47,166 bases of DNA from Bacilli bacterium (GTDB lineage Bacteria; Bacillota_I; Bacilli_A; RF39; UBA660): the NCBI GenBank assembly GCA_017515795.1, contig JAFWEE010000007.1:1-47166 (forward strand), in the 5' to 3' direction. Below are positions 1-47,166 of the stretch, piece by piece. Positions within the stretch are counted from its first letter, which is position 1, and the number at the start of each line of letters is the position of its first letter. The notes below the pieces were generated by a model, which ran no database searches, was not told the origin of the DNA, and was given only the letters and a program-made list of their open reading frames with translations. The translations under genes and the position numbers were made by a program.

Positions 1-8
1 AATTAATT

Positions 9-115
9 TATCAGTGATTATAGCAGAGTGGAAATACCTGTTCCCATCCCGAACACAGAAGTCAAGCACTCTAACGCCGAAGATAGTGTAATGCAAAAAT
101 AGGAAGTCGCTGGTA
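9..115 (+). rRNA. rrf: 5S ribosomal RNA
   Basis: This is the small rRNA of the large ribosomal subunit. The conserved loop sequence CCGAACACAGAAGTCAAG is present at about 49-66. The two ends pair over 10 bp (9-18 with 106-115, with three G-U pairs), which closes helix I and sets the boundaries. A run of T follows at 115-122 and probably ends transcription. No 16S, 23S or tRNA is visible, so this is the 3' end of an rRNA operon that begins outside the window. Confidence 0.93.
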
Positions 116-156
116 TTTTTTTTTGCTTTAAATTTTGTATATTTTACATTAAATAC

Positions 157-186
157 TTGTTATAAATGTAAAAGATTATGTATAAT
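157..186 (+). promoter_or_regulatory. promoter of the t6A operon (TTGTTA-18-TATAAT)
   Basis: A -35 box TTGTTA (157-162) is followed after 18 bp by TATAAT (181-186), 17 bp before tsaE. A perfect 9-bp inverted repeat (TTTTACATT at 142-150, AATGTAAAA at 165-173) brackets the -35 box and could be an operator. Box assignments are by eye. Confidence 0.5.
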
Positions 187-203
187 TATGGTGGGTGATA
201 TAA

Positions 204-659
204 ATGGATTATAAATATACTTCAAAGAGCGAAGCAGATACTATTGTTTTAGCTCAAAATATTGAATCAGAAAAATTTGAAAATATGGTAATTTGCCTTA
301 ACGGTGAACTAGGAACTGGTAAAACAGTATTTACTAAAGGTTTTGCAGATGCTCTAGAAATTGATGAAACAGTTACATCTCCAACTTTTAGTATTATTAA
401 AGAATATTTATCAGGTCAAATGCCTTTATACCATATGGATATGTATAGATTAGAGGGTAATATAAAATCCACAGGAATATTAGATTATTTTGATAGAGAT
501 GGAATAGTAATAATTGAATGGGCAGATATGATTAAAGATTATCTTCCTGAAGAAAGATTAGATATCTATTTCAAAGCATTAGATGAGGATACAAGGATTA
601 TTAAACTTGAACCTCATGGAACAAAGTATGAAGATTTATGTGAGGACATTTTATCATGA
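204..659 (+). CDS. tsaE: TsaE, ATPase of the t6A synthesis complex
   Basis: TsaE is the ATP-hydrolysing partner of TsaB-TsaD in making N6-threonylcarbamoyladenosine at position 37 of ANN-decoding tRNAs, in the cytoplasm. The 151-residue product has the usual family length. It shows a Walker A motif GELGTGKT at residues 34-41, followed by the family's TSPTFSIIKEY segment and a TIIEWAD-like region (IVIIEWADMI). The ATG at 204 follows a GGTGGGTGAT ribosome-binding site. The stop overlaps the tsaB start by four bases (ATGA), giving translational coupling. The neighbours tsaB, rimI and tsaD confirm the assignment. Confidence 0.95.
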   Translation: MDYKYTSKSEADTIVLAQNIESEKFENMVICLNGELGTGKTVFTKGFADALEIDETVTSPTFSIIKEYLSGQMPLYHMDMYRLEGNIKSTGILDYFDRDGIVIIEWADMIKDYLPEERLDIYFKALDEDTRIIKLEPHGTKYEDLCEDILS

Positions 660-1276
660 TCTCACTTTTTTTAGATACAAGTTCAAAAAAGTTAGTAGTA
701 GGTCTAGTTAAAAATGATGAAGTTCTTTCTTTAGTAGAGAAAGAGACTTTAAATGATCATTCTAAATATTTAGTGCCTATTATCGACGAAGAATTAAATA
801 AAAATAATCTAACTATAAAAGATATTAATAAGATATATGTTATTAGTGGTCCAGGATCATTTACAGGCACTAGAATAGCCGTTACTGTGGCTAAAACTTT
901 ATCTTATGCATTAAATATACCTGTTAAGTCTATATCAGCCTTAAAACAGTATGTATTTGAGTATGAAAATAATGATTATTATGCAGTAATATTAAATGAA
1001 AGAAATGATAAAGCATACTTTGGATTATATGATTCAGAATATAATGAAGTTATTCCTGAAGAATATACTTCACTAGATAAGATTAATGAAAGATTATCAT
1101 CAATTACATCTAAATTATTAATTATTACTGATATGGAATATCCATATTCAAATAGAACTACTGAAACAAAATTAAACTTAATTAAACTAATAAATTATTA
1201 TAAAGATAAAGAAGATAATTCTTTTAATATTAAACCTAGTTATCTAAAGAAAATAGATGTAGAGGATAAACTATGA
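656..1276 (+). CDS. tsaB: TsaB, t6A complex scaffold (inactive ASKHA-fold subunit)
   Basis: TsaB is a non-catalytic paralogue of TsaD that bridges TsaD and TsaE in the bacterial t6A machinery. The 206-residue protein begins with the ASKHA-like strand ISLFLDTSSKKLVVGL and carries the TsaB/TsaD signature SGPGSFTGTRIAV at about residues 64-76. It lacks the metal-binding HxxxH of TsaD, as expected. It overlaps tsaE upstream and rimI downstream by four bases each, so the operon is tightly coupled. The C-terminal half is diverged and Asn/Lys-rich, as is common in AT-rich genomes. Confidence 0.93.
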   Translation: MISLFLDTSSKKLVVGLVKNDEVLSLVEKETLNDHSKYLVPIIDEELNKNNLTIKDINKIYVISGPGSFTGTRIAVTVAKTLSYALNIPVKSISALKQYVFEYENNDYYAVILNERNDKAYFGLYDSEYNEVIPEEYTSLDKINERLSSITSKLLIITDMEYPYSNRTTETKLNLIKLINYYKDKEDNSFNIKPSYLKKIDVEDKL

Positions 1277-1662
1277 TAAAAGAAGTCTCTTATAACGATA
1301 TTTTAAGCTTATTTAATGAATATAAAGAAGACTATATTATATCTATGTCTAATAATTCTAAATACTATGCATATGAACTAAATAATGAATATATTGGTTT
1401 TATATGCATACTTGATTTAGATACAGAACTAGAAATAATAGATGTCTTTGTATTACCTAAATATCAAGGTAATGGATATGGAGATAAATTACTAAAATAT
1501 ATATTAGATAATTATAGTAATAGAAACTTCTTTTTAGAAGTTAATGTAAATAATGAGAAAGCTATTAATCTTTATAAAAAGAATGGATTTAATGTTTTAA
1601 CAACTAGAAAACATTATTATAAAGATGAAGATGCTTTTGTTATGAGTAAGGGTGGTGAGTAA
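1273..1662 (+). CDS. rimI: RimI-like GNAT N-acetyltransferase
   Basis: This is a 129-residue GNAT-fold acetyltransferase. RimI acetylates the N-terminal alanine of ribosomal protein bS18, and its gene commonly sits inside t6A operons as here. The acetyl-CoA binding motif A is visible as VFVLPKYQGNGYGDKLLKY (Q/RxxGxG/A), followed by the AINLYKKNGF motif typical of RimI. The first 40 residues are shorter and more diverged than in well-studied RimI. Its start overlaps tsaB by ATGA, and tsaD starts on the next base after its stop. The exact protein substrate cannot be read from the sequence. Confidence 0.85.
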   Translation: MIKEVSYNDILSLFNEYKEDYIISMSNNSKYYAYELNNEYIGFICILDLDTELEIIDVFVLPKYQGNGYGDKLLKYILDNYSNRNFFLEVNVNNEKAINLYKKNGFNVLTTRKHYYKDEDAFVMSKGGE

Positions 1663-2664
1663 ATGAAAGATACTTATATTCTTGGAATAGAAAGTAGTTG
1701 TGATGAAACTTCAGTATCTATTGTTAAAAATGGTAATGAAGAAATAGCTACAACAGTACTTTCTCAAATAGATATTCACAAAAAATTTGGAGGAGTAGTT
1801 CCAGAAATAGCTAGTAGATCCCATGTTGAATCTGTAACTATGGTTATAGATGATTGTCTAAAGAAAGCTAATATGTCTTTAGATGAGATAGATGCTATTG
1901 CTGTTACTAAAGGACCAGGACTTGCCGGTTCACTTTTAGTAGGAGTAGAAGCCGCTAAATCACTTGCTTTAGCATTTAATAAACCATTAATAGGAGTTAA
2001 CCACTTAGTAGGTCATATATATGCTAATAGATTAGTTAGTAACTTTCATTTTCCACTTATATCTTTAATAATAAGTGGTGGACACACAGAACTTATTTAT
2101 ATGGATAAAGATCTATCATTTAAGAAAATAGGAGCTACTATAGATGATTCTGTAGGAGAAGCCTTTGATAAAGTAGCTAGAGTAATTGGAGTACCTTATC
2201 CTGGTGGTCCTATTATAGATAAATATGCAACTGAAGGAGAAGTAACTTATTCTCTTCCAATACCTCTTGATGATGATAGTTATAACTTTAGTTTTAGTGG
2301 AATTAAATCTGCTGTTATAAACCTTGTTCATAATGAAAAACAAAGAGGTAATGATATTAGAGAAAAAGATTTATGTGCTTCTTTTGAAGATGCAGTTATT
2401 AAATCTTTAACTAAGAAAACTATGAAAGCATTAAAAGAATATAATGCTAAAGAATTACTAATAGCTGGAGGAGTATCTGCTAATTCAGGTATTAGAAATG
2501 AGTTTACTAAGTTATGTAATGAAGAAGGAATAAACTTAGTTATACCAGAACTTAAATATTGTACTGATAACGCTGCTATGATAGCTGCTGCCGGATATTT
2601 TATGTTTAAAGAAGAAATGTTTGATGATTATTCTTTAGGTATAAATCCATCATTAGATTTATAA
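1663..2664 (+). CDS. tsaD: TsaD, tRNA threonylcarbamoyltransferase
   Basis: TsaD transfers the threonylcarbamoyl group from TC-AMP to A37 of tRNA and is the catalytic subunit of the complex encoded by this operon. The 333-residue protein has normal length. It shows the N-terminal GIESSCDETS motif, the metal-binding HxxxH as HLVGH (His114 and His118), the ISGGHTELI segment and the C-terminal GGVSANSGIR and DNAAMIAAAG motifs. The ATG immediately follows the rimI stop, with GGTGGTGAG as ribosome-binding site inside rimI. A strong terminator begins within its stop codon, so it is the last gene of the operon. Confidence 0.97.
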   Translation: MKDTYILGIESSCDETSVSIVKNGNEEIATTVLSQIDIHKKFGGVVPEIASRSHVESVTMVIDDCLKKANMSLDEIDAIAVTKGPGLAGSLLVGVEAAKSLALAFNKPLIGVNHLVGHIYANRLVSNFHFPLISLIISGGHTELIYMDKDLSFKKIGATIDDSVGEAFDKVARVIGVPYPGGPIIDKYATEGEVTYSLPIPLDDDSYNFSFSGIKSAVINLVHNEKQRGNDIREKDLCASFEDAVIKSLTKKTMKALKEYNAKELLIAGGVSANSGIRNEFTKLCNEEGINLVIPELKYCTDNAAMIAAAGYFMFKEEMFDDYSLGINPSLDL

Positions 2665-2692
2665 AAAGCAAGTATAAATACTTGCTTTTTTT
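2663..2692 (+). terminator. terminator after tsaD
   Basis: A perfect 12-bp stem (2663-2674 with 2679-2690) has a TAAA loop and is followed by T-rich sequence. It closes the tsaE-tsaD operon. Confidence 0.9.
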
Positions 2693-2708
2693 ATTTTGCG
2701 AACATAAG

Positions 2709-2736
2709 TTGACACCTAAATGTACATTTTTATAAA
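2709..2736 (+). promoter_or_regulatory. promoter of the nrdG-nrdD-trxB unit (TTGACA-16-TATAAA)
   Basis: A consensus TTGACA (2709-2714) is followed after 16 bp by TATAAA (2731-2736). Transcription would begin near 2743, just before the 20-bp palindrome. A second, weaker candidate is TTGCAA (2756-2761) with TATAAT (2781-2786) at a long 19-bp spacing. Its -35 box lies in the palindrome. Confidence 0.6.
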
Positions 2737-2745
2737 AAAATCACT

Positions 2746-2765
2746 AATGTTGCAATTGCAACATT
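2746..2765. promoter_or_regulatory. perfect 20-bp palindrome, candidate operator of the anaerobic nrd genes
   Basis: AATGTTGCAA is followed directly by its reverse complement TTGCAACATT. The element sits at about +4 to +23 of the upstream promoter and covers the -35 region of the second candidate promoter, a position suited to repression. It does not look like a classical NrdR box pair, because there is only one copy and no ACA-C-ATAT core. No T-run follows at once, so it is unlikely to be a terminator. The regulator is unknown. Confidence 0.6.
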
Positions 2766-2829
2766 ACATTTTTTAAAAAGTATAATAGAATGAAAGTACA
2801 TCCTAGCGAGAAAGTAGTGTGATGAGTAT

Positions 2830-3507
2830 TTGAAGATTGGTGGATTAAATAAATTAACAACTCAAGATTTTCCAGGAAATCTTGCATGTATCATTTTCAC
2901 AAGTGGATGTAATTTCAACTGTGACTATTGTTATAATAGAGACTTAGTAGAAAGTAATACTACTGATATTTCTCTTGATGAAGTATTCTCTTATTTAGAA
3001 GAAAGAAAGAATATGTTAGATGGTGTTGTTATTTCTGGTGGTGAACCAACTATATGGAATGACTTAATACCATTTATAGAAAGAATAAAAGAATATGGAT
3101 TTAAGATAAAATTAGATACTAATGGATATAAACCAGAAGTATTAAAAGAAATAATTGATAAGAATTTAGTAGATTATATAGCTATGGATATTAAAGCAGT
3201 ATTTAATAATTATTATAAAATAATTAATAAGAAAATAGATACTAATAAGATTATAGAAAGTATCAAATTAATTAATGAATCTAAAATAGATCATGAATTT
3301 AGAACAACAATAATTAAAGGAATGCACACAAAGGAAGATCTAGATGAGATAGTAAAGTTAGTAAATGGAAGTCCTTATTATTTACAAAACTTCAAAATGG
3401 AGGATACAGTAATTAATAAAAAGATGGAAGGATTTACTGAAGATGAATTAAATGATTTAAAAAATCATTTTAAGAATAAACCTAACGTTACAGTAAGATA
3501 TATATAG
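2830..3507 (+). CDS. nrdG: NrdG, anaerobic ribonucleotide reductase activase (radical SAM)
   Basis: NrdG uses a 4Fe-4S cluster and S-adenosylmethionine to generate the glycyl radical on NrdD. The 225-residue protein has the radical-SAM CxxxCxxC motif as CNFNCDYC at about residues 27-34, followed by the SAM-binding VISGGEPT motif. The start appears to be TTG at 2830. It gives the family's N-terminus (MKIGGLNKLTTQDFPG) and lies six bases after a GTGAT that can pair with the 16S 3' end. An ATG at 2822 is out of frame. nrdD follows 10 bp downstream with its own AGGAGG, so the activase precedes the reductase, reversing the common nrdD-nrdG order. Confidence 0.93.
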   Translation: MKIGGLNKLTTQDFPGNLACIIFTSGCNFNCDYCYNRDLVESNTTDISLDEVFSYLEERKNMLDGVVISGGEPTIWNDLIPFIERIKEYGFKIKLDTNGYKPEVLKEIIDKNLVDYIAMDIKAVFNNYYKIINKKIDTNKIIESIKLINESKIDHEFRTTIIKGMHTKEDLDEIVKLVNGSPYYLQNFKMEDTVINKKMEGFTEDELNDLKNHFKNKPNVTVRYI

Positions 3508-3517
3508 GAGGTAAAAG

Positions 3518-5881
3518 ATGTACAAGGTTAGAAAAAGAGATGGAAAAATTGTTAGTTTTGATATTATCAAAATAAGTGCTGCTATTATTAAAGCATTTGA
3601 AAGTTTAGAAAAAGAATATGATGAAAATGTTATTGATTTCTTAGCATTAAAAGTAACAGCTGAATTTAGTGATAAGATTCAAAATGATATTATTGATGTA
3701 GAAGATATTCAAGATGCTGTTGAATCAGTATTAATTAAATCTAATTATTCTGATGTAGCTAAAGCATATATTTTATATAGAAAGTTACATGAAAAACAAA
3801 GAAATGTTAATAGTGCATTATTAGATTATAAGAATGTTGTTAATAGTTACTTAAATGTATCTGACTGGAGAGTTAAAGAAAACTCAACAGTTACATATTC
3901 AGTTGGAGGATTAATTCTTTCTAACTCAGGTGCTATAACAGCTAATTATTGGTTAAATGAAATTTATCCAGAAGATATTGCTAATGCTCATAAGAATTGT
4001 GATTTCCATATTCACGATTTATCTATGCTTACAGGATATTGTGCTGGATGGTCACTTAAACAATTAATTCAAGAAGGTTTAGGAGGAGTTCCAGGTAAGA
4101 TTACTTCTGCTCCAGCTAAACATTTATCTACATTAACAAATCAAATGGTTAACTTCCTTGGAATAATGCAAAATGAATGGGCTGGTGCTCAAGCATTCTC
4201 ATCATTTGATACTTATCTTGCTCCATTTGTAAAAGTAGATAACTTAACATATAAACAAGTTAAACAATGTATTCAATCATTTGTATATGGTGTTAATACT
4301 CCATCTAGATGGGGTACTCAAGCTCCATTTACTAATATTACACTTGACTGGACAGTACCAAACGATTTAGCTGAATTAAATGCTATTATTGGTGGAAAAG
4401 AAATGGACTTCAAGTATAAAGACTGTCAAAAAGAAATGGATATGGTTAATAAAGCATTCATTGAAATTATGATTGAAGGAGATGCTAATGGTAGAGGATT
4501 CCAATATCCAATTCCAACATATTCAATTACTAGAGACTTTAACTGGAAAGAAACTGAAAATAATAAATTATTATTTGAAATGACTGCTAAATATGGTACT
4601 CCATATTTCTCAAACTATATTAATAGTGATATGGAACCAAGTGATGTTAGATCTATGTGTTGTAGACTTAGACTAGACTTAAGAGAACTTAGAAAGAAAT
4701 CTGGTGGATACTTTGGTTCTGGAGAATCAACAGGATCTATAGGTGTTGTTACAATCAATATGCCAAGAATTGCTTATACTTCTAAAACAGAAGATGAATT
4801 CTTTGAAAAGTTAACTCACCTTATGGATTTAGCAGCTAAATCATTAAAGATTAAAAGAGATGTTGTTACTAAATTATTAGATGAAGGATTATATCCATAT
4901 ACTAAGAGATACTTAGGTACATTTGGTAACCATTTCTCTACAATTGGACTTGTAGGTATGAATGAAGCATGTTTAAATGCTAAATGGATAAAAGAAGATT
5001 TAACTAACGAAAAAGCTCAAAAGTGGACTAAGAAAGTTCTTAACTTCATGAGAGAAAAATTATCTGATTATCAAGAAGAATATGGAGATCTATATAACTT
5101 AGAAGCTACTCCTGCTGAATCTACTTCATATAGACTTGCTAAGAAAGATAAATCATTATATCCAGAAATAGTTACTGCATCTGATGATGAAACTCCATAC
5201 TATACAAATTCATCACACTTACCAGTAGGTTATACAGATGATATATTTAAAGCATTAGATATTGAAGATGAACTTCAAACTCTATATACATCAGGAACTG
5301 TATTCCATACATTCCTAGGAGAAAGAATGAGTGACTGGAAGACTTGTGCTAGCTTAGTTAAGAAGATAGCAGAAAACTATAAGTTACCATATTATACAAT
5401 TTCTCCAACATACTCAGTATGTAAGAATCATGGATATATTACTGGTGAAGTATGGAAATGTCCAATATGTAATGAAGAAACAGAAGTATATTCAAGAATT
5501 ACAGGTTACTATAGACCAGTTAAAAACTGGAATGATGGTAAGACTAAGGAATTTGAAATGAGAAAAGAATATGTAGCAGAAGGTTGTGCATGTTCAAGAA
5601 AGAAAACTAAAGTTCCTAAGACTGCTAAAGAAGTATTAAAGAGCGATGCTAAAGACGGTTTATTACTATTTGGTACAAAGACTTGTCCTAACTGTAAAAT
5701 GGCTAAAAAACTACTTGAAAAAGCTTCTATTCCATATGAATTTGTTGATGCTGAAGAAATGCCAGATTTAACTAAACAATATGGTGTTAAAAAAGCTCCT
5801 ACACTAGTAGTAAATGCTAATGGTAAATCTAAATTAATAGAAAATGTATCTAATATAAAGAAATATATTGAGGAAAAATAA
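3518..5881 (+). CDS. nrdD: NrdD, class III ribonucleoside-triphosphate reductase with C-terminal glutaredoxin-like domain
   Basis: NrdD reduces ribonucleoside triphosphates to deoxyribonucleotides under anoxia by glycyl-radical chemistry. The 787-residue protein has an N-terminal ATP-cone (residues 1-90, beginning YKVRKRDGK), then the catalytic barrel with adjacent cysteines C381-C382 (MCCRLRLD). A zinc site follows (SVCKNHGY and KCPICNE), then the glycyl-radical loop RITGYYRP with Gly663. Residues about 715-787 form an extra thioredoxin/glutaredoxin-like domain with a CPNC redox motif (Cys723, Cys726) and a cis-Pro-like APTLVV. This fused redoxin is the notable point. With the adjacent flavoprotein reductase it suggests disulfide-based rather than formate-based reduction, which is inferred. 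The AGGAGG at 3507-3512 supports the start. Confidence 0.95.
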   Translation: MYKVRKRDGKIVSFDIIKISAAIIKAFESLEKEYDENVIDFLALKVTAEFSDKIQNDIIDVEDIQDAVESVLIKSNYSDVAKAYILYRKLHEKQRNVNSALLDYKNVVNSYLNVSDWRVKENSTVTYSVGGLILSNSGAITANYWLNEIYPEDIANAHKNCDFHIHDLSMLTGYCAGWSLKQLIQEGLGGVPGKITSAPAKHLSTLTNQMVNFLGIMQNEWAGAQAFSSFDTYLAPFVKVDNLTYKQVKQCIQSFVYGVNTPSRWGTQAPFTNITLDWTVPNDLAELNAIIGGKEMDFKYKDCQKEMDMVNKAFIEIMIEGDANGRGFQYPIPTYSITRDFNWKETENNKLLFEMTAKYGTPYFSNYINSDMEPSDVRSMCCRLRLDLRELRKKSGGYFGSGESTGSIGVVTINMPRIAYTSKTEDEFFEKLTHLMDLAAKSLKIKRDVVTKLLDEGLYPYTKRYLGTFGNHFSTIGLVGMNEACLNAKWIKEDLTNEKAQKWTKKVLNFMREKLSDYQEEYGDLYNLEATPAESTSYRLAKKDKSLYPEIVTASDDETPYYTNSSHLPVGYTDDIFKALDIEDELQTLYTSGTVFHTFLGERMSDWKTCASLVKKIAENYKLPYYTISPTYSVCKNHGYITGEVWKCPICNEETEVYSRITGYYRPVKNWNDGKTKEFEMRKEYVAEGCACSRKKTKVPKTAKEVLKSDAKDGLLLFGTKTCPNCKMAKKLLEKASIPYEFVDAEEMPDLTKQYGVKKAPTLVVNANGKSKLIENVSNIKKYIEEK

Positions 5882-5882
5882 T

Positions 5883-6785
5883 ATGATATATGATGCTATT
5901 GTAATAGGGGGTGGACCTGCTGGTCTTACTAGTGCATTATATCTTTTAAGAGATGGAAGAAAAGTTTTAATTATAGAAAAAGAAACTGTAGGAGGAACTG
6001 CTTCTTCTACACCTCTAATAGAAAATTATCCTGGTTTCAAAGCTATATCTGGTTCTGATTTAACAAGCATAATGTTTGATCAAGTAGATGAACTAGGAGT
6101 AGATTTTGAAATAGAAGAAGTAATTGATTTAAAAGTAGATGGAGATATTAAAGAAGTTATTACTGAAGATAATACTTATAAAACTAAAACTATTATTATT
6201 GCTTCTGGATCTTCTTATAGAACTCTAGGATTACCTAATGAAGAAGAGTTAATTGGACATGGTATTCATTTTTGTACAGCATGTGATGGACCATTCTATA
6301 AAGGTAAAGATATTGCTATTGTAGGTGGAGGTAACTCTGCATGTATAAATGCTTATAATATGTCTAATATTGCAAAGCATGTAACTATTCTTCAAAACTT
6401 AGATCATTTAACTTGTGAAAAAGATTTAGTTAATAAACTAGAGAGTTGTAAAAATATAGATATTGTTTATAATTGTACTGTTAAAGAATATTTATCAGAA
6501 GATGATGCATTAACTGGATTAAAAATAGAAACTGATGGTAAAGAAGAAACTCTTAAATTAGATGGAGTATTTCTTAATATTGGATTAGTTCCACAAAGTA
6601 AATTTGTTAATGGTAAATTAGAGTTAGATCCAAGAGGATACATAGTTTCTGAAGATACTACTACTAAAGTACCGGGTGTATTTGTAGCAGGTGATTCTAG
6701 AACTAAGAAATATGCTCAAATAACTATTGCTTGTGCTGATGGAACTATCGCAGCATTAGATGCTATTAATTATTTAAATAAATAA
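5883..6785 (+). CDS. trxB: thioredoxin-reductase-like flavoprotein, atypical nicotinamide site
   Basis: This 300-residue FAD protein resembles thioredoxin reductase and probably reduces the redoxin domain of the NrdD encoded one base upstream. The FAD-binding GGGPAGLTSALY is at the N-terminus, the redox-active pair is CTAC (Cys131, Cys134), and the C-terminal FAD motif is VPGVFVAGDSR. The nucleotide-binding GGGNSAC is kept. However, the NADPH 2'-phosphate motif HRRxxxR of classical TrxB is replaced by QNLDHLT (171-177), so the electron donor may be NADH, ferredoxin or something else. The ATG at 5883 is preferred over an upstream in-frame TTG at 5868, because a GAGG lies just upstream of the ATG. 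Confidence 0.87.
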   Translation: MIYDAIVIGGGPAGLTSALYLLRDGRKVLIIEKETVGGTASSTPLIENYPGFKAISGSDLTSIMFDQVDELGVDFEIEEVIDLKVDGDIKEVITEDNTYKTKTIIIASGSSYRTLGLPNEEELIGHGIHFCTACDGPFYKGKDIAIVGGGNSACINAYNMSNIAKHVTILQNLDHLTCEKDLVNKLESCKNIDIVYNCTVKEYLSEDDALTGLKIETDGKEETLKLDGVFLNIGLVPQSKFVNGKLELDPRGYIVSEDTTTKVPGVFVAGDSRTKKYAQITIACADGTIAALDAINYLNK

Positions 6786-6812
6786 AAAAAGTCTATCTAA
6801 TAGACTTTTTTA
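6785..6812 (+). terminator. terminator after trxB
   Basis: A 12-bp stem (AAAAAAGTCTAT paired with ATAGACTTTTTT, loop CTA) follows the trxB stop. It has A- and T-runs on both sides, so it could also stop transcription arriving on the minus strand from the peptide locus downstream. Confidence 0.88.
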
Positions 6813-6835
6813 TTTTTGTAGAGAATAAAATACAT

Positions 6836-7051
6836 GAAGCGTTTATAAGCTTAAGTGTCTACCTCGTTTTTTTAGGAAAGAAGGTGGTATTGATGAGGAA
6901 ACGTGAGTACGTTTGTAGAGTTTTATTACTCTCATCAATAATTTTATTTCTCCTATTATTAATATTAAAAGAGATAAAAAAATGACACTTAAGATAATAT
7001 TCTAAGTGTCTGTCAACAACAGGTAGACATTTAGTTTATACTAAACGCTTC
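6836..7051 (+). repeat. nested inverted repeats enclosing a short peptide gene
   Basis: Four self-complementary elements lie here. GAAGCGTTTA (6836-6845) pairs with 7042-7051 over 10 bp. Positions 6853-6864 pair with 7021-7032 over 12 bp including one G-U. CTTAAGTGTC (6850-6859) pairs perfectly with 6984-6993. GACACTTA (6984-6991) pairs with 7003-7010. The last three are mutually exclusive, so a transcript could switch between a closed 5'-3' form and local hairpins. No obvious target-site duplication flanks the block. Confidence 0.7.
6893..6985 (+). CDS. 30-residue hydrophobic peptide, candidate type I toxin-like peptide
   Basis: A short ORF with an excellent ribosome-binding site (GAAGGTGG, about 8 bases before the ATG) encodes a 30-residue peptide. 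It has basic ends (MRKRE at the start, LKEIKK at the end) around a single hydrophobic span of about 16 residues rich in Leu and Ile. This is the layout of small membrane toxins of type I toxin-antitoxin loci and of other one-pass peptides, and no homologue is recognised. It stands alone between the trxB terminator and the pcrA promoter. A TGTCAA at 7011-7016 would be a consensus minus-strand -35 box (TTGACA) for an antisense RNA over its 3' end, but the matching -10 (about 6989-6994) is poor. Confidence 0.55.
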   Translation: MRKREYVCRVLLLSSIILFLLLLILKEIKK

Positions 7052-7098
7052 CTTAATTAGATAATAACATATATTCTAATTTAATTCTATATTTTTTA

Positions 7099-7127
7099 TT
7101 CAAAAGATTATCATTTTTTGATAAAAT
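7099..7127 (+). promoter_or_regulatory. promoter of pcrA (TTCAAA-17-TAAAAT)
   Basis: TTCAAA (7099-7104) is followed after 17 bp by TAAAAT (7122-7127). Transcription would start near 7134, giving a leader of only about 10 bases before the GTG start at 7145. Confidence 0.55.
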
Positions 7128-7144
7128 ATTAATGGTGATTAGTA

Positions 7145-9250
7145 GTGAGCATTTTAGATAATTTAAACAACAAACAAATAGAAGCTGTTAAAGCATTGGA
7201 TGGACCAATGCTTATTTTAGCTGGAGCAGGATCAGGTAAAACAAAAGTATTAACTACTAAGATAGCATACCTTTTAGATGAAAGAGATATTAGTCCTGTT
7301 AATATACTAGCTATTACTTTTACTAATAAGGCTGCTAAAGAAATGAAAGAAAGAATATATAACTTAATAGGTAGAGAAGCTTTTAGACTTCAAATATCTA
7401 CTTTCCATTCATTTGGATTAAAACTATTAAAAGAAAACTATGATAGATTAGGACTAGATAAAAACTTTAATGTACTTGATGCAGATGATTCATTAACACT
7501 TGTTAAAAAGATAATGAAGAACTTTGATATTGATACTACTAAGTTTAGTCCTAAGGCTGTTAGAAATGTTATTTCAAGTAATAAAAATGAAATGATTAGC
7601 CCTGAAGAATATCATAAATTTGTATATACTGATTTTGATGAAGTTGCAGAAAAGATATACATAGAATATGAAAAGAATCTAAGAAGATCATCAGTAGTAG
7701 ATTTTGATGATTTACTTATATTACCAATTGAATTATTTGATGAAAATAAAGATATATTAGCTAAATACCAAGAACAATATAAATATGTATTTATAGATGA
7801 GTATCAGGATACAAATAGACCACAATATATCTTATCTAAGATGATAAGTGCTAAGTATAAGAATATAACTGTAGTTGGTGATGCGGATCAAGCAATATTT
7901 ACTTGGAGAGGTGCAGACTATAAAAATATACTTAACTTTGAAAAAGATTATCCAAATTCAAAAATGGTAGTTCTAGATGAAAATTATAGATCTACTAAAA
8001 AGATATTAGAGGCTGCTAATAGAGTTATTAAAAATAATAAACTAAGAAAAGAAAAGAACTTATGGACATCTAATGATGAAGGAGAAAAAATAGTCTACTA
8101 TAGAGCTTTTGATGAAATGGATGAATCTAACTATGTTATTAAAGAGATAAAGAAATTATTAGATGAAGGTGTATCTCCAAAAGATATATGTATACTTTAT
8201 AGAGCAAATGCACAAAGTAGAAATGTTGAAGAAGCATTCCTTCGTAACAATATTTCTTATAGAGTAGTTGGTTCATTTGCATTCTATTCAAGAAAAGAAA
8301 TAAAGGATTTAGTAGCGTACTTAAAACTAATAAATAATAATAAAGATGATGTATCTCTTTTAAGAATAATTAATTATCCAAAAAGAGGTATTGGATTAAA
8401 AGCATTAGAGAACTTAGAATTAGAAGCATCTAATTCTAATAAATCATTATTTGAATGCTTATCCAGTGGAAAAGAATTAGAATTTAAAAATATAATTGAA
8501 GACTTATCTAAAGCAAAAGAAACTATGTCTTTAACAGATTTTATAGATTTAGTATTAAATAAATCTGGTATTAAAGAAGATTTAGAAAACGAAAAGACTT
8601 TAGAAGCAGATATTCGTTTAGAAAACTTAGAAGAATTTAAATCTATTACTAAGTCAGTTGAAGAAAATGATGGAATAGTATCTCTATCAGATTTTCTTGA
8701 TGAGTTATCACTAGTTAGTGATGTTAATGATCAAAAGAATGATTCTAATGATGAAAGAGTATCACTTATGACTATTCACTCTGTTAAGGGATTAGAATAT
8801 GATTACGTATTTATAGTAGGTATGGAAGAAGGATTATTCCCACATATAAACTGCTTAGAAAGTAGAGATGAACTAGAGGAAGAAAGAAGACTTGCTTATG
8901 TAGCTATTACTAGAGCTAAGAAAAAACTATTTATTATAAATGCAAGAAGTAGACTTCTTTATGGTAAAGTAGATTCTAATGTACCAAGTAGGTTTATCGC
9001 TGAGATAGGTGATGATTTATTTGACCAAATTAAAAAAGATGGTATAATTAGAGATACACAAGGTACAAAAGAAAATAGAAATGTAGAAAAAGAGAATGAT
9101 TTAAAACCTGGTGATGTTATTACTCATGAAAAATATGGTATGGGTGTAGTAATAAATATCGAAGGACCTATAGCTACTATTTCATTTTCTAAAGACGGTG
9201 TTAAAAAAATACTTAAGAATCATAAGTCTATAAGTAAGATTAATAATTAG
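7145..9250 (+). CDS. pcrA: PcrA/UvrD-type superfamily 1A DNA helicase
   Basis: PcrA is an ATP-driven 3'-5' helicase used in DNA repair and rolling-circle replication and for removing RNA polymerase or RecA from DNA. The 701-residue protein has the Q motif (LNNKQIEAV), Walker A AGAGSGKT with Lys32, Walker B as IDEYQDTN near residue 218, GDADQAIFTWRGA (motif III), the VSLMTIHSVKGLEYDYVF segment and VAITRAKKKL (motif VI). The C-terminal tail (LKPGDVITHEKYGMGVV) is the Tudor-like domain that binds RNA polymerase in Bacillus PcrA. The start is GTG after a GGTGAT. A nucleotidyltransferase gene follows 10 bp later, with ligA beyond, echoing the pcrA-ligA linkage of Bacillus. Confidence 0.95.
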   Translation: MSILDNLNNKQIEAVKALDGPMLILAGAGSGKTKVLTTKIAYLLDERDISPVNILAITFTNKAAKEMKERIYNLIGREAFRLQISTFHSFGLKLLKENYDRLGLDKNFNVLDADDSLTLVKKIMKNFDIDTTKFSPKAVRNVISSNKNEMISPEEYHKFVYTDFDEVAEKIYIEYEKNLRRSSVVDFDDLLILPIELFDENKDILAKYQEQYKYVFIDEYQDTNRPQYILSKMISAKYKNITVVGDADQAIFTWRGADYKNILNFEKDYPNSKMVVLDENYRSTKKILEAANRVIKNNKLRKEKNLWTSNDEGEKIVYYRAFDEMDESNYVIKEIKKLLDEGVSPKDICILYRANAQSRNVEEAFLRNNISYRVVGSFAFYSRKEIKDLVAYLKLINNNKDDVSLLRIINYPKRGIGLKALENLELEASNSNKSLFECLSSGKELEFKNIIEDLSKAKETMSLTDFIDLVLNKSGIKEDLENEKTLEADIRLENLEEFKSITKSVEENDGIVSLSDFLDELSLVSDVNDQKNDSNDERVSLMTIHSVKGLEYDYVFIVGMEEGLFPHINCLESRDELEEERRLAYVAITRAKKKLFIINARSRLLYGKVDSNVPSRFIAEIGDDLFDQIKKDGIIRDTQGTKENRNVEKENDLKPGDVITHEKYGMGVVINIEGPIATISFSKDGVKKILKNHKSISKINN

Positions 9251-9260
9251 GAGGGTTTAT

Positions 9261-10163
9261 ATGCAATTATTAATAATGGCTGCTGGTTTAGGAAGCAGAT
9301 TTGGTGGATCAAAACAAACTACACCAATGGGACCACATGGAGAATTTATTATTGATTATTCTGTTTATGATGCTTATAAAGCAGGATTCAGTAAAGTTGT
9401 ATTTATTATTAAAGAAGAAAATAAAGAACAATTTGAAGAATCAATAGGAGCAAGAGTAAGAAAATATATTCCTGTAGAATATGCTTTTCAAAAACTAGAA
9501 GATATTCCTGAAGGTGTTATTATTCCTGAAGAAAGAAGAGAAAAGGGAAAACCTTGGGGAACTGCTCAAGCTATATATGCTGCTAGAGATGTTATTACTG
9601 AACCATTTCTTGTTATAAATGCAGATGATTTCTATGGAAGAGATGCATTTGTGACAGCTAAAGAGTTTTTAGAAAGTGATAATGAAAATAAGTATTCTAC
9701 TATTTGTTATGAAGCTAAAAAAACTATGACTGAAAATGGATCAGTAAAAAGAGGAGTAGTAGAATCAGAAAATGGTAATTTAAAATCTATTACTGAAAGT
9801 AAATTAGAATTTGTTGATGGACATATTCAAGCTTCACCACTTGATGGATCTGAACCATTTCAAATAGAAGATTCATGTTTAGTTGCTATGAACATGTTTA
9901 CATTTGATAAAACTTTATTTCCTTTCTTAAAAGAAAAAATGGAAAAATTCTTTGAAGAAAATAAAGATGATTTAAATAGTTGTGAATTTTTAATACCAAT
10001 TGAAATTGGCAAAGCTGTTCAAAGCGGAGAAAAAGAAGTTAAGGTTTTAGGTACTACAGCTGAATGGCATGGTATTACTTATAAAGAAGATACTCCTGAA
10101 GTACAAGCTGCTATAAAGAAACTAATATATAAGGGAGAATATCCAGATAATTTATGGGAATAG
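9261..10163 (+). CDS. sugar-phosphate nucleotidyltransferase-like protein
   Basis: The 300-residue cytoplasmic enzyme belongs to the NTP-transferase family, which joins a nucleoside monophosphate to a sugar phosphate or similar acceptor. The nucleotide-binding N-terminus reads MAAGLGSRFGGSKQ, a form of the GxGxR signature. The metal-binding Asp pair lies in NADDFYG near residue 118, and GKPWGTAQA matches the base-recognition segment. The insert between the signature and the metal site is unlike that of RfbA, GalU or GlmU, and the true sugar cannot be read. A clear AGGAGGG precedes the ATG, 10 bp after pcrA. Its terminator lies just past the stop. Confidence 0.8.
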   Translation: MQLLIMAAGLGSRFGGSKQTTPMGPHGEFIIDYSVYDAYKAGFSKVVFIIKEENKEQFEESIGARVRKYIPVEYAFQKLEDIPEGVIIPEERREKGKPWGTAQAIYAARDVITEPFLVINADDFYGRDAFVTAKEFLESDNENKYSTICYEAKKTMTENGSVKRGVVESENGNLKSITESKLEFVDGHIQASPLDGSEPFQIEDSCLVAMNMFTFDKTLFPFLKEKMEKFFEENKDDLNSCEFLIPIEIGKAVQSGEKEVKVLGTTAEWHGITYKEDTPEVQAAIKKLIYKGEYPDNLWE

Positions 10164-10184
10164 TTAAACTATTTCCTTTTTTTA
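10157..10184 (+). terminator. terminator after the nucleotidyltransferase gene
   Basis: The stem GGAATAGT pairs with ACTATTTCC (one bulged T) and is followed by seven T. It starts inside the last codons of the upstream gene. Confidence 0.72.
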
Positions 10185-10193
10185 TGGTAAAAT
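10185..10193 (+). promoter_or_regulatory. extended -10 promoter of ligA (TGGTAAAAT)
   Basis: TGG precedes TAAAAT (10188-10193). There is no clear -35 because the spacer region is the terminator T-run. The ligA ATG lies 20 bases further on, with GAGGT between. Confidence 0.5.
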
Positions 10194-10213
10194 ATATATA
10201 TGAGGTAAACATT

Positions 10214-12196
10214 ATGGATAAGATTAAAAACAGAATGAATGAATTAATAGAAATTATTAATAAAGCTATATATGAATACTATATATTAGATAATCCTACT
10301 CTTACTGATCAAGAGTATGATGATGCTTATACTGAACTTCAAAGATTAGAAAAAGAATATCCTGAACTTAAAAGAGAAGATAGTCCTACTAATAGAGTTG
10401 GAGGAGAAGCAGTAGATAGTTTTAAGAAAGTAAATCATAAAACACCAATGCTTTCATTTGATGATATTTTTAATGAAGAAGAAATAGAAGACTTTGATGA
10501 AAGAATTAGAAAACAAGTTCCTAGTGCTTGTTATACATTAGAACCTAAAATGGATGGACTTTCTGGTTCACTTATTTATGAAAAAGGTGTACTTGTTAGA
10601 GCTGCTACTAGAGGTGATGGTGTAACAGGAGAAGATATTACTTTAAATGTTAAAACAATTAAGTCAGTTCCTCTAAGATTAACTAAAGATATAGACATAG
10701 AAGTAAGAGGAGAAATCTATATGTCTAAAGCTTCATTTGAAAAATTAAATAAAAAGAATGAGGCAGAAGGTATTAAATTATTTGCTAATCCTAGAAATGC
10801 TGCAGCAGGTTCAGTTAGACAATTAGATAGTAAAATAACTGCTACAAGAGATCTAGATTATATGGCTTATTTCATTCCTAATCCAGAAGATTACAATATT
10901 AAAACTCAAAAAGAATCTATAGAATTTTTGCATGAACTTGGATTTGCTACTAATATTAAATTAAATGGTTATGGTAAGAATTTAAAAGATATTATTAATT
11001 ATATAGAAGATCTAGGTAAGAAAAGAGAATCTCTTCCATTTGCAATTGATGGTGTAGTTTTAAAAGTAGATAGCCTAGAAGATGAAAAAGTACTTGGATT
11101 TACTGCTAGAGTACCTAGATGGGGTATTGCATATAAATTCCCAGCAGTTCAGGTATTAACTACCTTAAAAGAGATTAAATATACTGTTGGAAGAACTGGT
11201 AAGGTAACACCTAATGCTATATTTGATCCAGTACACGTAGATGGATCACTTGTTTCAAAAGCAACTTTACATAACTATGATTATATCGTTTCAAAAGATA
11301 TTAGAGTTGGTGATGTAATATCTATTAGAAAAGCTGGAGATGTTATTCCGGAAGTTGTTGAAGTAAAACTAGATAGAAGAAAAGATGATAGTAAAGAAAC
11401 TATTATGATAGATAGTTGTCCAATATGTGGTAGTAAATTAGTTAAGAAAGATGCTAATCATTACTGCGTTAATGAGCACTGTGATGCAAGACATATAGAA
11501 TCAATTGAACACTATGTTAGTAGAGATGCTATGAACATAGATGGTTTTGGTGAAAGAATAGTAGAAGACTTCTATAATGAAGGATTTGTTAAATCTATCG
11601 TAGATCTTTATCACCTAGACAAATATAAAAAAGAATTAATGTCTATGGAAGGTTTTGGAGAAAAGAGTATTACTAACTTACTTGATTCTATAGAAAATAG
11701 TAAATCTAATTCGCTAGAAAGATTATTATTTGCACTAGGTATTAGATATGTTGGTAAAAAGACTGCTAAGATATTAGCTATGCATTATAGTACTTTAGAT
11801 AATCTAAGAAATGCTAATTATGATGAACTTAAAAATATAAATGATGTTGGAGACGTAATAGCAAAAAGTATAGTAGATTACTTTAATGATGAAAAGAATA
11901 ATTCTATAATTAATTCTTTAATAGATTTAGGAGTTAATACTAAATATCTAGGAAAAGAAATAAATACTGAATCAAAAGTATCTGGTAAAACGTTTGTTAT
12001 AACTGGAACGCTTTCTAAACCAAGAGATGTCTATAAAGATGAATTAGAATCTTTAGGTGCCAATGTAACAGGTTCTGTTACTAAGAAAACAGATTATGTT
12101 TTAGTAGGTGATAACCCAGGTTCAAAATATGATAAAGCAAAAGAACTTGGAATAACTATTATTAATGAAGAAGAATATAATAATTTAATATTGTAA
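10214..12196 (+). CDS. ligA: LigA, NAD-dependent DNA ligase
   Basis: LigA seals nicks in duplex DNA using NAD and is the essential replicative ligase of bacteria. The 660-residue protein has the adenylation site as KMDG with Lys112, the adenylation-domain motifs TRGDGVTGEDI and VRGEIYM, then the OB fold and a four-cysteine zinc finger (CPICGSKLV...CVNEHC). Helix-hairpin-helix repeats and a C-terminal BRCT domain (residues about 590-660, GKTFVITGTLSKPR) complete it. The ATG at 10214 is chosen because GAGGT lies seven bases upstream. An in-frame extension back to 10154 would run through the upstream gene's terminator and is unlikely. Confidence 0.96.
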   Translation: MDKIKNRMNELIEIINKAIYEYYILDNPTLTDQEYDDAYTELQRLEKEYPELKREDSPTNRVGGEAVDSFKKVNHKTPMLSFDDIFNEEEIEDFDERIRKQVPSACYTLEPKMDGLSGSLIYEKGVLVRAATRGDGVTGEDITLNVKTIKSVPLRLTKDIDIEVRGEIYMSKASFEKLNKKNEAEGIKLFANPRNAAAGSVRQLDSKITATRDLDYMAYFIPNPEDYNIKTQKESIEFLHELGFATNIKLNGYGKNLKDIINYIEDLGKKRESLPFAIDGVVLKVDSLEDEKVLGFTARVPRWGIAYKFPAVQVLTTLKEIKYTVGRTGKVTPNAIFDPVHVDGSLVSKATLHNYDYIVSKDIRVGDVISIRKAGDVIPEVVEVKLDRRKDDSKETIMIDSCPICGSKLVKKDANHYCVNEHCDARHIESIEHYVSRDAMNIDGFGERIVEDFYNEGFVKSIVDLYHLDKYKKELMSMEGFGEKSITNLLDSIENSKSNSLERLLFALGIRYVGKKTAKILAMHYSTLDNLRNANYDELKNINDVGDVIAKSIVDYFNDEKNNSIINSLIDLGVNTKYLGKEINTESKVSGKTFVITGTLSKPRDVYKDELESLGANVTGSVTKKTDYVLVGDNPGSKYDKAKELGITIINEEEYNNLIL

Positions 12197-12219
12197 ACTT
12201 TTCAAAAGTTTTACTTTTA
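12193..12219 (+). terminator. weak terminator candidate after ligA
   Basis: An imperfect inverted repeat (GTAAACTTTT, then AAAGTTTTAC with one bulge) is followed by CTTTT. The stem is AT-rich with a tight loop, and it overlaps the -35 region of the next gene. Confidence 0.4.
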
Positions 12220-12230
12220 AATTGTAAAAT
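12201..12230 (+). promoter_or_regulatory. promoter of the TMEM43-like gene (TTCAAA-18-TAAAAT)
   Basis: TTCAAA (12201-12206) and TAAAAT (12225-12230) are 18 bp apart and lie upstream of a GAGGTGAT ribosome-binding site. Confidence 0.45.
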
Positions 12231-12262
12231 AAAGTGTTATATTTAAAATGAGGTGATAATTT

Positions 12263-13444
12263 ATGGCAGATACATATACTGTCAAAAACAAGAAACAAGG
12301 TTTCTTTGGAAAAGTGGGAAATTCTTTTGCATCTATTCCATTAGGTATAGTAATCGTAATCTTCGGATGTATGATGTTATGGAATAATGAAAAGAAAAAC
12401 GTTATTAACATTAAAGATGTTAAAGAAATGAGGGAGAATATAGTTCAACTAGATTCTACTACTGTTGATAGTGCTAACGAAGGGAAATTAGTAGCATTAT
12501 CAGGGAAACTAGATTATGGAGATCAATATCTAGTTGATAATACTTTTGGTATTAGTGTTAAAACTCCAGTATTAGAAAGAAAAGTTGAAGTATATGAATG
12601 GATTGAAGAATCAGAAACAAAAGATGAAGAAACAACATATACTTATAAAAAGGAATGGTCAGATAAATTAGCAGATTCATCAGATTTCAAAAAGTCTGCT
12701 GATCATGAAAATCCAACTTATTTAAAATATGAATCTGAAAAGTATTTAGCTGATTACTTAAAAATAGGTGGTTTTGATTTATCAGATAACTTTAAATCTA
12801 AATTAAGTGCTGATAAGAATTTATTAGATCTTGAACCTGGTGTTGCACTTCCTGAAGGATATGCAGTAAATGGTAAATATATTACTAATTCAAAAGATGT
12901 TGATAATCCAGAAATAGGAGATATAAGAATATCTTATGTTTATGGTGAATATGATACTGTTTCAGTTTTAGGTAAACAAACAGGATCTAAAATAGGTTCT
13001 TATACTACTAAAAAGAATTCATCTATTTCAAAACTTGAAAGTGGTGAAAAAACAGCAACTGAATTAATAAATAATATTGAATTAGGAAATAAATTTAGTA
13101 AATGGCTTATGAGAATACTTGGTGCTATACTTGTTTGCTTAGGTATGTCTATGGTACTTAGTCCATTAACTACATTAATTGGATACATTCCATTCTTAGG
13201 TAAAATTGTTAATGGTGCAATTGGTGTAGTATCAACAACTGTTGGTCTTGCAATTTCATTAATAACTGTTGCTATAGCATGGCTTGTATATAGACCAATT
13301 ATAGGTATTGCTTTAATAGTAGTTTCGGTAGGTTTAATTATTCTTGCAAAGAAATATGTATCTAAAAAAGATGATGGTAAGAAACCTGAAACTAAAGAAG
13401 AAGTAAAAGAAGAAAAAGAAGAAGAGAATAAAGAGGAAAATTAA
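12263..13444 (+). CDS. TMEM43-like membrane protein
   Basis: The 393-residue protein resembles the TMEM43/LUMA family, a poorly understood membrane family found in animals and bacteria. An N-terminal membrane helix (about residues 24-43, SIPLGIVIVIFGCMMLWNNE) has the family's W-N-E ending. A large soluble domain follows with the family pattern KVEVYEWIEE, TYTYKKEWSD and FKKSADHENP. Four hydrophobic segments follow at about 275-375, and the tail is very Lys/Glu-rich. Topology suggests the big domain is outside or between membrane segments. It is preceded by GAGGTGAT and closed by a terminator overlapping its last codons. Function is unknown. Confidence 0.8.
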   Translation: MADTYTVKNKKQGFFGKVGNSFASIPLGIVIVIFGCMMLWNNEKKNVINIKDVKEMRENIVQLDSTTVDSANEGKLVALSGKLDYGDQYLVDNTFGISVKTPVLERKVEVYEWIEESETKDEETTYTYKKEWSDKLADSSDFKKSADHENPTYLKYESEKYLADYLKIGGFDLSDNFKSKLSADKNLLDLEPGVALPEGYAVNGKYITNSKDVDNPEIGDIRISYVYGEYDTVSVLGKQTGSKIGSYTTKKNSSISKLESGEKTATELINNIELGNKFSKWLMRILGAILVCLGMSMVLSPLTTLIGYIPFLGKIVNGAIGVVSTTVGLAISLITVAIAWLVYRPIIGIALIVVSVGLIILAKKYVSKKDDGKKPETKEEVKEEKEEENKEEN

Positions 13445-13463
13445 TACTTTTTCCTCTTTTTTT
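13430..13463 (+). terminator. terminator after the TMEM43-like gene
   Basis: AAAGAGGAAAA pairs with TTTTCCTCTTT across the stop codon and is followed by seven T. Confidence 0.85.
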
Positions 13464-13465
13464 AT

Positions 13466-13493
13466 TTGAATATTATTGAATAATTGTTATAAT
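13466..13493 (+). promoter_or_regulatory. promoter of polC (TTGAAT-16-TATAAT)
   Basis: TTGAAT (13466-13471) is followed after 16 bp by a perfect TATAAT (13488-13493), directly after the previous terminator. Confidence 0.65.
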
Positions 13494-13519
13494 AAAAAAT
13501 AGTGAAAGAATGATGATAT

Positions 13520-16500
13520 ATGGATAGTAAACTTAAATTATTTTTAGAAAAAATTAATCTAAATCAAAAATATTTTGATTCTTTTTCTGATGCAAAAATA
13601 TTAAAGATTAAATCCTCTAAAGATAAATTAAATTGGAACTTTATTATCCAAACTAAAGATTATCTTCCAGTAGAAGTTCTAAAAGAAATAGATAAGAATA
13701 TTTCCAAAGGATTTCCTGAATTAAAAACAGTTACATATACTATTGTTCCTGAAAAAGAGAATAATCTATTAATTGATGAATATTATTCATATGTTATTAG
13801 TAATATTGGACTTAGTAAAGCAGTACTTCAATTATTTGTAGATAAGAAGATATCTTATACTACAGATGGATTATTTATTGAAGTAGATAATAAGTCACAA
13901 GAAAATACAATTAAAAATAAATTAGAAGACATAGAAAATAAATATAGACAAATAGGTTTTAATATTAAATTAGATGTTCTTTTAGATAGTAAGTCTTCTA
14001 TAGGAAAAGAAGAAATAAAATATGATGGAAAACCTATAGAAAAGAAAGAAGAAAAGAAAGATGATAAGAAAAAAGGACCTATGAAGTCTGCTAAAGCATC
14101 TAAAGAAGTAGATGCAATATTAGGTACTAATATAGTAGGTAAAATAACTCCTTTAAATGAAATATATTCTGATAAAGAAGATGTTATGGTAGAAGCCAAA
14201 GTGTTTGGTAAAGAGTTATTTGAATCCCCTAAAACAAGTTTTAAAATAATCACATTAAAACTAACTGATTATACTGATAGTTTATATACAAAAATATTTT
14301 TTAAAGATAAAGACGATTTTGATACAGTAGCTTCTAAAATAAAAGAAGGTAAATGGTATAGATTATCTGGTAATGTTAAGTTTGATGAATATTCTAGAGA
14401 TTATGTACTTAGTGCATATAACATGGTAGAAATACCATCTAAAGATGTAGAAATAACTGATGATTCGGAAGAAAAAAGAGTAGAACTTCATACTCACTCA
14501 ATTATGTCTCAAATGGATGGAGTATCATCTATTGAAGATATAATTAAACAAGCTAAGAAATGGGGACATAGAGGAATAGCAGTTACTGATCATGATGGAG
14601 TACAAGCATTTCCTAATGCATTTAATTTAGTTAGAGGTATGAATAAAGAATTAGCTGAAGGTGAAGAACCATTTAAAGTAATATATGGTGCAGAATTAGT
14701 AATGGTTGATGATAATGTAGATATTGTAGTTAGACCTTCAGATGAACCATTAAAAGATACTACATTTGTTGTATTCGACTTAGAAACAACAGGATTTAAT
14801 GCTGGTGGTAAAGACTCTATTATTGAAATAGGAGCTGCTAAAATAAAGAATGGTGAAATATTAGAAACCTATGATGAATTAGTTAATCCTGGTAGAAAAT
14901 TACCAAAGAAAATAGTAGAATTAACTCATATAACAGATGATATGTTAAAGGATAAGGTAAACGAAGAAGAAGCTGTTAAGAAGTTCATGGAGTGGACTGG
15001 TAATGCTCCAATGGTTGCTCATAATGCTAAATTCGATACTTCGTTTATTGCTATGGCATTTAAGAAATATAATTTAGGTGAATTTAAGAATCCTGTAATA
15101 GATACATTAGAGTTATCTAGAACAATGGATAGAGCAGAAGCAAGGCATAATTTATCTGCTATTACAAAAAGATATGGTGTTGAATTTGATGAAGAAGGAC
15201 ACCATAGAGGTAATTACGATGCTGAAGCAACTGCTTTAGTATTCCATAAAATGATTAAGAAATTACTTGATCAAAACTTCAAAAAAGTATCTGATTTAAA
15301 TAATCTAGTATCAAAAGATGAAATATATAAATATGGTAATACACACCATATAAATATACTTACTCTAACAAGAGAAGGCTTAAAGAATTTATTTAAAATA
15401 GTATCTTTTGCTAATACTAAATACTTATATAAGACACCTAGAATTCTTAGAAGTGAAATAGAAAACCTAAGAGAAGGCCTTTTAATAGGATCTGGTTGTT
15501 ATTTATCAGAAGTATTTACAAGTGCATCTACTAAATCAGATGAAGAACTTGCTAACATAATAGATTTTTATGATTATGTAGAAGTACAACCATTAGATTG
15601 TTATTCTCATTTAGTACCTAGTACTTTTGAAAATGAAGCAGCTTTAATTCAAAATATAGAAAAGATAATTAGAGTAACTAAAGATACTGGTAAATTAATA
15701 GTAGCAACAGGAGATGTACATCATTTAAAGAAAGAAGATAAGATATATAGAGAAATAATAGTTAATCAAAATGTTCCAGGAAGGGGAAGACATCCACTTC
15801 TTAGAAATGGTGGTAGTATTCCATCACAACATTTTAGAACTACTACAGAGATGTTTGAAGATTTTAGTTTCTTAGATAAAGATTTAGCTCATGAAATAAT
15901 TATTGAAAATCCAAACAAGATACTAGATATGGTTGATGTATTTGATGTTATTATTCAAACAGGTGGAGTACCATTTTCTCCGAGAGTAAAAGGTGATGAT
16001 GGTGAATATCTAGATTGTCCTAAAGTAGTTACTGAACTAGTTTATAATAAAGCTAATGAAATGTATGGAGATCCACTTCCACATTTAATAGAAGAAAGAC
16101 TAGGACTAGAATTATATGGTGATATAGTTAAAACAAGTATTGAATATTTCTTAAAGAAAGATGGAGTATCTGATAAAGATATGGAAACTAAGTCTTTTGA
16201 AGAATTACATAAATTAATATTAAAAGGTTCTGAAGAAGTTAAAAATACTGTTAGAAATTATCTAAAAGAAACAGCTGAATATGAAGATGATAAAGAACTA
16301 GATAAATTAGTTAAGAAGAACTTAGGTGGAGTAATAGGTGCTGGATTTGATCCAATATACTTAATTGCTCAAAGACTTGTTAAGAAGTCTAATGATGATG
16401 GATTCTTAGTAGGTTCAAGAGGATCTGTAGGATCATCATTCGTAGCTACTATGATGGGTATAACTGAAGTTAATCCATTAGCAGCTCATTATAGATGTCC

Positions 16501-18109
16501 TAAGTGTAAACTTAGTATATTTGAAGAAGATGGTGAAGTACTAGGAGCTAAATATAAATCTGGATTTGATTTACCAGATAAGAAGTGTCCTAAATGTGGT
16601 ACAGATATGTATAAAGATGGACAAGATATTCCATTTGCTACATTCCTTGGATTTAATGCAGATAAAGTTCCTGATATAGACCTTAATTTCTCAGATTTAA
16701 ACCAAGCAGCTATTCATGAATATACTAAAGTATTATTTGGTGTAGATAATGTATATAGAGCAGGTACTATTGGTACTGTAGCAGATAAAACTGCGTTTGG
16801 TTATGTTAAAGGTTATTTTGAAGAACATAATATAGATAAGAGAAGTCTAGAAGTAGAAAGATTATCTATGGGATGTACAGGAGTTAAAAGAACTACTGGA
16901 CAACACCCAGGAGGTATAGTAGTTATACCAGACTATATGGATGTATATGATTTTACTCCATATCAATTCCCAGCAGATGATCCAAATTCTGCTTGGAGAA
17001 CTACTCACTTTGATTATCATAAAATTGAAGACGATGTATTAAAACTTGATATATTAGGTCACTCAGATCCAACACAACTTCGTATGATTAAAGATATGAC
17101 AGGAACTGATGTTGCAGCGGTGCCACTTGATGATAAAGATACAATGAGTATATTTAGTGGACCTGAAGTACTTGGTGTTACTAAAGATCAAATAATGTGT
17201 AATACAGGTACTCTTGGTATTCCAGAATTTGGTACTAAGTTTACTATTCAAATGGTTGAAGACACTAAACCAACTACATTTGGTGAACTTATTAAAATAT
17301 CAGGATTATCTCATGGTACTGATGTATGGCTAGGTAATGCACAAGAATTAATTAGAAATAATGTAGTTCCATTCTCAGAGGTTATTGGGTGCCGTGATGA
17401 CATAATGGTATATCTAATGTATAATGGATTAAAACCAATAGATGCATTTAAGATTATGGAATTTGTTCGTAAAGGTAAAGCATCTAAAGACCCTGAAAAA
17501 TGGAAAGAGTTTGAAGCTAAACTTAGAGATGCTGGAATAGCAGAGTGGTACATTGATAGTTGTCGTAAGATAAAATATATGTTCCCTAAAGCTCACGCAT
17601 CAGCATATGTTACTTCAGCCTTTAGAATTGCTTGGTATAAAGTACATATGCCAGTATATTTCTATGCATCATGGCTTTCTTGTAAAGCTACTGATGTTGA
17701 TGTTATTTCTATGATTGGTGGATATGAAGCAGTTAAGAATAAAATGATAGAAATTGATAATAAAGGTAAAGAGGCTACTAATAAAGAAATAGGTACATAT
17801 GAATCTCTTCATGTATGCTTAGAAGCTACAGCAAGAGATATTAAATTCCTAAACGTAGATCTTTATAAATCAGAATCTACTACATATGTAGTTAATAGTG
17901 ATAATGAAATAATACCTCCATTCTCTGCAATAGATGGACTAGGTGATGTAGTTGCTCGTAAGATAGTAGAAGAAAGAAATAAGAGACCTTTCTTATCTAT
18001 TGAAGAATTACAAAATAGATGTAAGATATCAGATACATTAATTGAAATAATGAGAAATATGCATATTCTTGATAATATGGATGAATCTAATCAATTAAGT
18101 TTATTCTAA
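13520..18109 (+). CDS. polC: PolC, replicative DNA polymerase III alpha subunit (Gram-positive type)
   Basis: PolC copies chromosomal DNA and proofreads it within one chain. The 1529-residue protein has a diverged N-terminal domain, a Lys-rich linker near residues 174-197 and an OB domain at about 210-318. A PHP domain starts at about 322 (VELHTHS, TDHDGVQ) and is split by the DEDD exonuclease (FDLETTGFN near 420, HNAKFDTSF). The polymerase core has a zinc knuckle (CPKCKLSI and KKCPKCGTD) and the catalytic PDIDLNFSD near residue 1051. The tail ends NQLSLF, which matches the sliding-clamp binding motif QLSLF seen at PolC C-termini. This domain order is typical of low-GC Gram-positives. The ribosome-binding site is weak. 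Confidence 0.97.
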   Translation: MDSKLKLFLEKINLNQKYFDSFSDAKILKIKSSKDKLNWNFIIQTKDYLPVEVLKEIDKNISKGFPELKTVTYTIVPEKENNLLIDEYYSYVISNIGLSKAVLQLFVDKKISYTTDGLFIEVDNKSQENTIKNKLEDIENKYRQIGFNIKLDVLLDSKSSIGKEEIKYDGKPIEKKEEKKDDKKKGPMKSAKASKEVDAILGTNIVGKITPLNEIYSDKEDVMVEAKVFGKELFESPKTSFKIITLKLTDYTDSLYTKIFFKDKDDFDTVASKIKEGKWYRLSGNVKFDEYSRDYVLSAYNMVEIPSKDVEITDDSEEKRVELHTHSIMSQMDGVSSIEDIIKQAKKWGHRGIAVTDHDGVQAFPNAFNLVRGMNKELAEGEEPFKVIYGAELVMVDDNVDIVVRPSDEPLKDTTFVVFDLETTGFNAGGKDSIIEIGAAKIKNGEILETYDELVNPGRKLPKKIVELTHITDDMLKDKVNEEEAVKKFMEWTGNAPMVAHNAKFDTSFIAMAFKKYNLGEFKNPVIDTLELSRTMDRAEARHNLSAITKRYGVEFDEEGHHRGNYDAEATALVFHKMIKKLLDQNFKKVSDLNNLVSKDEIYKYGNTHHINILTLTREGLKNLFKIVSFANTKYLYKTPRILRSEIENLREGLLIGSGCYLSEVFTSASTKSDEELANIIDFYDYVEVQPLDCYSHLVPSTFENEAALIQNIEKIIRVTKDTGKLIVATGDVHHLKKEDKIYREIIVNQNVPGRGRHPLLRNGGSIPSQHFRTTTEMFEDFSFLDKDLAHEIIIENPNKILDMVDVFDVIIQTGGVPFSPRVKGDDGEYLDCPKVVTELVYNKANEMYGDPLPHLIEERLGLELYGDIVKTSIEYFLKKDGVSDKDMETKSFEELHKLILKGSEEVKNTVRNYLKETAEYEDDKELDKLVKKNLGGVIGAGFDPIYLIAQRLVKKSNDDGFLVGSRGSVGSSFVATMMGITEVNPLAAHYRCPKCKLSIFEEDGEVLGAKYKSGFDLPDKKCPKCGTDMYKDGQDIPFATFLGFNADKVPDIDLNFSDLNQAAIHEYTKVLFGVDNVYRAGTIGTVADKTAFGYVKGYFEEHNIDKRSLEVERLSMGCTGVKRTTGQHPGGIVVIPDYMDVYDFTPYQFPADDPNSAWRTTHFDYHKIEDDVLKLDILGHSDPTQLRMIKDMTGTDVAAVPLDDKDTMSIFSGPEVLGVTKDQIMCNTGTLGIPEFGTKFTIQMVEDTKPTTFGELIKISGLSHGTDVWLGNAQELIRNNVVPFSEVIGCRDDIMVYLMYNGLKPIDAFKIMEFVRKGKASKDPEKWKEFEAKLRDAGIAEWYIDSCRKIKYMFPKAHASAYVTSAFRIAWYKVHMPVYFYASWLSCKATDVDVISMIGGYEAVKNKMIEIDNKGKEATNKEIGTYESLHVCLEATARDIKFLNVDLYKSESTTYVVNSDNEIIPPFSAIDGLGDVVARKIVEERNKRPFLSIEELQNRCKISDTLIEIMRNMHILDNMDESNQLSLF

Positions 18110-18200
18110 TGTTTACAGTATATATACGCTTATAAAATAAAATAAAATAAAAAAATATAATAATATTAAATAGTATAATATTATTATAGGAGGACTCAAT

Positions 18201-18548
18201 ATGAAAAAAGTATTAGCAACAGTAGTATTATTAGCAATGATGTGTGTATTTGCTGGATGTGGAAATAAAAAAGGATCTGATGAAATAGTTTTAGATCAAG
18301 TAGGAGGTTATATTTATACTTGGAAGTGCGAAATTAAGAATGAAGAAATTCTTATAAGTGCAGGAGAAGAATATGAATCAGAACCAATTGAAGGTGGAAA
18401 TGTAACAGTACATTTTAACTATACTGGAGTTAAAAAAGGAAGTACCACTATTACATGTAATTATTCATCAGGTAATGATATAGATAAAACACAAAAATAT
18501 AAGGCAGTTGTAGATAAAGATTTAAATGTTACAATATATGAAAAATAA
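18201..18548 (+). CDS. small lipoprotein with a chagasin-like (I42 inhibitor) domain
   Basis: The 115-residue product has a lipoprotein signal peptide with lipobox VFAGC (Cys at about residue 20), so it should be anchored to the outer face of the membrane. The remainder resembles bacterial chagasin-type inhibitors of papain-like cysteine peptidases. GGYIYTWKCE aligns with the TTGYxW loop. VTVHFNYTGVKKGSTTITCNY aligns in two parts with the G.xHxFxF and GxTTIxFxY strands. The NP before the first loop and the RPW of the third loop are absent, so inhibitory activity is uncertain. AGGAGG lies 8 bases before the ATG, and a strong terminator follows. Confidence 0.6.
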   Translation: MKKVLATVVLLAMMCVFAGCGNKKGSDEIVLDQVGGYIYTWKCEIKNEEILISAGEEYESEPIEGGNVTVHFNYTGVKKGSTTITCNYSSGNDIDKTQKYKAVVDKDLNVTIYEK

Positions 18549-18551
18549 TGT

Positions 18552-18579
18552 AAAAAAGGATTAGCATAATCCTTTTTTA
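18552..18579 (+). terminator. terminator after the lipoprotein gene
   Basis: AAAAAAGGATTA pairs with TAATCCTTTTTT around a GCA loop. Confidence 0.9.
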
Positions 18580-18592
18580 TTATTGATAAAAA

Positions 18593-18601
18593 TGGTAAAA
18601 T
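18593..18601 (+). promoter_or_regulatory. extended -10 promoter (TGGTAAAAT)
   Basis: TGG precedes TAAAAT (18596-18601), 17 bases before the next ATG. The -35 region is the terminator T-run, as for ligA. Confidence 0.45.
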
Positions 18602-18618
18602 ATTAGTAGTGATGAATT

Positions 18619-19254
18619 ATGTACATAGAAATTGATGGAATAAGATATGACATTATAGTAGAAAAGAAACATATTAAGAATATGTATTTAAGAGTAAAAG
18701 AAGATTTAAATATATATGTAACATGTAATACTTTTACTCCAGATATAATGGTAAAAAAGTTTGTTAATAGTAATATAAAATATATTAAAAAAGCTTTAGA
18801 TAAACAAGAAAAACGTTTAGAAAAGAAATTAGATTATTATTACTTTGGTAATAAAATAGAAATATATAAAGATGAAGCATTTAAAACCCCTTATTTCGAA
18901 GATAATACTTTATATGTAAGAAATACTAGTGATATAGATAAATGGTATAAAAACGAGATAAAAAGGGTATTTAAAGAGAGATTAGATATTATATATAATA
19001 ATTATTCAAGAAGTATTCCATATCCATCATTAACTATAAGAAAAATGTCTACTAGATGGGGAGTATGTAATACTAAACTAAAAAAAGTAACACTTAATTC
19101 AGAACTAGTATATAAAGATATGAAATGTTTAGACTATGTAATAGTTCATGAATTATCTCATTTAATAGAAGCTAATCATAGTTCTAGGTTTTGGGCATTA
19201 GTTGAGGAAAACTGTCCAAACTATAAAAAGATACGTAAGGAGGTTCAAGAATGA
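18619..19254 (+). CDS. YgjP-like (DUF45/M48-type) zinc metallopeptidase
   Basis: The 211-residue cytoplasmic protein belongs to the YgjP/SprT-like metallopeptidase family. The zinc motif HExxH appears as HELSH (177-181), with the third ligand His187 in EANHSSRFW, and the family signature MSTRWGVC lies upstream. The N-terminal half (IDGIRYDIIVEKKHIKNMYLRV) is the usual beta-rich YgjP segment. Family members are mostly uncharacterised; some link to DNA restriction loci and others to protein turnover. The stop overlaps the next gene by ATGA, so it is coupled to a SpoU methyltransferase and then rimM-trmD. Confidence 0.85.
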   Translation: MYIEIDGIRYDIIVEKKHIKNMYLRVKEDLNIYVTCNTFTPDIMVKKFVNSNIKYIKKALDKQEKRLEKKLDYYYFGNKIEIYKDEAFKTPYFEDNTLYVRNTSDIDKWYKNEIKRVFKERLDIIYNNYSRSIPYPSLTIRKMSTRWGVCNTKLKKVTLNSELVYKDMKCLDYVIVHELSHLIEANHSSRFWALVEENCPNYKKIRKEVQE

Positions 19255-19976
19255 TAATAGAATCTACATCTAATAATAAAATAAAAGATATTAGAAAATT
19301 AAATGAAAAGAAGTATAGAGATGAATCTAAGAAATATATTATCGAGGGAGAACATCTAGTTCTTGAAGCATATAAATCTGGTAACCTTGATGAGGTTATA
19401 CTATGTGATAGAGATATAGATTTTGGTGTTTCTAAAACATATGTAACAGAAAGTGTTATGAAAACTATTAGTATGCTTCCATCTAGTTCTAATGTTATTG
19501 GAATATGTTCTATGAAAGAAAATGATATAGATTTAAATGAAAATATATTAATTCTTGATGGAGTACAAGATCCAGGTAATTTAGGTACTATTTTAAGAAG
19601 TTCTGTAGCATTTAATTTAAAAAATGTAGTACTTAGTGATGATACAGTAGATTTATATAATACTAAGAGTTTAAGAAGTGCTCAAGGTATGAATTTTTAC
19701 CTAAATATTAAAAGAGTTAATCTAGTAGATTATATCCTTTTCTTAAAAGAAAATGGATACAAAATATTAGGTACAGATGTTACTAATGGAATAGATGTAA
19801 AAAGTGTTTCAAAAAACGAAAAATATGCTATAATAATGGGCAATGAAGGAAATGGAATGAGTGACAAAGTAAGAGAACTTTGTGATCAAAATATCTATAT
19901 AGATATGAATGATAATTGTGAAAGTTTAAATGTTGGTGTTTCGGCTTCCATAATTATGTATGAATTAAATAAATAG
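19251..19976 (+). CDS. SpoU/TrmH-family RNA 2'-O-methyltransferase
   Basis: This 241-residue SPOUT-class enzyme methylates ribose 2'-OH of rRNA or tRNA with SAM. The N-terminal substrate-binding part (NNKIKDIRKLNEKKYRDESKK is the L7Ae-like entry) is followed by the three knot motifs: DPGNLGTILRSS, IIMGNEGNGMS and SLNVGVSASIIMYEL. The length and N-terminal domain fit RlmB/YsgA-like enzymes, but the target nucleotide cannot be told. It overlaps the peptidase gene upstream by four bases, and its TAG is part of the AGGTGAT that serves rimM. Confidence 0.88.
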   Translation: MIIESTSNNKIKDIRKLNEKKYRDESKKYIIEGEHLVLEAYKSGNLDEVILCDRDIDFGVSKTYVTESVMKTISMLPSSSNVIGICSMKENDIDLNENILILDGVQDPGNLGTILRSSVAFNLKNVVLSDDTVDLYNTKSLRSAQGMNFYLNIKRVNLVDYILFLKENGYKILGTDVTNGIDVKSVSKNEKYAIIMGNEGNGMSDKVRELCDQNIYIDMNDNCESLNVGVSASIIMYELNK

Positions 19977-19985
19977 GTGATTAAC

Positions 19986-20459
19986 ATGGAATTAGTAAAT
20001 ATTGGAAGAATAGTTAACACTCATGGTATTAAAGGAGAACTTAGAATATTATCTGATTTTAGATATAAAGATAAAGTCTTTGTTAAGGGTGTTAAACTAT
20101 ATGTAGGTAAAAAGAAAGAAGAATTTGTTATCAATACTTATAGACATCATAAAGTATTTGATATGGTTACATTTGATGGATATACTAATATAAATGAAGT
20201 TCTTTATTTAAAAGGGCTAAATGTTTATGTTGATATTGATCAGATTGATTTAGGTAATGAAATATATCCTGAAAAATTAATAGGATATGAAGTATACTTT
20301 GAAAATGAATCAATTGGTAATGTAACTGAAGTACTTAATGAACCTGCATCATTTGTTCTTAGAATAAATGAAAAAATATTAATTCCATATGTTGATAATT
20401 TTATAGATAAAATTGAAGATAATAAAATCTATGTTAAAAATGTTAGGGGGCTACTATGA
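19986..20459 (+). CDS. rimM: RimM, 16S rRNA processing / 30S maturation factor
   Basis: RimM binds ribosomal protein uS19 and assists maturation of the 30S head. The 157-residue protein starts with the family's ELVNIGRIVNTHGIKGELRI, and the PRC-barrel second domain contains LIGYEVYFENESIGNVTEV and ILIPYVDNFIDKI. The ATG at 19986 is preferred over a GTG at 19977, because the latter lies inside the AGGTGAT ribosome-binding site. It overlaps trmD by ATGA. The order rimM-trmD is the standard one, but rpsP, usually upstream, is replaced here by a methyltransferase and peptidase pair. Confidence 0.94.
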   Translation: MELVNIGRIVNTHGIKGELRILSDFRYKDKVFVKGVKLYVGKKKEEFVINTYRHHKVFDMVTFDGYTNINEVLYLKGLNVYVDIDQIDLGNEIYPEKLIGYEVYFENESIGNVTEVLNEPASFVLRINEKILIPYVDNFIDKIEDNKIYVKNVRGLL

Positions 20460-21577
20460 TTAAATTTGATGTATTAACTTTATTCCCTAATATGTTTGAT
20501 GGATTCCTAAGTGAATCAATTATTAAAAGGGCTATAGAAGATAAATTAATAAAAGTAGATATTACTAATTTTAGAGATTATTCAGATCTTAAAAACAATC
20601 AAGTAGATGATACTCCATATGGTGGTGGAGAAGGTATGGTTCTTATGTGTGATCCAATTGTTAAAGCAATTGAAGAAAAAAAGAAAAAGAACTCTAAAAT
20701 AATTCTTATGTCTCCACAAGGAAAAAGATTTGATCAAAAGATGGCTATGGATTTATCTAAAGAAAGTCACTTAATATTAGTATGTGGTCATTATGAAGGT
20801 TTTGATGAAAGAATTAAAAGCTTTATAGATGAAGAAATATCTATTGGAGATTATGTACTTACTGGAGGAGAACTTCCATCAATGGTATTAATTGATAGTA
20901 TATCAAGATTAGTACCAGGAGTTATAACTGAAGGTAGTTATGAAAATGATTCATTTATGGATAACTTACTTGATTATCCTACATATACAAAACCAAGAGA
21001 GTATAGAGGAATGAAAGTTCCAGATGTTCTTTTATCTGGTGATCATAAGAAGATAGATGAATGGAGAAAAGAGAAACAAATAGAGTCTACTAAAGAAAAG
21101 AGACCAGATTTAATAAATGAAAAAATAATTAAAGAGGTAGGTAAATATTCTTTAATAGATGATAATAGTAATAATAAGAGTTTAGTTAGTATTAATATAG
21201 AAGACTCTTATAACTTTTTACCAAATAATAAGATTAAGAAATCAGATTTGGCATCTATTAGTAAGGTTATGATAGTAGAACCTACTTTTATAGATAAAAT
21301 AGCTAGGCAAAATGTAGAAAAGAAAATAGCAATATTAATGAAACAAGCAAATATAGTATTAAATGATGAAACTGATGATGAAGGTGCTATGTATGTTCTT
21401 GGAGAAATAGATAGAATGCAAGGGTTATTATTAACTCAATATGCTAAGTATTTAGGCATGGAATATGTTTCATTAATGCAAATAAAATTAGAAGCCTTAA
21501 AGAATGGTATTAATACTAAAATGATGGCTAAAATGAATATTCAAAATTTTGAAACTAAAAGAGGAAGGGGAAGATAA
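20456..21577 (+). CDS. trmD: TrmD, tRNA (guanine-37-N1)-methyltransferase with unusual C-terminal extension
   Basis: TrmD makes m1G37 in tRNAs reading CNN and GGG codons and prevents frameshifting. Residues 1 to about 228 are a complete TrmD: FDVLTLFPNMFDG at the start, DDTPYGGGEGMV, the knot strand ILVCGHYEGFDERI, SIGDYVLTGGELPSM, and the catalytic region ending LLSGDHKKIDEWR. Family members normally end near 230-250. This one runs to 373, adding about 140 residues that are mostly helical by composition (for example DRMQGLLLTQYAKYLGMEY) with a basic tail KRGRGR. I do not recognise this added domain. It has no internal frameshift, and trpS starts directly after it. Confidence 0.93.
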   Translation: MIKFDVLTLFPNMFDGFLSESIIKRAIEDKLIKVDITNFRDYSDLKNNQVDDTPYGGGEGMVLMCDPIVKAIEEKKKKNSKIILMSPQGKRFDQKMAMDLSKESHLILVCGHYEGFDERIKSFIDEEISIGDYVLTGGELPSMVLIDSISRLVPGVITEGSYENDSFMDNLLDYPTYTKPREYRGMKVPDVLLSGDHKKIDEWRKEKQIESTKEKRPDLINEKIIKEVGKYSLIDDNSNNKSLVSINIEDSYNFLPNNKIKKSDLASISKVMIVEPTFIDKIARQNVEKKIAILMKQANIVLNDETDDEGAMYVLGEIDRMQGLLLTQYAKYLGMEYVSLMQIKLEALKNGINTKMMAKMNIQNFETKRGRGR

Positions 21578-21578
21578 T

Positions 21579-22556
21579 ATGAGAATATTAACTGGTTTAA
21601 AACCTACAGGTAATTTAACTTTAGGTAGTTACCTTGGATCTATTAAACAAATAGTAGATATGCAAGATGAAGGAGAAATTTTCTTATTTATAGCTGATCT
21701 TCATGCATTAACTATTTATCAAGATCCTGAAGAATTAAAAAGTAAGATTAGAGATTTTATTTCAGTATATTTAGCTTGTGGGGTAGATCCTAATAAATGT
21801 ACTATTTATTTACAATCTGAAAATGAATATATACCTTGTATATCTTATTTACTTGAATGTACTACATATTATGGTGAAGCATCTAGAATGATTCAATTTA
21901 AAGAAAAGAGTAAAGGTAAAGATAATTTCTCAGTAGGATTACTTACTTATCCAGTATTAATGGCAGCAGATATCCTTTATTGTGATACTGATATAGTTCC
22001 TGTTGGAATAGATCAAAAACAACATGTAGAACTTGCTAGAAATATTGCTGAAAGATTTAATAGTAAATATGGAGAAACATTTAAGATTCCTGATTGTAAG
22101 ATTTCTTCAACAGGAACTAAAATAGCAGACTTAAAAGATCCAACTAAGAAGATGAGTAAATCTGATGAAAATCAAACTGGTGTTATAGATTTATTAGATG
22201 ATATAGATGTAGTTAGAAGTAAGATAATGAAAGCTACTACTGATTCTGATAATGAAATTAGATTTGATATGGAAAATAAACCTGGTATATCTAATTTACT
22301 TAATATAGCATCTGCTATTAAAGAAGTTAGTATAGATTCTATTATAGAAGAATGTAAAGATATGAATTATGGAACATTTAAATCATATGTTGCAGATATA
22401 GTATGTGATAGACTTACTACTATTCAAAATAAGTATAATGAGATTAAAAATAGTCCTGAACTAGAGAAAGTATTAGATAAGGGAATTTCTAAATCAAGAG
22501 AACTTGCAAAAGCCAAATATGAAGTTATGAAAAAAAATATGGGTATTGTAAGATAA
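21579..22556 (+). CDS. trpS: TrpS, tryptophanyl-tRNA synthetase
   Basis: TrpS charges tRNA-Trp with tryptophan using ATP. The 325-residue class I synthetase has the HIGH-like motif in KPTGNLTLGSYLGS and the KMSKS loop as KMSKS (191-195). The Trp-pocket segment LLTYPVLMAADILYC and VPVGIDQKQHVELARNIAERFN are also present. The ATG at 21579 is one base after the trmD stop and is preceded by GAGGAAGGGGAAG. An in-frame extension into trmD (from 21549) is improbable. Its position between trmD and rplS interrupts the usual trmD-rplS pair. Confidence 0.96.
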   Translation: MRILTGLKPTGNLTLGSYLGSIKQIVDMQDEGEIFLFIADLHALTIYQDPEELKSKIRDFISVYLACGVDPNKCTIYLQSENEYIPCISYLLECTTYYGEASRMIQFKEKSKGKDNFSVGLLTYPVLMAADILYCDTDIVPVGIDQKQHVELARNIAERFNSKYGETFKIPDCKISSTGTKIADLKDPTKKMSKSDENQTGVIDLLDDIDVVRSKIMKATTDSDNEIRFDMENKPGISNLLNIASAIKEVSIDSIIEECKDMNYGTFKSYVADIVCDRLTTIQNKYNEIKNSPELEKVLDKGISKSRELAKAKYEVMKKNMGIVR

Positions 22557-22559
22557 TTA

Positions 22560-22588
22560 TTGATTTTTAAATGAATATATGTTATTAT
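22560..22588 (+). promoter_or_regulatory. promoter of rplS (TTGATT-17-TATTAT)
   Basis: TTGATT (22560-22565) is followed after 17 bp by an extended TGTTATTAT (-10 at 22583-22588), upstream of the L19 leader. Confidence 0.65.
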
Positions 22589-22600
22589 TAATAACGTTGT

Positions 22601-22650
22601 AAAAAGGCAATCCGCTTACCGTGATAATGATTGCTGGTTAGAAAGGAAAG
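22601..22650 (+). ncRNA. L19 ribosomal protein leader
   Basis: The rplS 5' region holds a hairpin GCAATC (22607-22612) with GATTGC (22629-22634). Its loop contains CGCTTACCGTGAT, and TGGTTAGAAAGGAAAG follows. This closely matches what I recall of the Firmicute L19 leader, which is thought to let L19 control its own translation. Exact boundaries are approximate. Confidence 0.75.
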
Positions 22651-22656
22651 AGAAAG

Positions 22657-23001
22657 ATGAACATTATTGATGAAATTACTTCAAAACAACTTAATCCTAA
22701 TGTTCCTGAATTCAGAGTTGGAGATACTTTAAAAGTAGATGTTAAAATCATCGAAGGTAATAAAGAAAGAATCCAAGTGTTTGAAGGAATTTGTATTGGA
22801 AGAAAAGGATCTGGAGTATCTGAAACATTTACAGTTAGAAAAATGTCTGCTGGTATTGGTGTTGAAAGAATATTCCCAGTACATTCTCCAAAAATTGCTA
22901 AGATTACAGTTGTTAGAAAAGGTAAAGCAAGAAGAGCTAAATTAAACTTCTTAAGAGGAAGAGTAGCTGCTTACAGATTTAAAGAAAGAAATGATAAATA
23001 A
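22657..23001 (+). CDS. rplS: Ribosomal protein bL19
   Basis: bL19 sits at the interface of the 50S and 30S subunits. The 114-residue protein has normal length and the family signatures [32 protein letters not shown] and the conserved C-terminal [10 protein letters not shown]. The ATG follows GAAAGGAAAGAG and a structured leader, so autogenous control is likely. A weak hairpin follows the stop, and lepB starts 40 bp downstream, probably by partial readthrough. Confidence 0.97.
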
Positions 23002-23025
23002 GGCTCTAATATGAGTCTTATTTTC
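22998..23025 (+). terminator. weak hairpin between rplS and lepB
   Basis: ATAAGGCTC pairs with GAGTCTTAT (one G-U) and is followed by only TTTC. It is probably an attenuator that lets some transcription continue into lepB. Confidence 0.5.
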
Positions 23026-23041
23026 GTTTATGGAGGTTAAG

Positions 23042-23587
23042 ATGGAAAGGGATTATAAACCAATAATAAAAGATGTTATTAGTTATGCATTAATAATACT
23101 TGCCGTAATATTAATAAGAATATTTATATTTGATCCAGTTAGAGTAGATGGACCTTCTATGGATGATACTTTATTAGATGGACAAGTATTAATAATTAAT
23201 AAAATAGGTTATAAGAAATCTAATATAAAAAGATATGATATAGTAGTAGCGGATGTATGTATAGATGGTAAATTAGATTATGAAAACTGTAAAAAAGAAA
23301 GAGTAGTTAAAAGAGTAATAGGTTTACCAAATGAAACTATATATGCTAAAGATGGTAAAGTATATGTTAATGATAAAGAAGTAGATAGTTCTTTTACTAA
23401 AGGGGTTACTGAAGACTTTACTTTAGATGGATTTACTAAACTTGAAGGTGATTCTTATTTCTTAATGGGAGATAATAGAGAAATATCCTTAGATAGTAGA
23501 GGATTTGGGCCTGTTAAAAAGAATCAAATTAAAGGTAAAGCATCTATTAGAATTTGGCCTATTAATAAGATTAAAGTAATAAAATAA
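23042..23587 (+). CDS. lepB: LepB, signal peptidase I
   Basis: LepB removes signal peptides from secreted proteins at the outer face of the membrane. The 181-residue protein has a short cytoplasmic start and one membrane helix (about residues 11-30). The catalytic Ser39 lies in DGPSM, and the general base Lys90 in KRVIG. The later boxes GDNREISLDSRGFGPV are present too. The ATG at 23042 lies 6 bases after GGAGG; an earlier in-frame ATG at 23030 overlaps that ribosome-binding site. Likely substrates in this window include the secreted dockerin proteins and the Big2 protein. A bidirectional terminator follows. Confidence 0.94.
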   Translation: MERDYKPIIKDVISYALIILAVILIRIFIFDPVRVDGPSMDDTLLDGQVLIINKIGYKKSNIKRYDIVVADVCIDGKLDYENCKKERVVKRVIGLPNETIYAKDGKVYVNDKEVDSSFTKGVTEDFTLDGFTKLEGDSYFLMGDNREISLDSRGFGPVKKNQIKGKASIRIWPINKIKVIK

Positions 23588-23613
23588 AAAAGAAGACTTA
23601 GTCTTCTTTTTTT
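23586..23613. terminator. bidirectional terminator between lepB and the convergent minus-strand gene
   Basis: The stem AAAAGAAGAC pairs with GTCTTCTTTT around a TTA loop, with A- and T-runs on both strands. The loop is the complement of the stop codon of the minus-strand gene, so one element serves both genes. Confidence 0.88.
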
Positions 23614-24341
23614 GTGTTTACAGGTTTAAGAGTTAATGTTTTCCAAACTACATCAAGTTCTTGTAGTCTTTTTTCATGCTCTCTCTTAAATTTATCTTCC
23701 TCTTCTTTTATTCTTTGTTTTCTTTCAATTAAAACTTGATCAACTTTTCCTATATTATTAGGATCTCTATGTTTTTCAGCTTTTATAATTGATACAGCTT
23801 TATCATGAAATTCTCTTATTGTTTTATCAAATGCTTCTTCACTTATTTTAGATGCTTCCATTAATTTAACTCTAAACTCATCTATAATTGGATCCACACC
23901 TATATGATATACTTTCCAAATTTCACTTTTTTCTTTTGTTATAGTTGTATAATGACATTCATCTATATCTTTATTTGTTCCTTCATAATATATATCTTTT
24001 AGATTTCTAGTTTCTGGTGGAAATTTATAATGAGGTTCATTTTCATAATCCCATAATGTAATAGTATCATTATCATGTTTAATAATACCTAATCCATCAA
24101 AATAATTATCATCATATTCTAAAAAATAGTGTCTACAATCAAAACTTGCTATTCTTGGGCCTAAATTATCTTCATAAGAGGATTCTGTTAATAAATTTAA
24201 CATTGCATCAGCAAAGTAATAACAATGTCCACATACTAACATATCTCTACCTCTATCAAGGTCTAATTGAGCAGCACTCTTTGTAAATAGAGAATATACA
24301 AATTTATCTCCAAGTTTATATACTTGCTCTTTTGTAAGCAT
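23598..24341 (-). CDS. hypothetical protein with papain-like Cys-His-Asp pattern
   Basis: I do not recognise a named family for this 247-residue protein. The N-terminal half has the pattern CGHCYYFADAML (Cys37, Cys40), then FDCRHYFLEYDD (His71), then YFDGLG (Asp82). This resembles the C-FA / H / D-G layout of small papain-like or transglutaminase-like hypothetical proteins. The C-terminal third is a highly charged coiled-coil-like helix (about 170-235). There is no signal peptide, so it is probably cytoplasmic. GAGGTGG precedes the ATG. It is divergent from murF with interlocked promoters and convergent with lepB. Confidence 0.7.
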   Translation of the reverse strand: MLTKEQVYKLGDKFVYSLFTKSAAQLDLDRGRDMLVCGHCYYFADAMLNLLTESSYEDNLGPRIASFDCRHYFLEYDDNYFDGLGIIKHDNDTITLWDYENEPHYKFPPETRNLKDIYYEGTNKDIDECHYTTITKEKSEIWKVYHIGVDPIIDEFRVKLMEASKISEEAFDKTIREFHDKAVSIIKAEKHRDPNNIGKVDQVLIERKQRIKEEEDKFKREHEKRLQELDVVWKTLTLKPVNTKKED

Positions 24342-24364
24342 ATTTCCACCTCATTTACGAATAT

Positions 24365-24393
24365 ATTCTATAAAAAACCTTCAAAATTGTCAA
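24365..24393 (-). promoter_or_regulatory. minus-strand promoter (TTGACA-17-TAGAAT)
   Basis: Read on the minus strand, TTGACA (24393-24388) is followed after 17 bp by TAGAAT (24370-24365). The gene's ATG is 24 bp downstream. It overlaps the plus-strand murF promoter. Confidence 0.72.
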
Positions 24394-24407
24394 ATTTATA
24401 GTATAAT
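24380..24407 (+). promoter_or_regulatory. promoter of murF (TTCAAA-16-TATAAT)
   Basis: TTCAAA (24380-24385) and TATAAT (24402-24407) are 16 bp apart. The minus-strand -35 box lies inside this spacer, so the two divergent promoters probably compete for polymerase. Confidence 0.62.
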
Positions 24408-24426
24408 TAATATGTGGTGATAAAAG

Positions 24427-25752
24427 ATGAAATTAACAATTAAAAAGATATTAGAAATAACAAATGGAAAACTTATATGTGGTAATGAAGAAGAAGTAGT
24501 AGAAAAGTATTCCAAAGACACAAGAACAATTAATCAAGGTGAATGTTATGTTGGTATAATGGGTGATAACTTTGATGGAAATAAATTCTATAAAGATGCA
24601 TTTAAATTAGGAGCTAAAGCATGTATTTTAGACCATTTTGGAGCAACTGATGAAGAAATGGGTAATATTGTATTAGTAGATGATAGTGTAAAAGCAGTAC
24701 AACAAATAGCTAGTTATTTAGTTGATAATGTAGATGCTAAAGTAGTAGCAGTTACAGGATCTGCTGGTAAAACAGGTACTAAAGATATGATTTATTCAGT
24801 ATTATCTAAGAAGTATAAAGTCCTTAAATCACCTGGTAATTTTAATAATGCAATAGGTATGCCATTTGCATTATTAAACTATATTAATGAAGATATAATA
24901 GTTTTAGAAATGGGTATGAATGGATTTGGTGAAATAGATACTTTATCTAAAATTGCTAAACCTGATGTAGCAGTTATTACAAATGTAGGAACTGCTCATA
25001 TAGGTAAGTTAGGATCTAGAGAAAATATATTAAAAGCTAAATTAGAAATCCTAAATGGTATGAGTAATGATGGAGTATTAGTTATTAATAATGATAATGA
25101 TATGCTTCAAACAGTAAATGGTATTAATCAAAGAATATTAAGATTTGGTATTAATACACCATCAGATTATAATGCATCTAATATAAATATGAAAAATGGT
25201 AAAACATTCTTTGAAATAAATAATAAAGAATATAATGTACCTGTATTAGGAAATGTATTTGCATATAATGCACTATGTGCATATTCTGTAGGTAAATTAT
25301 TTGATTTAACAGATGAAGAAATTTATGAAGGATTAGAAAATGTTATTTTAACAGGTAATAGAATGCAAATAATTGAAGAAAATAACTATACTATTATAAA
25401 TGATACTTATAATGCTAATAAAGAAGCTATGATTTCTTCTATAGATACTTTATCTTCATTTGAAAATAGAAAAGTAGCTATACTTGGAGATATGTTAGAA
25501 CTTGGTGAATTTGAAGAAGATATTCATAGAGAAGTAGGTAAATATCTTAATGGTAAAGTAGATATACTTATTACTATAGGAAACCTAAGTAAATATATAA
25601 ATGATGAATTTAATGGCACTAAATATCATTTTGATAATAAAGGGGATGCTATTAATGATTTAAAGGACATTATTAAAGAAAATGATGTTATATTAGTAAA
25701 AGCCTCTCAAGGAATGAAATTAATTGAAATAGTAGACTTTTTAAGAAACTAG
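24427..25752 (+). CDS. murF: MurF, UDP-MurNAc-tripeptide--D-Ala-D-Ala ligase
   Basis: MurF adds D-Ala-D-Ala to the UDP-MurNAc-tripeptide, the last cytoplasmic step of peptidoglycan precursor synthesis. The 441-residue Mur ligase has the ATP-binding VTGSAGKTGTKD (Lys115) and the MurF segment SPGNFNNAIGMP. It also has VLEMGMNGFGEI, ITNVGTAHIGKLGS and the C-terminal NDTYNANKEAM. Length is normal for the family. Its presence shows the organism makes a peptidoglycan wall. The gene is a single-gene unit between the divergent promoter region and a terminator that overlaps its stop. Confidence 0.95.
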   Translation: MKLTIKKILEITNGKLICGNEEEVVEKYSKDTRTINQGECYVGIMGDNFDGNKFYKDAFKLGAKACILDHFGATDEEMGNIVLVDDSVKAVQQIASYLVDNVDAKVVAVTGSAGKTGTKDMIYSVLSKKYKVLKSPGNFNNAIGMPFALLNYINEDIIVLEMGMNGFGEIDTLSKIAKPDVAVITNVGTAHIGKLGSRENILKAKLEILNGMSNDGVLVINNDNDMLQTVNGINQRILRFGINTPSDYNASNINMKNGKTFFEINNKEYNVPVLGNVFAYNALCAYSVGKLFDLTDEEIYEGLENVILTGNRMQIIEENNYTIINDTYNANKEAMISSIDTLSSFENRKVAILGDMLELGEFEEDIHREVGKYLNGKVDILITIGNLSKYINDEFNGTKYHFDNKGDAINDLKDIIKENDVILVKASQGMKLIEIVDFLRN

Positions 25753-25770
25753 AAATAGTTTCTTTTATTT
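25743..25770 (+). terminator. terminator after murF
   Basis: AAGAAACTA pairs with TAGTTTCTT around GAAA and is followed by TTATTT. It includes the murF stop codon. Confidence 0.8.
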
Positions 25771-25822
25771 GACCAAATATAATAAATATGATAATATAAT
25801 TCACTAGAAAAAGGGTGATTAC

Positions 25823-26482
25823 ATGAGTAATGAAAATATAGTATTTGAAGACGAAATCTTTTTAAAAATTAAACCTACTGACTATACAAAAGAAGTAGAA
25901 AAAGCAAAAAAGAATTATCCTCTTTTAAAAAATATTGTAGAAAAAGAAGGAAATCGTCTAAATAATCAAAGTCATGTAAATGTAAGTGAATTAGGTCAAT
26001 ATGTAGAACTTTATAATCTAATGAAACATTATGAAGAAGTATCTAAAATGTCTCCTATATCAACTGTAGAAATGGGATTCATATATGTATTATCTCTTGC
26101 TAATAGTAAATTAACTTTAAAATCTATTAGATTAGATCCATATATGCCTATTATTATGAGAGGTTTTACATCTATGGAAACTATGTTAAAAGAATATAGA
26201 AGTTTACCTGATATTATAGAAAAAGAACCATTTATAGGAAAAAAAGTAGTAGATAAACTACCTAATTCTTCATATGGATTATATGTATTATATGAATTAG
26301 AAAATGTTCTTTTATTAGCTATGGCTGATGAAGAAAAAGGAAGAACTATTGTTACTTCAGGTATAAAAGGGCCTGAATATAATAGACATTATATAGATGA
26401 TGGTGTACCTGGTATAGAAGAACCATCTAAAATATATAGTTTAATATATAAACAAAGATTTGATGGAGAAAAATTAATGTAA
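25823..26482 (+). CDS. hypothetical cytoplasmic protein
   Basis: I do not recognise this 219-residue protein. It has no signal peptide or membrane segment. The N-terminal 75 residues look helical and charged. The centre (FIYVLSLANSKLTLKSIRLD) and the C-terminal half (YVLYELENVLLLAMADEEKG) suggest an alpha/beta domain. No catalytic motif stands out, and the only notable text is GYPEYNRH-like (GPEYNRHYIDDG) near residue 185. GGGTGAT precedes the ATG, and a TATAAT lies at 25795-25800. The codon use matches the neighbours, so it looks like a resident gene rather than recent cargo. Confidence 0.7.
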   Translation: MSNENIVFEDEIFLKIKPTDYTKEVEKAKKNYPLLKNIVEKEGNRLNNQSHVNVSELGQYVELYNLMKHYEEVSKMSPISTVEMGFIYVLSLANSKLTLKSIRLDPYMPIIMRGFTSMETMLKEYRSLPDIIEKEPFIGKKVVDKLPNSSYGLYVLYELENVLLLAMADEEKGRTIVTSGIKGPEYNRHYIDDGVPGIEEPSKIYSLIYKQRFDGEKLM

Positions 26483-26511
26483 TTGAAATATTATTATATT
26501 TAAATTATAAT
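26483..26511 (+). promoter_or_regulatory. promoter of the second SpoU gene (TTGAAA-17-TATAAT)
   Basis: TTGAAA (26483-26488) and TATAAT (26506-26511) have ideal 17-bp spacing, 25 bp before the ATG. Confidence 0.68.
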
Positions 26512-26536
26512 AATATATAGAATAAAGGGTGATTAA

Positions 26537-27259
26537 ATGACTAAATATGATAAAGATAGTAATGTAAGTTATACTCTTGGTACTACATTAACTTTAGAAT
26601 TATTAAATAAAAAAGTTAGTTCATGTAATAGAGTATATATACATTCTAAACAACTACAAAATGATACTTTAAATAAGATATTAGATATATGTAAAAATAA
26701 TAATATAGAGGTTATTTATTCAGATAAAATTATTAATAAGTTATCTGATAAAGAAAACTGTTATATAGTTGGAGAATTTACAAAATTTGATTGTGATATT
26801 AATTATAATGAGAACTCTATTTGTTTAGTAAATCCCTCTAATGCAGGTAACTTAGGAACTATTATTAGAACATGTGCAGGTTTTAATATAAAGAACTTAA
26901 TTATTATAGAACCAGCAGTAGATATATTTAATCCTAAAGTAGTAAGAGCCTCTATGGGAGCTATATTTAATATAAATTTTAAATATTTTAAATCATTTGA
27001 GGACTATAAGAAATTAACAAATAATGCTTTTTATCCATTTATGTTAAAAGGAAGTACTAATTTACATGTAGTAGATAAAAAGAACCCATATACATTAATA
27101 TTTGGTAATGAAGCAACAGGATTAGATGATTCTTATTTAAATATAGGAACACCTGTTAGAATTAATCATACAAATAATATAGATAGTTTAAATTTAGATA
27201 ATGCTGTATCTATTGCAGTTTATGAATTTACAAAAGAGGAGGTAAATAAAAATGAATAA
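26537..27259 (+). CDS. SpoU/TrmH-family RNA methyltransferase (second copy)
   Basis: This is a second 240-residue SPOUT-class ribose methyltransferase, diverged from the one at 19251. The knot motifs are NPSNAGNLGTIIRTCAGF, LIFGNEATGLDDS and SLNLDNAVSIAVYEF. The N-terminal domain is reduced and reads as a short alpha/beta fold (RVYIHSKQLQ, NNIEVIYSDKI). The target RNA cannot be assigned. It starts after GGGTGAT and overlaps the next gene by 8 bp, so the two are translated together. Neither neighbour clarifies the substrate. Confidence 0.85.
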   Translation: MTKYDKDSNVSYTLGTTLTLELLNKKVSSCNRVYIHSKQLQNDTLNKILDICKNNNIEVIYSDKIINKLSDKENCYIVGEFTKFDCDINYNENSICLVNPSNAGNLGTIIRTCAGFNIKNLIIIEPAVDIFNPKVVRASMGAIFNINFKYFKSFEDYKKLTNNAFYPFMLKGSTNLHVVDKKNPYTLIFGNEATGLDDSYLNIGTPVRINHTNNIDSLNLDNAVSIAVYEFTKEEVNKNE

Positions 27260-27797
27260 TAATATATTAGATTTTTATTTTAGTGTAATTGATTTAAAAA
27301 CTATTAAAAGATCTGGATGGATAGAATTAGGTATTGATAATCCAGAATCTATTATGGATCATATTGGAGGAACAGTTCTTCTTGCAATGTCTATCAATGA
27401 AGAAAAAGGATTAAACTTAGATATGTCTAAAGTTTATGAAATGTTTGTTATTAAAGAATTAAAGAAAACAACAAAGTCTCCAGAAGAATTATTAAATAAA
27501 TTATCTAATAATAGTAGACTTTTAGAAGTATATAAAGAATATAAAGAACGTACTTCAAGAGAAGCTCTATTTGCATATATGGTTTGTAAATTAGAATCTG
27601 ATATACAAGCTAAGAAATATGAATTAGATGGATTATTATCTATAGAAGCTGCAAAAACAGATATTGAAGATTATCCAGAAGAGATTAAATCAAGATTAAC
27701 TAATATTTCTAAAGCATCTGATGGATGGTTAGAATACAATAGACAATATTATGATGACATGTTCTTAGAATTATCTAGTGATATTCAAGACAAATAA
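27252..27797 (+). CDS. HD-domain-like (YfbR-type) protein with degenerate metal site
   Basis: The 181-residue protein matches the all-helical HD fold of 5'-deoxynucleotidases and related enzymes. The start IKRSGWIELGIDNPESIMDHIGG corresponds, in two parts, to the R-GW and ES-x-H region that carries the first metal histidine. The central HD doublet, normally in a segment like ALIHDLGE, is replaced by FVIKELKK, so His and Asp become Lys and Glu. The later Asp (KLESDIQAKKYE) is kept. Either the enzyme has lost metal catalysis or it uses another arrangement. It overlaps the SpoU gene by 8 bp and ends at a bidirectional terminator. Confidence 0.7.
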   Translation: MNNNILDFYFSVIDLKTIKRSGWIELGIDNPESIMDHIGGTVLLAMSINEEKGLNLDMSKVYEMFVIKELKKTTKSPEELLNKLSNNSRLLEVYKEYKERTSREALFAYMVCKLESDIQAKKYELDGLLSIEAAKTDIEDYPEEIKSRLTNISKASDGWLEYNRQYYDDMFLELSSDIQDK

Positions 27798-27822
27798 AAA
27801 GACTCGTTAGAGTCTTTTTTAT
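27796..27822. terminator. bidirectional terminator, HD-like gene / minus-strand small gene
   Basis: AAAAAGACTC pairs with GAGTCTTTTTT around GTTA. The final bases are the stop codon of the minus-strand gene. Confidence 0.85.
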
Positions 27823-28064
27823 TTTATACAAGAAATAATAAACTTTTTATTAACTACAACTTTATCTATATCTTCTCTATACTTAGTCATATTAGATCCA
27901 AAAACAGATCTTTGAACATTCATAAGCATAGTAGATATAGTAGCATCTTTTAATTCAATTTCATTATCAGTTTCTAATACTAAGGTACCATTATATTCTA
28001 AAACAATATCACCTTTAGTAGCTACTAAAATAGTTACTTCTTCATTAATTAAATCTTTATACAT
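27819..28064 (-). CDS. small hypothetical protein, possibly Sm-like beta barrel
   Basis: An 81-residue protein of no named family. The strand pattern (EVTILVATKGDIVLEYNGTL, then EIELKDATI, and a late KVVVNKKFIISC) resembles an Sm/LSm-type small barrel, which would suggest nucleic-acid or protein binding. This is a fold guess only. The start is placed at the second of two nearby ATGs (28064), because AGGAG lies 8 bases before it and only 2 before the first (28070). It has a good minus-strand promoter and is divergent from the XRE regulator gene. Confidence 0.65.
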   Translation of the reverse strand: MYKDLINEEVTILVATKGDIVLEYNGTLVLETDNEIELKDATISTMLMNVQRSVFGSNMTKYREDIDKVVVNKKFIISCIK

Positions 28065-28085
28065 TGTCATATCTCCTTTACATAA

Positions 28086-28115
28086 ATTATAGCATAATAG
28101 TTAAAAAAAGGGCAA
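28086..28115 (-). promoter_or_regulatory. minus-strand extended -10 promoter (TTGCCC-18-TATAAT)
   Basis: On the minus strand, TTGCCC (28115-28110) is followed after 18 bp by TGCTATAAT (-10 box at 28091-28086). The divergent plus-strand -10 is only about 30 bp away. Confidence 0.62.
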
Positions 28116-28119
28116 AATA

Positions 28120-28128
28120 TGTTATAAT
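28120..28128 (+). promoter_or_regulatory. extended -10 promoter of the XRE regulator gene
   Basis: TGTTATAAT places a perfect -10 at 28123-28128. The roughly 90-base leader that follows contains a perfect palindrome GCACGTGC (28140-28147) just after the expected start, plus repeats AGTTG/CAACT (28149-28172) and GTGG/CCAC. These are candidate operator or RNA elements. Confidence 0.6.
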
Positions 28129-28227
28129 TTAAGTGAAATGCACGTGCTAGTTGCTAAATTTCAATGTCAACTTGGTGGAGCGCAACCACTAGAAAGAGTA
28201 AAATTATTCGTGAAAGAGGTGAGAAGT

Positions 28228-28872
28228 ATGACAATCGGAGAAAGATTGTATAACTTAAGAAAGGAAAAAAATATTTCGCAAGAAGAACTTGCAAATGCTC
28301 TTGATGTTTCAAGACAAACAGTATCAAAGTGGGAGACTGGTGAATCAATACCTGACTTCAATAAGATAAAACCAATCTGTGAATACTTTGGTATAACAAC
28401 TGATGAATTAATCACTGGAAGTCAAAATATAGTTGAACAAAAGAAAGAAGATAAAAGAAATAAGTTTGCTAGAAACTTAGCTATATCTGTGGGATTATAT
28501 ATCCTATCATTAGTAGCAATAATTTTATTTTCTGCATCATTTAATCAACCTATAGTAGGAGTTTGTTTATTCTTTACTATAATAGCTATTGCTACTGGAA
28601 TAATTATTTATTCAGGTATTGTATATGGTAAAGATAAATGCTGTGAAACAAAAACAAAAGAAGAAAAGAAAAAAGAAAACATATCTAAACAATTAACTGA
28701 CATAGTTGGTTTAATTGGAGTTATTGTTTATTTACTAGTTAGTTTTTTAACTGGTGCTTGGCATATAACTTGGATCATATTTATAGCAGTCGCTTTAGTA
28801 AATGCTATTGTTAAATTAATATGTGGTATGAAATCTACTGAAGAAGAAAAGGAAGAGGAAGACGATGAGTAA
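28228..28872 (+). CDS. XRE-family transcriptional regulator with membrane segments
   Basis: The 214-residue protein joins an N-terminal helix-turn-helix of the XRE type (MTIGERLYNLRKEKNISQEE, then DVSRQTVSKWETGES; residues 1-66) to a membrane part with about four hydrophobic segments between residues 85 and 200. It may be a membrane-tethered regulator of its own operon. The ATG at 28228 follows AAAGAGGTGAG. An in-frame ATG at 28138 would add 30 residues but lies almost at the transcription start without a ribosome-binding site. It overlaps the next gene by 8 bp; HTH plus DUF4097 pairs are common in this phylum. Confidence 0.88.
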   Translation: MTIGERLYNLRKEKNISQEELANALDVSRQTVSKWETGESIPDFNKIKPICEYFGITTDELITGSQNIVEQKKEDKRNKFARNLAISVGLYILSLVAIILFSASFNQPIVGVCLFFTIIAIATGIIIYSGIVYGKDKCCETKTKEEKKKENISKQLTDIVGLIGVIVYLLVSFLTGAWHITWIIFIAVALVNAIVKLICGMKSTEEEKEEEDDE

Positions 28873-29815
28873 GAAATTATCGATTATATTAATAGTTTTA
28901 TTAACTATATTATTAGCCTTTGTAGTAGGAATTATGATTTTCCTATTTAAGGGTGGAGAAGATAAATTAAATTTCAATTTTAAATCTTTTGCCATTGTAA
29001 CTAGTGGTAATAGTACTAAATTAGTTGATTCAAAAGAGGTAACTAATAATAAAAAATTAAATGTAGAATTCGATGTAGCTGATGTAGAAGTAGTTCCTAG
29101 TGATACAGATTCTATTAAAGTAGAATTATATTCAGATGATCCAGGAGAATATGAAATAACTGAATCAGAAACTGAAATTAAAGTTGTTTTAAAACAAAAA
29201 GAAAATGTTAAATTTTCATTTAGAAGAAAATTTAATAAAATTAAATTATATGTTCCATATAATTATGTAAGTACATTTACTATTAATGGTACAACAGGTG
29301 ATTTAGTTATGGATGAATATTCATCTGCAACTTTATATGCAACTATTAAAACTGGCGATATTAAAATTAAAGAAATTAATATGGCAGAAATTAAGGTTAC
29401 AACAGGAGATATTGAAGTTGAAGCTGCTTCATTATTAAATACAACATTTACAACAGGTGATGTTGAAGTTGGAACTGTTAGATTCTTAACTGCAAATGGT
29501 ACAACAGGAGATATAGATGCTAAAGAAGTTGATAGAGTTCAAATTAAAGTTACAACAGGAGATATTGATATTTATAAAGTAAATGAATATCTTAGTTTAG
29601 AAGCTACAACAGGAGACATTGATATAGATACAGCTGCTATAAAAGATAATTCTAAGATTAAAGCTACAACAGGAGACATAAAGATTAAACATGCTACTGG
29701 ATACTATGTTTCAGGTGAAGCAAAGATAGGTGATGTTAATATTAAAGGTGTAGATAGAAAAAGTGATATAGAATTAACTATTGAAGCAAAAGTAGGAGAT
29801 ATTAGAGTAAACTAA
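28865..29815 (+). CDS. DUF4097-type beta-helix membrane-anchored protein
   Basis: The 316-residue protein has an N-terminal membrane anchor (residues 4-30) and a DUF4097-type putative adhesin domain outside. The domain is a run of about ten turns marked by TTGDI-like motifs (TTGDLVMD, KTGDIKIK, TTGDIEVE, TTGDVEVG, TTGDIDAK and so on, down to VGDIRVN). These predict a right-handed beta-helix with roughly 17-20 residues per turn. Such proteins often accompany envelope-stress regulators. It is co-translated with the XRE regulator, so it is a likely target or partner. A terminator is built into its last codons. Confidence 0.85.
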   Translation: MSKKLSIILIVLLTILLAFVVGIMIFLFKGGEDKLNFNFKSFAIVTSGNSTKLVDSKEVTNNKKLNVEFDVADVEVVPSDTDSIKVELYSDDPGEYEITESETEIKVVLKQKENVKFSFRRKFNKIKLYVPYNYVSTFTINGTTGDLVMDEYSSATLYATIKTGDIKIKEINMAEIKVTTGDIEVEAASLLNTTFTTGDVEVGTVRFLTANGTTGDIDAKEVDRVQIKVTTGDIDIYKVNEYLSLEATTGDIDIDTAAIKDNSKIKATTGDIKIKHATGYYVSGEAKIGDVNIKGVDRKSDIELTIEAKVGDIRVN

Positions 29816-29827
29816 TATCTCTTTTTA
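29796..29827 (+). terminator. terminator overlapping the end of the DUF4097 gene
   Basis: GAGATATTAG pairs perfectly with CTAATATCTC around AGTAAA and is followed by five T. The stop codon lies in the 3' arm. Confidence 0.85.
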
Positions 29828-29856
29828 TTGTATGAAGTATTTTAATATGGTATTAT
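29828..29856 (+). promoter_or_regulatory. promoter of the zinc-ribbon membrane gene (TTGTAT-17-TATTAT)
   Basis: TTGTAT (29828-29833) and an extended TGGTATTAT (-10 box at 29851-29856) have 17-bp spacing. Confidence 0.6.
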
Positions 29857-29880
29857 TTAAGTATAAATAGGAGGTATAAT

Positions 29881-30195
29881 ATGGCAAAGTTTTGTGGAAA
29901 TTGTGGAAATAAAATGGACAGTGATGCTACTTTTTGTACTAATTGTGGTACATCTAATAGTGGTGTAGTTAAGTCAACTAGTTCATCTGATGGAAGTTAT
30001 GTTAATGGTTTTGCAATAGCTGGATTTATTTGCTCTTTCTTATTTGCTTTTGTTGGATTAATTCTTTCAATAGTAGGTCTAAGTAAAGCAAATGAAAATG
30101 ATGGTTCTGGAAAAGGACTTGCAATAGCAGGTATTGTAATAGCTGCAGTTAATATGTTCCTTGGTTTCATTTTAGCTATAGCAAGAGTATTGTAA
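29881..30195 (+). CDS. zinc-ribbon, DUF4190-like small membrane protein
   Basis: The 104-residue protein has an N-terminal zinc ribbon with two CxxC knuckles (FCGNCGNKM and FCTNCGTSN, residues 4-23). A Ser-rich linker and two membrane helices follow (about 43-66 and 77-100), with the Gly-rich GLSKANENDGSGKGLAIAGI turn of DUF4190-type proteins between them. The function of such proteins is not established. AGGAGG lies 7 bases before the ATG. It is a single-gene unit with its own promoter and terminator. Confidence 0.8.
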   Translation: MAKFCGNCGNKMDSDATFCTNCGTSNSGVVKSTSSSDGSYVNGFAIAGFICSFLFAFVGLILSIVGLSKANENDGSGKGLAIAGIVIAAVNMFLGFILAIARVL

Positions 30196-30198
30196 AAT

Positions 30199-30228
30199 AA
30201 AAGATTAAGATTATTCTTAATCTTTTTT
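30199..30228 (+). terminator. terminator after the zinc-ribbon gene
   Basis: AAAAGATTAAGA pairs with TCTTAATCTTTT around TTAT, with a T-run. Confidence 0.9.
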
Positions 30229-30255
30229 TATGTTATTATATTATTAGGTGATATT

Positions 30256-30687
30256 ATGTATAAATTAGTTAGATCTACTAATAATGATATAGAAAGATTA
30301 ATTGAATATAAAAAGGAAACTATATTAGATTATGCAGGTAATATAGATAAAGAAGAATATAATAAAATATATAATTATATTATTAATAATGTAAAAGAAA
30401 ATATAGATAATTATTATAATATTATTATTAATGATAATATTGCTGGATGTTTATTATTATCTAAAAAAGATGATGGTATGCTATTAGATGAAATCTTTTT
30501 AGAAGAACAATATAGAAATAAAGGAATTGGTACTGATATTTTAAAAAATACTGTAAATGAATATAATATAGTATATCTATGGGTATATAAAGAGAATAAA
30601 AGAGCTATATCTTTATATAAGAGATTAGGTTTTAATATAATTGATGAAACTGAAACAAGATACTATATGAAATATACAAGAGGTTAA
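30256..30687 (+). CDS. GNAT-family N-acetyltransferase
   Basis: The 143-residue GNAT protein would transfer acetyl from acetyl-CoA to an unknown amine. Motif A is clear (IFLEEQYRNKGIGTDILKN), and the following segment RAISLYKRLGFNIIDET is the usual C-terminal alpha-beta pair. The N-terminal 50 residues (DIERLIEYKKETILDYAGN) resemble those of GNATs often annotated as RimI-related, but nothing fixes the substrate. AGGTGAT precedes the ATG. The YdcF-like gene begins one base after its stop, so the two form an operon. Confidence 0.85.
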   Translation: MYKLVRSTNNDIERLIEYKKETILDYAGNIDKEEYNKIYNYIINNVKENIDNYYNIIINDNIAGCLLLSKKDDGMLLDEIFLEEQYRNKGIGTDILKNTVNEYNIVYLWVYKENKRAISLYKRLGFNIIDETETRYYMKYTRG

Positions 30688-30688
30688 T

Positions 30689-31309
30689 ATGAAATTATCA
30701 AATACAAATATATTTAAACTATTATTTTGTAAAGATATCAATTTTCTTAACAGATATGTATTTATGAAAGACCCCTCTAATATTGATTTAAATAGTCATT
30801 ATGATATAGCTATAGTATTTGGATGTGCTAATTATGATATTTTGTATAAAAGAGCAGATGCTGCTATTGAATTATACAAAAATAAAACTGTGGACAAATT
30901 ATTTTTAACTGGTGGTATAGGTATTCTAAGTAAAAATAGAAAAAATCCAGAAGCAATAGTTATGAAAGAATATCTTTTATCAAAGGGTGTAAAAGAAGAA
31001 GATATAGTTGTTGAATGTAGTTCAAAATATACTGAAAAGAATATTATTAATACATTAAAACTAATAGATTCTATTTATAATAGAAAATTAAATATTGTAG
31101 TAGTCACTTCATCTTTTCATATGAAAAGAACAAAAAATATTATAGAAAATAAATGTGATCATAATATATATACATATGCTGCAAATGATAATATTTGTGA
31201 TATAGATAAATGGATGAATAGTAAAGTATCTAAAAGATTAATAAAATTTGAAGCATTATCTTTATACTTAAATGTTAAAGATAAAACTATTAAAGATATA
31301 GAAATATAA
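30689..31309 (+). CDS. YdcF/SanA-like DUF218 protein
   Basis: The 206-residue protein has the DUF218 fold: DIAIVFGCANYD at the first strand, RADAAIELYK, LFLTGGIG, a Glu-rich VECSSKYTEKNIINT, and VVTSSFHMKRT. Family members in E. coli (YdcF, SanA, ElyC) are linked to envelope integrity, but the reaction is not known. Unlike those, this copy lacks a membrane anchor at its N-terminus (MKLSNTNIFKLLFCKDINF is only mildly hydrophobic). It is coupled to the acetyltransferase gene one base upstream. No terminator was seen before the next promoter. Confidence 0.85.
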   Translation: MKLSNTNIFKLLFCKDINFLNRYVFMKDPSNIDLNSHYDIAIVFGCANYDILYKRADAAIELYKNKTVDKLFLTGGIGILSKNRKNPEAIVMKEYLLSKGVKEEDIVVECSSKYTEKNIINTLKLIDSIYNRKLNIVVVTSSFHMKRTKNIIENKCDHNIYTYAANDNICDIDKWMNSKVSKRLIKFEALSLYLNVKDKTIKDIEI

Positions 31310-31317
31310 TAGTTATA

Positions 31318-31326
31318 TGTTATAAT
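31318..31326 (+). promoter_or_regulatory. extended -10 promoter (TGTTATAAT)
   Basis: The -10 box is at 31321-31326, 17 bases before the ATG at 31343, with AGGTGAT between. Confidence 0.6.
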
Positions 31327-31342
31327 GAAAAAGGTGATTTAA

Positions 31343-31822
31343 ATGAAAATAAAAACTATTATTATTGGAGTAATAATATTATTAGTAATATATGTAGTAG
31401 TAGTTATTCTTTCATCTTTTTTAAAAAAAGATGAAAAGATAAATAAACTAAATAGCTTAAGATTTACATATTCCACAGGATATCATATAAATGCTTATGT
31501 TATATATGAAATATCTTTAGTAGAAGGTAAATATATTGCAAGTATTAAACCAACTGATTTACCTGATGAAGATAAAAAAGAATATGAATTATCTAAAGAA
31601 GAAGTTAATACTGTTATTAAAAAATTAAATGAATATAAAATAATATCATGGAATGGATTTAGAAAGACAGATAAATATGTATTAGATGGCAATTCATTTA
31701 GTATGTATATTATATATGATGGAGATAAAACTATTAGTGCTAGTGGTTATATGATGTGGCCTAATAATTATAGAAATGTAAGAGATTATCTAGATGAAAA
31801 ACTAGGTGGTTTATATAAATAA
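31343..31822 (+). CDS. membrane-anchored hypothetical protein
   Basis: A 159-residue protein of no recognised family. Residues 4-28 form one membrane helix (IIIGVIILLVIYVVVVILSS). The rest is an exported alpha/beta domain with SLVEGKYIASIKPTDLPD and SWNGFRKTDKYVLDG. The pattern of a helix plus W-G-F and D-G segments resembles small extracellular domains of unknown function in Firmicutes. AGGTGAT lies six bases before the ATG. A strong terminator separates it from the dockerin protein gene. Confidence 0.65.
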   Translation: MKIKTIIIGVIILLVIYVVVVILSSFLKKDEKINKLNSLRFTYSTGYHINAYVIYEISLVEGKYIASIKPTDLPDEDKKEYELSKEEVNTVIKKLNEYKIISWNGFRKTDKYVLDGNSFSMYIIYDGDKTISASGYMMWPNNYRNVRDYLDEKLGGLYK

Positions 31823-31847
31823 AAAGACTTGTAAAAGTCTTTTTTTA
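31820..31847 (+). terminator. terminator before the 1994-residue surface protein gene
   Basis: AAAAAGACTT pairs with AAGTCTTTTT around GTAA, with seven T. Confidence 0.88.
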
Positions 31848-31859
31848 TTGCTAAAAAAA

Positions 31860-31868
31860 TGGTATAAT
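31860..31868 (+). promoter_or_regulatory. extended -10 promoter of the 1994-residue gene, shared with its paralogue
   Basis: TGGTATAAT (-10 box at 31863-31868). The 35 bases from 31859 to 31893, covering the -10 box, AGGTGAG and the first two codons, are identical to 44067-44101 ahead of the 888-residue paralogue. Confidence 0.7.
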
Positions 31869-31887
31869 TTATAATAGGTGAGAGTAT

Positions 31888-34800
31888 ATGAAAATAGGGA
31901 AAAGATTATTATTGTTAATGCTTTTATTTATACCATTTGTACATACCAATGCCATGACTTCTAGTCAAGAAAAAGCACTTAAAGAGACAATGGATGCATT
32001 TTTAAGAAATAATAATATTAAATATAGTAATGCTAAAGAAATGAATACTATAACACCTGAAATGGCTACATCACAAAACCTAGCATATACTCAATGTGCA
32101 AACTTTGCTAATCAAATATATAAAAATGCTTTAAATATTAGTATTAGAACATCTACTCTTCATATAGCAGGTTGTGCTTATTATCAAAGAGTAACTATGG
32201 GTAATACTACTTCTGTAGTTGGTGCTTGGAGTAGATATAGTACTGATAATTTGCCTTCTCCTAGTTCATGGAGTACTAGAATTCAAGATTTTAATGATTT
32301 ATTACAAGTCGGAGATATTATTGTATATGCTTCTGATCAAACTGGTGGCGGAGCAGGTCATACTCAAGTTGTTTATTATGTTGATTCAAATCCTAATAAC
32401 ACTTTATTAATAGAAGCTAATCAATTTGGTAATTCTTTAGGAGGAGAAGAATTAAATTTATTTTATGGTGATAATGGAGTAGGAGCTGTAAGAACTTGGA
32501 AACTTTCTGATTCATTTAAAACATATACTAAAAAAGATGATCCTAATACTACAAAAAATGAAGAAAACTCAGTTTTATTCATTGTTAGACCTACAGGTAG
32601 TTTAGTAAATGGCGAATATATTAGAGATGTAGACTTCAGTATTGTTAGACATCCTTCTGGAAGTATATATGAATATAATACATATTATTGTTATCCAATG
32701 ACTTCTAGTGATTTAGAAGCATTAATTAATACTAATAGTTCATATGCAAATGATAATCCAACATTAAATAAAAAAGTTGAAATAAGTAAGAGTGGTACTT
32801 GCAGAAGTAAATATTCTAAAATGGATATAGTTAAGACTGTATCAGGTACTTCATCAAATGGAAGTACAATTATAAATAAGAGTAATGTATCTGTTGGAGA
32901 TACATTAACTTATACTATTAAAATTAAAAATGGAAGTAATACTGCATATAGTAATTTAAAAGTTGAAGAAACTATTTCAAGCAATGCTACTATTACTGGT
33001 ACACCTACAGCAAAAGTAGGGTCAACTTCTGTGGGTAATATAAGTACAGATAATAATAAAATAACATTTAGTGATTTAAGCGTTTCTGCTAATAGTGAAT
33101 TAACTATTATATATAAAGTAAAAGTAGATACTAAAACAGTAGGAGAAACTATTAAAACTACAGGTAAAGTATTATATACAAATAATAATAGTGATATAGA
33201 CTGTGATATTAAAACTGCTACTATTGAAAATGTAGTAATTAATAATATAACAAGTAGTGAAAAACAAGAAATAATTGATTTATTTAATTCTAATACTAAT
33301 ATCAATACTGTTTTAAATGGTATCTTTACAAACGGATCTTCTTTAGATATTAATAAACTAGTAATTTTAGATAAAACAACGGATACTAATCCATCTAATA
33401 TGTATTTAAGTAAGACATATAGTTCTACATATTTTAATTTAATGGTTTATAATAATTATTATGGTAGTAGAACTTATGATGATAATACTTATCGTTTACA
33501 TTATTGGGAAAATAATTGGTTAATGAAGCCAAGTACATCCTATAGTGGAAGAGGTGCTTTTGCAGATACAATTTATAAAGGACATTTTCAAACTGGAGAT
33601 GTTTTAATTGTTAAAAAGAATGGTAATACTAAGAAATATGTTTATTTAGAAATTAGTACACCTGGTTTTTATGGATATTATAATAATGAACTTATTAGAT
33701 TCCTTGATGCAAATGATATAAATGATGATTTAAACTATAATAAATTATTTAATAATGATTTATGGGTAATAGTAAGACCTGTTTTAGGACAAAAGAATAA
33801 ACCAATAGATACTCCAACTGTTCAAGCATATACTGGAACTTATGATGGTAATAATCATAGTGTAACAGTTACAAGTAGTGTGTCTAATGGAACGTTATAT
33901 TATTCTACTGATGGAAAAACATGGAGTACTACAAATCCAACAATAAAGAATGTAGGTACTATAACTGTATATGTAAAAGTAGTAGGAGACAGTACTCATA
34001 AAAATTCAGAAATAGTTAAGAGCAAAGTGGAAATAAAAAAAGCAAAAGCATCAGCTCCAATAGTACAGGATGTTAATACAGTATATGATGGACAAAACTA
34101 TTCATTAATAGTATCAGAAACAAATGAAGGAACAATTCAATATTATACAGATGCGGTTGGGCATTGGTTTAGTGATATTCCAAAAAGAAGTCAAGCAGGA
34201 GATTATACAATAAAGGTAAGGGTAACAGGAGACTCAAATCACACTAATTCTGATGAAGTAACAGGACACATTGTTATATCAAAAGCAGATTCAACAATTA
34301 CATGTCAAAACAAAACATATAATGGAAGTTCTCAAATAATAGCTACTTGTAGTGGAGGAACAGTATCTAATAATAATCAAACAAATGCAGGCAATTATAC
34401 AGTTACTTGTACAGGAGATAATAATCATAACAATTCAAGTAAAACATGCACTATAAATAAGAAAAAAGCAACAGCTCCAATAGTCCAAGATGTTAATACA
34501 ACTTATACAGGATCAAGTTATTCATTAACAGTATCAGAAACAAATGAAGGAACAATTCAATATTATACGGATGCAGCTGGGCATTGGTTTAGTTCTATTC
34601 CAACAAGAAGTCAAGCAGGAGACCATACAATAAAGGTAAGGGTAACAGGAGACTCAAATCATACTAATTCTGATGAAGTAACAGGGCACATAGTTATAAC
34701 AAAAGCAGATTCAACAATTACATGTCAAAACAAAACATATAATGGAGAAGAACAAACAATAGCAACATGTGCAGGAGGAACAGCAGCTAATAATAAGAAA

Positions 34801-37800
34801 ACGAATGCTGGTAAATATACAGTTACATGTACAGGAGATTCTAATCATAATAATACAAGTGCAGAATGTACTATAAATAAGAAAAAAGCAGCAACTCCAA
34901 TAGTCCAAGATATTAATACGGCTTATACAGAATCAAATTATTCTTTAATAGTATCAGAAACAAATGAAGGAACAATTCAATATTATACAGATGCGGCTGG
35001 TCGTTGGTTTAGTTCTATTCCAACAAGAAGCCTTGTAGGTAATCATGAAATAAAAGTAAAAGTAACAGGAGATTCAAACCATCTTGATTCTGATGAAGTA
35101 ACAGGACATATAGTTATAACAAAGGTGGATGCTACAATTACATGTCATAATAAAACGTATAATGGAGAAGAGCAAACTATTGCAACATGTACTGGTGGAA
35201 CAGTATCTAATAATAAGAAAACAAATGCTGGTGAATATACAGTTACATGTGCAGGAGATTCTAATCATAATGATGTAAGTACTATATGTACTATAAATAA
35301 GAAAAAAGCAGCAACACCAATAGTCCAAGATATTAATACAGTATATGATGGAGAAAATCATTCTCTAATAGTATCAGAAACAAATGAGGGAATAATTCAA
35401 TATTATACAGATGTAGTTGGTCATTGGTTTAGTGATATTCCAAAAAGAAGTCAAGCAGGAGATTATACAATAAAAGTAAGAGTAACAGGAGATTCAAATC
35501 ATACAAATTCTGATGAAGTAACAGGGCATATTACAATTTTAGAAAATAATGATGATTTAGTTATAGTGTGTTCAGATAAAACATATAATGGAGAATTACA
35601 GACTATTGCTACATGTAATGGAGGAACACTAAGTGGTGAAAAGCAAACAAATGCTGGAGATTATCCAGTTACATGTGCAGGCACAAATTCTAGTATAAGT
35701 TCTGTATGTTCTATAAAGAAGAAGAAAGCAACTACTCCAGTAGTAGAATCATATGAAGGAGTTTATGATGGAGATAACCATAGTGTTACAGTTAATTCAT
35801 CTAATGAAGGTAACATAGTATATTCATCTGATAATACTACATGGAATAATAGTCCTATAACAAGAAAGAATATAGGTAAATCAACAGTATATGTAAAAGT
35901 AGAAGGAGATAGTAATCATATTGATTCTGATTCTATAGAATCATATATTGATATATATCCATCGGATGCTACAATTACATGTGAGAATAAAACATATAAT
36001 GGAGAACCTCAAGTAATAGCAACATGTGCAAATGGAACTATATCAAATGCAGTACAAACAAATGCAGGAGAATATCTAGTTACATGTGAAGGGAATAATA
36101 ATTATTCTAACGTAAGCACTATATGTTCAATTGATAAATCTAAAGCATCTACACCAGTAGTAGAGGCTTATGAAGGAAATTATGATGAAGATTATCATAG
36201 TGTAACTACTATCCCTTCAAATGAAGGAATAATAGAATATTCATTAGATAATATTAATTGGAATATAGATGCTCCTTTAAGAAAAGATGTTGGTACAACT
36301 ACAGTATATATTAGAGTACAAGGTGACATTAATCATTTAGATTCAGATTCAGTTGAATCAAGTATTACTATTAATTCGATAGATACTTCTATAACATGTT
36401 TAGATAATGAATATAATGGAGAACCTCAAGTAATAGCAACATGTTCAAATGGAACAATATCGAACGAAGTACAAACTAATGCTGGAGATTATGCAGTAAC
36501 ATGTGAAGGAAATAATAATTATAATAGTGTTGCAAAAGTATGTAGTATGAGTAAGAAGAAAGCATCTACACCAGTAGTAGAGTCTTATGAAGGATATTAT
36601 GATGGAAATGATCATAGTGTTACTGTAAATCCTTCAAATGAAGGAACAATAAAGTATTCAACAGATAATAATAATTGGAATATAACTAATCCAACAAGAA
36701 AAAATGTTGGTACAACTACAGTATATGTAAAAGTATCAGGAGATACTAATCATTTAGACTCAGATTCAGTTGAATCTAGAATAACTATTAATTCATTAGA
36801 TGCATCAATATCATGTATAAATACTGTGTATAATGGAGAACCTCAAGTGATAGCGACATGTTCAAATGGAACAATATCGAACGAAGTACAAACTAATGCT
36901 GGAGATTATGCAGTAACATGTGAAGGGAATAATAATTATAATAGTGTTGCAAAAGTATGTAGTATGAGTAAGAAGAAAGCATCTACTCCAGTAGTAGAAT
37001 CATATGAAGGATATTATGATGGAAATCCACATAGTATTAATGTAACTTCTTCTAATGGTACATTAATGTATTCAACAGATAATATTATTTGGAATATAAA
37101 TAATCCAACAAGAACAGATGTAGGAACAACAACAGTATATGTCAAAGACTCAGGTAATAGTAATTATTTAGAATCAGATGTTACATCAGGTAGTATTACT
37201 ATTAAAGAAGTATTAGTTAATGTATCAATTATATTTAATTCTAATAATAATACTACTGAAATAGCTACTCAGGAAATATCAGTAAATAGTAACACTAAAT
37301 TAAATAAAAATACATTTGTAAGAAATGGATATACATTTAATTCATGGAATACTAAAGCAGATGGAACAGGAATAAAATATGAAGATGAACAAATAGTAAA
37401 CTTAAATGAAAGTCTTAATTTATATGCTATTTGGGATGAAGATGATGATGTAACTGCTGATAGTTTAAGTTATGATGAAGTAAATATGTATATTGATAAA
37501 ATAATGGTAAATACTGAAGCAGATGATTTAATAAGTAGAATGGATATTAGTGATGATATAACAACTGTTGTTGTTGATACTGTTTTAGTAAATAACAAAG
37601 ATGTTGTATATACTGGTGGAAAAACTAAAATATATAAGAATTCAGTATTATATAAAGAATATACTAATATAGTAATAGGAGATATTAAACCAGATGGTCA
37701 AATAAACTCTGCAGATTTATTAAGAATAAGGCAACATTTGCTTCAAATAAAAACTTTAACAGGATATGAATTTGTAGCAGCTGATGTTAATTATGATAAT

Positions 37801-37872
37801 ACTATTAATTCAGCAGATTTATTAAGAGTAAGGCAACACTTATTAGGTATAAAAAATATTACTATTGATTAA
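31888..37872 (+). CDS. giant secreted protein: NlpC/P60-like domain, DUF11, MBG-like repeats, dockerin
   Basis: A 1994-residue exported protein. The order is: signal peptide (1 to about 22, ending HTNAM); papain-like/NlpC-P60 or CHAP-like domain with Cys70 (TQCANFANQIY) and His158 (GAGHTQVVYYV) after LLQVGDIIVY; DUF11-like domain (about 311-450); a second module resembling the first but lacking Cys and His (453-635); about 16 alternating MBG/YDG-like repeats (642-1771); a Listeria-Bacteroides (Flg_new) repeat near 1775-1850; and a two-repeat type I dockerin (1929-1994). Roles could be wall cleavage or adhesion. The dockerin predicts binding to a cohesin on another surface protein, which is inferred. 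It has no LPXTG motif. Confidence 0.85.
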   Translation: MKIGKRLLLLMLLFIPFVHTNAMTSSQEKALKETMDAFLRNNNIKYSNAKEMNTITPEMATSQNLAYTQCANFANQIYKNALNISIRTSTLHIAGCAYYQRVTMGNTTSVVGAWSRYSTDNLPSPSSWSTRIQDFNDLLQVGDIIVYASDQTGGGAGHTQVVYYVDSNPNNTLLIEANQFGNSLGGEELNLFYGDNGVGAVRTWKLSDSFKTYTKKDDPNTTKNEENSVLFIVRPTGSLVNGEYIRDVDFSIVRHPSGSIYEYNTYYCYPMTSSDLEALINTNSSYANDNPTLNKKVEISKSGTCRSKYSKMDIVKTVSGTSSNGSTIINKSNVSVGDTLTYTIKIKNGSNTAYSNLKVEETISSNATITGTPTAKVGSTSVGNISTDNNKITFSDLSVSANSELTIIYKVKVDTKTVGETIKTTGKVLYTNNNSDIDCDIKTATIENVVINNITSSEKQEIIDLFNSNTNINTVLNGIFTNGSSLDINKLVILDKTTDTNPSNMYLSKTYSSTYFNLMVYNNYYGSRTYDDNTYRLHYWENNWLMKPSTSYSGRGAFADTIYKGHFQTGDVLIVKKNGNTKKYVYLEISTPGFYGYYNNELIRFLDANDINDDLNYNKLFNNDLWVIVRPVLGQKNKPIDTPTVQAYTGTYDGNNHSVTVTSSVSNGTLYYSTDGKTWSTTNPTIKNVGTITVYVKVVGDSTHKNSEIVKSKVEIKKAKASAPIVQDVNTVYDGQNYSLIVSETNEGTIQYYTDAVGHWFSDIPKRSQAGDYTIKVRVTGDSNHTNSDEVTGHIVISKADSTITCQNKTYNGSSQIIATCSGGTVSNNNQTNAGNYTVTCTGDNNHNNSSKTCTINKKKATAPIVQDVNTTYTGSSYSLTVSETNEGTIQYYTDAAGHWFSSIPTRSQAGDHTIKVRVTGDSNHTNSDEVTGHIVITKADSTITCQNKTYNGEEQTIATCAGGTAANNKKTNAGKYTVTCTGDSNHNNTSAECTINKKKAATPIVQDINTAYTESNYSLIVSETNEGTIQYYTDAAGRWFSSIPTRSLVGNHEIKVKVTGDSNHLDSDEVTGHIVITKVDATITCHNKTYNGEEQTIATCTGGTVSNNKKTNAGEYTVTCAGDSNHNDVSTICTINKKKAATPIVQDINTVYDGENHSLIVSETNEGIIQYYTDVVGHWFSDIPKRSQAGDYTIKVRVTGDSNHTNSDEVTGHITILENNDDLVIVCSDKTYNGELQTIATCNGGTLSGEKQTNAGDYPVTCAGTNSSISSVCSIKKKKATTPVVESYEGVYDGDNHSVTVNSSNEGNIVYSSDNTTWNNSPITRKNIGKSTVYVKVEGDSNHIDSDSIESYIDIYPSDATITCENKTYNGEPQVIATCANGTISNAVQTNAGEYLVTCEGNNNYSNVSTICSIDKSKASTPVVEAYEGNYDEDYHSVTTIPSNEGIIEYSLDNINWNIDAPLRKDVGTTTVYIRVQGDINHLDSDSVESSITINSIDTSITCLDNEYNGEPQVIATCSNGTISNEVQTNAGDYAVTCEGNNNYNSVAKVCSMSKKKASTPVVESYEGYYDGNDHSVTVNPSNEGTIKYSTDNNNWNITNPTRKNVGTTTVYVKVSGDTNHLDSDSVESRITINSLDASISCINTVYNGEPQVIATCSNGTISNEVQTNAGDYAVTCEGNNNYNSVAKVCSMSKKKASTPVVESYEGYYDGNPHSINVTSSNGTLMYSTDNIIWNINNPTRTDVGTTTVYVKDSGNSNYLESDVTSGSITIKEVLVNVSIIFNSNNNTTEIATQEISVNSNTKLNKNTFVRNGYTFNSWNTKADGTGIKYEDEQIVNLNESLNLYAIWDEDDDVTADSLSYDEVNMYIDKIMVNTEADDLISRMDISDDITTVVVDTVLVNNKDVVYTGGKTKIYKNSVLYKEYTNIVIGDIKPDGQINSADLLRIRQHLLQIKTLTGYEFVAADVNYDNTINSADLLRVRQHLLGIKNITID
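36412..36609 (+). repeat. 198-bp near-identical repeat, copy 1
   Basis: Copy 2 lies at 36829-37026, 417 bp downstream. The two differ at only about ten positions, and several of these changes are silent. They encode the end of one B unit plus the start of the next A unit. This is the most recent duplication in the array. Confidence 0.85.
36829..37026 (+). repeat. 198-bp near-identical repeat, copy 2
   Basis: This is the partner of the copy at 36412-36609, in the same reading frame. Confidence 0.85.
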
Positions 37873-37900
37873 AAAGAATAGATTTTCTGCTCTTTTTATT
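37871..37900 (+). terminator. weak terminator after the 1994-residue gene
   Basis: AAAGAATAG pairs with CTGCTCTTT (one mismatch, one wobble) and is followed by TTATTATT. Confidence 0.5.
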
Positions 37901-37909
37901 ATTAAACAA

Positions 37910-37938
37910 TTGACATATTTATCTGATTGATATAAGAT
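37910..37938 (+). promoter_or_regulatory. promoter of the kinase-like gene (TTGACA-17-TAAGAT)
   Basis: A consensus TTGACA (37910-37915) lies 17 bp before TAAGAT (37933-37938). It is one of the few complete sigma-A-type -35/-10 pairs in the accessory region. Confidence 0.7.
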
Positions 37939-37960
37939 TATCCTATTCCAAAGGAGATAC

Positions 37961-38764
37961 ATGATGGAAAAAATACAGTTAAAGGATATAGATTGCAAGT
38001 CATTAAAACCATTAGAGAATCAAGGTAATACAAGTTCAATTTATATATATGATGGAGAATGTTATAAATTTTTAGATAAATTAGATGTATCTTTAAAACC
38101 AGGATTATATGAAAAAATATCTGATATAGAAGGTATGGAAGTAGATGGTATAATTCTTCCAAAAAAGATTATTGAAGATAATGGTAATTTTGTTGGATAT
38201 GTAACTGATTATTTTTCACAATCAGCAACTTTATATGATTATTTTACTAAAAAAAGATATGAGGATGCTAATGATATATTAGTGGCTACTAAAAAAGCAT
38301 CTATTATATTAAAAAATGCTCATAAAAGTGGAATTGTTCTTCAAGATGTATCTTTTGATAACTTTTTAATAGATGAAAATGGTAATGTAAGATTATGTGA
38401 TATTGATAGTTGTAAATATAAAGAAAGATATGGTCATTATATATCTGGTCCATTAAAAGACTATTATCTTCATATGCATAGATTACCTGAAATAAATGAA
38501 AATCTAGATAGACAAAGTTTATTCTTTTCAATGCTTTTAACTATGTATCATAAAAGAGTTTTAAGTTTATCTACATATGATGAATTATCTCAAGAAATAA
38601 AAACATTAAAAGAACTAAGAAATATAATGTTTTCTCTATTAATAACTACTAATACATGGGTTCCATATTTAGATGAAGTTATAGTAGATAATGATCATTA
38701 TACAATAGATAGAAATACGCAAGTATCTAAAGAAAAAGCGTTAAAAAATGACTATAGTTTATAA
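37961..38764 (+). CDS. protein-kinase-like protein (diverged catalytic loop)
   Basis: The 267-residue cytoplasmic protein has the core of a eukaryotic-type kinase fold. IYIYDGECYKFLDK matches the ATP-Lys strand. GIVLQDVSFDNFLIDENGNV matches the catalytic loop: Asp of LQD for HRD, and Asn of DN. RLCDIDS matches the DFG metal site. The HR of HRD is LQ, and the Gly of DFG is Asp. There is no Gly-rich loop of standard form and the C-lobe is short. It may be an active atypical kinase or a pseudokinase. Two adjacent ATGs (37961, 37964) both fit the AAAGGAG. It lies just upstream of the TIR protein gene, separated by a terminator. Confidence 0.72.
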   Translation: MMEKIQLKDIDCKSLKPLENQGNTSSIYIYDGECYKFLDKLDVSLKPGLYEKISDIEGMEVDGIILPKKIIEDNGNFVGYVTDYFSQSATLYDYFTKKRYEDANDILVATKKASIILKNAHKSGIVLQDVSFDNFLIDENGNVRLCDIDSCKYKERYGHYISGPLKDYYLHMHRLPEINENLDRQSLFFSMLLTMYHKRVLSLSTYDELSQEIKTLKELRNIMFSLLITTNTWVPYLDEVIVDNDHYTIDRNTQVSKEKALKNDYSL

Positions 38765-38788
38765 AAACAGGATATAATCCTGTTTTTA
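38763..38788 (+). terminator. terminator between kinase-like and TIR genes
   Basis: AAAAACAGGAT pairs perfectly with ATCCTGTTTTT around ATA. Confidence 0.9.
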
Positions 38789-38797
38789 TGTTATAAT
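38789..38797 (+). promoter_or_regulatory. extended -10 promoter of the TIR gene
   Basis: TGTTATAAT (-10 box at 38792-38797) lies directly after the terminator stem. TAGGAG precedes the ATG at 38821. Confidence 0.6.
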
Positions 38798-38820
38798 TTT
38801 ATTAGTTTATAGGAGATTTT

Positions 38821-41184
38821 ATGGAAAAAAAAGAATATAAATATGATGCGTTTATTAGCTATAGACATTCTGAATTAGATAAGTTTGTAGCAGAAAAACT
38901 ACATAAAGAATTAGAGACATATAAGATACCAAAAAATATCAAAGATAATTTAAATATTAAAGAGGATTCTATTAAAAGAGTATTTAGAGATCAAGAAGAA
39001 TTACCTCTTTCTAGTAATTTAGAGGATCCTATAGTAGAAGCTCTAAAAGAATCTAAATACTTAATAGTAATATGTTCTCCTAGATTAAAAGATTCTTTAT
39101 GGTGTAAAAAAGAAATAGAGACTTTTAAAAAATTAAGAGGAAGAAAAAATATATTTTGCGTTCTTATAGAAGGAGAACCAAAAGATTCTTTCCCAAAAGA
39201 ATTATTATATGATGAAAAAGAAAAAATAAATGTAGAACCTTTAGCAGCAGATGTAAGAGGATCTTCTAAAAAAGAAGTATTAAAGAAAATAAAAGAAGAA
39301 AAACTTAGATTAATAGCCCCTATGTTTGATTTAAACTATGATGATTTAAAACAAAGACATAAACAAAGGGAACATAAAAGAAAAATGATGATAATAGGAT
39401 CTATTGCATTATTCTTTATATTATTCTCTTTATATTCATCTATTATGTTAATTAAAATAAATAGTCAAAAAAATAAATTAAGACTAAATCAAGCATATAA
39501 CTTAGCATCTAGTGCTAATGATTATTTAAAAACTGATAGTAGATATAATGCTATTAAAGCTTCTTATGAAGCATTAACTAAATATGATTCTGTTAAGATG
39601 CCATATACATCAGAAGCAGAATATTCTTTAGTAGAGTCTTTAGGTGTTTATGATACAGGGTTCTCATATAAAGCAAAAACTGAATTAGAAACTAAAGGTG
39701 TAGTAGATTATATAAAGAGTAATTATGATGGTAAATACTCTGCTATATATGATGAATCTGGAGAATTAACTTTATTTGATTCATCTAATCTAAATATAAT
39801 AAAAAAATATGAAGTAAATGATGCATATACAACTCTTCAATCATTTTCATTCTCTGGTAATAATCTATTATTATTCTCTAATAAAGATGGTAATATAAGT
39901 GTTGTTAATACTAAAGATGGAAAAGAAATAACAGAAATAAAAAGAGGAGATAAAGCTTTTATTGGAGCCAAGGGAGACTCTAAAGAAAGTATTATTTCAT
40001 ATACTGATGGAGACAAATTATATATTTATAGTATAAAAGATAAAAAAGTTATTAGTTCTTTTTCTAATGATCAAAAGGTTTTAAAAGAAATCTATTATGT
40101 AAATGATGATAAATATATAGTTACATTTACTACTTCAAGAACTGTTTCTGTAAATGATGATCAAGAAATAACTATGCATATATTAGATTCTAGTAACGGA
40201 AAAGAAAAAAATAGTTTTACATTTAATGCTGGTTATATTAATGGCATAACTGAAAAAGATGATAATTTATATTTAATATATAGTAATAATTCTATTACAG
40301 ATACTATATCATCAGTATTATCATATAATTATAATGAAGGAAAAGAAAACTTCACTAAATCTTATAGAGATAAATGGTTTTCTTATATAACAAGATCTTA
40401 TCCAGAAGGATCTAACAATATAGCAGTTGCTAGTTATGATTTATTAATTATTTTAGATGCATCTTCAGGTAACGAAGTAAGTGCTTATAATTTCAAAAGT
40501 AAAATAATAGGTTTATATTCTTATTTAAATAATGAAATATATCTAGTATTCCAAGAAAGTGGTAATGTTGGATTTGTTAATATGGAAAGAAAAAGCAGTA
40601 TTGAATATGTAGGTAAATATGAATTAAATGTAGATAAGTATACTGCTGTAACTCCAAGTGAAGATGGTTTCTTATTTATTCCATACAATGAAAACAGAAT
40701 TATTTCATATGAAAGATTAATAAATAAAGATGCTAAAAAGATTGATATAGAAATAGAGACTCCAAATAATGAAATAGCACCTTCAAAATATGATAAATTA
40801 GAAAAGAGTTATAAAGTAAAAAATAAAAACCTAGTTAATAATATGTTCTATAATGACAAAAAAGACTTATTATTTGTTAGTTATACTAATCAAGATCTAG
40901 TTATATATAATGTTAAAGATAAAACTATATTAGGTACTTTTACTGATATAGACAGACCTGAATATTATTTTGGAAAAGATATTTATGGAAGAATTTATTT
41001 AGGTAATTTAACTAATTCTTATATTATAGATAAGAATTATAATAAAGTTGGTCATATAAAGAGATTAAGAAAAGTAGATAAAGATAAAGTAATTATATCT
41101 AATGATAACTCTGAATATTATCAAGTTAAAATATATACATTAGATGAACTAATAAAATTAGCTAAAGATTATTTAAAAAGATAG
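38821..41184 (+). CDS. TIR domain - transmembrane - beta-propeller-like protein
   Basis: A 787-residue protein with three parts. Residues 7 to about 140 are a TIR domain: YDAFISYRHSELD (strand A), FRDQEELPLSSN (box 2 area), YLIVICSPRLKDSLWCKKEI. Glu98 in WCKKE sits at the place of the catalytic Glu of TIR NAD hydrolases. A single membrane helix lies at about 188-212. Beyond it are some 570 residues of WD/PQQ-like beta-propeller strands (for example YSAIYDESGELTLFDSS, ISVVNTKDGKEI). With no N-terminal signal, the TIR would be inside and the propeller outside, as a sensor. TIR proteins of this shape are known in gut Firmicutes, but their role is undetermined. Confidence 0.85.
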   Translation: MEKKEYKYDAFISYRHSELDKFVAEKLHKELETYKIPKNIKDNLNIKEDSIKRVFRDQEELPLSSNLEDPIVEALKESKYLIVICSPRLKDSLWCKKEIETFKKLRGRKNIFCVLIEGEPKDSFPKELLYDEKEKINVEPLAADVRGSSKKEVLKKIKEEKLRLIAPMFDLNYDDLKQRHKQREHKRKMMIIGSIALFFILFSLYSSIMLIKINSQKNKLRLNQAYNLASSANDYLKTDSRYNAIKASYEALTKYDSVKMPYTSEAEYSLVESLGVYDTGFSYKAKTELETKGVVDYIKSNYDGKYSAIYDESGELTLFDSSNLNIIKKYEVNDAYTTLQSFSFSGNNLLLFSNKDGNISVVNTKDGKEITEIKRGDKAFIGAKGDSKESIISYTDGDKLYIYSIKDKKVISSFSNDQKVLKEIYYVNDDKYIVTFTTSRTVSVNDDQEITMHILDSSNGKEKNSFTFNAGYINGITEKDDNLYLIYSNNSITDTISSVLSYNYNEGKENFTKSYRDKWFSYITRSYPEGSNNIAVASYDLLIILDASSGNEVSAYNFKSKIIGLYSYLNNEIYLVFQESGNVGFVNMERKSSIEYVGKYELNVDKYTAVTPSEDGFLFIPYNENRIISYERLINKDAKKIDIEIETPNNEIAPSKYDKLEKSYKVKNKNLVNNMFYNDKKDLLFVSYTNQDLVIYNVKDKTILGTFTDIDRPEYYFGKDIYGRIYLGNLTNSYIIDKNYNKVGHIKRLRKVDKDKVIISNDNSEYYQVKIYTLDELIKLAKDYLKR

Positions 41185-41203
41185 GATTATTCCTATCTTT
41201 TTA
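41175..41203 (+). terminator. terminator after the TIR gene
   Basis: GATAGGA pairs with TCCTATC around TTAT, flanked by A- and T-runs. The same stem sequence recurs at 43702-43730. Confidence 0.88.
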
Positions 41204-41276
41204 TGTAATATTAAGTAAACTATAATTGATTAAATAGTATTTATATATAATAATATAATTAGAATAGAGGTTTAAT

Positions 41277-43712
41277 ATGAAAAAGAAATTATTATTTTTA
41301 TTATTACTATTATTGTCTCCTTTATTTGTAAAAGCGGAGACTATTCCATCAACAATTGTGTCCACACCAACAATTAATAATCCTAAAACTACTTCTCAAG
41401 AAGTAAAGGTACTTGTAATTGTTATAGATCCTATATTAAAAACAGTAACAGATAAATCATTATATCCTAATAATGGTGGACATCCAAGAGTTAGTGAGTG
41501 GCTAAGCTATAGTACTGATAAGCAAATTAATTCAATGCTAGCAGACTTTAAAGAGTCATCACATGGTTACTTTAAACCTACAATTGTAAAAAAAGAATAT
41601 ATGAATGAGTTTCCTAGATATACATTTCAAGTAAAACTAAGCAACGGAAAAAAATCATATAGTTATGATGAAGAAACATATATTGAAATGGGTAAAACAG
41701 ATTCTACAAAGAAAAAAGGTGATAGGTCTTTAACTAACCATCCATTATTTAAACAAGGTGGAGATGAAGCTTGTGCTGCAGATTATAATTATATAATTAA
41801 AAAATTTGATTTAGTTAATCGAAAGAATAAAAAAGAATTCGATCAAGTATGGATATTTAGTATTCCTCCTACAGGTTTATGTGAAGCAGTGTTAATTGGG
41901 AATAACGCGTTTTTTCTTAATGCCGAACCAGTTATAAAAGATTGCGATAATTTTGCAGTTTATGGATGGGAAATAAGCAGACCTGATTCAATGTTTCATT
42001 CAGTTGGTCATGCTTCGGAACAAATAATGGGTAGAGCGTATGGTAAATCAAAGTATTATGAAGAATATAATTTAGAGTTTTATAATTGGTGGGAAGATAT
42101 ATATAAAAAAGATCTTTATAATATAAATACTAAAGCTGATTATAATAAACTTAATTATTGGGAAAAATTTTCTTTAACTTCATATAATAATAGAGGGACT
42201 CTTACAGGTGTTGGAAATACCCATTATACATATAACTCAAGTGATGCGTATTCGTATTCTGAATCTACATATGTAATGTCAAACTGGAGGGAATGGTTAA
42301 ATTATCCGAATGTTCCAGGAGATAAGTTTGAAAAAGTTAATAGTAGTACATACTTTAATAATGAAATAAATAAGAATTATCCAAGAGTAGATAATTATAA
42401 TGCAGATGATAGATTATATCAAAGATTTTATTTTAGTTTATTTCCACATATAACTGGTTATACAAGTGATGGACATCTTAATAACTGGTGGAAATATATG
42501 TACTCATTTGATTATGTAGATAAAATATATAATAATTATGGAAGTACTACTATTACTACTACAAAAGGCAAACAAATTGAAGCTGATTATGTACTTTATT
42601 ATAAGTCTGGAAAAGCAGATAGATTAAAAACTATTAATCAAGGGAATAATATTTATATTTCAAATAGTAATGTATTAGAGTATAAAAACGGAAAGTTATA
42701 TGCAAGATCAAATGGAACTTCTAATGTTAAAATTAGTTATGATGGTAAATCAATAACATATAAAGTAGTTGTTCAAGATGATAAACCAAAGGAAGTATTG
42801 GCAACAGAAATAAGACTATCTGATTCAACATTTAAATTAAGCGTTGGAAGTAGTGCTACTATAAAAGCAACTATTTTACCAAGTAATGTTACAAATAAGA
42901 GTGTTACATGGAAATCAAGTGATACTAAGGTAGCTACTGTTTCTAATGGTATAATAAAAGGAATAAAAGAAGGTAAAGCAACTATTACTGCAACAACATC
43001 AAACGGAAAGAAAGCAACTGTAGCAGTAACAGTTTCAAAATCTAAAACAACTCCTAGGAATAATAAAATATATCCAACAGGATTAAATATTCCTATAAAT
43101 GGGCTTGAATTATATGAAGGTGAAGAAACTGATTTTCAAGTAGATATAATACCAAGTAATGCTACTGAAACAGTCTTAACATTTGAAATTATGGATGAAA
43201 GTATTGCTACTGTAGATGATAAAGGAATAGTCCATGCATTAAAGGCAGGAATAACTAATTTAAAGATAACAACTGTAAATGATATATCAAGAACTATATA
43301 TATATCAGTTAATGGAACTAGTGATAGAGTAGAATGGACTAGTTTACGTGTTATCTCAAATAATGTTACTGTAAATAGTGGCGAAACATATGATTTAAAT
43401 GATATCATAGTTAATAATGATAATATTCAAATATTAGAATGGCAAAGTGATAATACTAGTATAGTTACAATAGAAAATGGTGTTATATCTGGTGTTAATG
43501 AAGGAACTGCTAATGTTTCAATAGTATCAGATAGTGGAACAGCATTTATTACTGTTTCTGTAACAAAGAAAGAATCTAATGATGTAACTGAAGAAATAAC
43601 AACTACTGAAGAAGTAAATAAACTAAATATTTCTAAACTATTATTATTTATTATTCCATCAATTATTGTAGTTGTAGTTGTTATATATTTATTATTTAAG
43701 AAAAAAAGATAG
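41277..43712 (+). CDS. secreted metallopeptidase-like protein with Big2 domains and C-terminal membrane anchor
   Basis: An 811-residue exported protein. The signal peptide (1-20, ending VKAE) is followed by a large domain (about 40-420) with VLVIVIDPIL, ESSHGYFKPTIV and a His-rich site MFHSVGHASEQIMG (His241, His245, Glu248). That site could hold zinc, but I cannot place it in a named peptidase family. Three bacterial Ig-like (Big2) domains follow: the first is clear (IRLSDSTFKLSVGSSATIKA, WKSSDTKVATVSNG), the others are at about 600-685 and 690-760. The C-terminus is a membrane helix plus KKKR. There is no LPXTG, so it stays membrane-anchored. It has its own terminator. Confidence 0.75.
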   Translation: MKKKLLFLLLLLLSPLFVKAETIPSTIVSTPTINNPKTTSQEVKVLVIVIDPILKTVTDKSLYPNNGGHPRVSEWLSYSTDKQINSMLADFKESSHGYFKPTIVKKEYMNEFPRYTFQVKLSNGKKSYSYDEETYIEMGKTDSTKKKGDRSLTNHPLFKQGGDEACAADYNYIIKKFDLVNRKNKKEFDQVWIFSIPPTGLCEAVLIGNNAFFLNAEPVIKDCDNFAVYGWEISRPDSMFHSVGHASEQIMGRAYGKSKYYEEYNLEFYNWWEDIYKKDLYNINTKADYNKLNYWEKFSLTSYNNRGTLTGVGNTHYTYNSSDAYSYSESTYVMSNWREWLNYPNVPGDKFEKVNSSTYFNNEINKNYPRVDNYNADDRLYQRFYFSLFPHITGYTSDGHLNNWWKYMYSFDYVDKIYNNYGSTTITTTKGKQIEADYVLYYKSGKADRLKTINQGNNIYISNSNVLEYKNGKLYARSNGTSNVKISYDGKSITYKVVVQDDKPKEVLATEIRLSDSTFKLSVGSSATIKATILPSNVTNKSVTWKSSDTKVATVSNGIIKGIKEGKATITATTSNGKKATVAVTVSKSKTTPRNNKIYPTGLNIPINGLELYEGEETDFQVDIIPSNATETVLTFEIMDESIATVDDKGIVHALKAGITNLKITTVNDISRTIYISVNGTSDRVEWTSLRVISNNVTVNSGETYDLNDIIVNNDNIQILEWQSDNTSIVTIENGVISGVNEGTANVSIVSDSGTAFITVSVTKKESNDVTEEITTTEEVNKLNISKLLLFIIPSIIVVVVVIYLLFKKKR

Positions 43713-43730
43713 GATGATTCCTATCTTTTT
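43702..43730 (+). terminator. terminator after the Big2 protein gene
   Basis: GATAGGA pairs with TCCTATC around TGAT, with A- and T-runs. It overlaps the last codons. Confidence 0.88.
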
Positions 43731-43731
43731 A

Positions 43732-43740
43732 TGATATAAT
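43732..43740 (+). promoter_or_regulatory. extended -10 promoter (TGATATAAT)
   Basis: The -10 box is at 43735-43740, only 15 bases before the ATG of the dUTPase remnant, with no good ribosome-binding site between. Confidence 0.45.
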
Positions 43741-43755
43741 TTAATTGGTAATAAT

Positions 43756-44028
43756 ATGAGAGATTTTGAAAAAATAAGTTTTGAACAATTTAAAAAAGAT
43801 GTAAAAGATGATAAAGAATTATATGATGAATTAGTAATACCACAAAGAGATTCAGATTATTATAATAATCCTGATAATGAAGGACATATATTTGTTAAAA
43901 TACAAAATGAAGGAGATAAAGAAGTAACTATTAAAAAAGGGGATGCTATTGCACAAGGTATTTTTATGAAATATTTAATAACTGATAGTGATGCATCTTT
44001 AAATATAGAAAGACGTAGTGATTATTAA
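43756..44028 (+). pseudogene. internally deleted dUTPase-like gene
   Basis: The 90-residue reading frame matches both ends of the long Firmicute dUTPases. The N-terminal text EKISFEQFKKDVKDDKELYD and ELVIPQR fits the family start. DSDYYNNPDNEGHIFVKIQN and KKGDAIAQGIFMKYL fit the regions around motifs 3 and 4. The middle, which should hold the SAGYD and serine-bearing motifs (roughly 60-70 residues), is missing between PQR and DSDYY. The C-terminal Gly-Phe-Gly arm is also absent (it ends ERRSDY). As drawn it cannot hydrolyse dUTP. It could be decaying or a repurposed beta-barrel. It has a weak ribosome-binding site. Confidence 0.7.
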
Positions 44029-44055
44029 AATGGAATGTAAATATTCCTTTTTTTA
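44027..44055 (+). terminator. weak terminator after the dUTPase remnant
   Basis: GGAAT pairs with ATTCC and is followed by eight T. The stem is short. Confidence 0.55.
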
Positions 44056-44067
44056 ATGCATAAAATA

Positions 44068-44076
44068 TGGTATAAT
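44068..44076 (+). promoter_or_regulatory. extended -10 promoter of the 888-residue gene
   Basis: TGGTATAAT (-10 box at 44071-44076) lies in the 35-bp block identical to that before the 1994-residue paralogue. Confidence 0.7.
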
Positions 44077-44095
44077 TTATAATAGGTGAGAGTAT

Positions 44096-46762
44096 ATGAA
44101 ACATATAAGAATATTAATCATATTATTAGTTTTGTTTATACCTACAGTAGCATTTGCAGAAGATTTATCTTCTGAACAAAAAGCATTAGTTGAAACTGCA
44201 GATGCATTTAAAAGAAAGGGTAATAAAATTCAATATGATAGTTTTAGATTCTCTCTTAATTCTTATCCAGAATTAGCGACTTCACAAAATACTATATATA
44301 CTCACTGTGCTAATTTTGTTTATAGTGTTTATAAGAATGCTCTTAATATGGAAATGCCTCAAAATGCATCTTTAGTATCAGCTCATGCATTTCATGATAA
44401 TACAAGTGATATTATAGGAAAATGGAATAGATCTGAATTAGAAAATTATAAAACACTTTATAATAGTAATAGAACAGGTTTTATAAAAGATGTATTAGGA
44501 AATGATATAGAAGTTGGAGATTTAGTTACTACTGTTGAATCTAATTTTGCTCATGTAATGATGGTCCGTGATGTAAAAAGAGATAGTGAAAATAATGTTA
44601 CTGAAATAACAATTATAGAGTCTTCATCTAACTATGAAACAGTAACTAATAAGTTATCAAATAATGGATTAAGTTATGGTAGTGGTGGTTCTATTATTAC
44701 AAGTAACTTATTAACTACTAGAATAGTTAAATTCCTATTTGATAACAATGAAGATGATTATTTATATCTATCAGTTGTAAGACCTCTTAAAATAAAGAAT
44801 ACTACTAATGAAAATAAATATATAAAAGCTACTTGTGGAAGAAAACCTGGTGGTTCATCAAGCGATTCTCTATATGATATGGATAATTTAGCATGTGGTA
44901 CTTCTGAAGAAAATTATGAAATAACAGATAGTGCTAATTCTAGAATTACATATAGTAATATTGATATAGAAAAAACTGTTACAAATAGTAATGGAATAAT
45001 ACATGGTAGTGATGTTAGTTTAAATGAAGAATTAACTTATAAAATTGATATTAAAAATAATAGTTCTAATTCTTATCAAAATTTATCTATAAATGAAACT
45101 ATACCTGATTATGTAACTGTTACTGATAATGGTAATGGTATAGTAAATGGTAATAAGATTACATGGAATAATATAGAGGTTGCTTCTAATAATACTATAA
45201 CTATTTCTTACACAGTAAAAGTAATAAATGATACATCTAATATAGGAAAAGAAATAGTATCTCCTAGTGGAACTGTTAGTAATATAAAAACACCTTCAAT
45301 AAAAAATAGAATTACAAAAGATTTTAGTGACGAAGATAAACAAAGTATAATTGATTCATATAATGTTTTAAAGAGTACTTCTTCTTTAAAGGGATTAGCT
45401 TTTATTGATGAGGTATATTCAAATGCATTTGGTAGTTTATATACAAATTCATTTAGTAATAAAAGAATTAAAGATTTAGATATAACTGATTTAATTAAAA
45501 TGACTAATGAAGAAAAAATTAGTAGTGCTCCATCTTCAGTAAGACTTAATCCTAATAATCCATATAGTAAATTAGTATATACTAATTATTACGGTGCATT
45601 AAGAAAATCTGGAAGTATATATAATATGAAATATTGGGAAGAAAACTGGTTATCTACAGGTTATGATGGTACTAGTCAAACTTCAGAAAGAAGTCCAAGA
45701 AGAGATACTATTTTTGATGAACATTTTGAAACAGGAGACATCTTAATATATAAAAATGATTCTCTTAATGTTATGGAACCACAGTTCCAAGATCATGGAG
45801 TATATGCTTATATATATTTAAATGGTTCATTTTATGGACTTAATGAACAAAATGGTGATGGAACAGGAACTGTTGCTAAAAATGGTACAAATGAGTTTTA
45901 TTCGTGTAAAACAGGAACTGCTTCATGTAGAATAGAAAACATTTATGAAAATAGTTATCAGGCTAATGGAACAAATGGATATTTATATTCTAAGTATTCA
46001 AGTACAGTTCATAAACGTTTTATAGAGTCTTATTTAACTACATTAATTGGTAAAGATTATTATGTAGTAATTAGACCATCATATGAGATGTATAAAGAAA
46101 AAGCTAAAGATCCAGTAGTAACTAGTTATAGTGGTGATTATGATGAAAATTCTCATACTATAACTGTTAATAGTGAACCTACAGATGGAACTTTAATGTA
46201 TTCAGTAGATAATAGTACATGGAGTGATATTAAACCAACAAGAACTGATGCTGGTATTACAACAGTATATGTTAAAGTTTTAGGTGATGATTATCATAAA
46301 GATTCAAATGTAATAGAGTCTAGTATAACTATTAATAGTACATTTGATTATTCTATTGATAATTATAATATTGATGAAATAAATAGTTATATTACTAATG
46401 TTAAAGTAGGTACTGAAGTAAATATGTTTAAATCAAATATTTCATTAGGAAATGGTTATACTATTACTGTAGACTCTAAGCAAATAAATAATAAACAATT
46501 ATTATATACAGGTTCAAAATTAAAAATATTTAAAGATGGATCTTTATATAAAGAATATACTATTTGTGTTATTGGAGATATTAATGGAGATGCTGCTATA
46601 AATTCAGCAGATTTATTAAAGATAAGACAACATTTATTAGGTACTAATATATTAAATGGAATATATTTTCTAGCTTCAGATGTTAATTATGATAGTTCCA
46701 TTAATTCAGCAGATTTATTAAGAGTAAGACAACACTTACTTGGAACTAATTTAATAGATTAA
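44096..46762 (+). CDS. secreted NlpC/P60-like, DUF11, MBG-repeat, dockerin protein (paralogue)
   Basis: An 888-residue paralogue of the 1994-residue protein. It has a signal peptide (1-22, ending AFAED). The papain-like/NlpC domain has Cys71 (THCANFVYSVY) and His153 (NFAHVMMV) after IEVGDLVTT. A DUF11-like domain lies at about 285-402. The degenerate second module (407-665, NYYGALRKSG, HFETGDILIY) has no Cys-His pair. A single MBG-like A repeat follows (672-748, YSGDYDENSHTITV), then a two-repeat dockerin (827-888; GDINGDAAINSADLLKIRQH, SDVNYDSSINSADLLRVRQH). The long A/B array of its sister is absent. The next secreted gene starts 14 bp after the stop, so the two form an operon. Confidence 0.85.
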   Translation: MKHIRILIILLVLFIPTVAFAEDLSSEQKALVETADAFKRKGNKIQYDSFRFSLNSYPELATSQNTIYTHCANFVYSVYKNALNMEMPQNASLVSAHAFHDNTSDIIGKWNRSELENYKTLYNSNRTGFIKDVLGNDIEVGDLVTTVESNFAHVMMVRDVKRDSENNVTEITIIESSSNYETVTNKLSNNGLSYGSGGSIITSNLLTTRIVKFLFDNNEDDYLYLSVVRPLKIKNTTNENKYIKATCGRKPGGSSSDSLYDMDNLACGTSEENYEITDSANSRITYSNIDIEKTVTNSNGIIHGSDVSLNEELTYKIDIKNNSSNSYQNLSINETIPDYVTVTDNGNGIVNGNKITWNNIEVASNNTITISYTVKVINDTSNIGKEIVSPSGTVSNIKTPSIKNRITKDFSDEDKQSIIDSYNVLKSTSSLKGLAFIDEVYSNAFGSLYTNSFSNKRIKDLDITDLIKMTNEEKISSAPSSVRLNPNNPYSKLVYTNYYGALRKSGSIYNMKYWEENWLSTGYDGTSQTSERSPRRDTIFDEHFETGDILIYKNDSLNVMEPQFQDHGVYAYIYLNGSFYGLNEQNGDGTGTVAKNGTNEFYSCKTGTASCRIENIYENSYQANGTNGYLYSKYSSTVHKRFIESYLTTLIGKDYYVVIRPSYEMYKEKAKDPVVTSYSGDYDENSHTITVNSEPTDGTLMYSVDNSTWSDIKPTRTDAGITTVYVKVLGDDYHKDSNVIESSITINSTFDYSIDNYNIDEINSYITNVKVGTEVNMFKSNISLGNGYTITVDSKQINNKQLLYTGSKLKIFKDGSLYKEYTICVIGDINGDAAINSADLLKIRQHLLGTNILNGIYFLASDVNYDSSINSADLLRVRQHLLGTNLID
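46575..46759 (+). other. type I dockerin module (888-residue protein)
   Basis: Two 22-residue EF-hand-like loops (D-x-NGD-x-x-INSADLL and D-x-NYD-x-x-INSADLL), each followed by a K/R-x-RQHLLGT helix. The sister module at 37675-37869 has the same layout (DIKPDGQINSADLLRIRQH and DVNYDNTINSADLLRVRQH). The Ser-Ala pairs at loop positions 10-11 are the same in all four repeats, which would imply the same cohesin partner. Confidence 0.82.
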
Positions 46763-46776
46763 AAAGGAGAGTAAAA

Positions 46777-47166
46777 ATGAAAAGAATAAGAATTATATTT
46801 ATACTATTATTAGTTGCAGTTATATTTATATTTAAAACGAATGTATATGCTGCATCTTGTAGTTTATCAGTTAGTTCAACAAGTGTATATGTTGGAGATA
46901 CGTTTACTGTTACAGCAAAAGTAAATGCTGCAGCAGCATGGAATGTACACGTAACTGCTAGTGGTCCAGTAAGTGGATGTGTAATAAATCAAGCAGATGC
47001 TTCTTCAGATGCATTAGATACTAATAAAACATTTAATGTAACATGTACAGCAACTAATACTGGTACAATAGTAGTTAATTTAACAGGTGATGTTACATCA
47101 GCAGCTGATGGTAATGCTGTTGGTATTTCAGGTACTAAGAATGTTACTGTTACAACTAAACCAAAT
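46777..47166 (+). CDS. secreted Ig-like protein, 3' end outside the window
   Basis: An open frame of 130 codons starts at ATG 46777, six bases after AAAGGAGAG, and runs off the window without a stop. The signal peptide (1-26, ending VYAAS) is followed by a beta-sandwich domain: LSVSSTSVYVGDTFTVTAKV, WNVHVTASGPVSGC and VTCTATNTGTIVVNLTGDV. Such a domain, with VGDT and a later TGxI-V strand, is typical of Ig-like or cohesin-related N-termini in gut Firmicutes. Whether it is a cohesin cannot be decided from this part. Three cysteines are present. Position 14 bp after a dockerin gene makes a scaffolding partner plausible. Confidence 0.75.
   Translation, partial: MKRIRIIFILLLVAVIFIFKTNVYAASCSLSVSSTSVYVGDTFTVTAKVNAAAAWNVHVTASGPVSGCVINQADASSDALDTNKTFNVTCTATNTGTIVVNLTGDVTSAADGNAVGISGTKNVTVTTKPN

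Follow-up and report, generated by a model that had tools for sequence, protein, structure and literature searches.

What does a short intergenic block encode when its two ends can pair with each other and a small open reading frame lies between them? Such a block occupies positions 6836-7051 of the window, by which we mean the whole 47,166-nucleotide stretch analyzed here (contig C4, low in G+C, from a 684-kb assembly that is 66% complete). It is flanked by trxB, which ends at 6785 and is followed by its own terminator, and by a pcrA/uvrD-type helicase gene (7145-9250), both genes being named from their predicted proteins. An earlier note on this DNA had read the block as a type I-like locus with 5′-3′ closure of the mRNA and an antisense RNA. 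Upon comparison with ~150 relatives the core of that reading gained strong support, while the start and the end that it had assigned to the antisense RNA proved wrong. On the comparative evidence below, we consider it likely that the locus is a type I toxin-antitoxin system of a new family, with the peptide as putative toxin and the antisense RNA as putative antitoxin.

The proposed peptide gene and its strong ribosome site are both present in the sequence. The gene (6893-6985, plus strand, ATG to TGA, MRKREYVCRVLLLSSIILFLLLLILKEIKK) encodes a 30-residue peptide of basic-hydrophobic-basic layout and is preceded by the Shine-Dalgarno (SD) sequence GAAGGTGG at 6880-6887 on the same strand. When 147 relatives were searched with the DNA and the peptide, homologues turned up within the host's genus and family, and a profile built from 20 peptides matched 189 of the 386 genomes from that family, representing 99 of 150 genera. 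When a class-wide sample was searched with this profile, 28 of 395 genomes matched, and all but two belonged to the host's family; one exception was weak, and the strong one (L174, G559:C32), from another family of the class, is one full element near a contig end that could reflect either transfer or misbinning. We extracted 117 copies and found that the frame is exactly 30 codons long and gapless in nearly all of them (T1 copies). The median pN/pS was 0.46, and mean heterozygosity at the first, second, and third codon positions was 0.245, 0.189, and 0.376, the third position being the most variable. Taken together, these two patterns imply a translated frame under purifying selection, so that a small hydrophobic-peptide frame with a ribosome site, as would be expected of a type I toxin gene, is maintained here. 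The homologue search that the earlier note had proposed thus finds the peptide frame kept in relatives, with the flanking arms and promoters conserved as well. Across 148 elements, the peptides are short (median 30 residues) and very hydrophobic, with a median net charge of +4. A few family members appear to be decaying, having lost the start codon or acquired an internal stop (L040, L024, L146, and G000:C14:4640-4702).

Within its own assembly the block is present in single copy, besides short A+T-rich matches. Four close relatives, the window among them, have it at this place between trxB and pcrA, and this gene order is common only to the four genomes with the element. The TrxB and PcrA proteins are 97-99% identical among the window, G002:C53, and G010:C11, and the window peptide shares only ~70% identity with its G010 counterpart. 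G002 carries two tandem copies at the same trxB-pcrA place, one resembling each type, which makes a tandem duplication followed by different losses likely. Elsewhere in the window, positions 8850-8946 (plus strand) inside the pcrA-type gene matched Rfam n00280, a C. difficile sRNA inside a helicase gene, with an E value of 4e-8 and 57.6 bits against a cut-off of 65.2; this match probably represents just coding conservation. A DNA match to staphylococcal integrases (E 0.5, 42 bits) was rejected as a chance hit in A+T-rich sequence.

The plus strand of the block folds to -67.2 kcal/mol versus -39.2 kcal/mol after shuffling (z -7.05, a fold that none of 200 shuffles equaled), and the minus-strand fold has a z of -6.15. 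Helices were found at 6836-6845/7042-7051 (10 bp), 6844-6859/6984-6999, 6984-6996/6998-7010, 6852-6864/7021-7033, and 6888-6897/6931-6940. All four helices that the earlier note had placed around the gene therefore exist, several being mutually exclusive as it had stated, and the outermost 10 bp do join the 5′ end to the 3′ end. The arm at the 5′ end, GAAGCGTTTA (6836-6845), closes the mRNA end to end through its complement at 7042-7051, and the same arms are found in relatives. Covariation pairs leader segment A, TTAAGTGTCTACCT (6851-6864), with the arm B′, AGGTAGACATTTA (7021-7033), near the 3′ end. The plus strand further contains the 10-bp start-codon helix (6888-6897/6931-6940), recovered by the helix search as well as by folding, and, at 7030-7051, a 3′ end hairpin, TTTAGT-TTAT-ACTAAA, together with the 3′ closing arm TAAACGCTTC; this hairpin serves as the predicted mRNA terminator in relatives and has a weak U-run here. 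Given these alternative helices, it is plausible that the block is switchable, as originally suggested.

How the closure would act on translation may be less simple than hiding of the ribosome site. In partial-transcript folds, the CTACCT of leader segment A has an alternative pairing over the ribosome site. For the window copy, the SD is mostly paired in either state, being 23% unpaired in the absence of the 3′ end, when CTACCT covers it, versus 45% in the full-length RNA, when CTACCT pairs with B′; the start codon lies inside the 10-bp helix in full-length and partial folds alike. Because the leader-free folds hide the ribosome site better than the full-length fold, the role of 5′-3′ closure may differ from SD hiding, and closure may instead shield the RNA ends or set the course of folding. 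From this SD folding pattern, co-transcriptional protection at the window locus, as proposed for aapA3 (PMC6733600), is a fair guess.

For covariation, we aligned 62 diverse copies at the A:B′ helix and at the post-stop hairpin (B:A′, 6984-7010). Here 90% of cells are paired and 12 pairs show double changes, and the score was 0.169 compared with 0.106 for shuffles (0 of 500 as high) and at most 0.091 for slid controls, in data that come from genome assemblies, many of them fragmented, with close copies that are not independent and shuffles that leave kinship in. The covariation analysis proposed in the earlier note thus reveals compensatory changes in both helices. The aligned antisense strand folds into two hairpins, in which single pairs show as many as 19 double changes. 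Wobble counts, which come mostly from few columns, were 85 GU versus 21 AC for A:B′ and 4 GU versus 60 AC for B:A′; as supporting evidence only, these fit a plus-strand RNA in which A:B′ acts and a minus-strand RNA that forms the post-stop hairpin. An energy-based strand test of the terminator hairpin at first appeared significant, but it equaled the composition control and was left out of the argument.

Which promoters would produce the two RNAs? In the aligned flanks of relatives, the left side carries TATAAT or TATACT immediately ahead of a GGGAA 5′ end. At the corresponding place the window has the putative mRNA -10 TAAAAT (6826-6831, plus strand), which scores low and has a weak -35, and the predicted mRNA start is ~6836-6838. 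On the right side, the minus strand of relatives carries TTGaca-17-TGnTATTAT. The earlier note had proposed a minus-strand TTGACA at 7016-7011 as antisense promoter, but this hexamer has no -10 at the proper spacing and is unconserved in relatives. The promoter scan instead placed the antisense promoter to the right of the block (7061-7089, minus strand), with -10 TATTAT at 7066-7061, an extending TG at 7069-7068, -35 TAGAAT at 7089-7084, and a 17-nt spacer, so that transcription is predicted to start at ~7053. Similarly, the antisense RNA had been thought to end at the trxB terminator; instead it appears to have its own terminator, composed of the covarying hairpin at 6984-7010, which begins inside the peptide stop codon, and a U-tract at 6982-6976 encoded by the run of A residues in the final two lysine codons. 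For instance, in L045 the frame ends earlier yet the A-run and hairpin are kept, as expected if both serve the antisense RNA. The resulting putative antitoxin is ~78 nt long in the window (6976-7053, minus strand) and ~75-115 nt across copies, and it is complementary to the whole mRNA 3′ UTR and, through the repeats, to the leader. An antisense RNA gene overlapping the toxin mRNA, the second hallmark of a type I locus, is thus predicted from a conserved convergent promoter and terminator.

These minus-strand signals recur across the family. With the 17-nt spacer, the minus-strand promoter scored 10.3 on average versus 8.3 for resampled sequence. The TG-extended -10 was present in 130 of 148 elements versus 16 in shuffles, and the antisense terminator in 133 of 148 versus 46. 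In most copies this promoter with its TG-extended -10 lies ~35 nt from the element end; in a shorter version found in the window's genus, the distance is 9-12 nt for several copies. Family-type copies also hold, in their right flank (e.g., L047, ~1685-1700), a conserved CAAG-GAAA-CTTG hairpin with a GNRA loop at the predicted antisense 5′ end, with compensatory variants such as GAAG-GAAA-CTTC; it is absent from most copies in the window's genus. Comparison among relatives thus establishes, at the level of sequence, the peptide frame, both promoters, both structures, and their covariation.

Is the RNA arrangement tied to this one peptide? To build a covariance model we used the antisense RNA alone, leaving out the peptide classes that it later uncovered. 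The model found ~150 loci in 32 of 80 relatives, there being at least 148 paired loci in the host's family; it matched nothing in 31 genomes of other families, and its matches in a phylum-wide sample fell only in genomes of the host's family. At many of these loci the original peptide is absent and another short hydrophobic frame with a ribosome site stands at the same place, a frame being called at 89 of 113 model matches. Since the model was untrained on those peptides, the new frames provide an independent check, within the limit that our picker selected hydrophobic frames with a ribosome site. At least six peptide classes were found on one RNA chassis, including MKKKDLLISFLILIIILLIVSVMILCIKK, MSKKDFLIFFLIIIILLLIVLLFVILK, MRKSEKYLCSIIILLIIVILIILIKIVPTV, MTKREFSLFIIILLLFLVVIILLLK, and MKTKSFILKLISKFSVLVLHLAFLGFVILLIIISIKK, where chassis denotes the convergent antisense RNA, the terminator encoded by the toxin's last codons, and the 5′-3′ mRNA closure. 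In the 148 elements, leaders pair with their own 3′ UTR at a mean of -36.5 kcal/mol, compared with -24.4 kcal/mol for the 3′ UTRs of other elements and -22.2 kcal/mol for those of other classes, which indicates from sequence that the pairing arms have co-diversified. Copies often stand in tandem, with as many as 14 per 1-Mb genome, and their neighbor genes differ (143 singletons among 169 neighbor clusters, in either orientation). We think it somewhat probable that a single chassis has been fitted with at least six membrane peptides and multiplied within one family of reduced-genome bacteria, a 1-Mb genome holding up to 14 copies, its arms co-diversifying against cross-silencing between paralogues and a subset of copies coming under SOS control.

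The SOS connection arises from a LexA-like box, AGAACAAATGTTTG, directly ahead of the toxin-promoter -10 in ~38 of 148 elements, spread over several classes. The density of such boxes upstream is ~3.0 sites per kb, some of which are ribosome-site matches, versus 0.29 per kb overall. The same box occurs in the lexA promoter of the window's assembly and of ten relatives, and this sharing makes it very probable that the box serves as LexA operator throughout the host's family. That operator approximates GAACAWWTGTTTG, usually as two boxes ahead of lexA (L162 1487-1545; L290-L299), and it would be usable for predicting the SOS regulon in these uncultured bacteria. In many copies without the box, a second recurrent motif, TGTTCGCTTGTTTT, lies over the toxin-promoter -35 (e.g., L128, L084, and L140). 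The window copy has no LexA box in its toxin promoter, both of its -35 hexamers are weak, and its mRNA terminator has a poor U-run; it may therefore be weakly expressed or decaying.

From these features we infer transcription of the locus, repression, and toxicity as follows. The left promoter would give rise to a ~215-nt mRNA for the 30-residue transmembrane peptide, and this mRNA would be kept inert by pairing of the 5′ leader with the 3′ end and by local helices on the ribosome site and start codon. The convergent right promoter would produce the antisense RNA, ~78 nt long here and as long as ~115 nt in relatives, and this RNA would stop at the terminator embedded in the stop-codon region of the peptide gene. 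During normal growth, the antisense RNA would prevent peptide synthesis, either by forming a duplex that RNase III degrades or by an initiation block. A shortage of antisense RNA or induction of the toxin promoter, the latter probably by the SOS response via the LexA box in about a quarter of relatives, would allow the peptide to be made and to insert into the membrane. If true, an extensive and so far undescribed family of peptide loci under RNA control would exist in ~1-Mb genomes, where such a load is unexpected. Because the same RNA pair occurs in hundreds of natural versions, RNA-RNA specificity, orthogonality of paralogues, and toxin exchange could be read from sequence.

Other explanations were weighed against the same observations. 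It is unlikely, with some chance left to it, that the peptide serves the cell as a small membrane protein, for example by regulating a transporter or envelope stress, under antisense control and without toxin function. The toxin role is itself putative, single-helix peptides can act as regulators, and LexA control with antisense silencing would also suit a stress-response peptide. This reading sits poorly with at least six unrelated-looking peptide classes on one RNA chassis, and with copies that are multiplied, tandem, and patchy among differing neighbors, which is typical of toxin-antitoxin loci and unlike a protein with one partner.

The terminal inverted repeats, the dispersed and tandem copies, and the varied neighbors could also suggest a MITE-like repeat element, in which the repeats are transposition ends and the frame a passenger. 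We judge this very improbable, since the frame is under purifying selection, conservation passes beyond the repeats into -10 and -35 boxes on both sides at fixed spacing, the repeats co-vary by compensatory substitutions, and no transposase was noticed. The earlier note had named in advance the case of a MITE with repeats that travel independently of the peptide frame; what we found instead is a kept frame and promoters conserved past the repeats. The chance is slighter still that the block is a leader peptide or attenuator for a neighbor gene such as pcrA, a role that alternative hairpins, one containing a stop codon, and the trxB-pcrA position retained in four close relatives including the window would fit; in other genomes the neighbors differ in nearly every copy, and each transcript has its own terminator. 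We thus retain a type I toxin-antitoxin locus as the best explanation.

How does this locus compare with known systems? Searches of Pfam, NCBIfam, PADLOC, and PHROGs gave no significant family for the peptides, so standard annotation likely misses them; peptide searches of phage, plasmid, and viral contigs gave no match, and we found no literature on type I toxins together with RF39. In the bsrG/SR4 and yonT/SR6 systems of Bacillus subtilis, an antisense RNA of ~100 nt overlaps the 3′ end of the mRNA for a small hydrophobic peptide (PMC8309996; PMC5848175), as predicted here; the Rfam BsrG model (RF01412), Rfam's only match to the locus, reached 18.1 bits in the window against a cut-off of 55 and did not match seven other loci. 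The LexA-repressed promoter of the small membrane toxin in tisB/IstR-1 of E. coli (PMC8309996) is paralleled by the box in about a quarter of the toxin promoters, the window copy being without it, whereas the antisense arrangement and the peptide are different. The aapA/IsoA systems of Helicobacter and hok/sok use long-distance 5′-3′ mRNA pairing, and AapA1 is a 30-residue toxin with C-terminal basic residues (PMC6733600). The present family shares with them the 5′-3′ pairing of the full-length mRNA, which we looked for and found, as well as multiple copies, a 30-residue peptide, and possibly transient SD-hiding hairpins. In contrast to aapA and hok, the antisense RNA here is predicted to be transcribed convergently, entering from the 3′ side and terminating at the stop codon; no sequence similarity to them was noticed, and in the window fold the closed state hides the SD no better than the open state.

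The locus plan is closest to that of par/Fst (RNA I/RNA II) from the Enterococcus plasmid pAD1, where convergent promoters yield an mRNA of ~230 nt with the SD in an intramolecular stem-loop and a sequestered 5′ end, and direct repeats add another stretch of complementarity close to the 5′ end (PMC7472228). Convergent promoters, similar mRNA size, a ~30-residue peptide, a sequestered SD and 5′ end, and repeats giving a second region of complementarity near the mRNA 5′ end are likewise predicted here. The PxxxG motif of Fst/Ldr toxins occurs in 1 of 148 peptides and is absent from the window peptide. Unlike par, with its one shared bidirectional terminator, this locus has two separate ones, for the antisense RNA at the stop codon and for the mRNA at the right end; its antisense RNA exceeds that of par in length and is complementary to the entire 3′ UTR, and a large part of the leader is paired to the 3′ end. 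In its overall plan, then, the family most closely resembles par/Fst with an aapA/hok-like 5′-3′ closure added.
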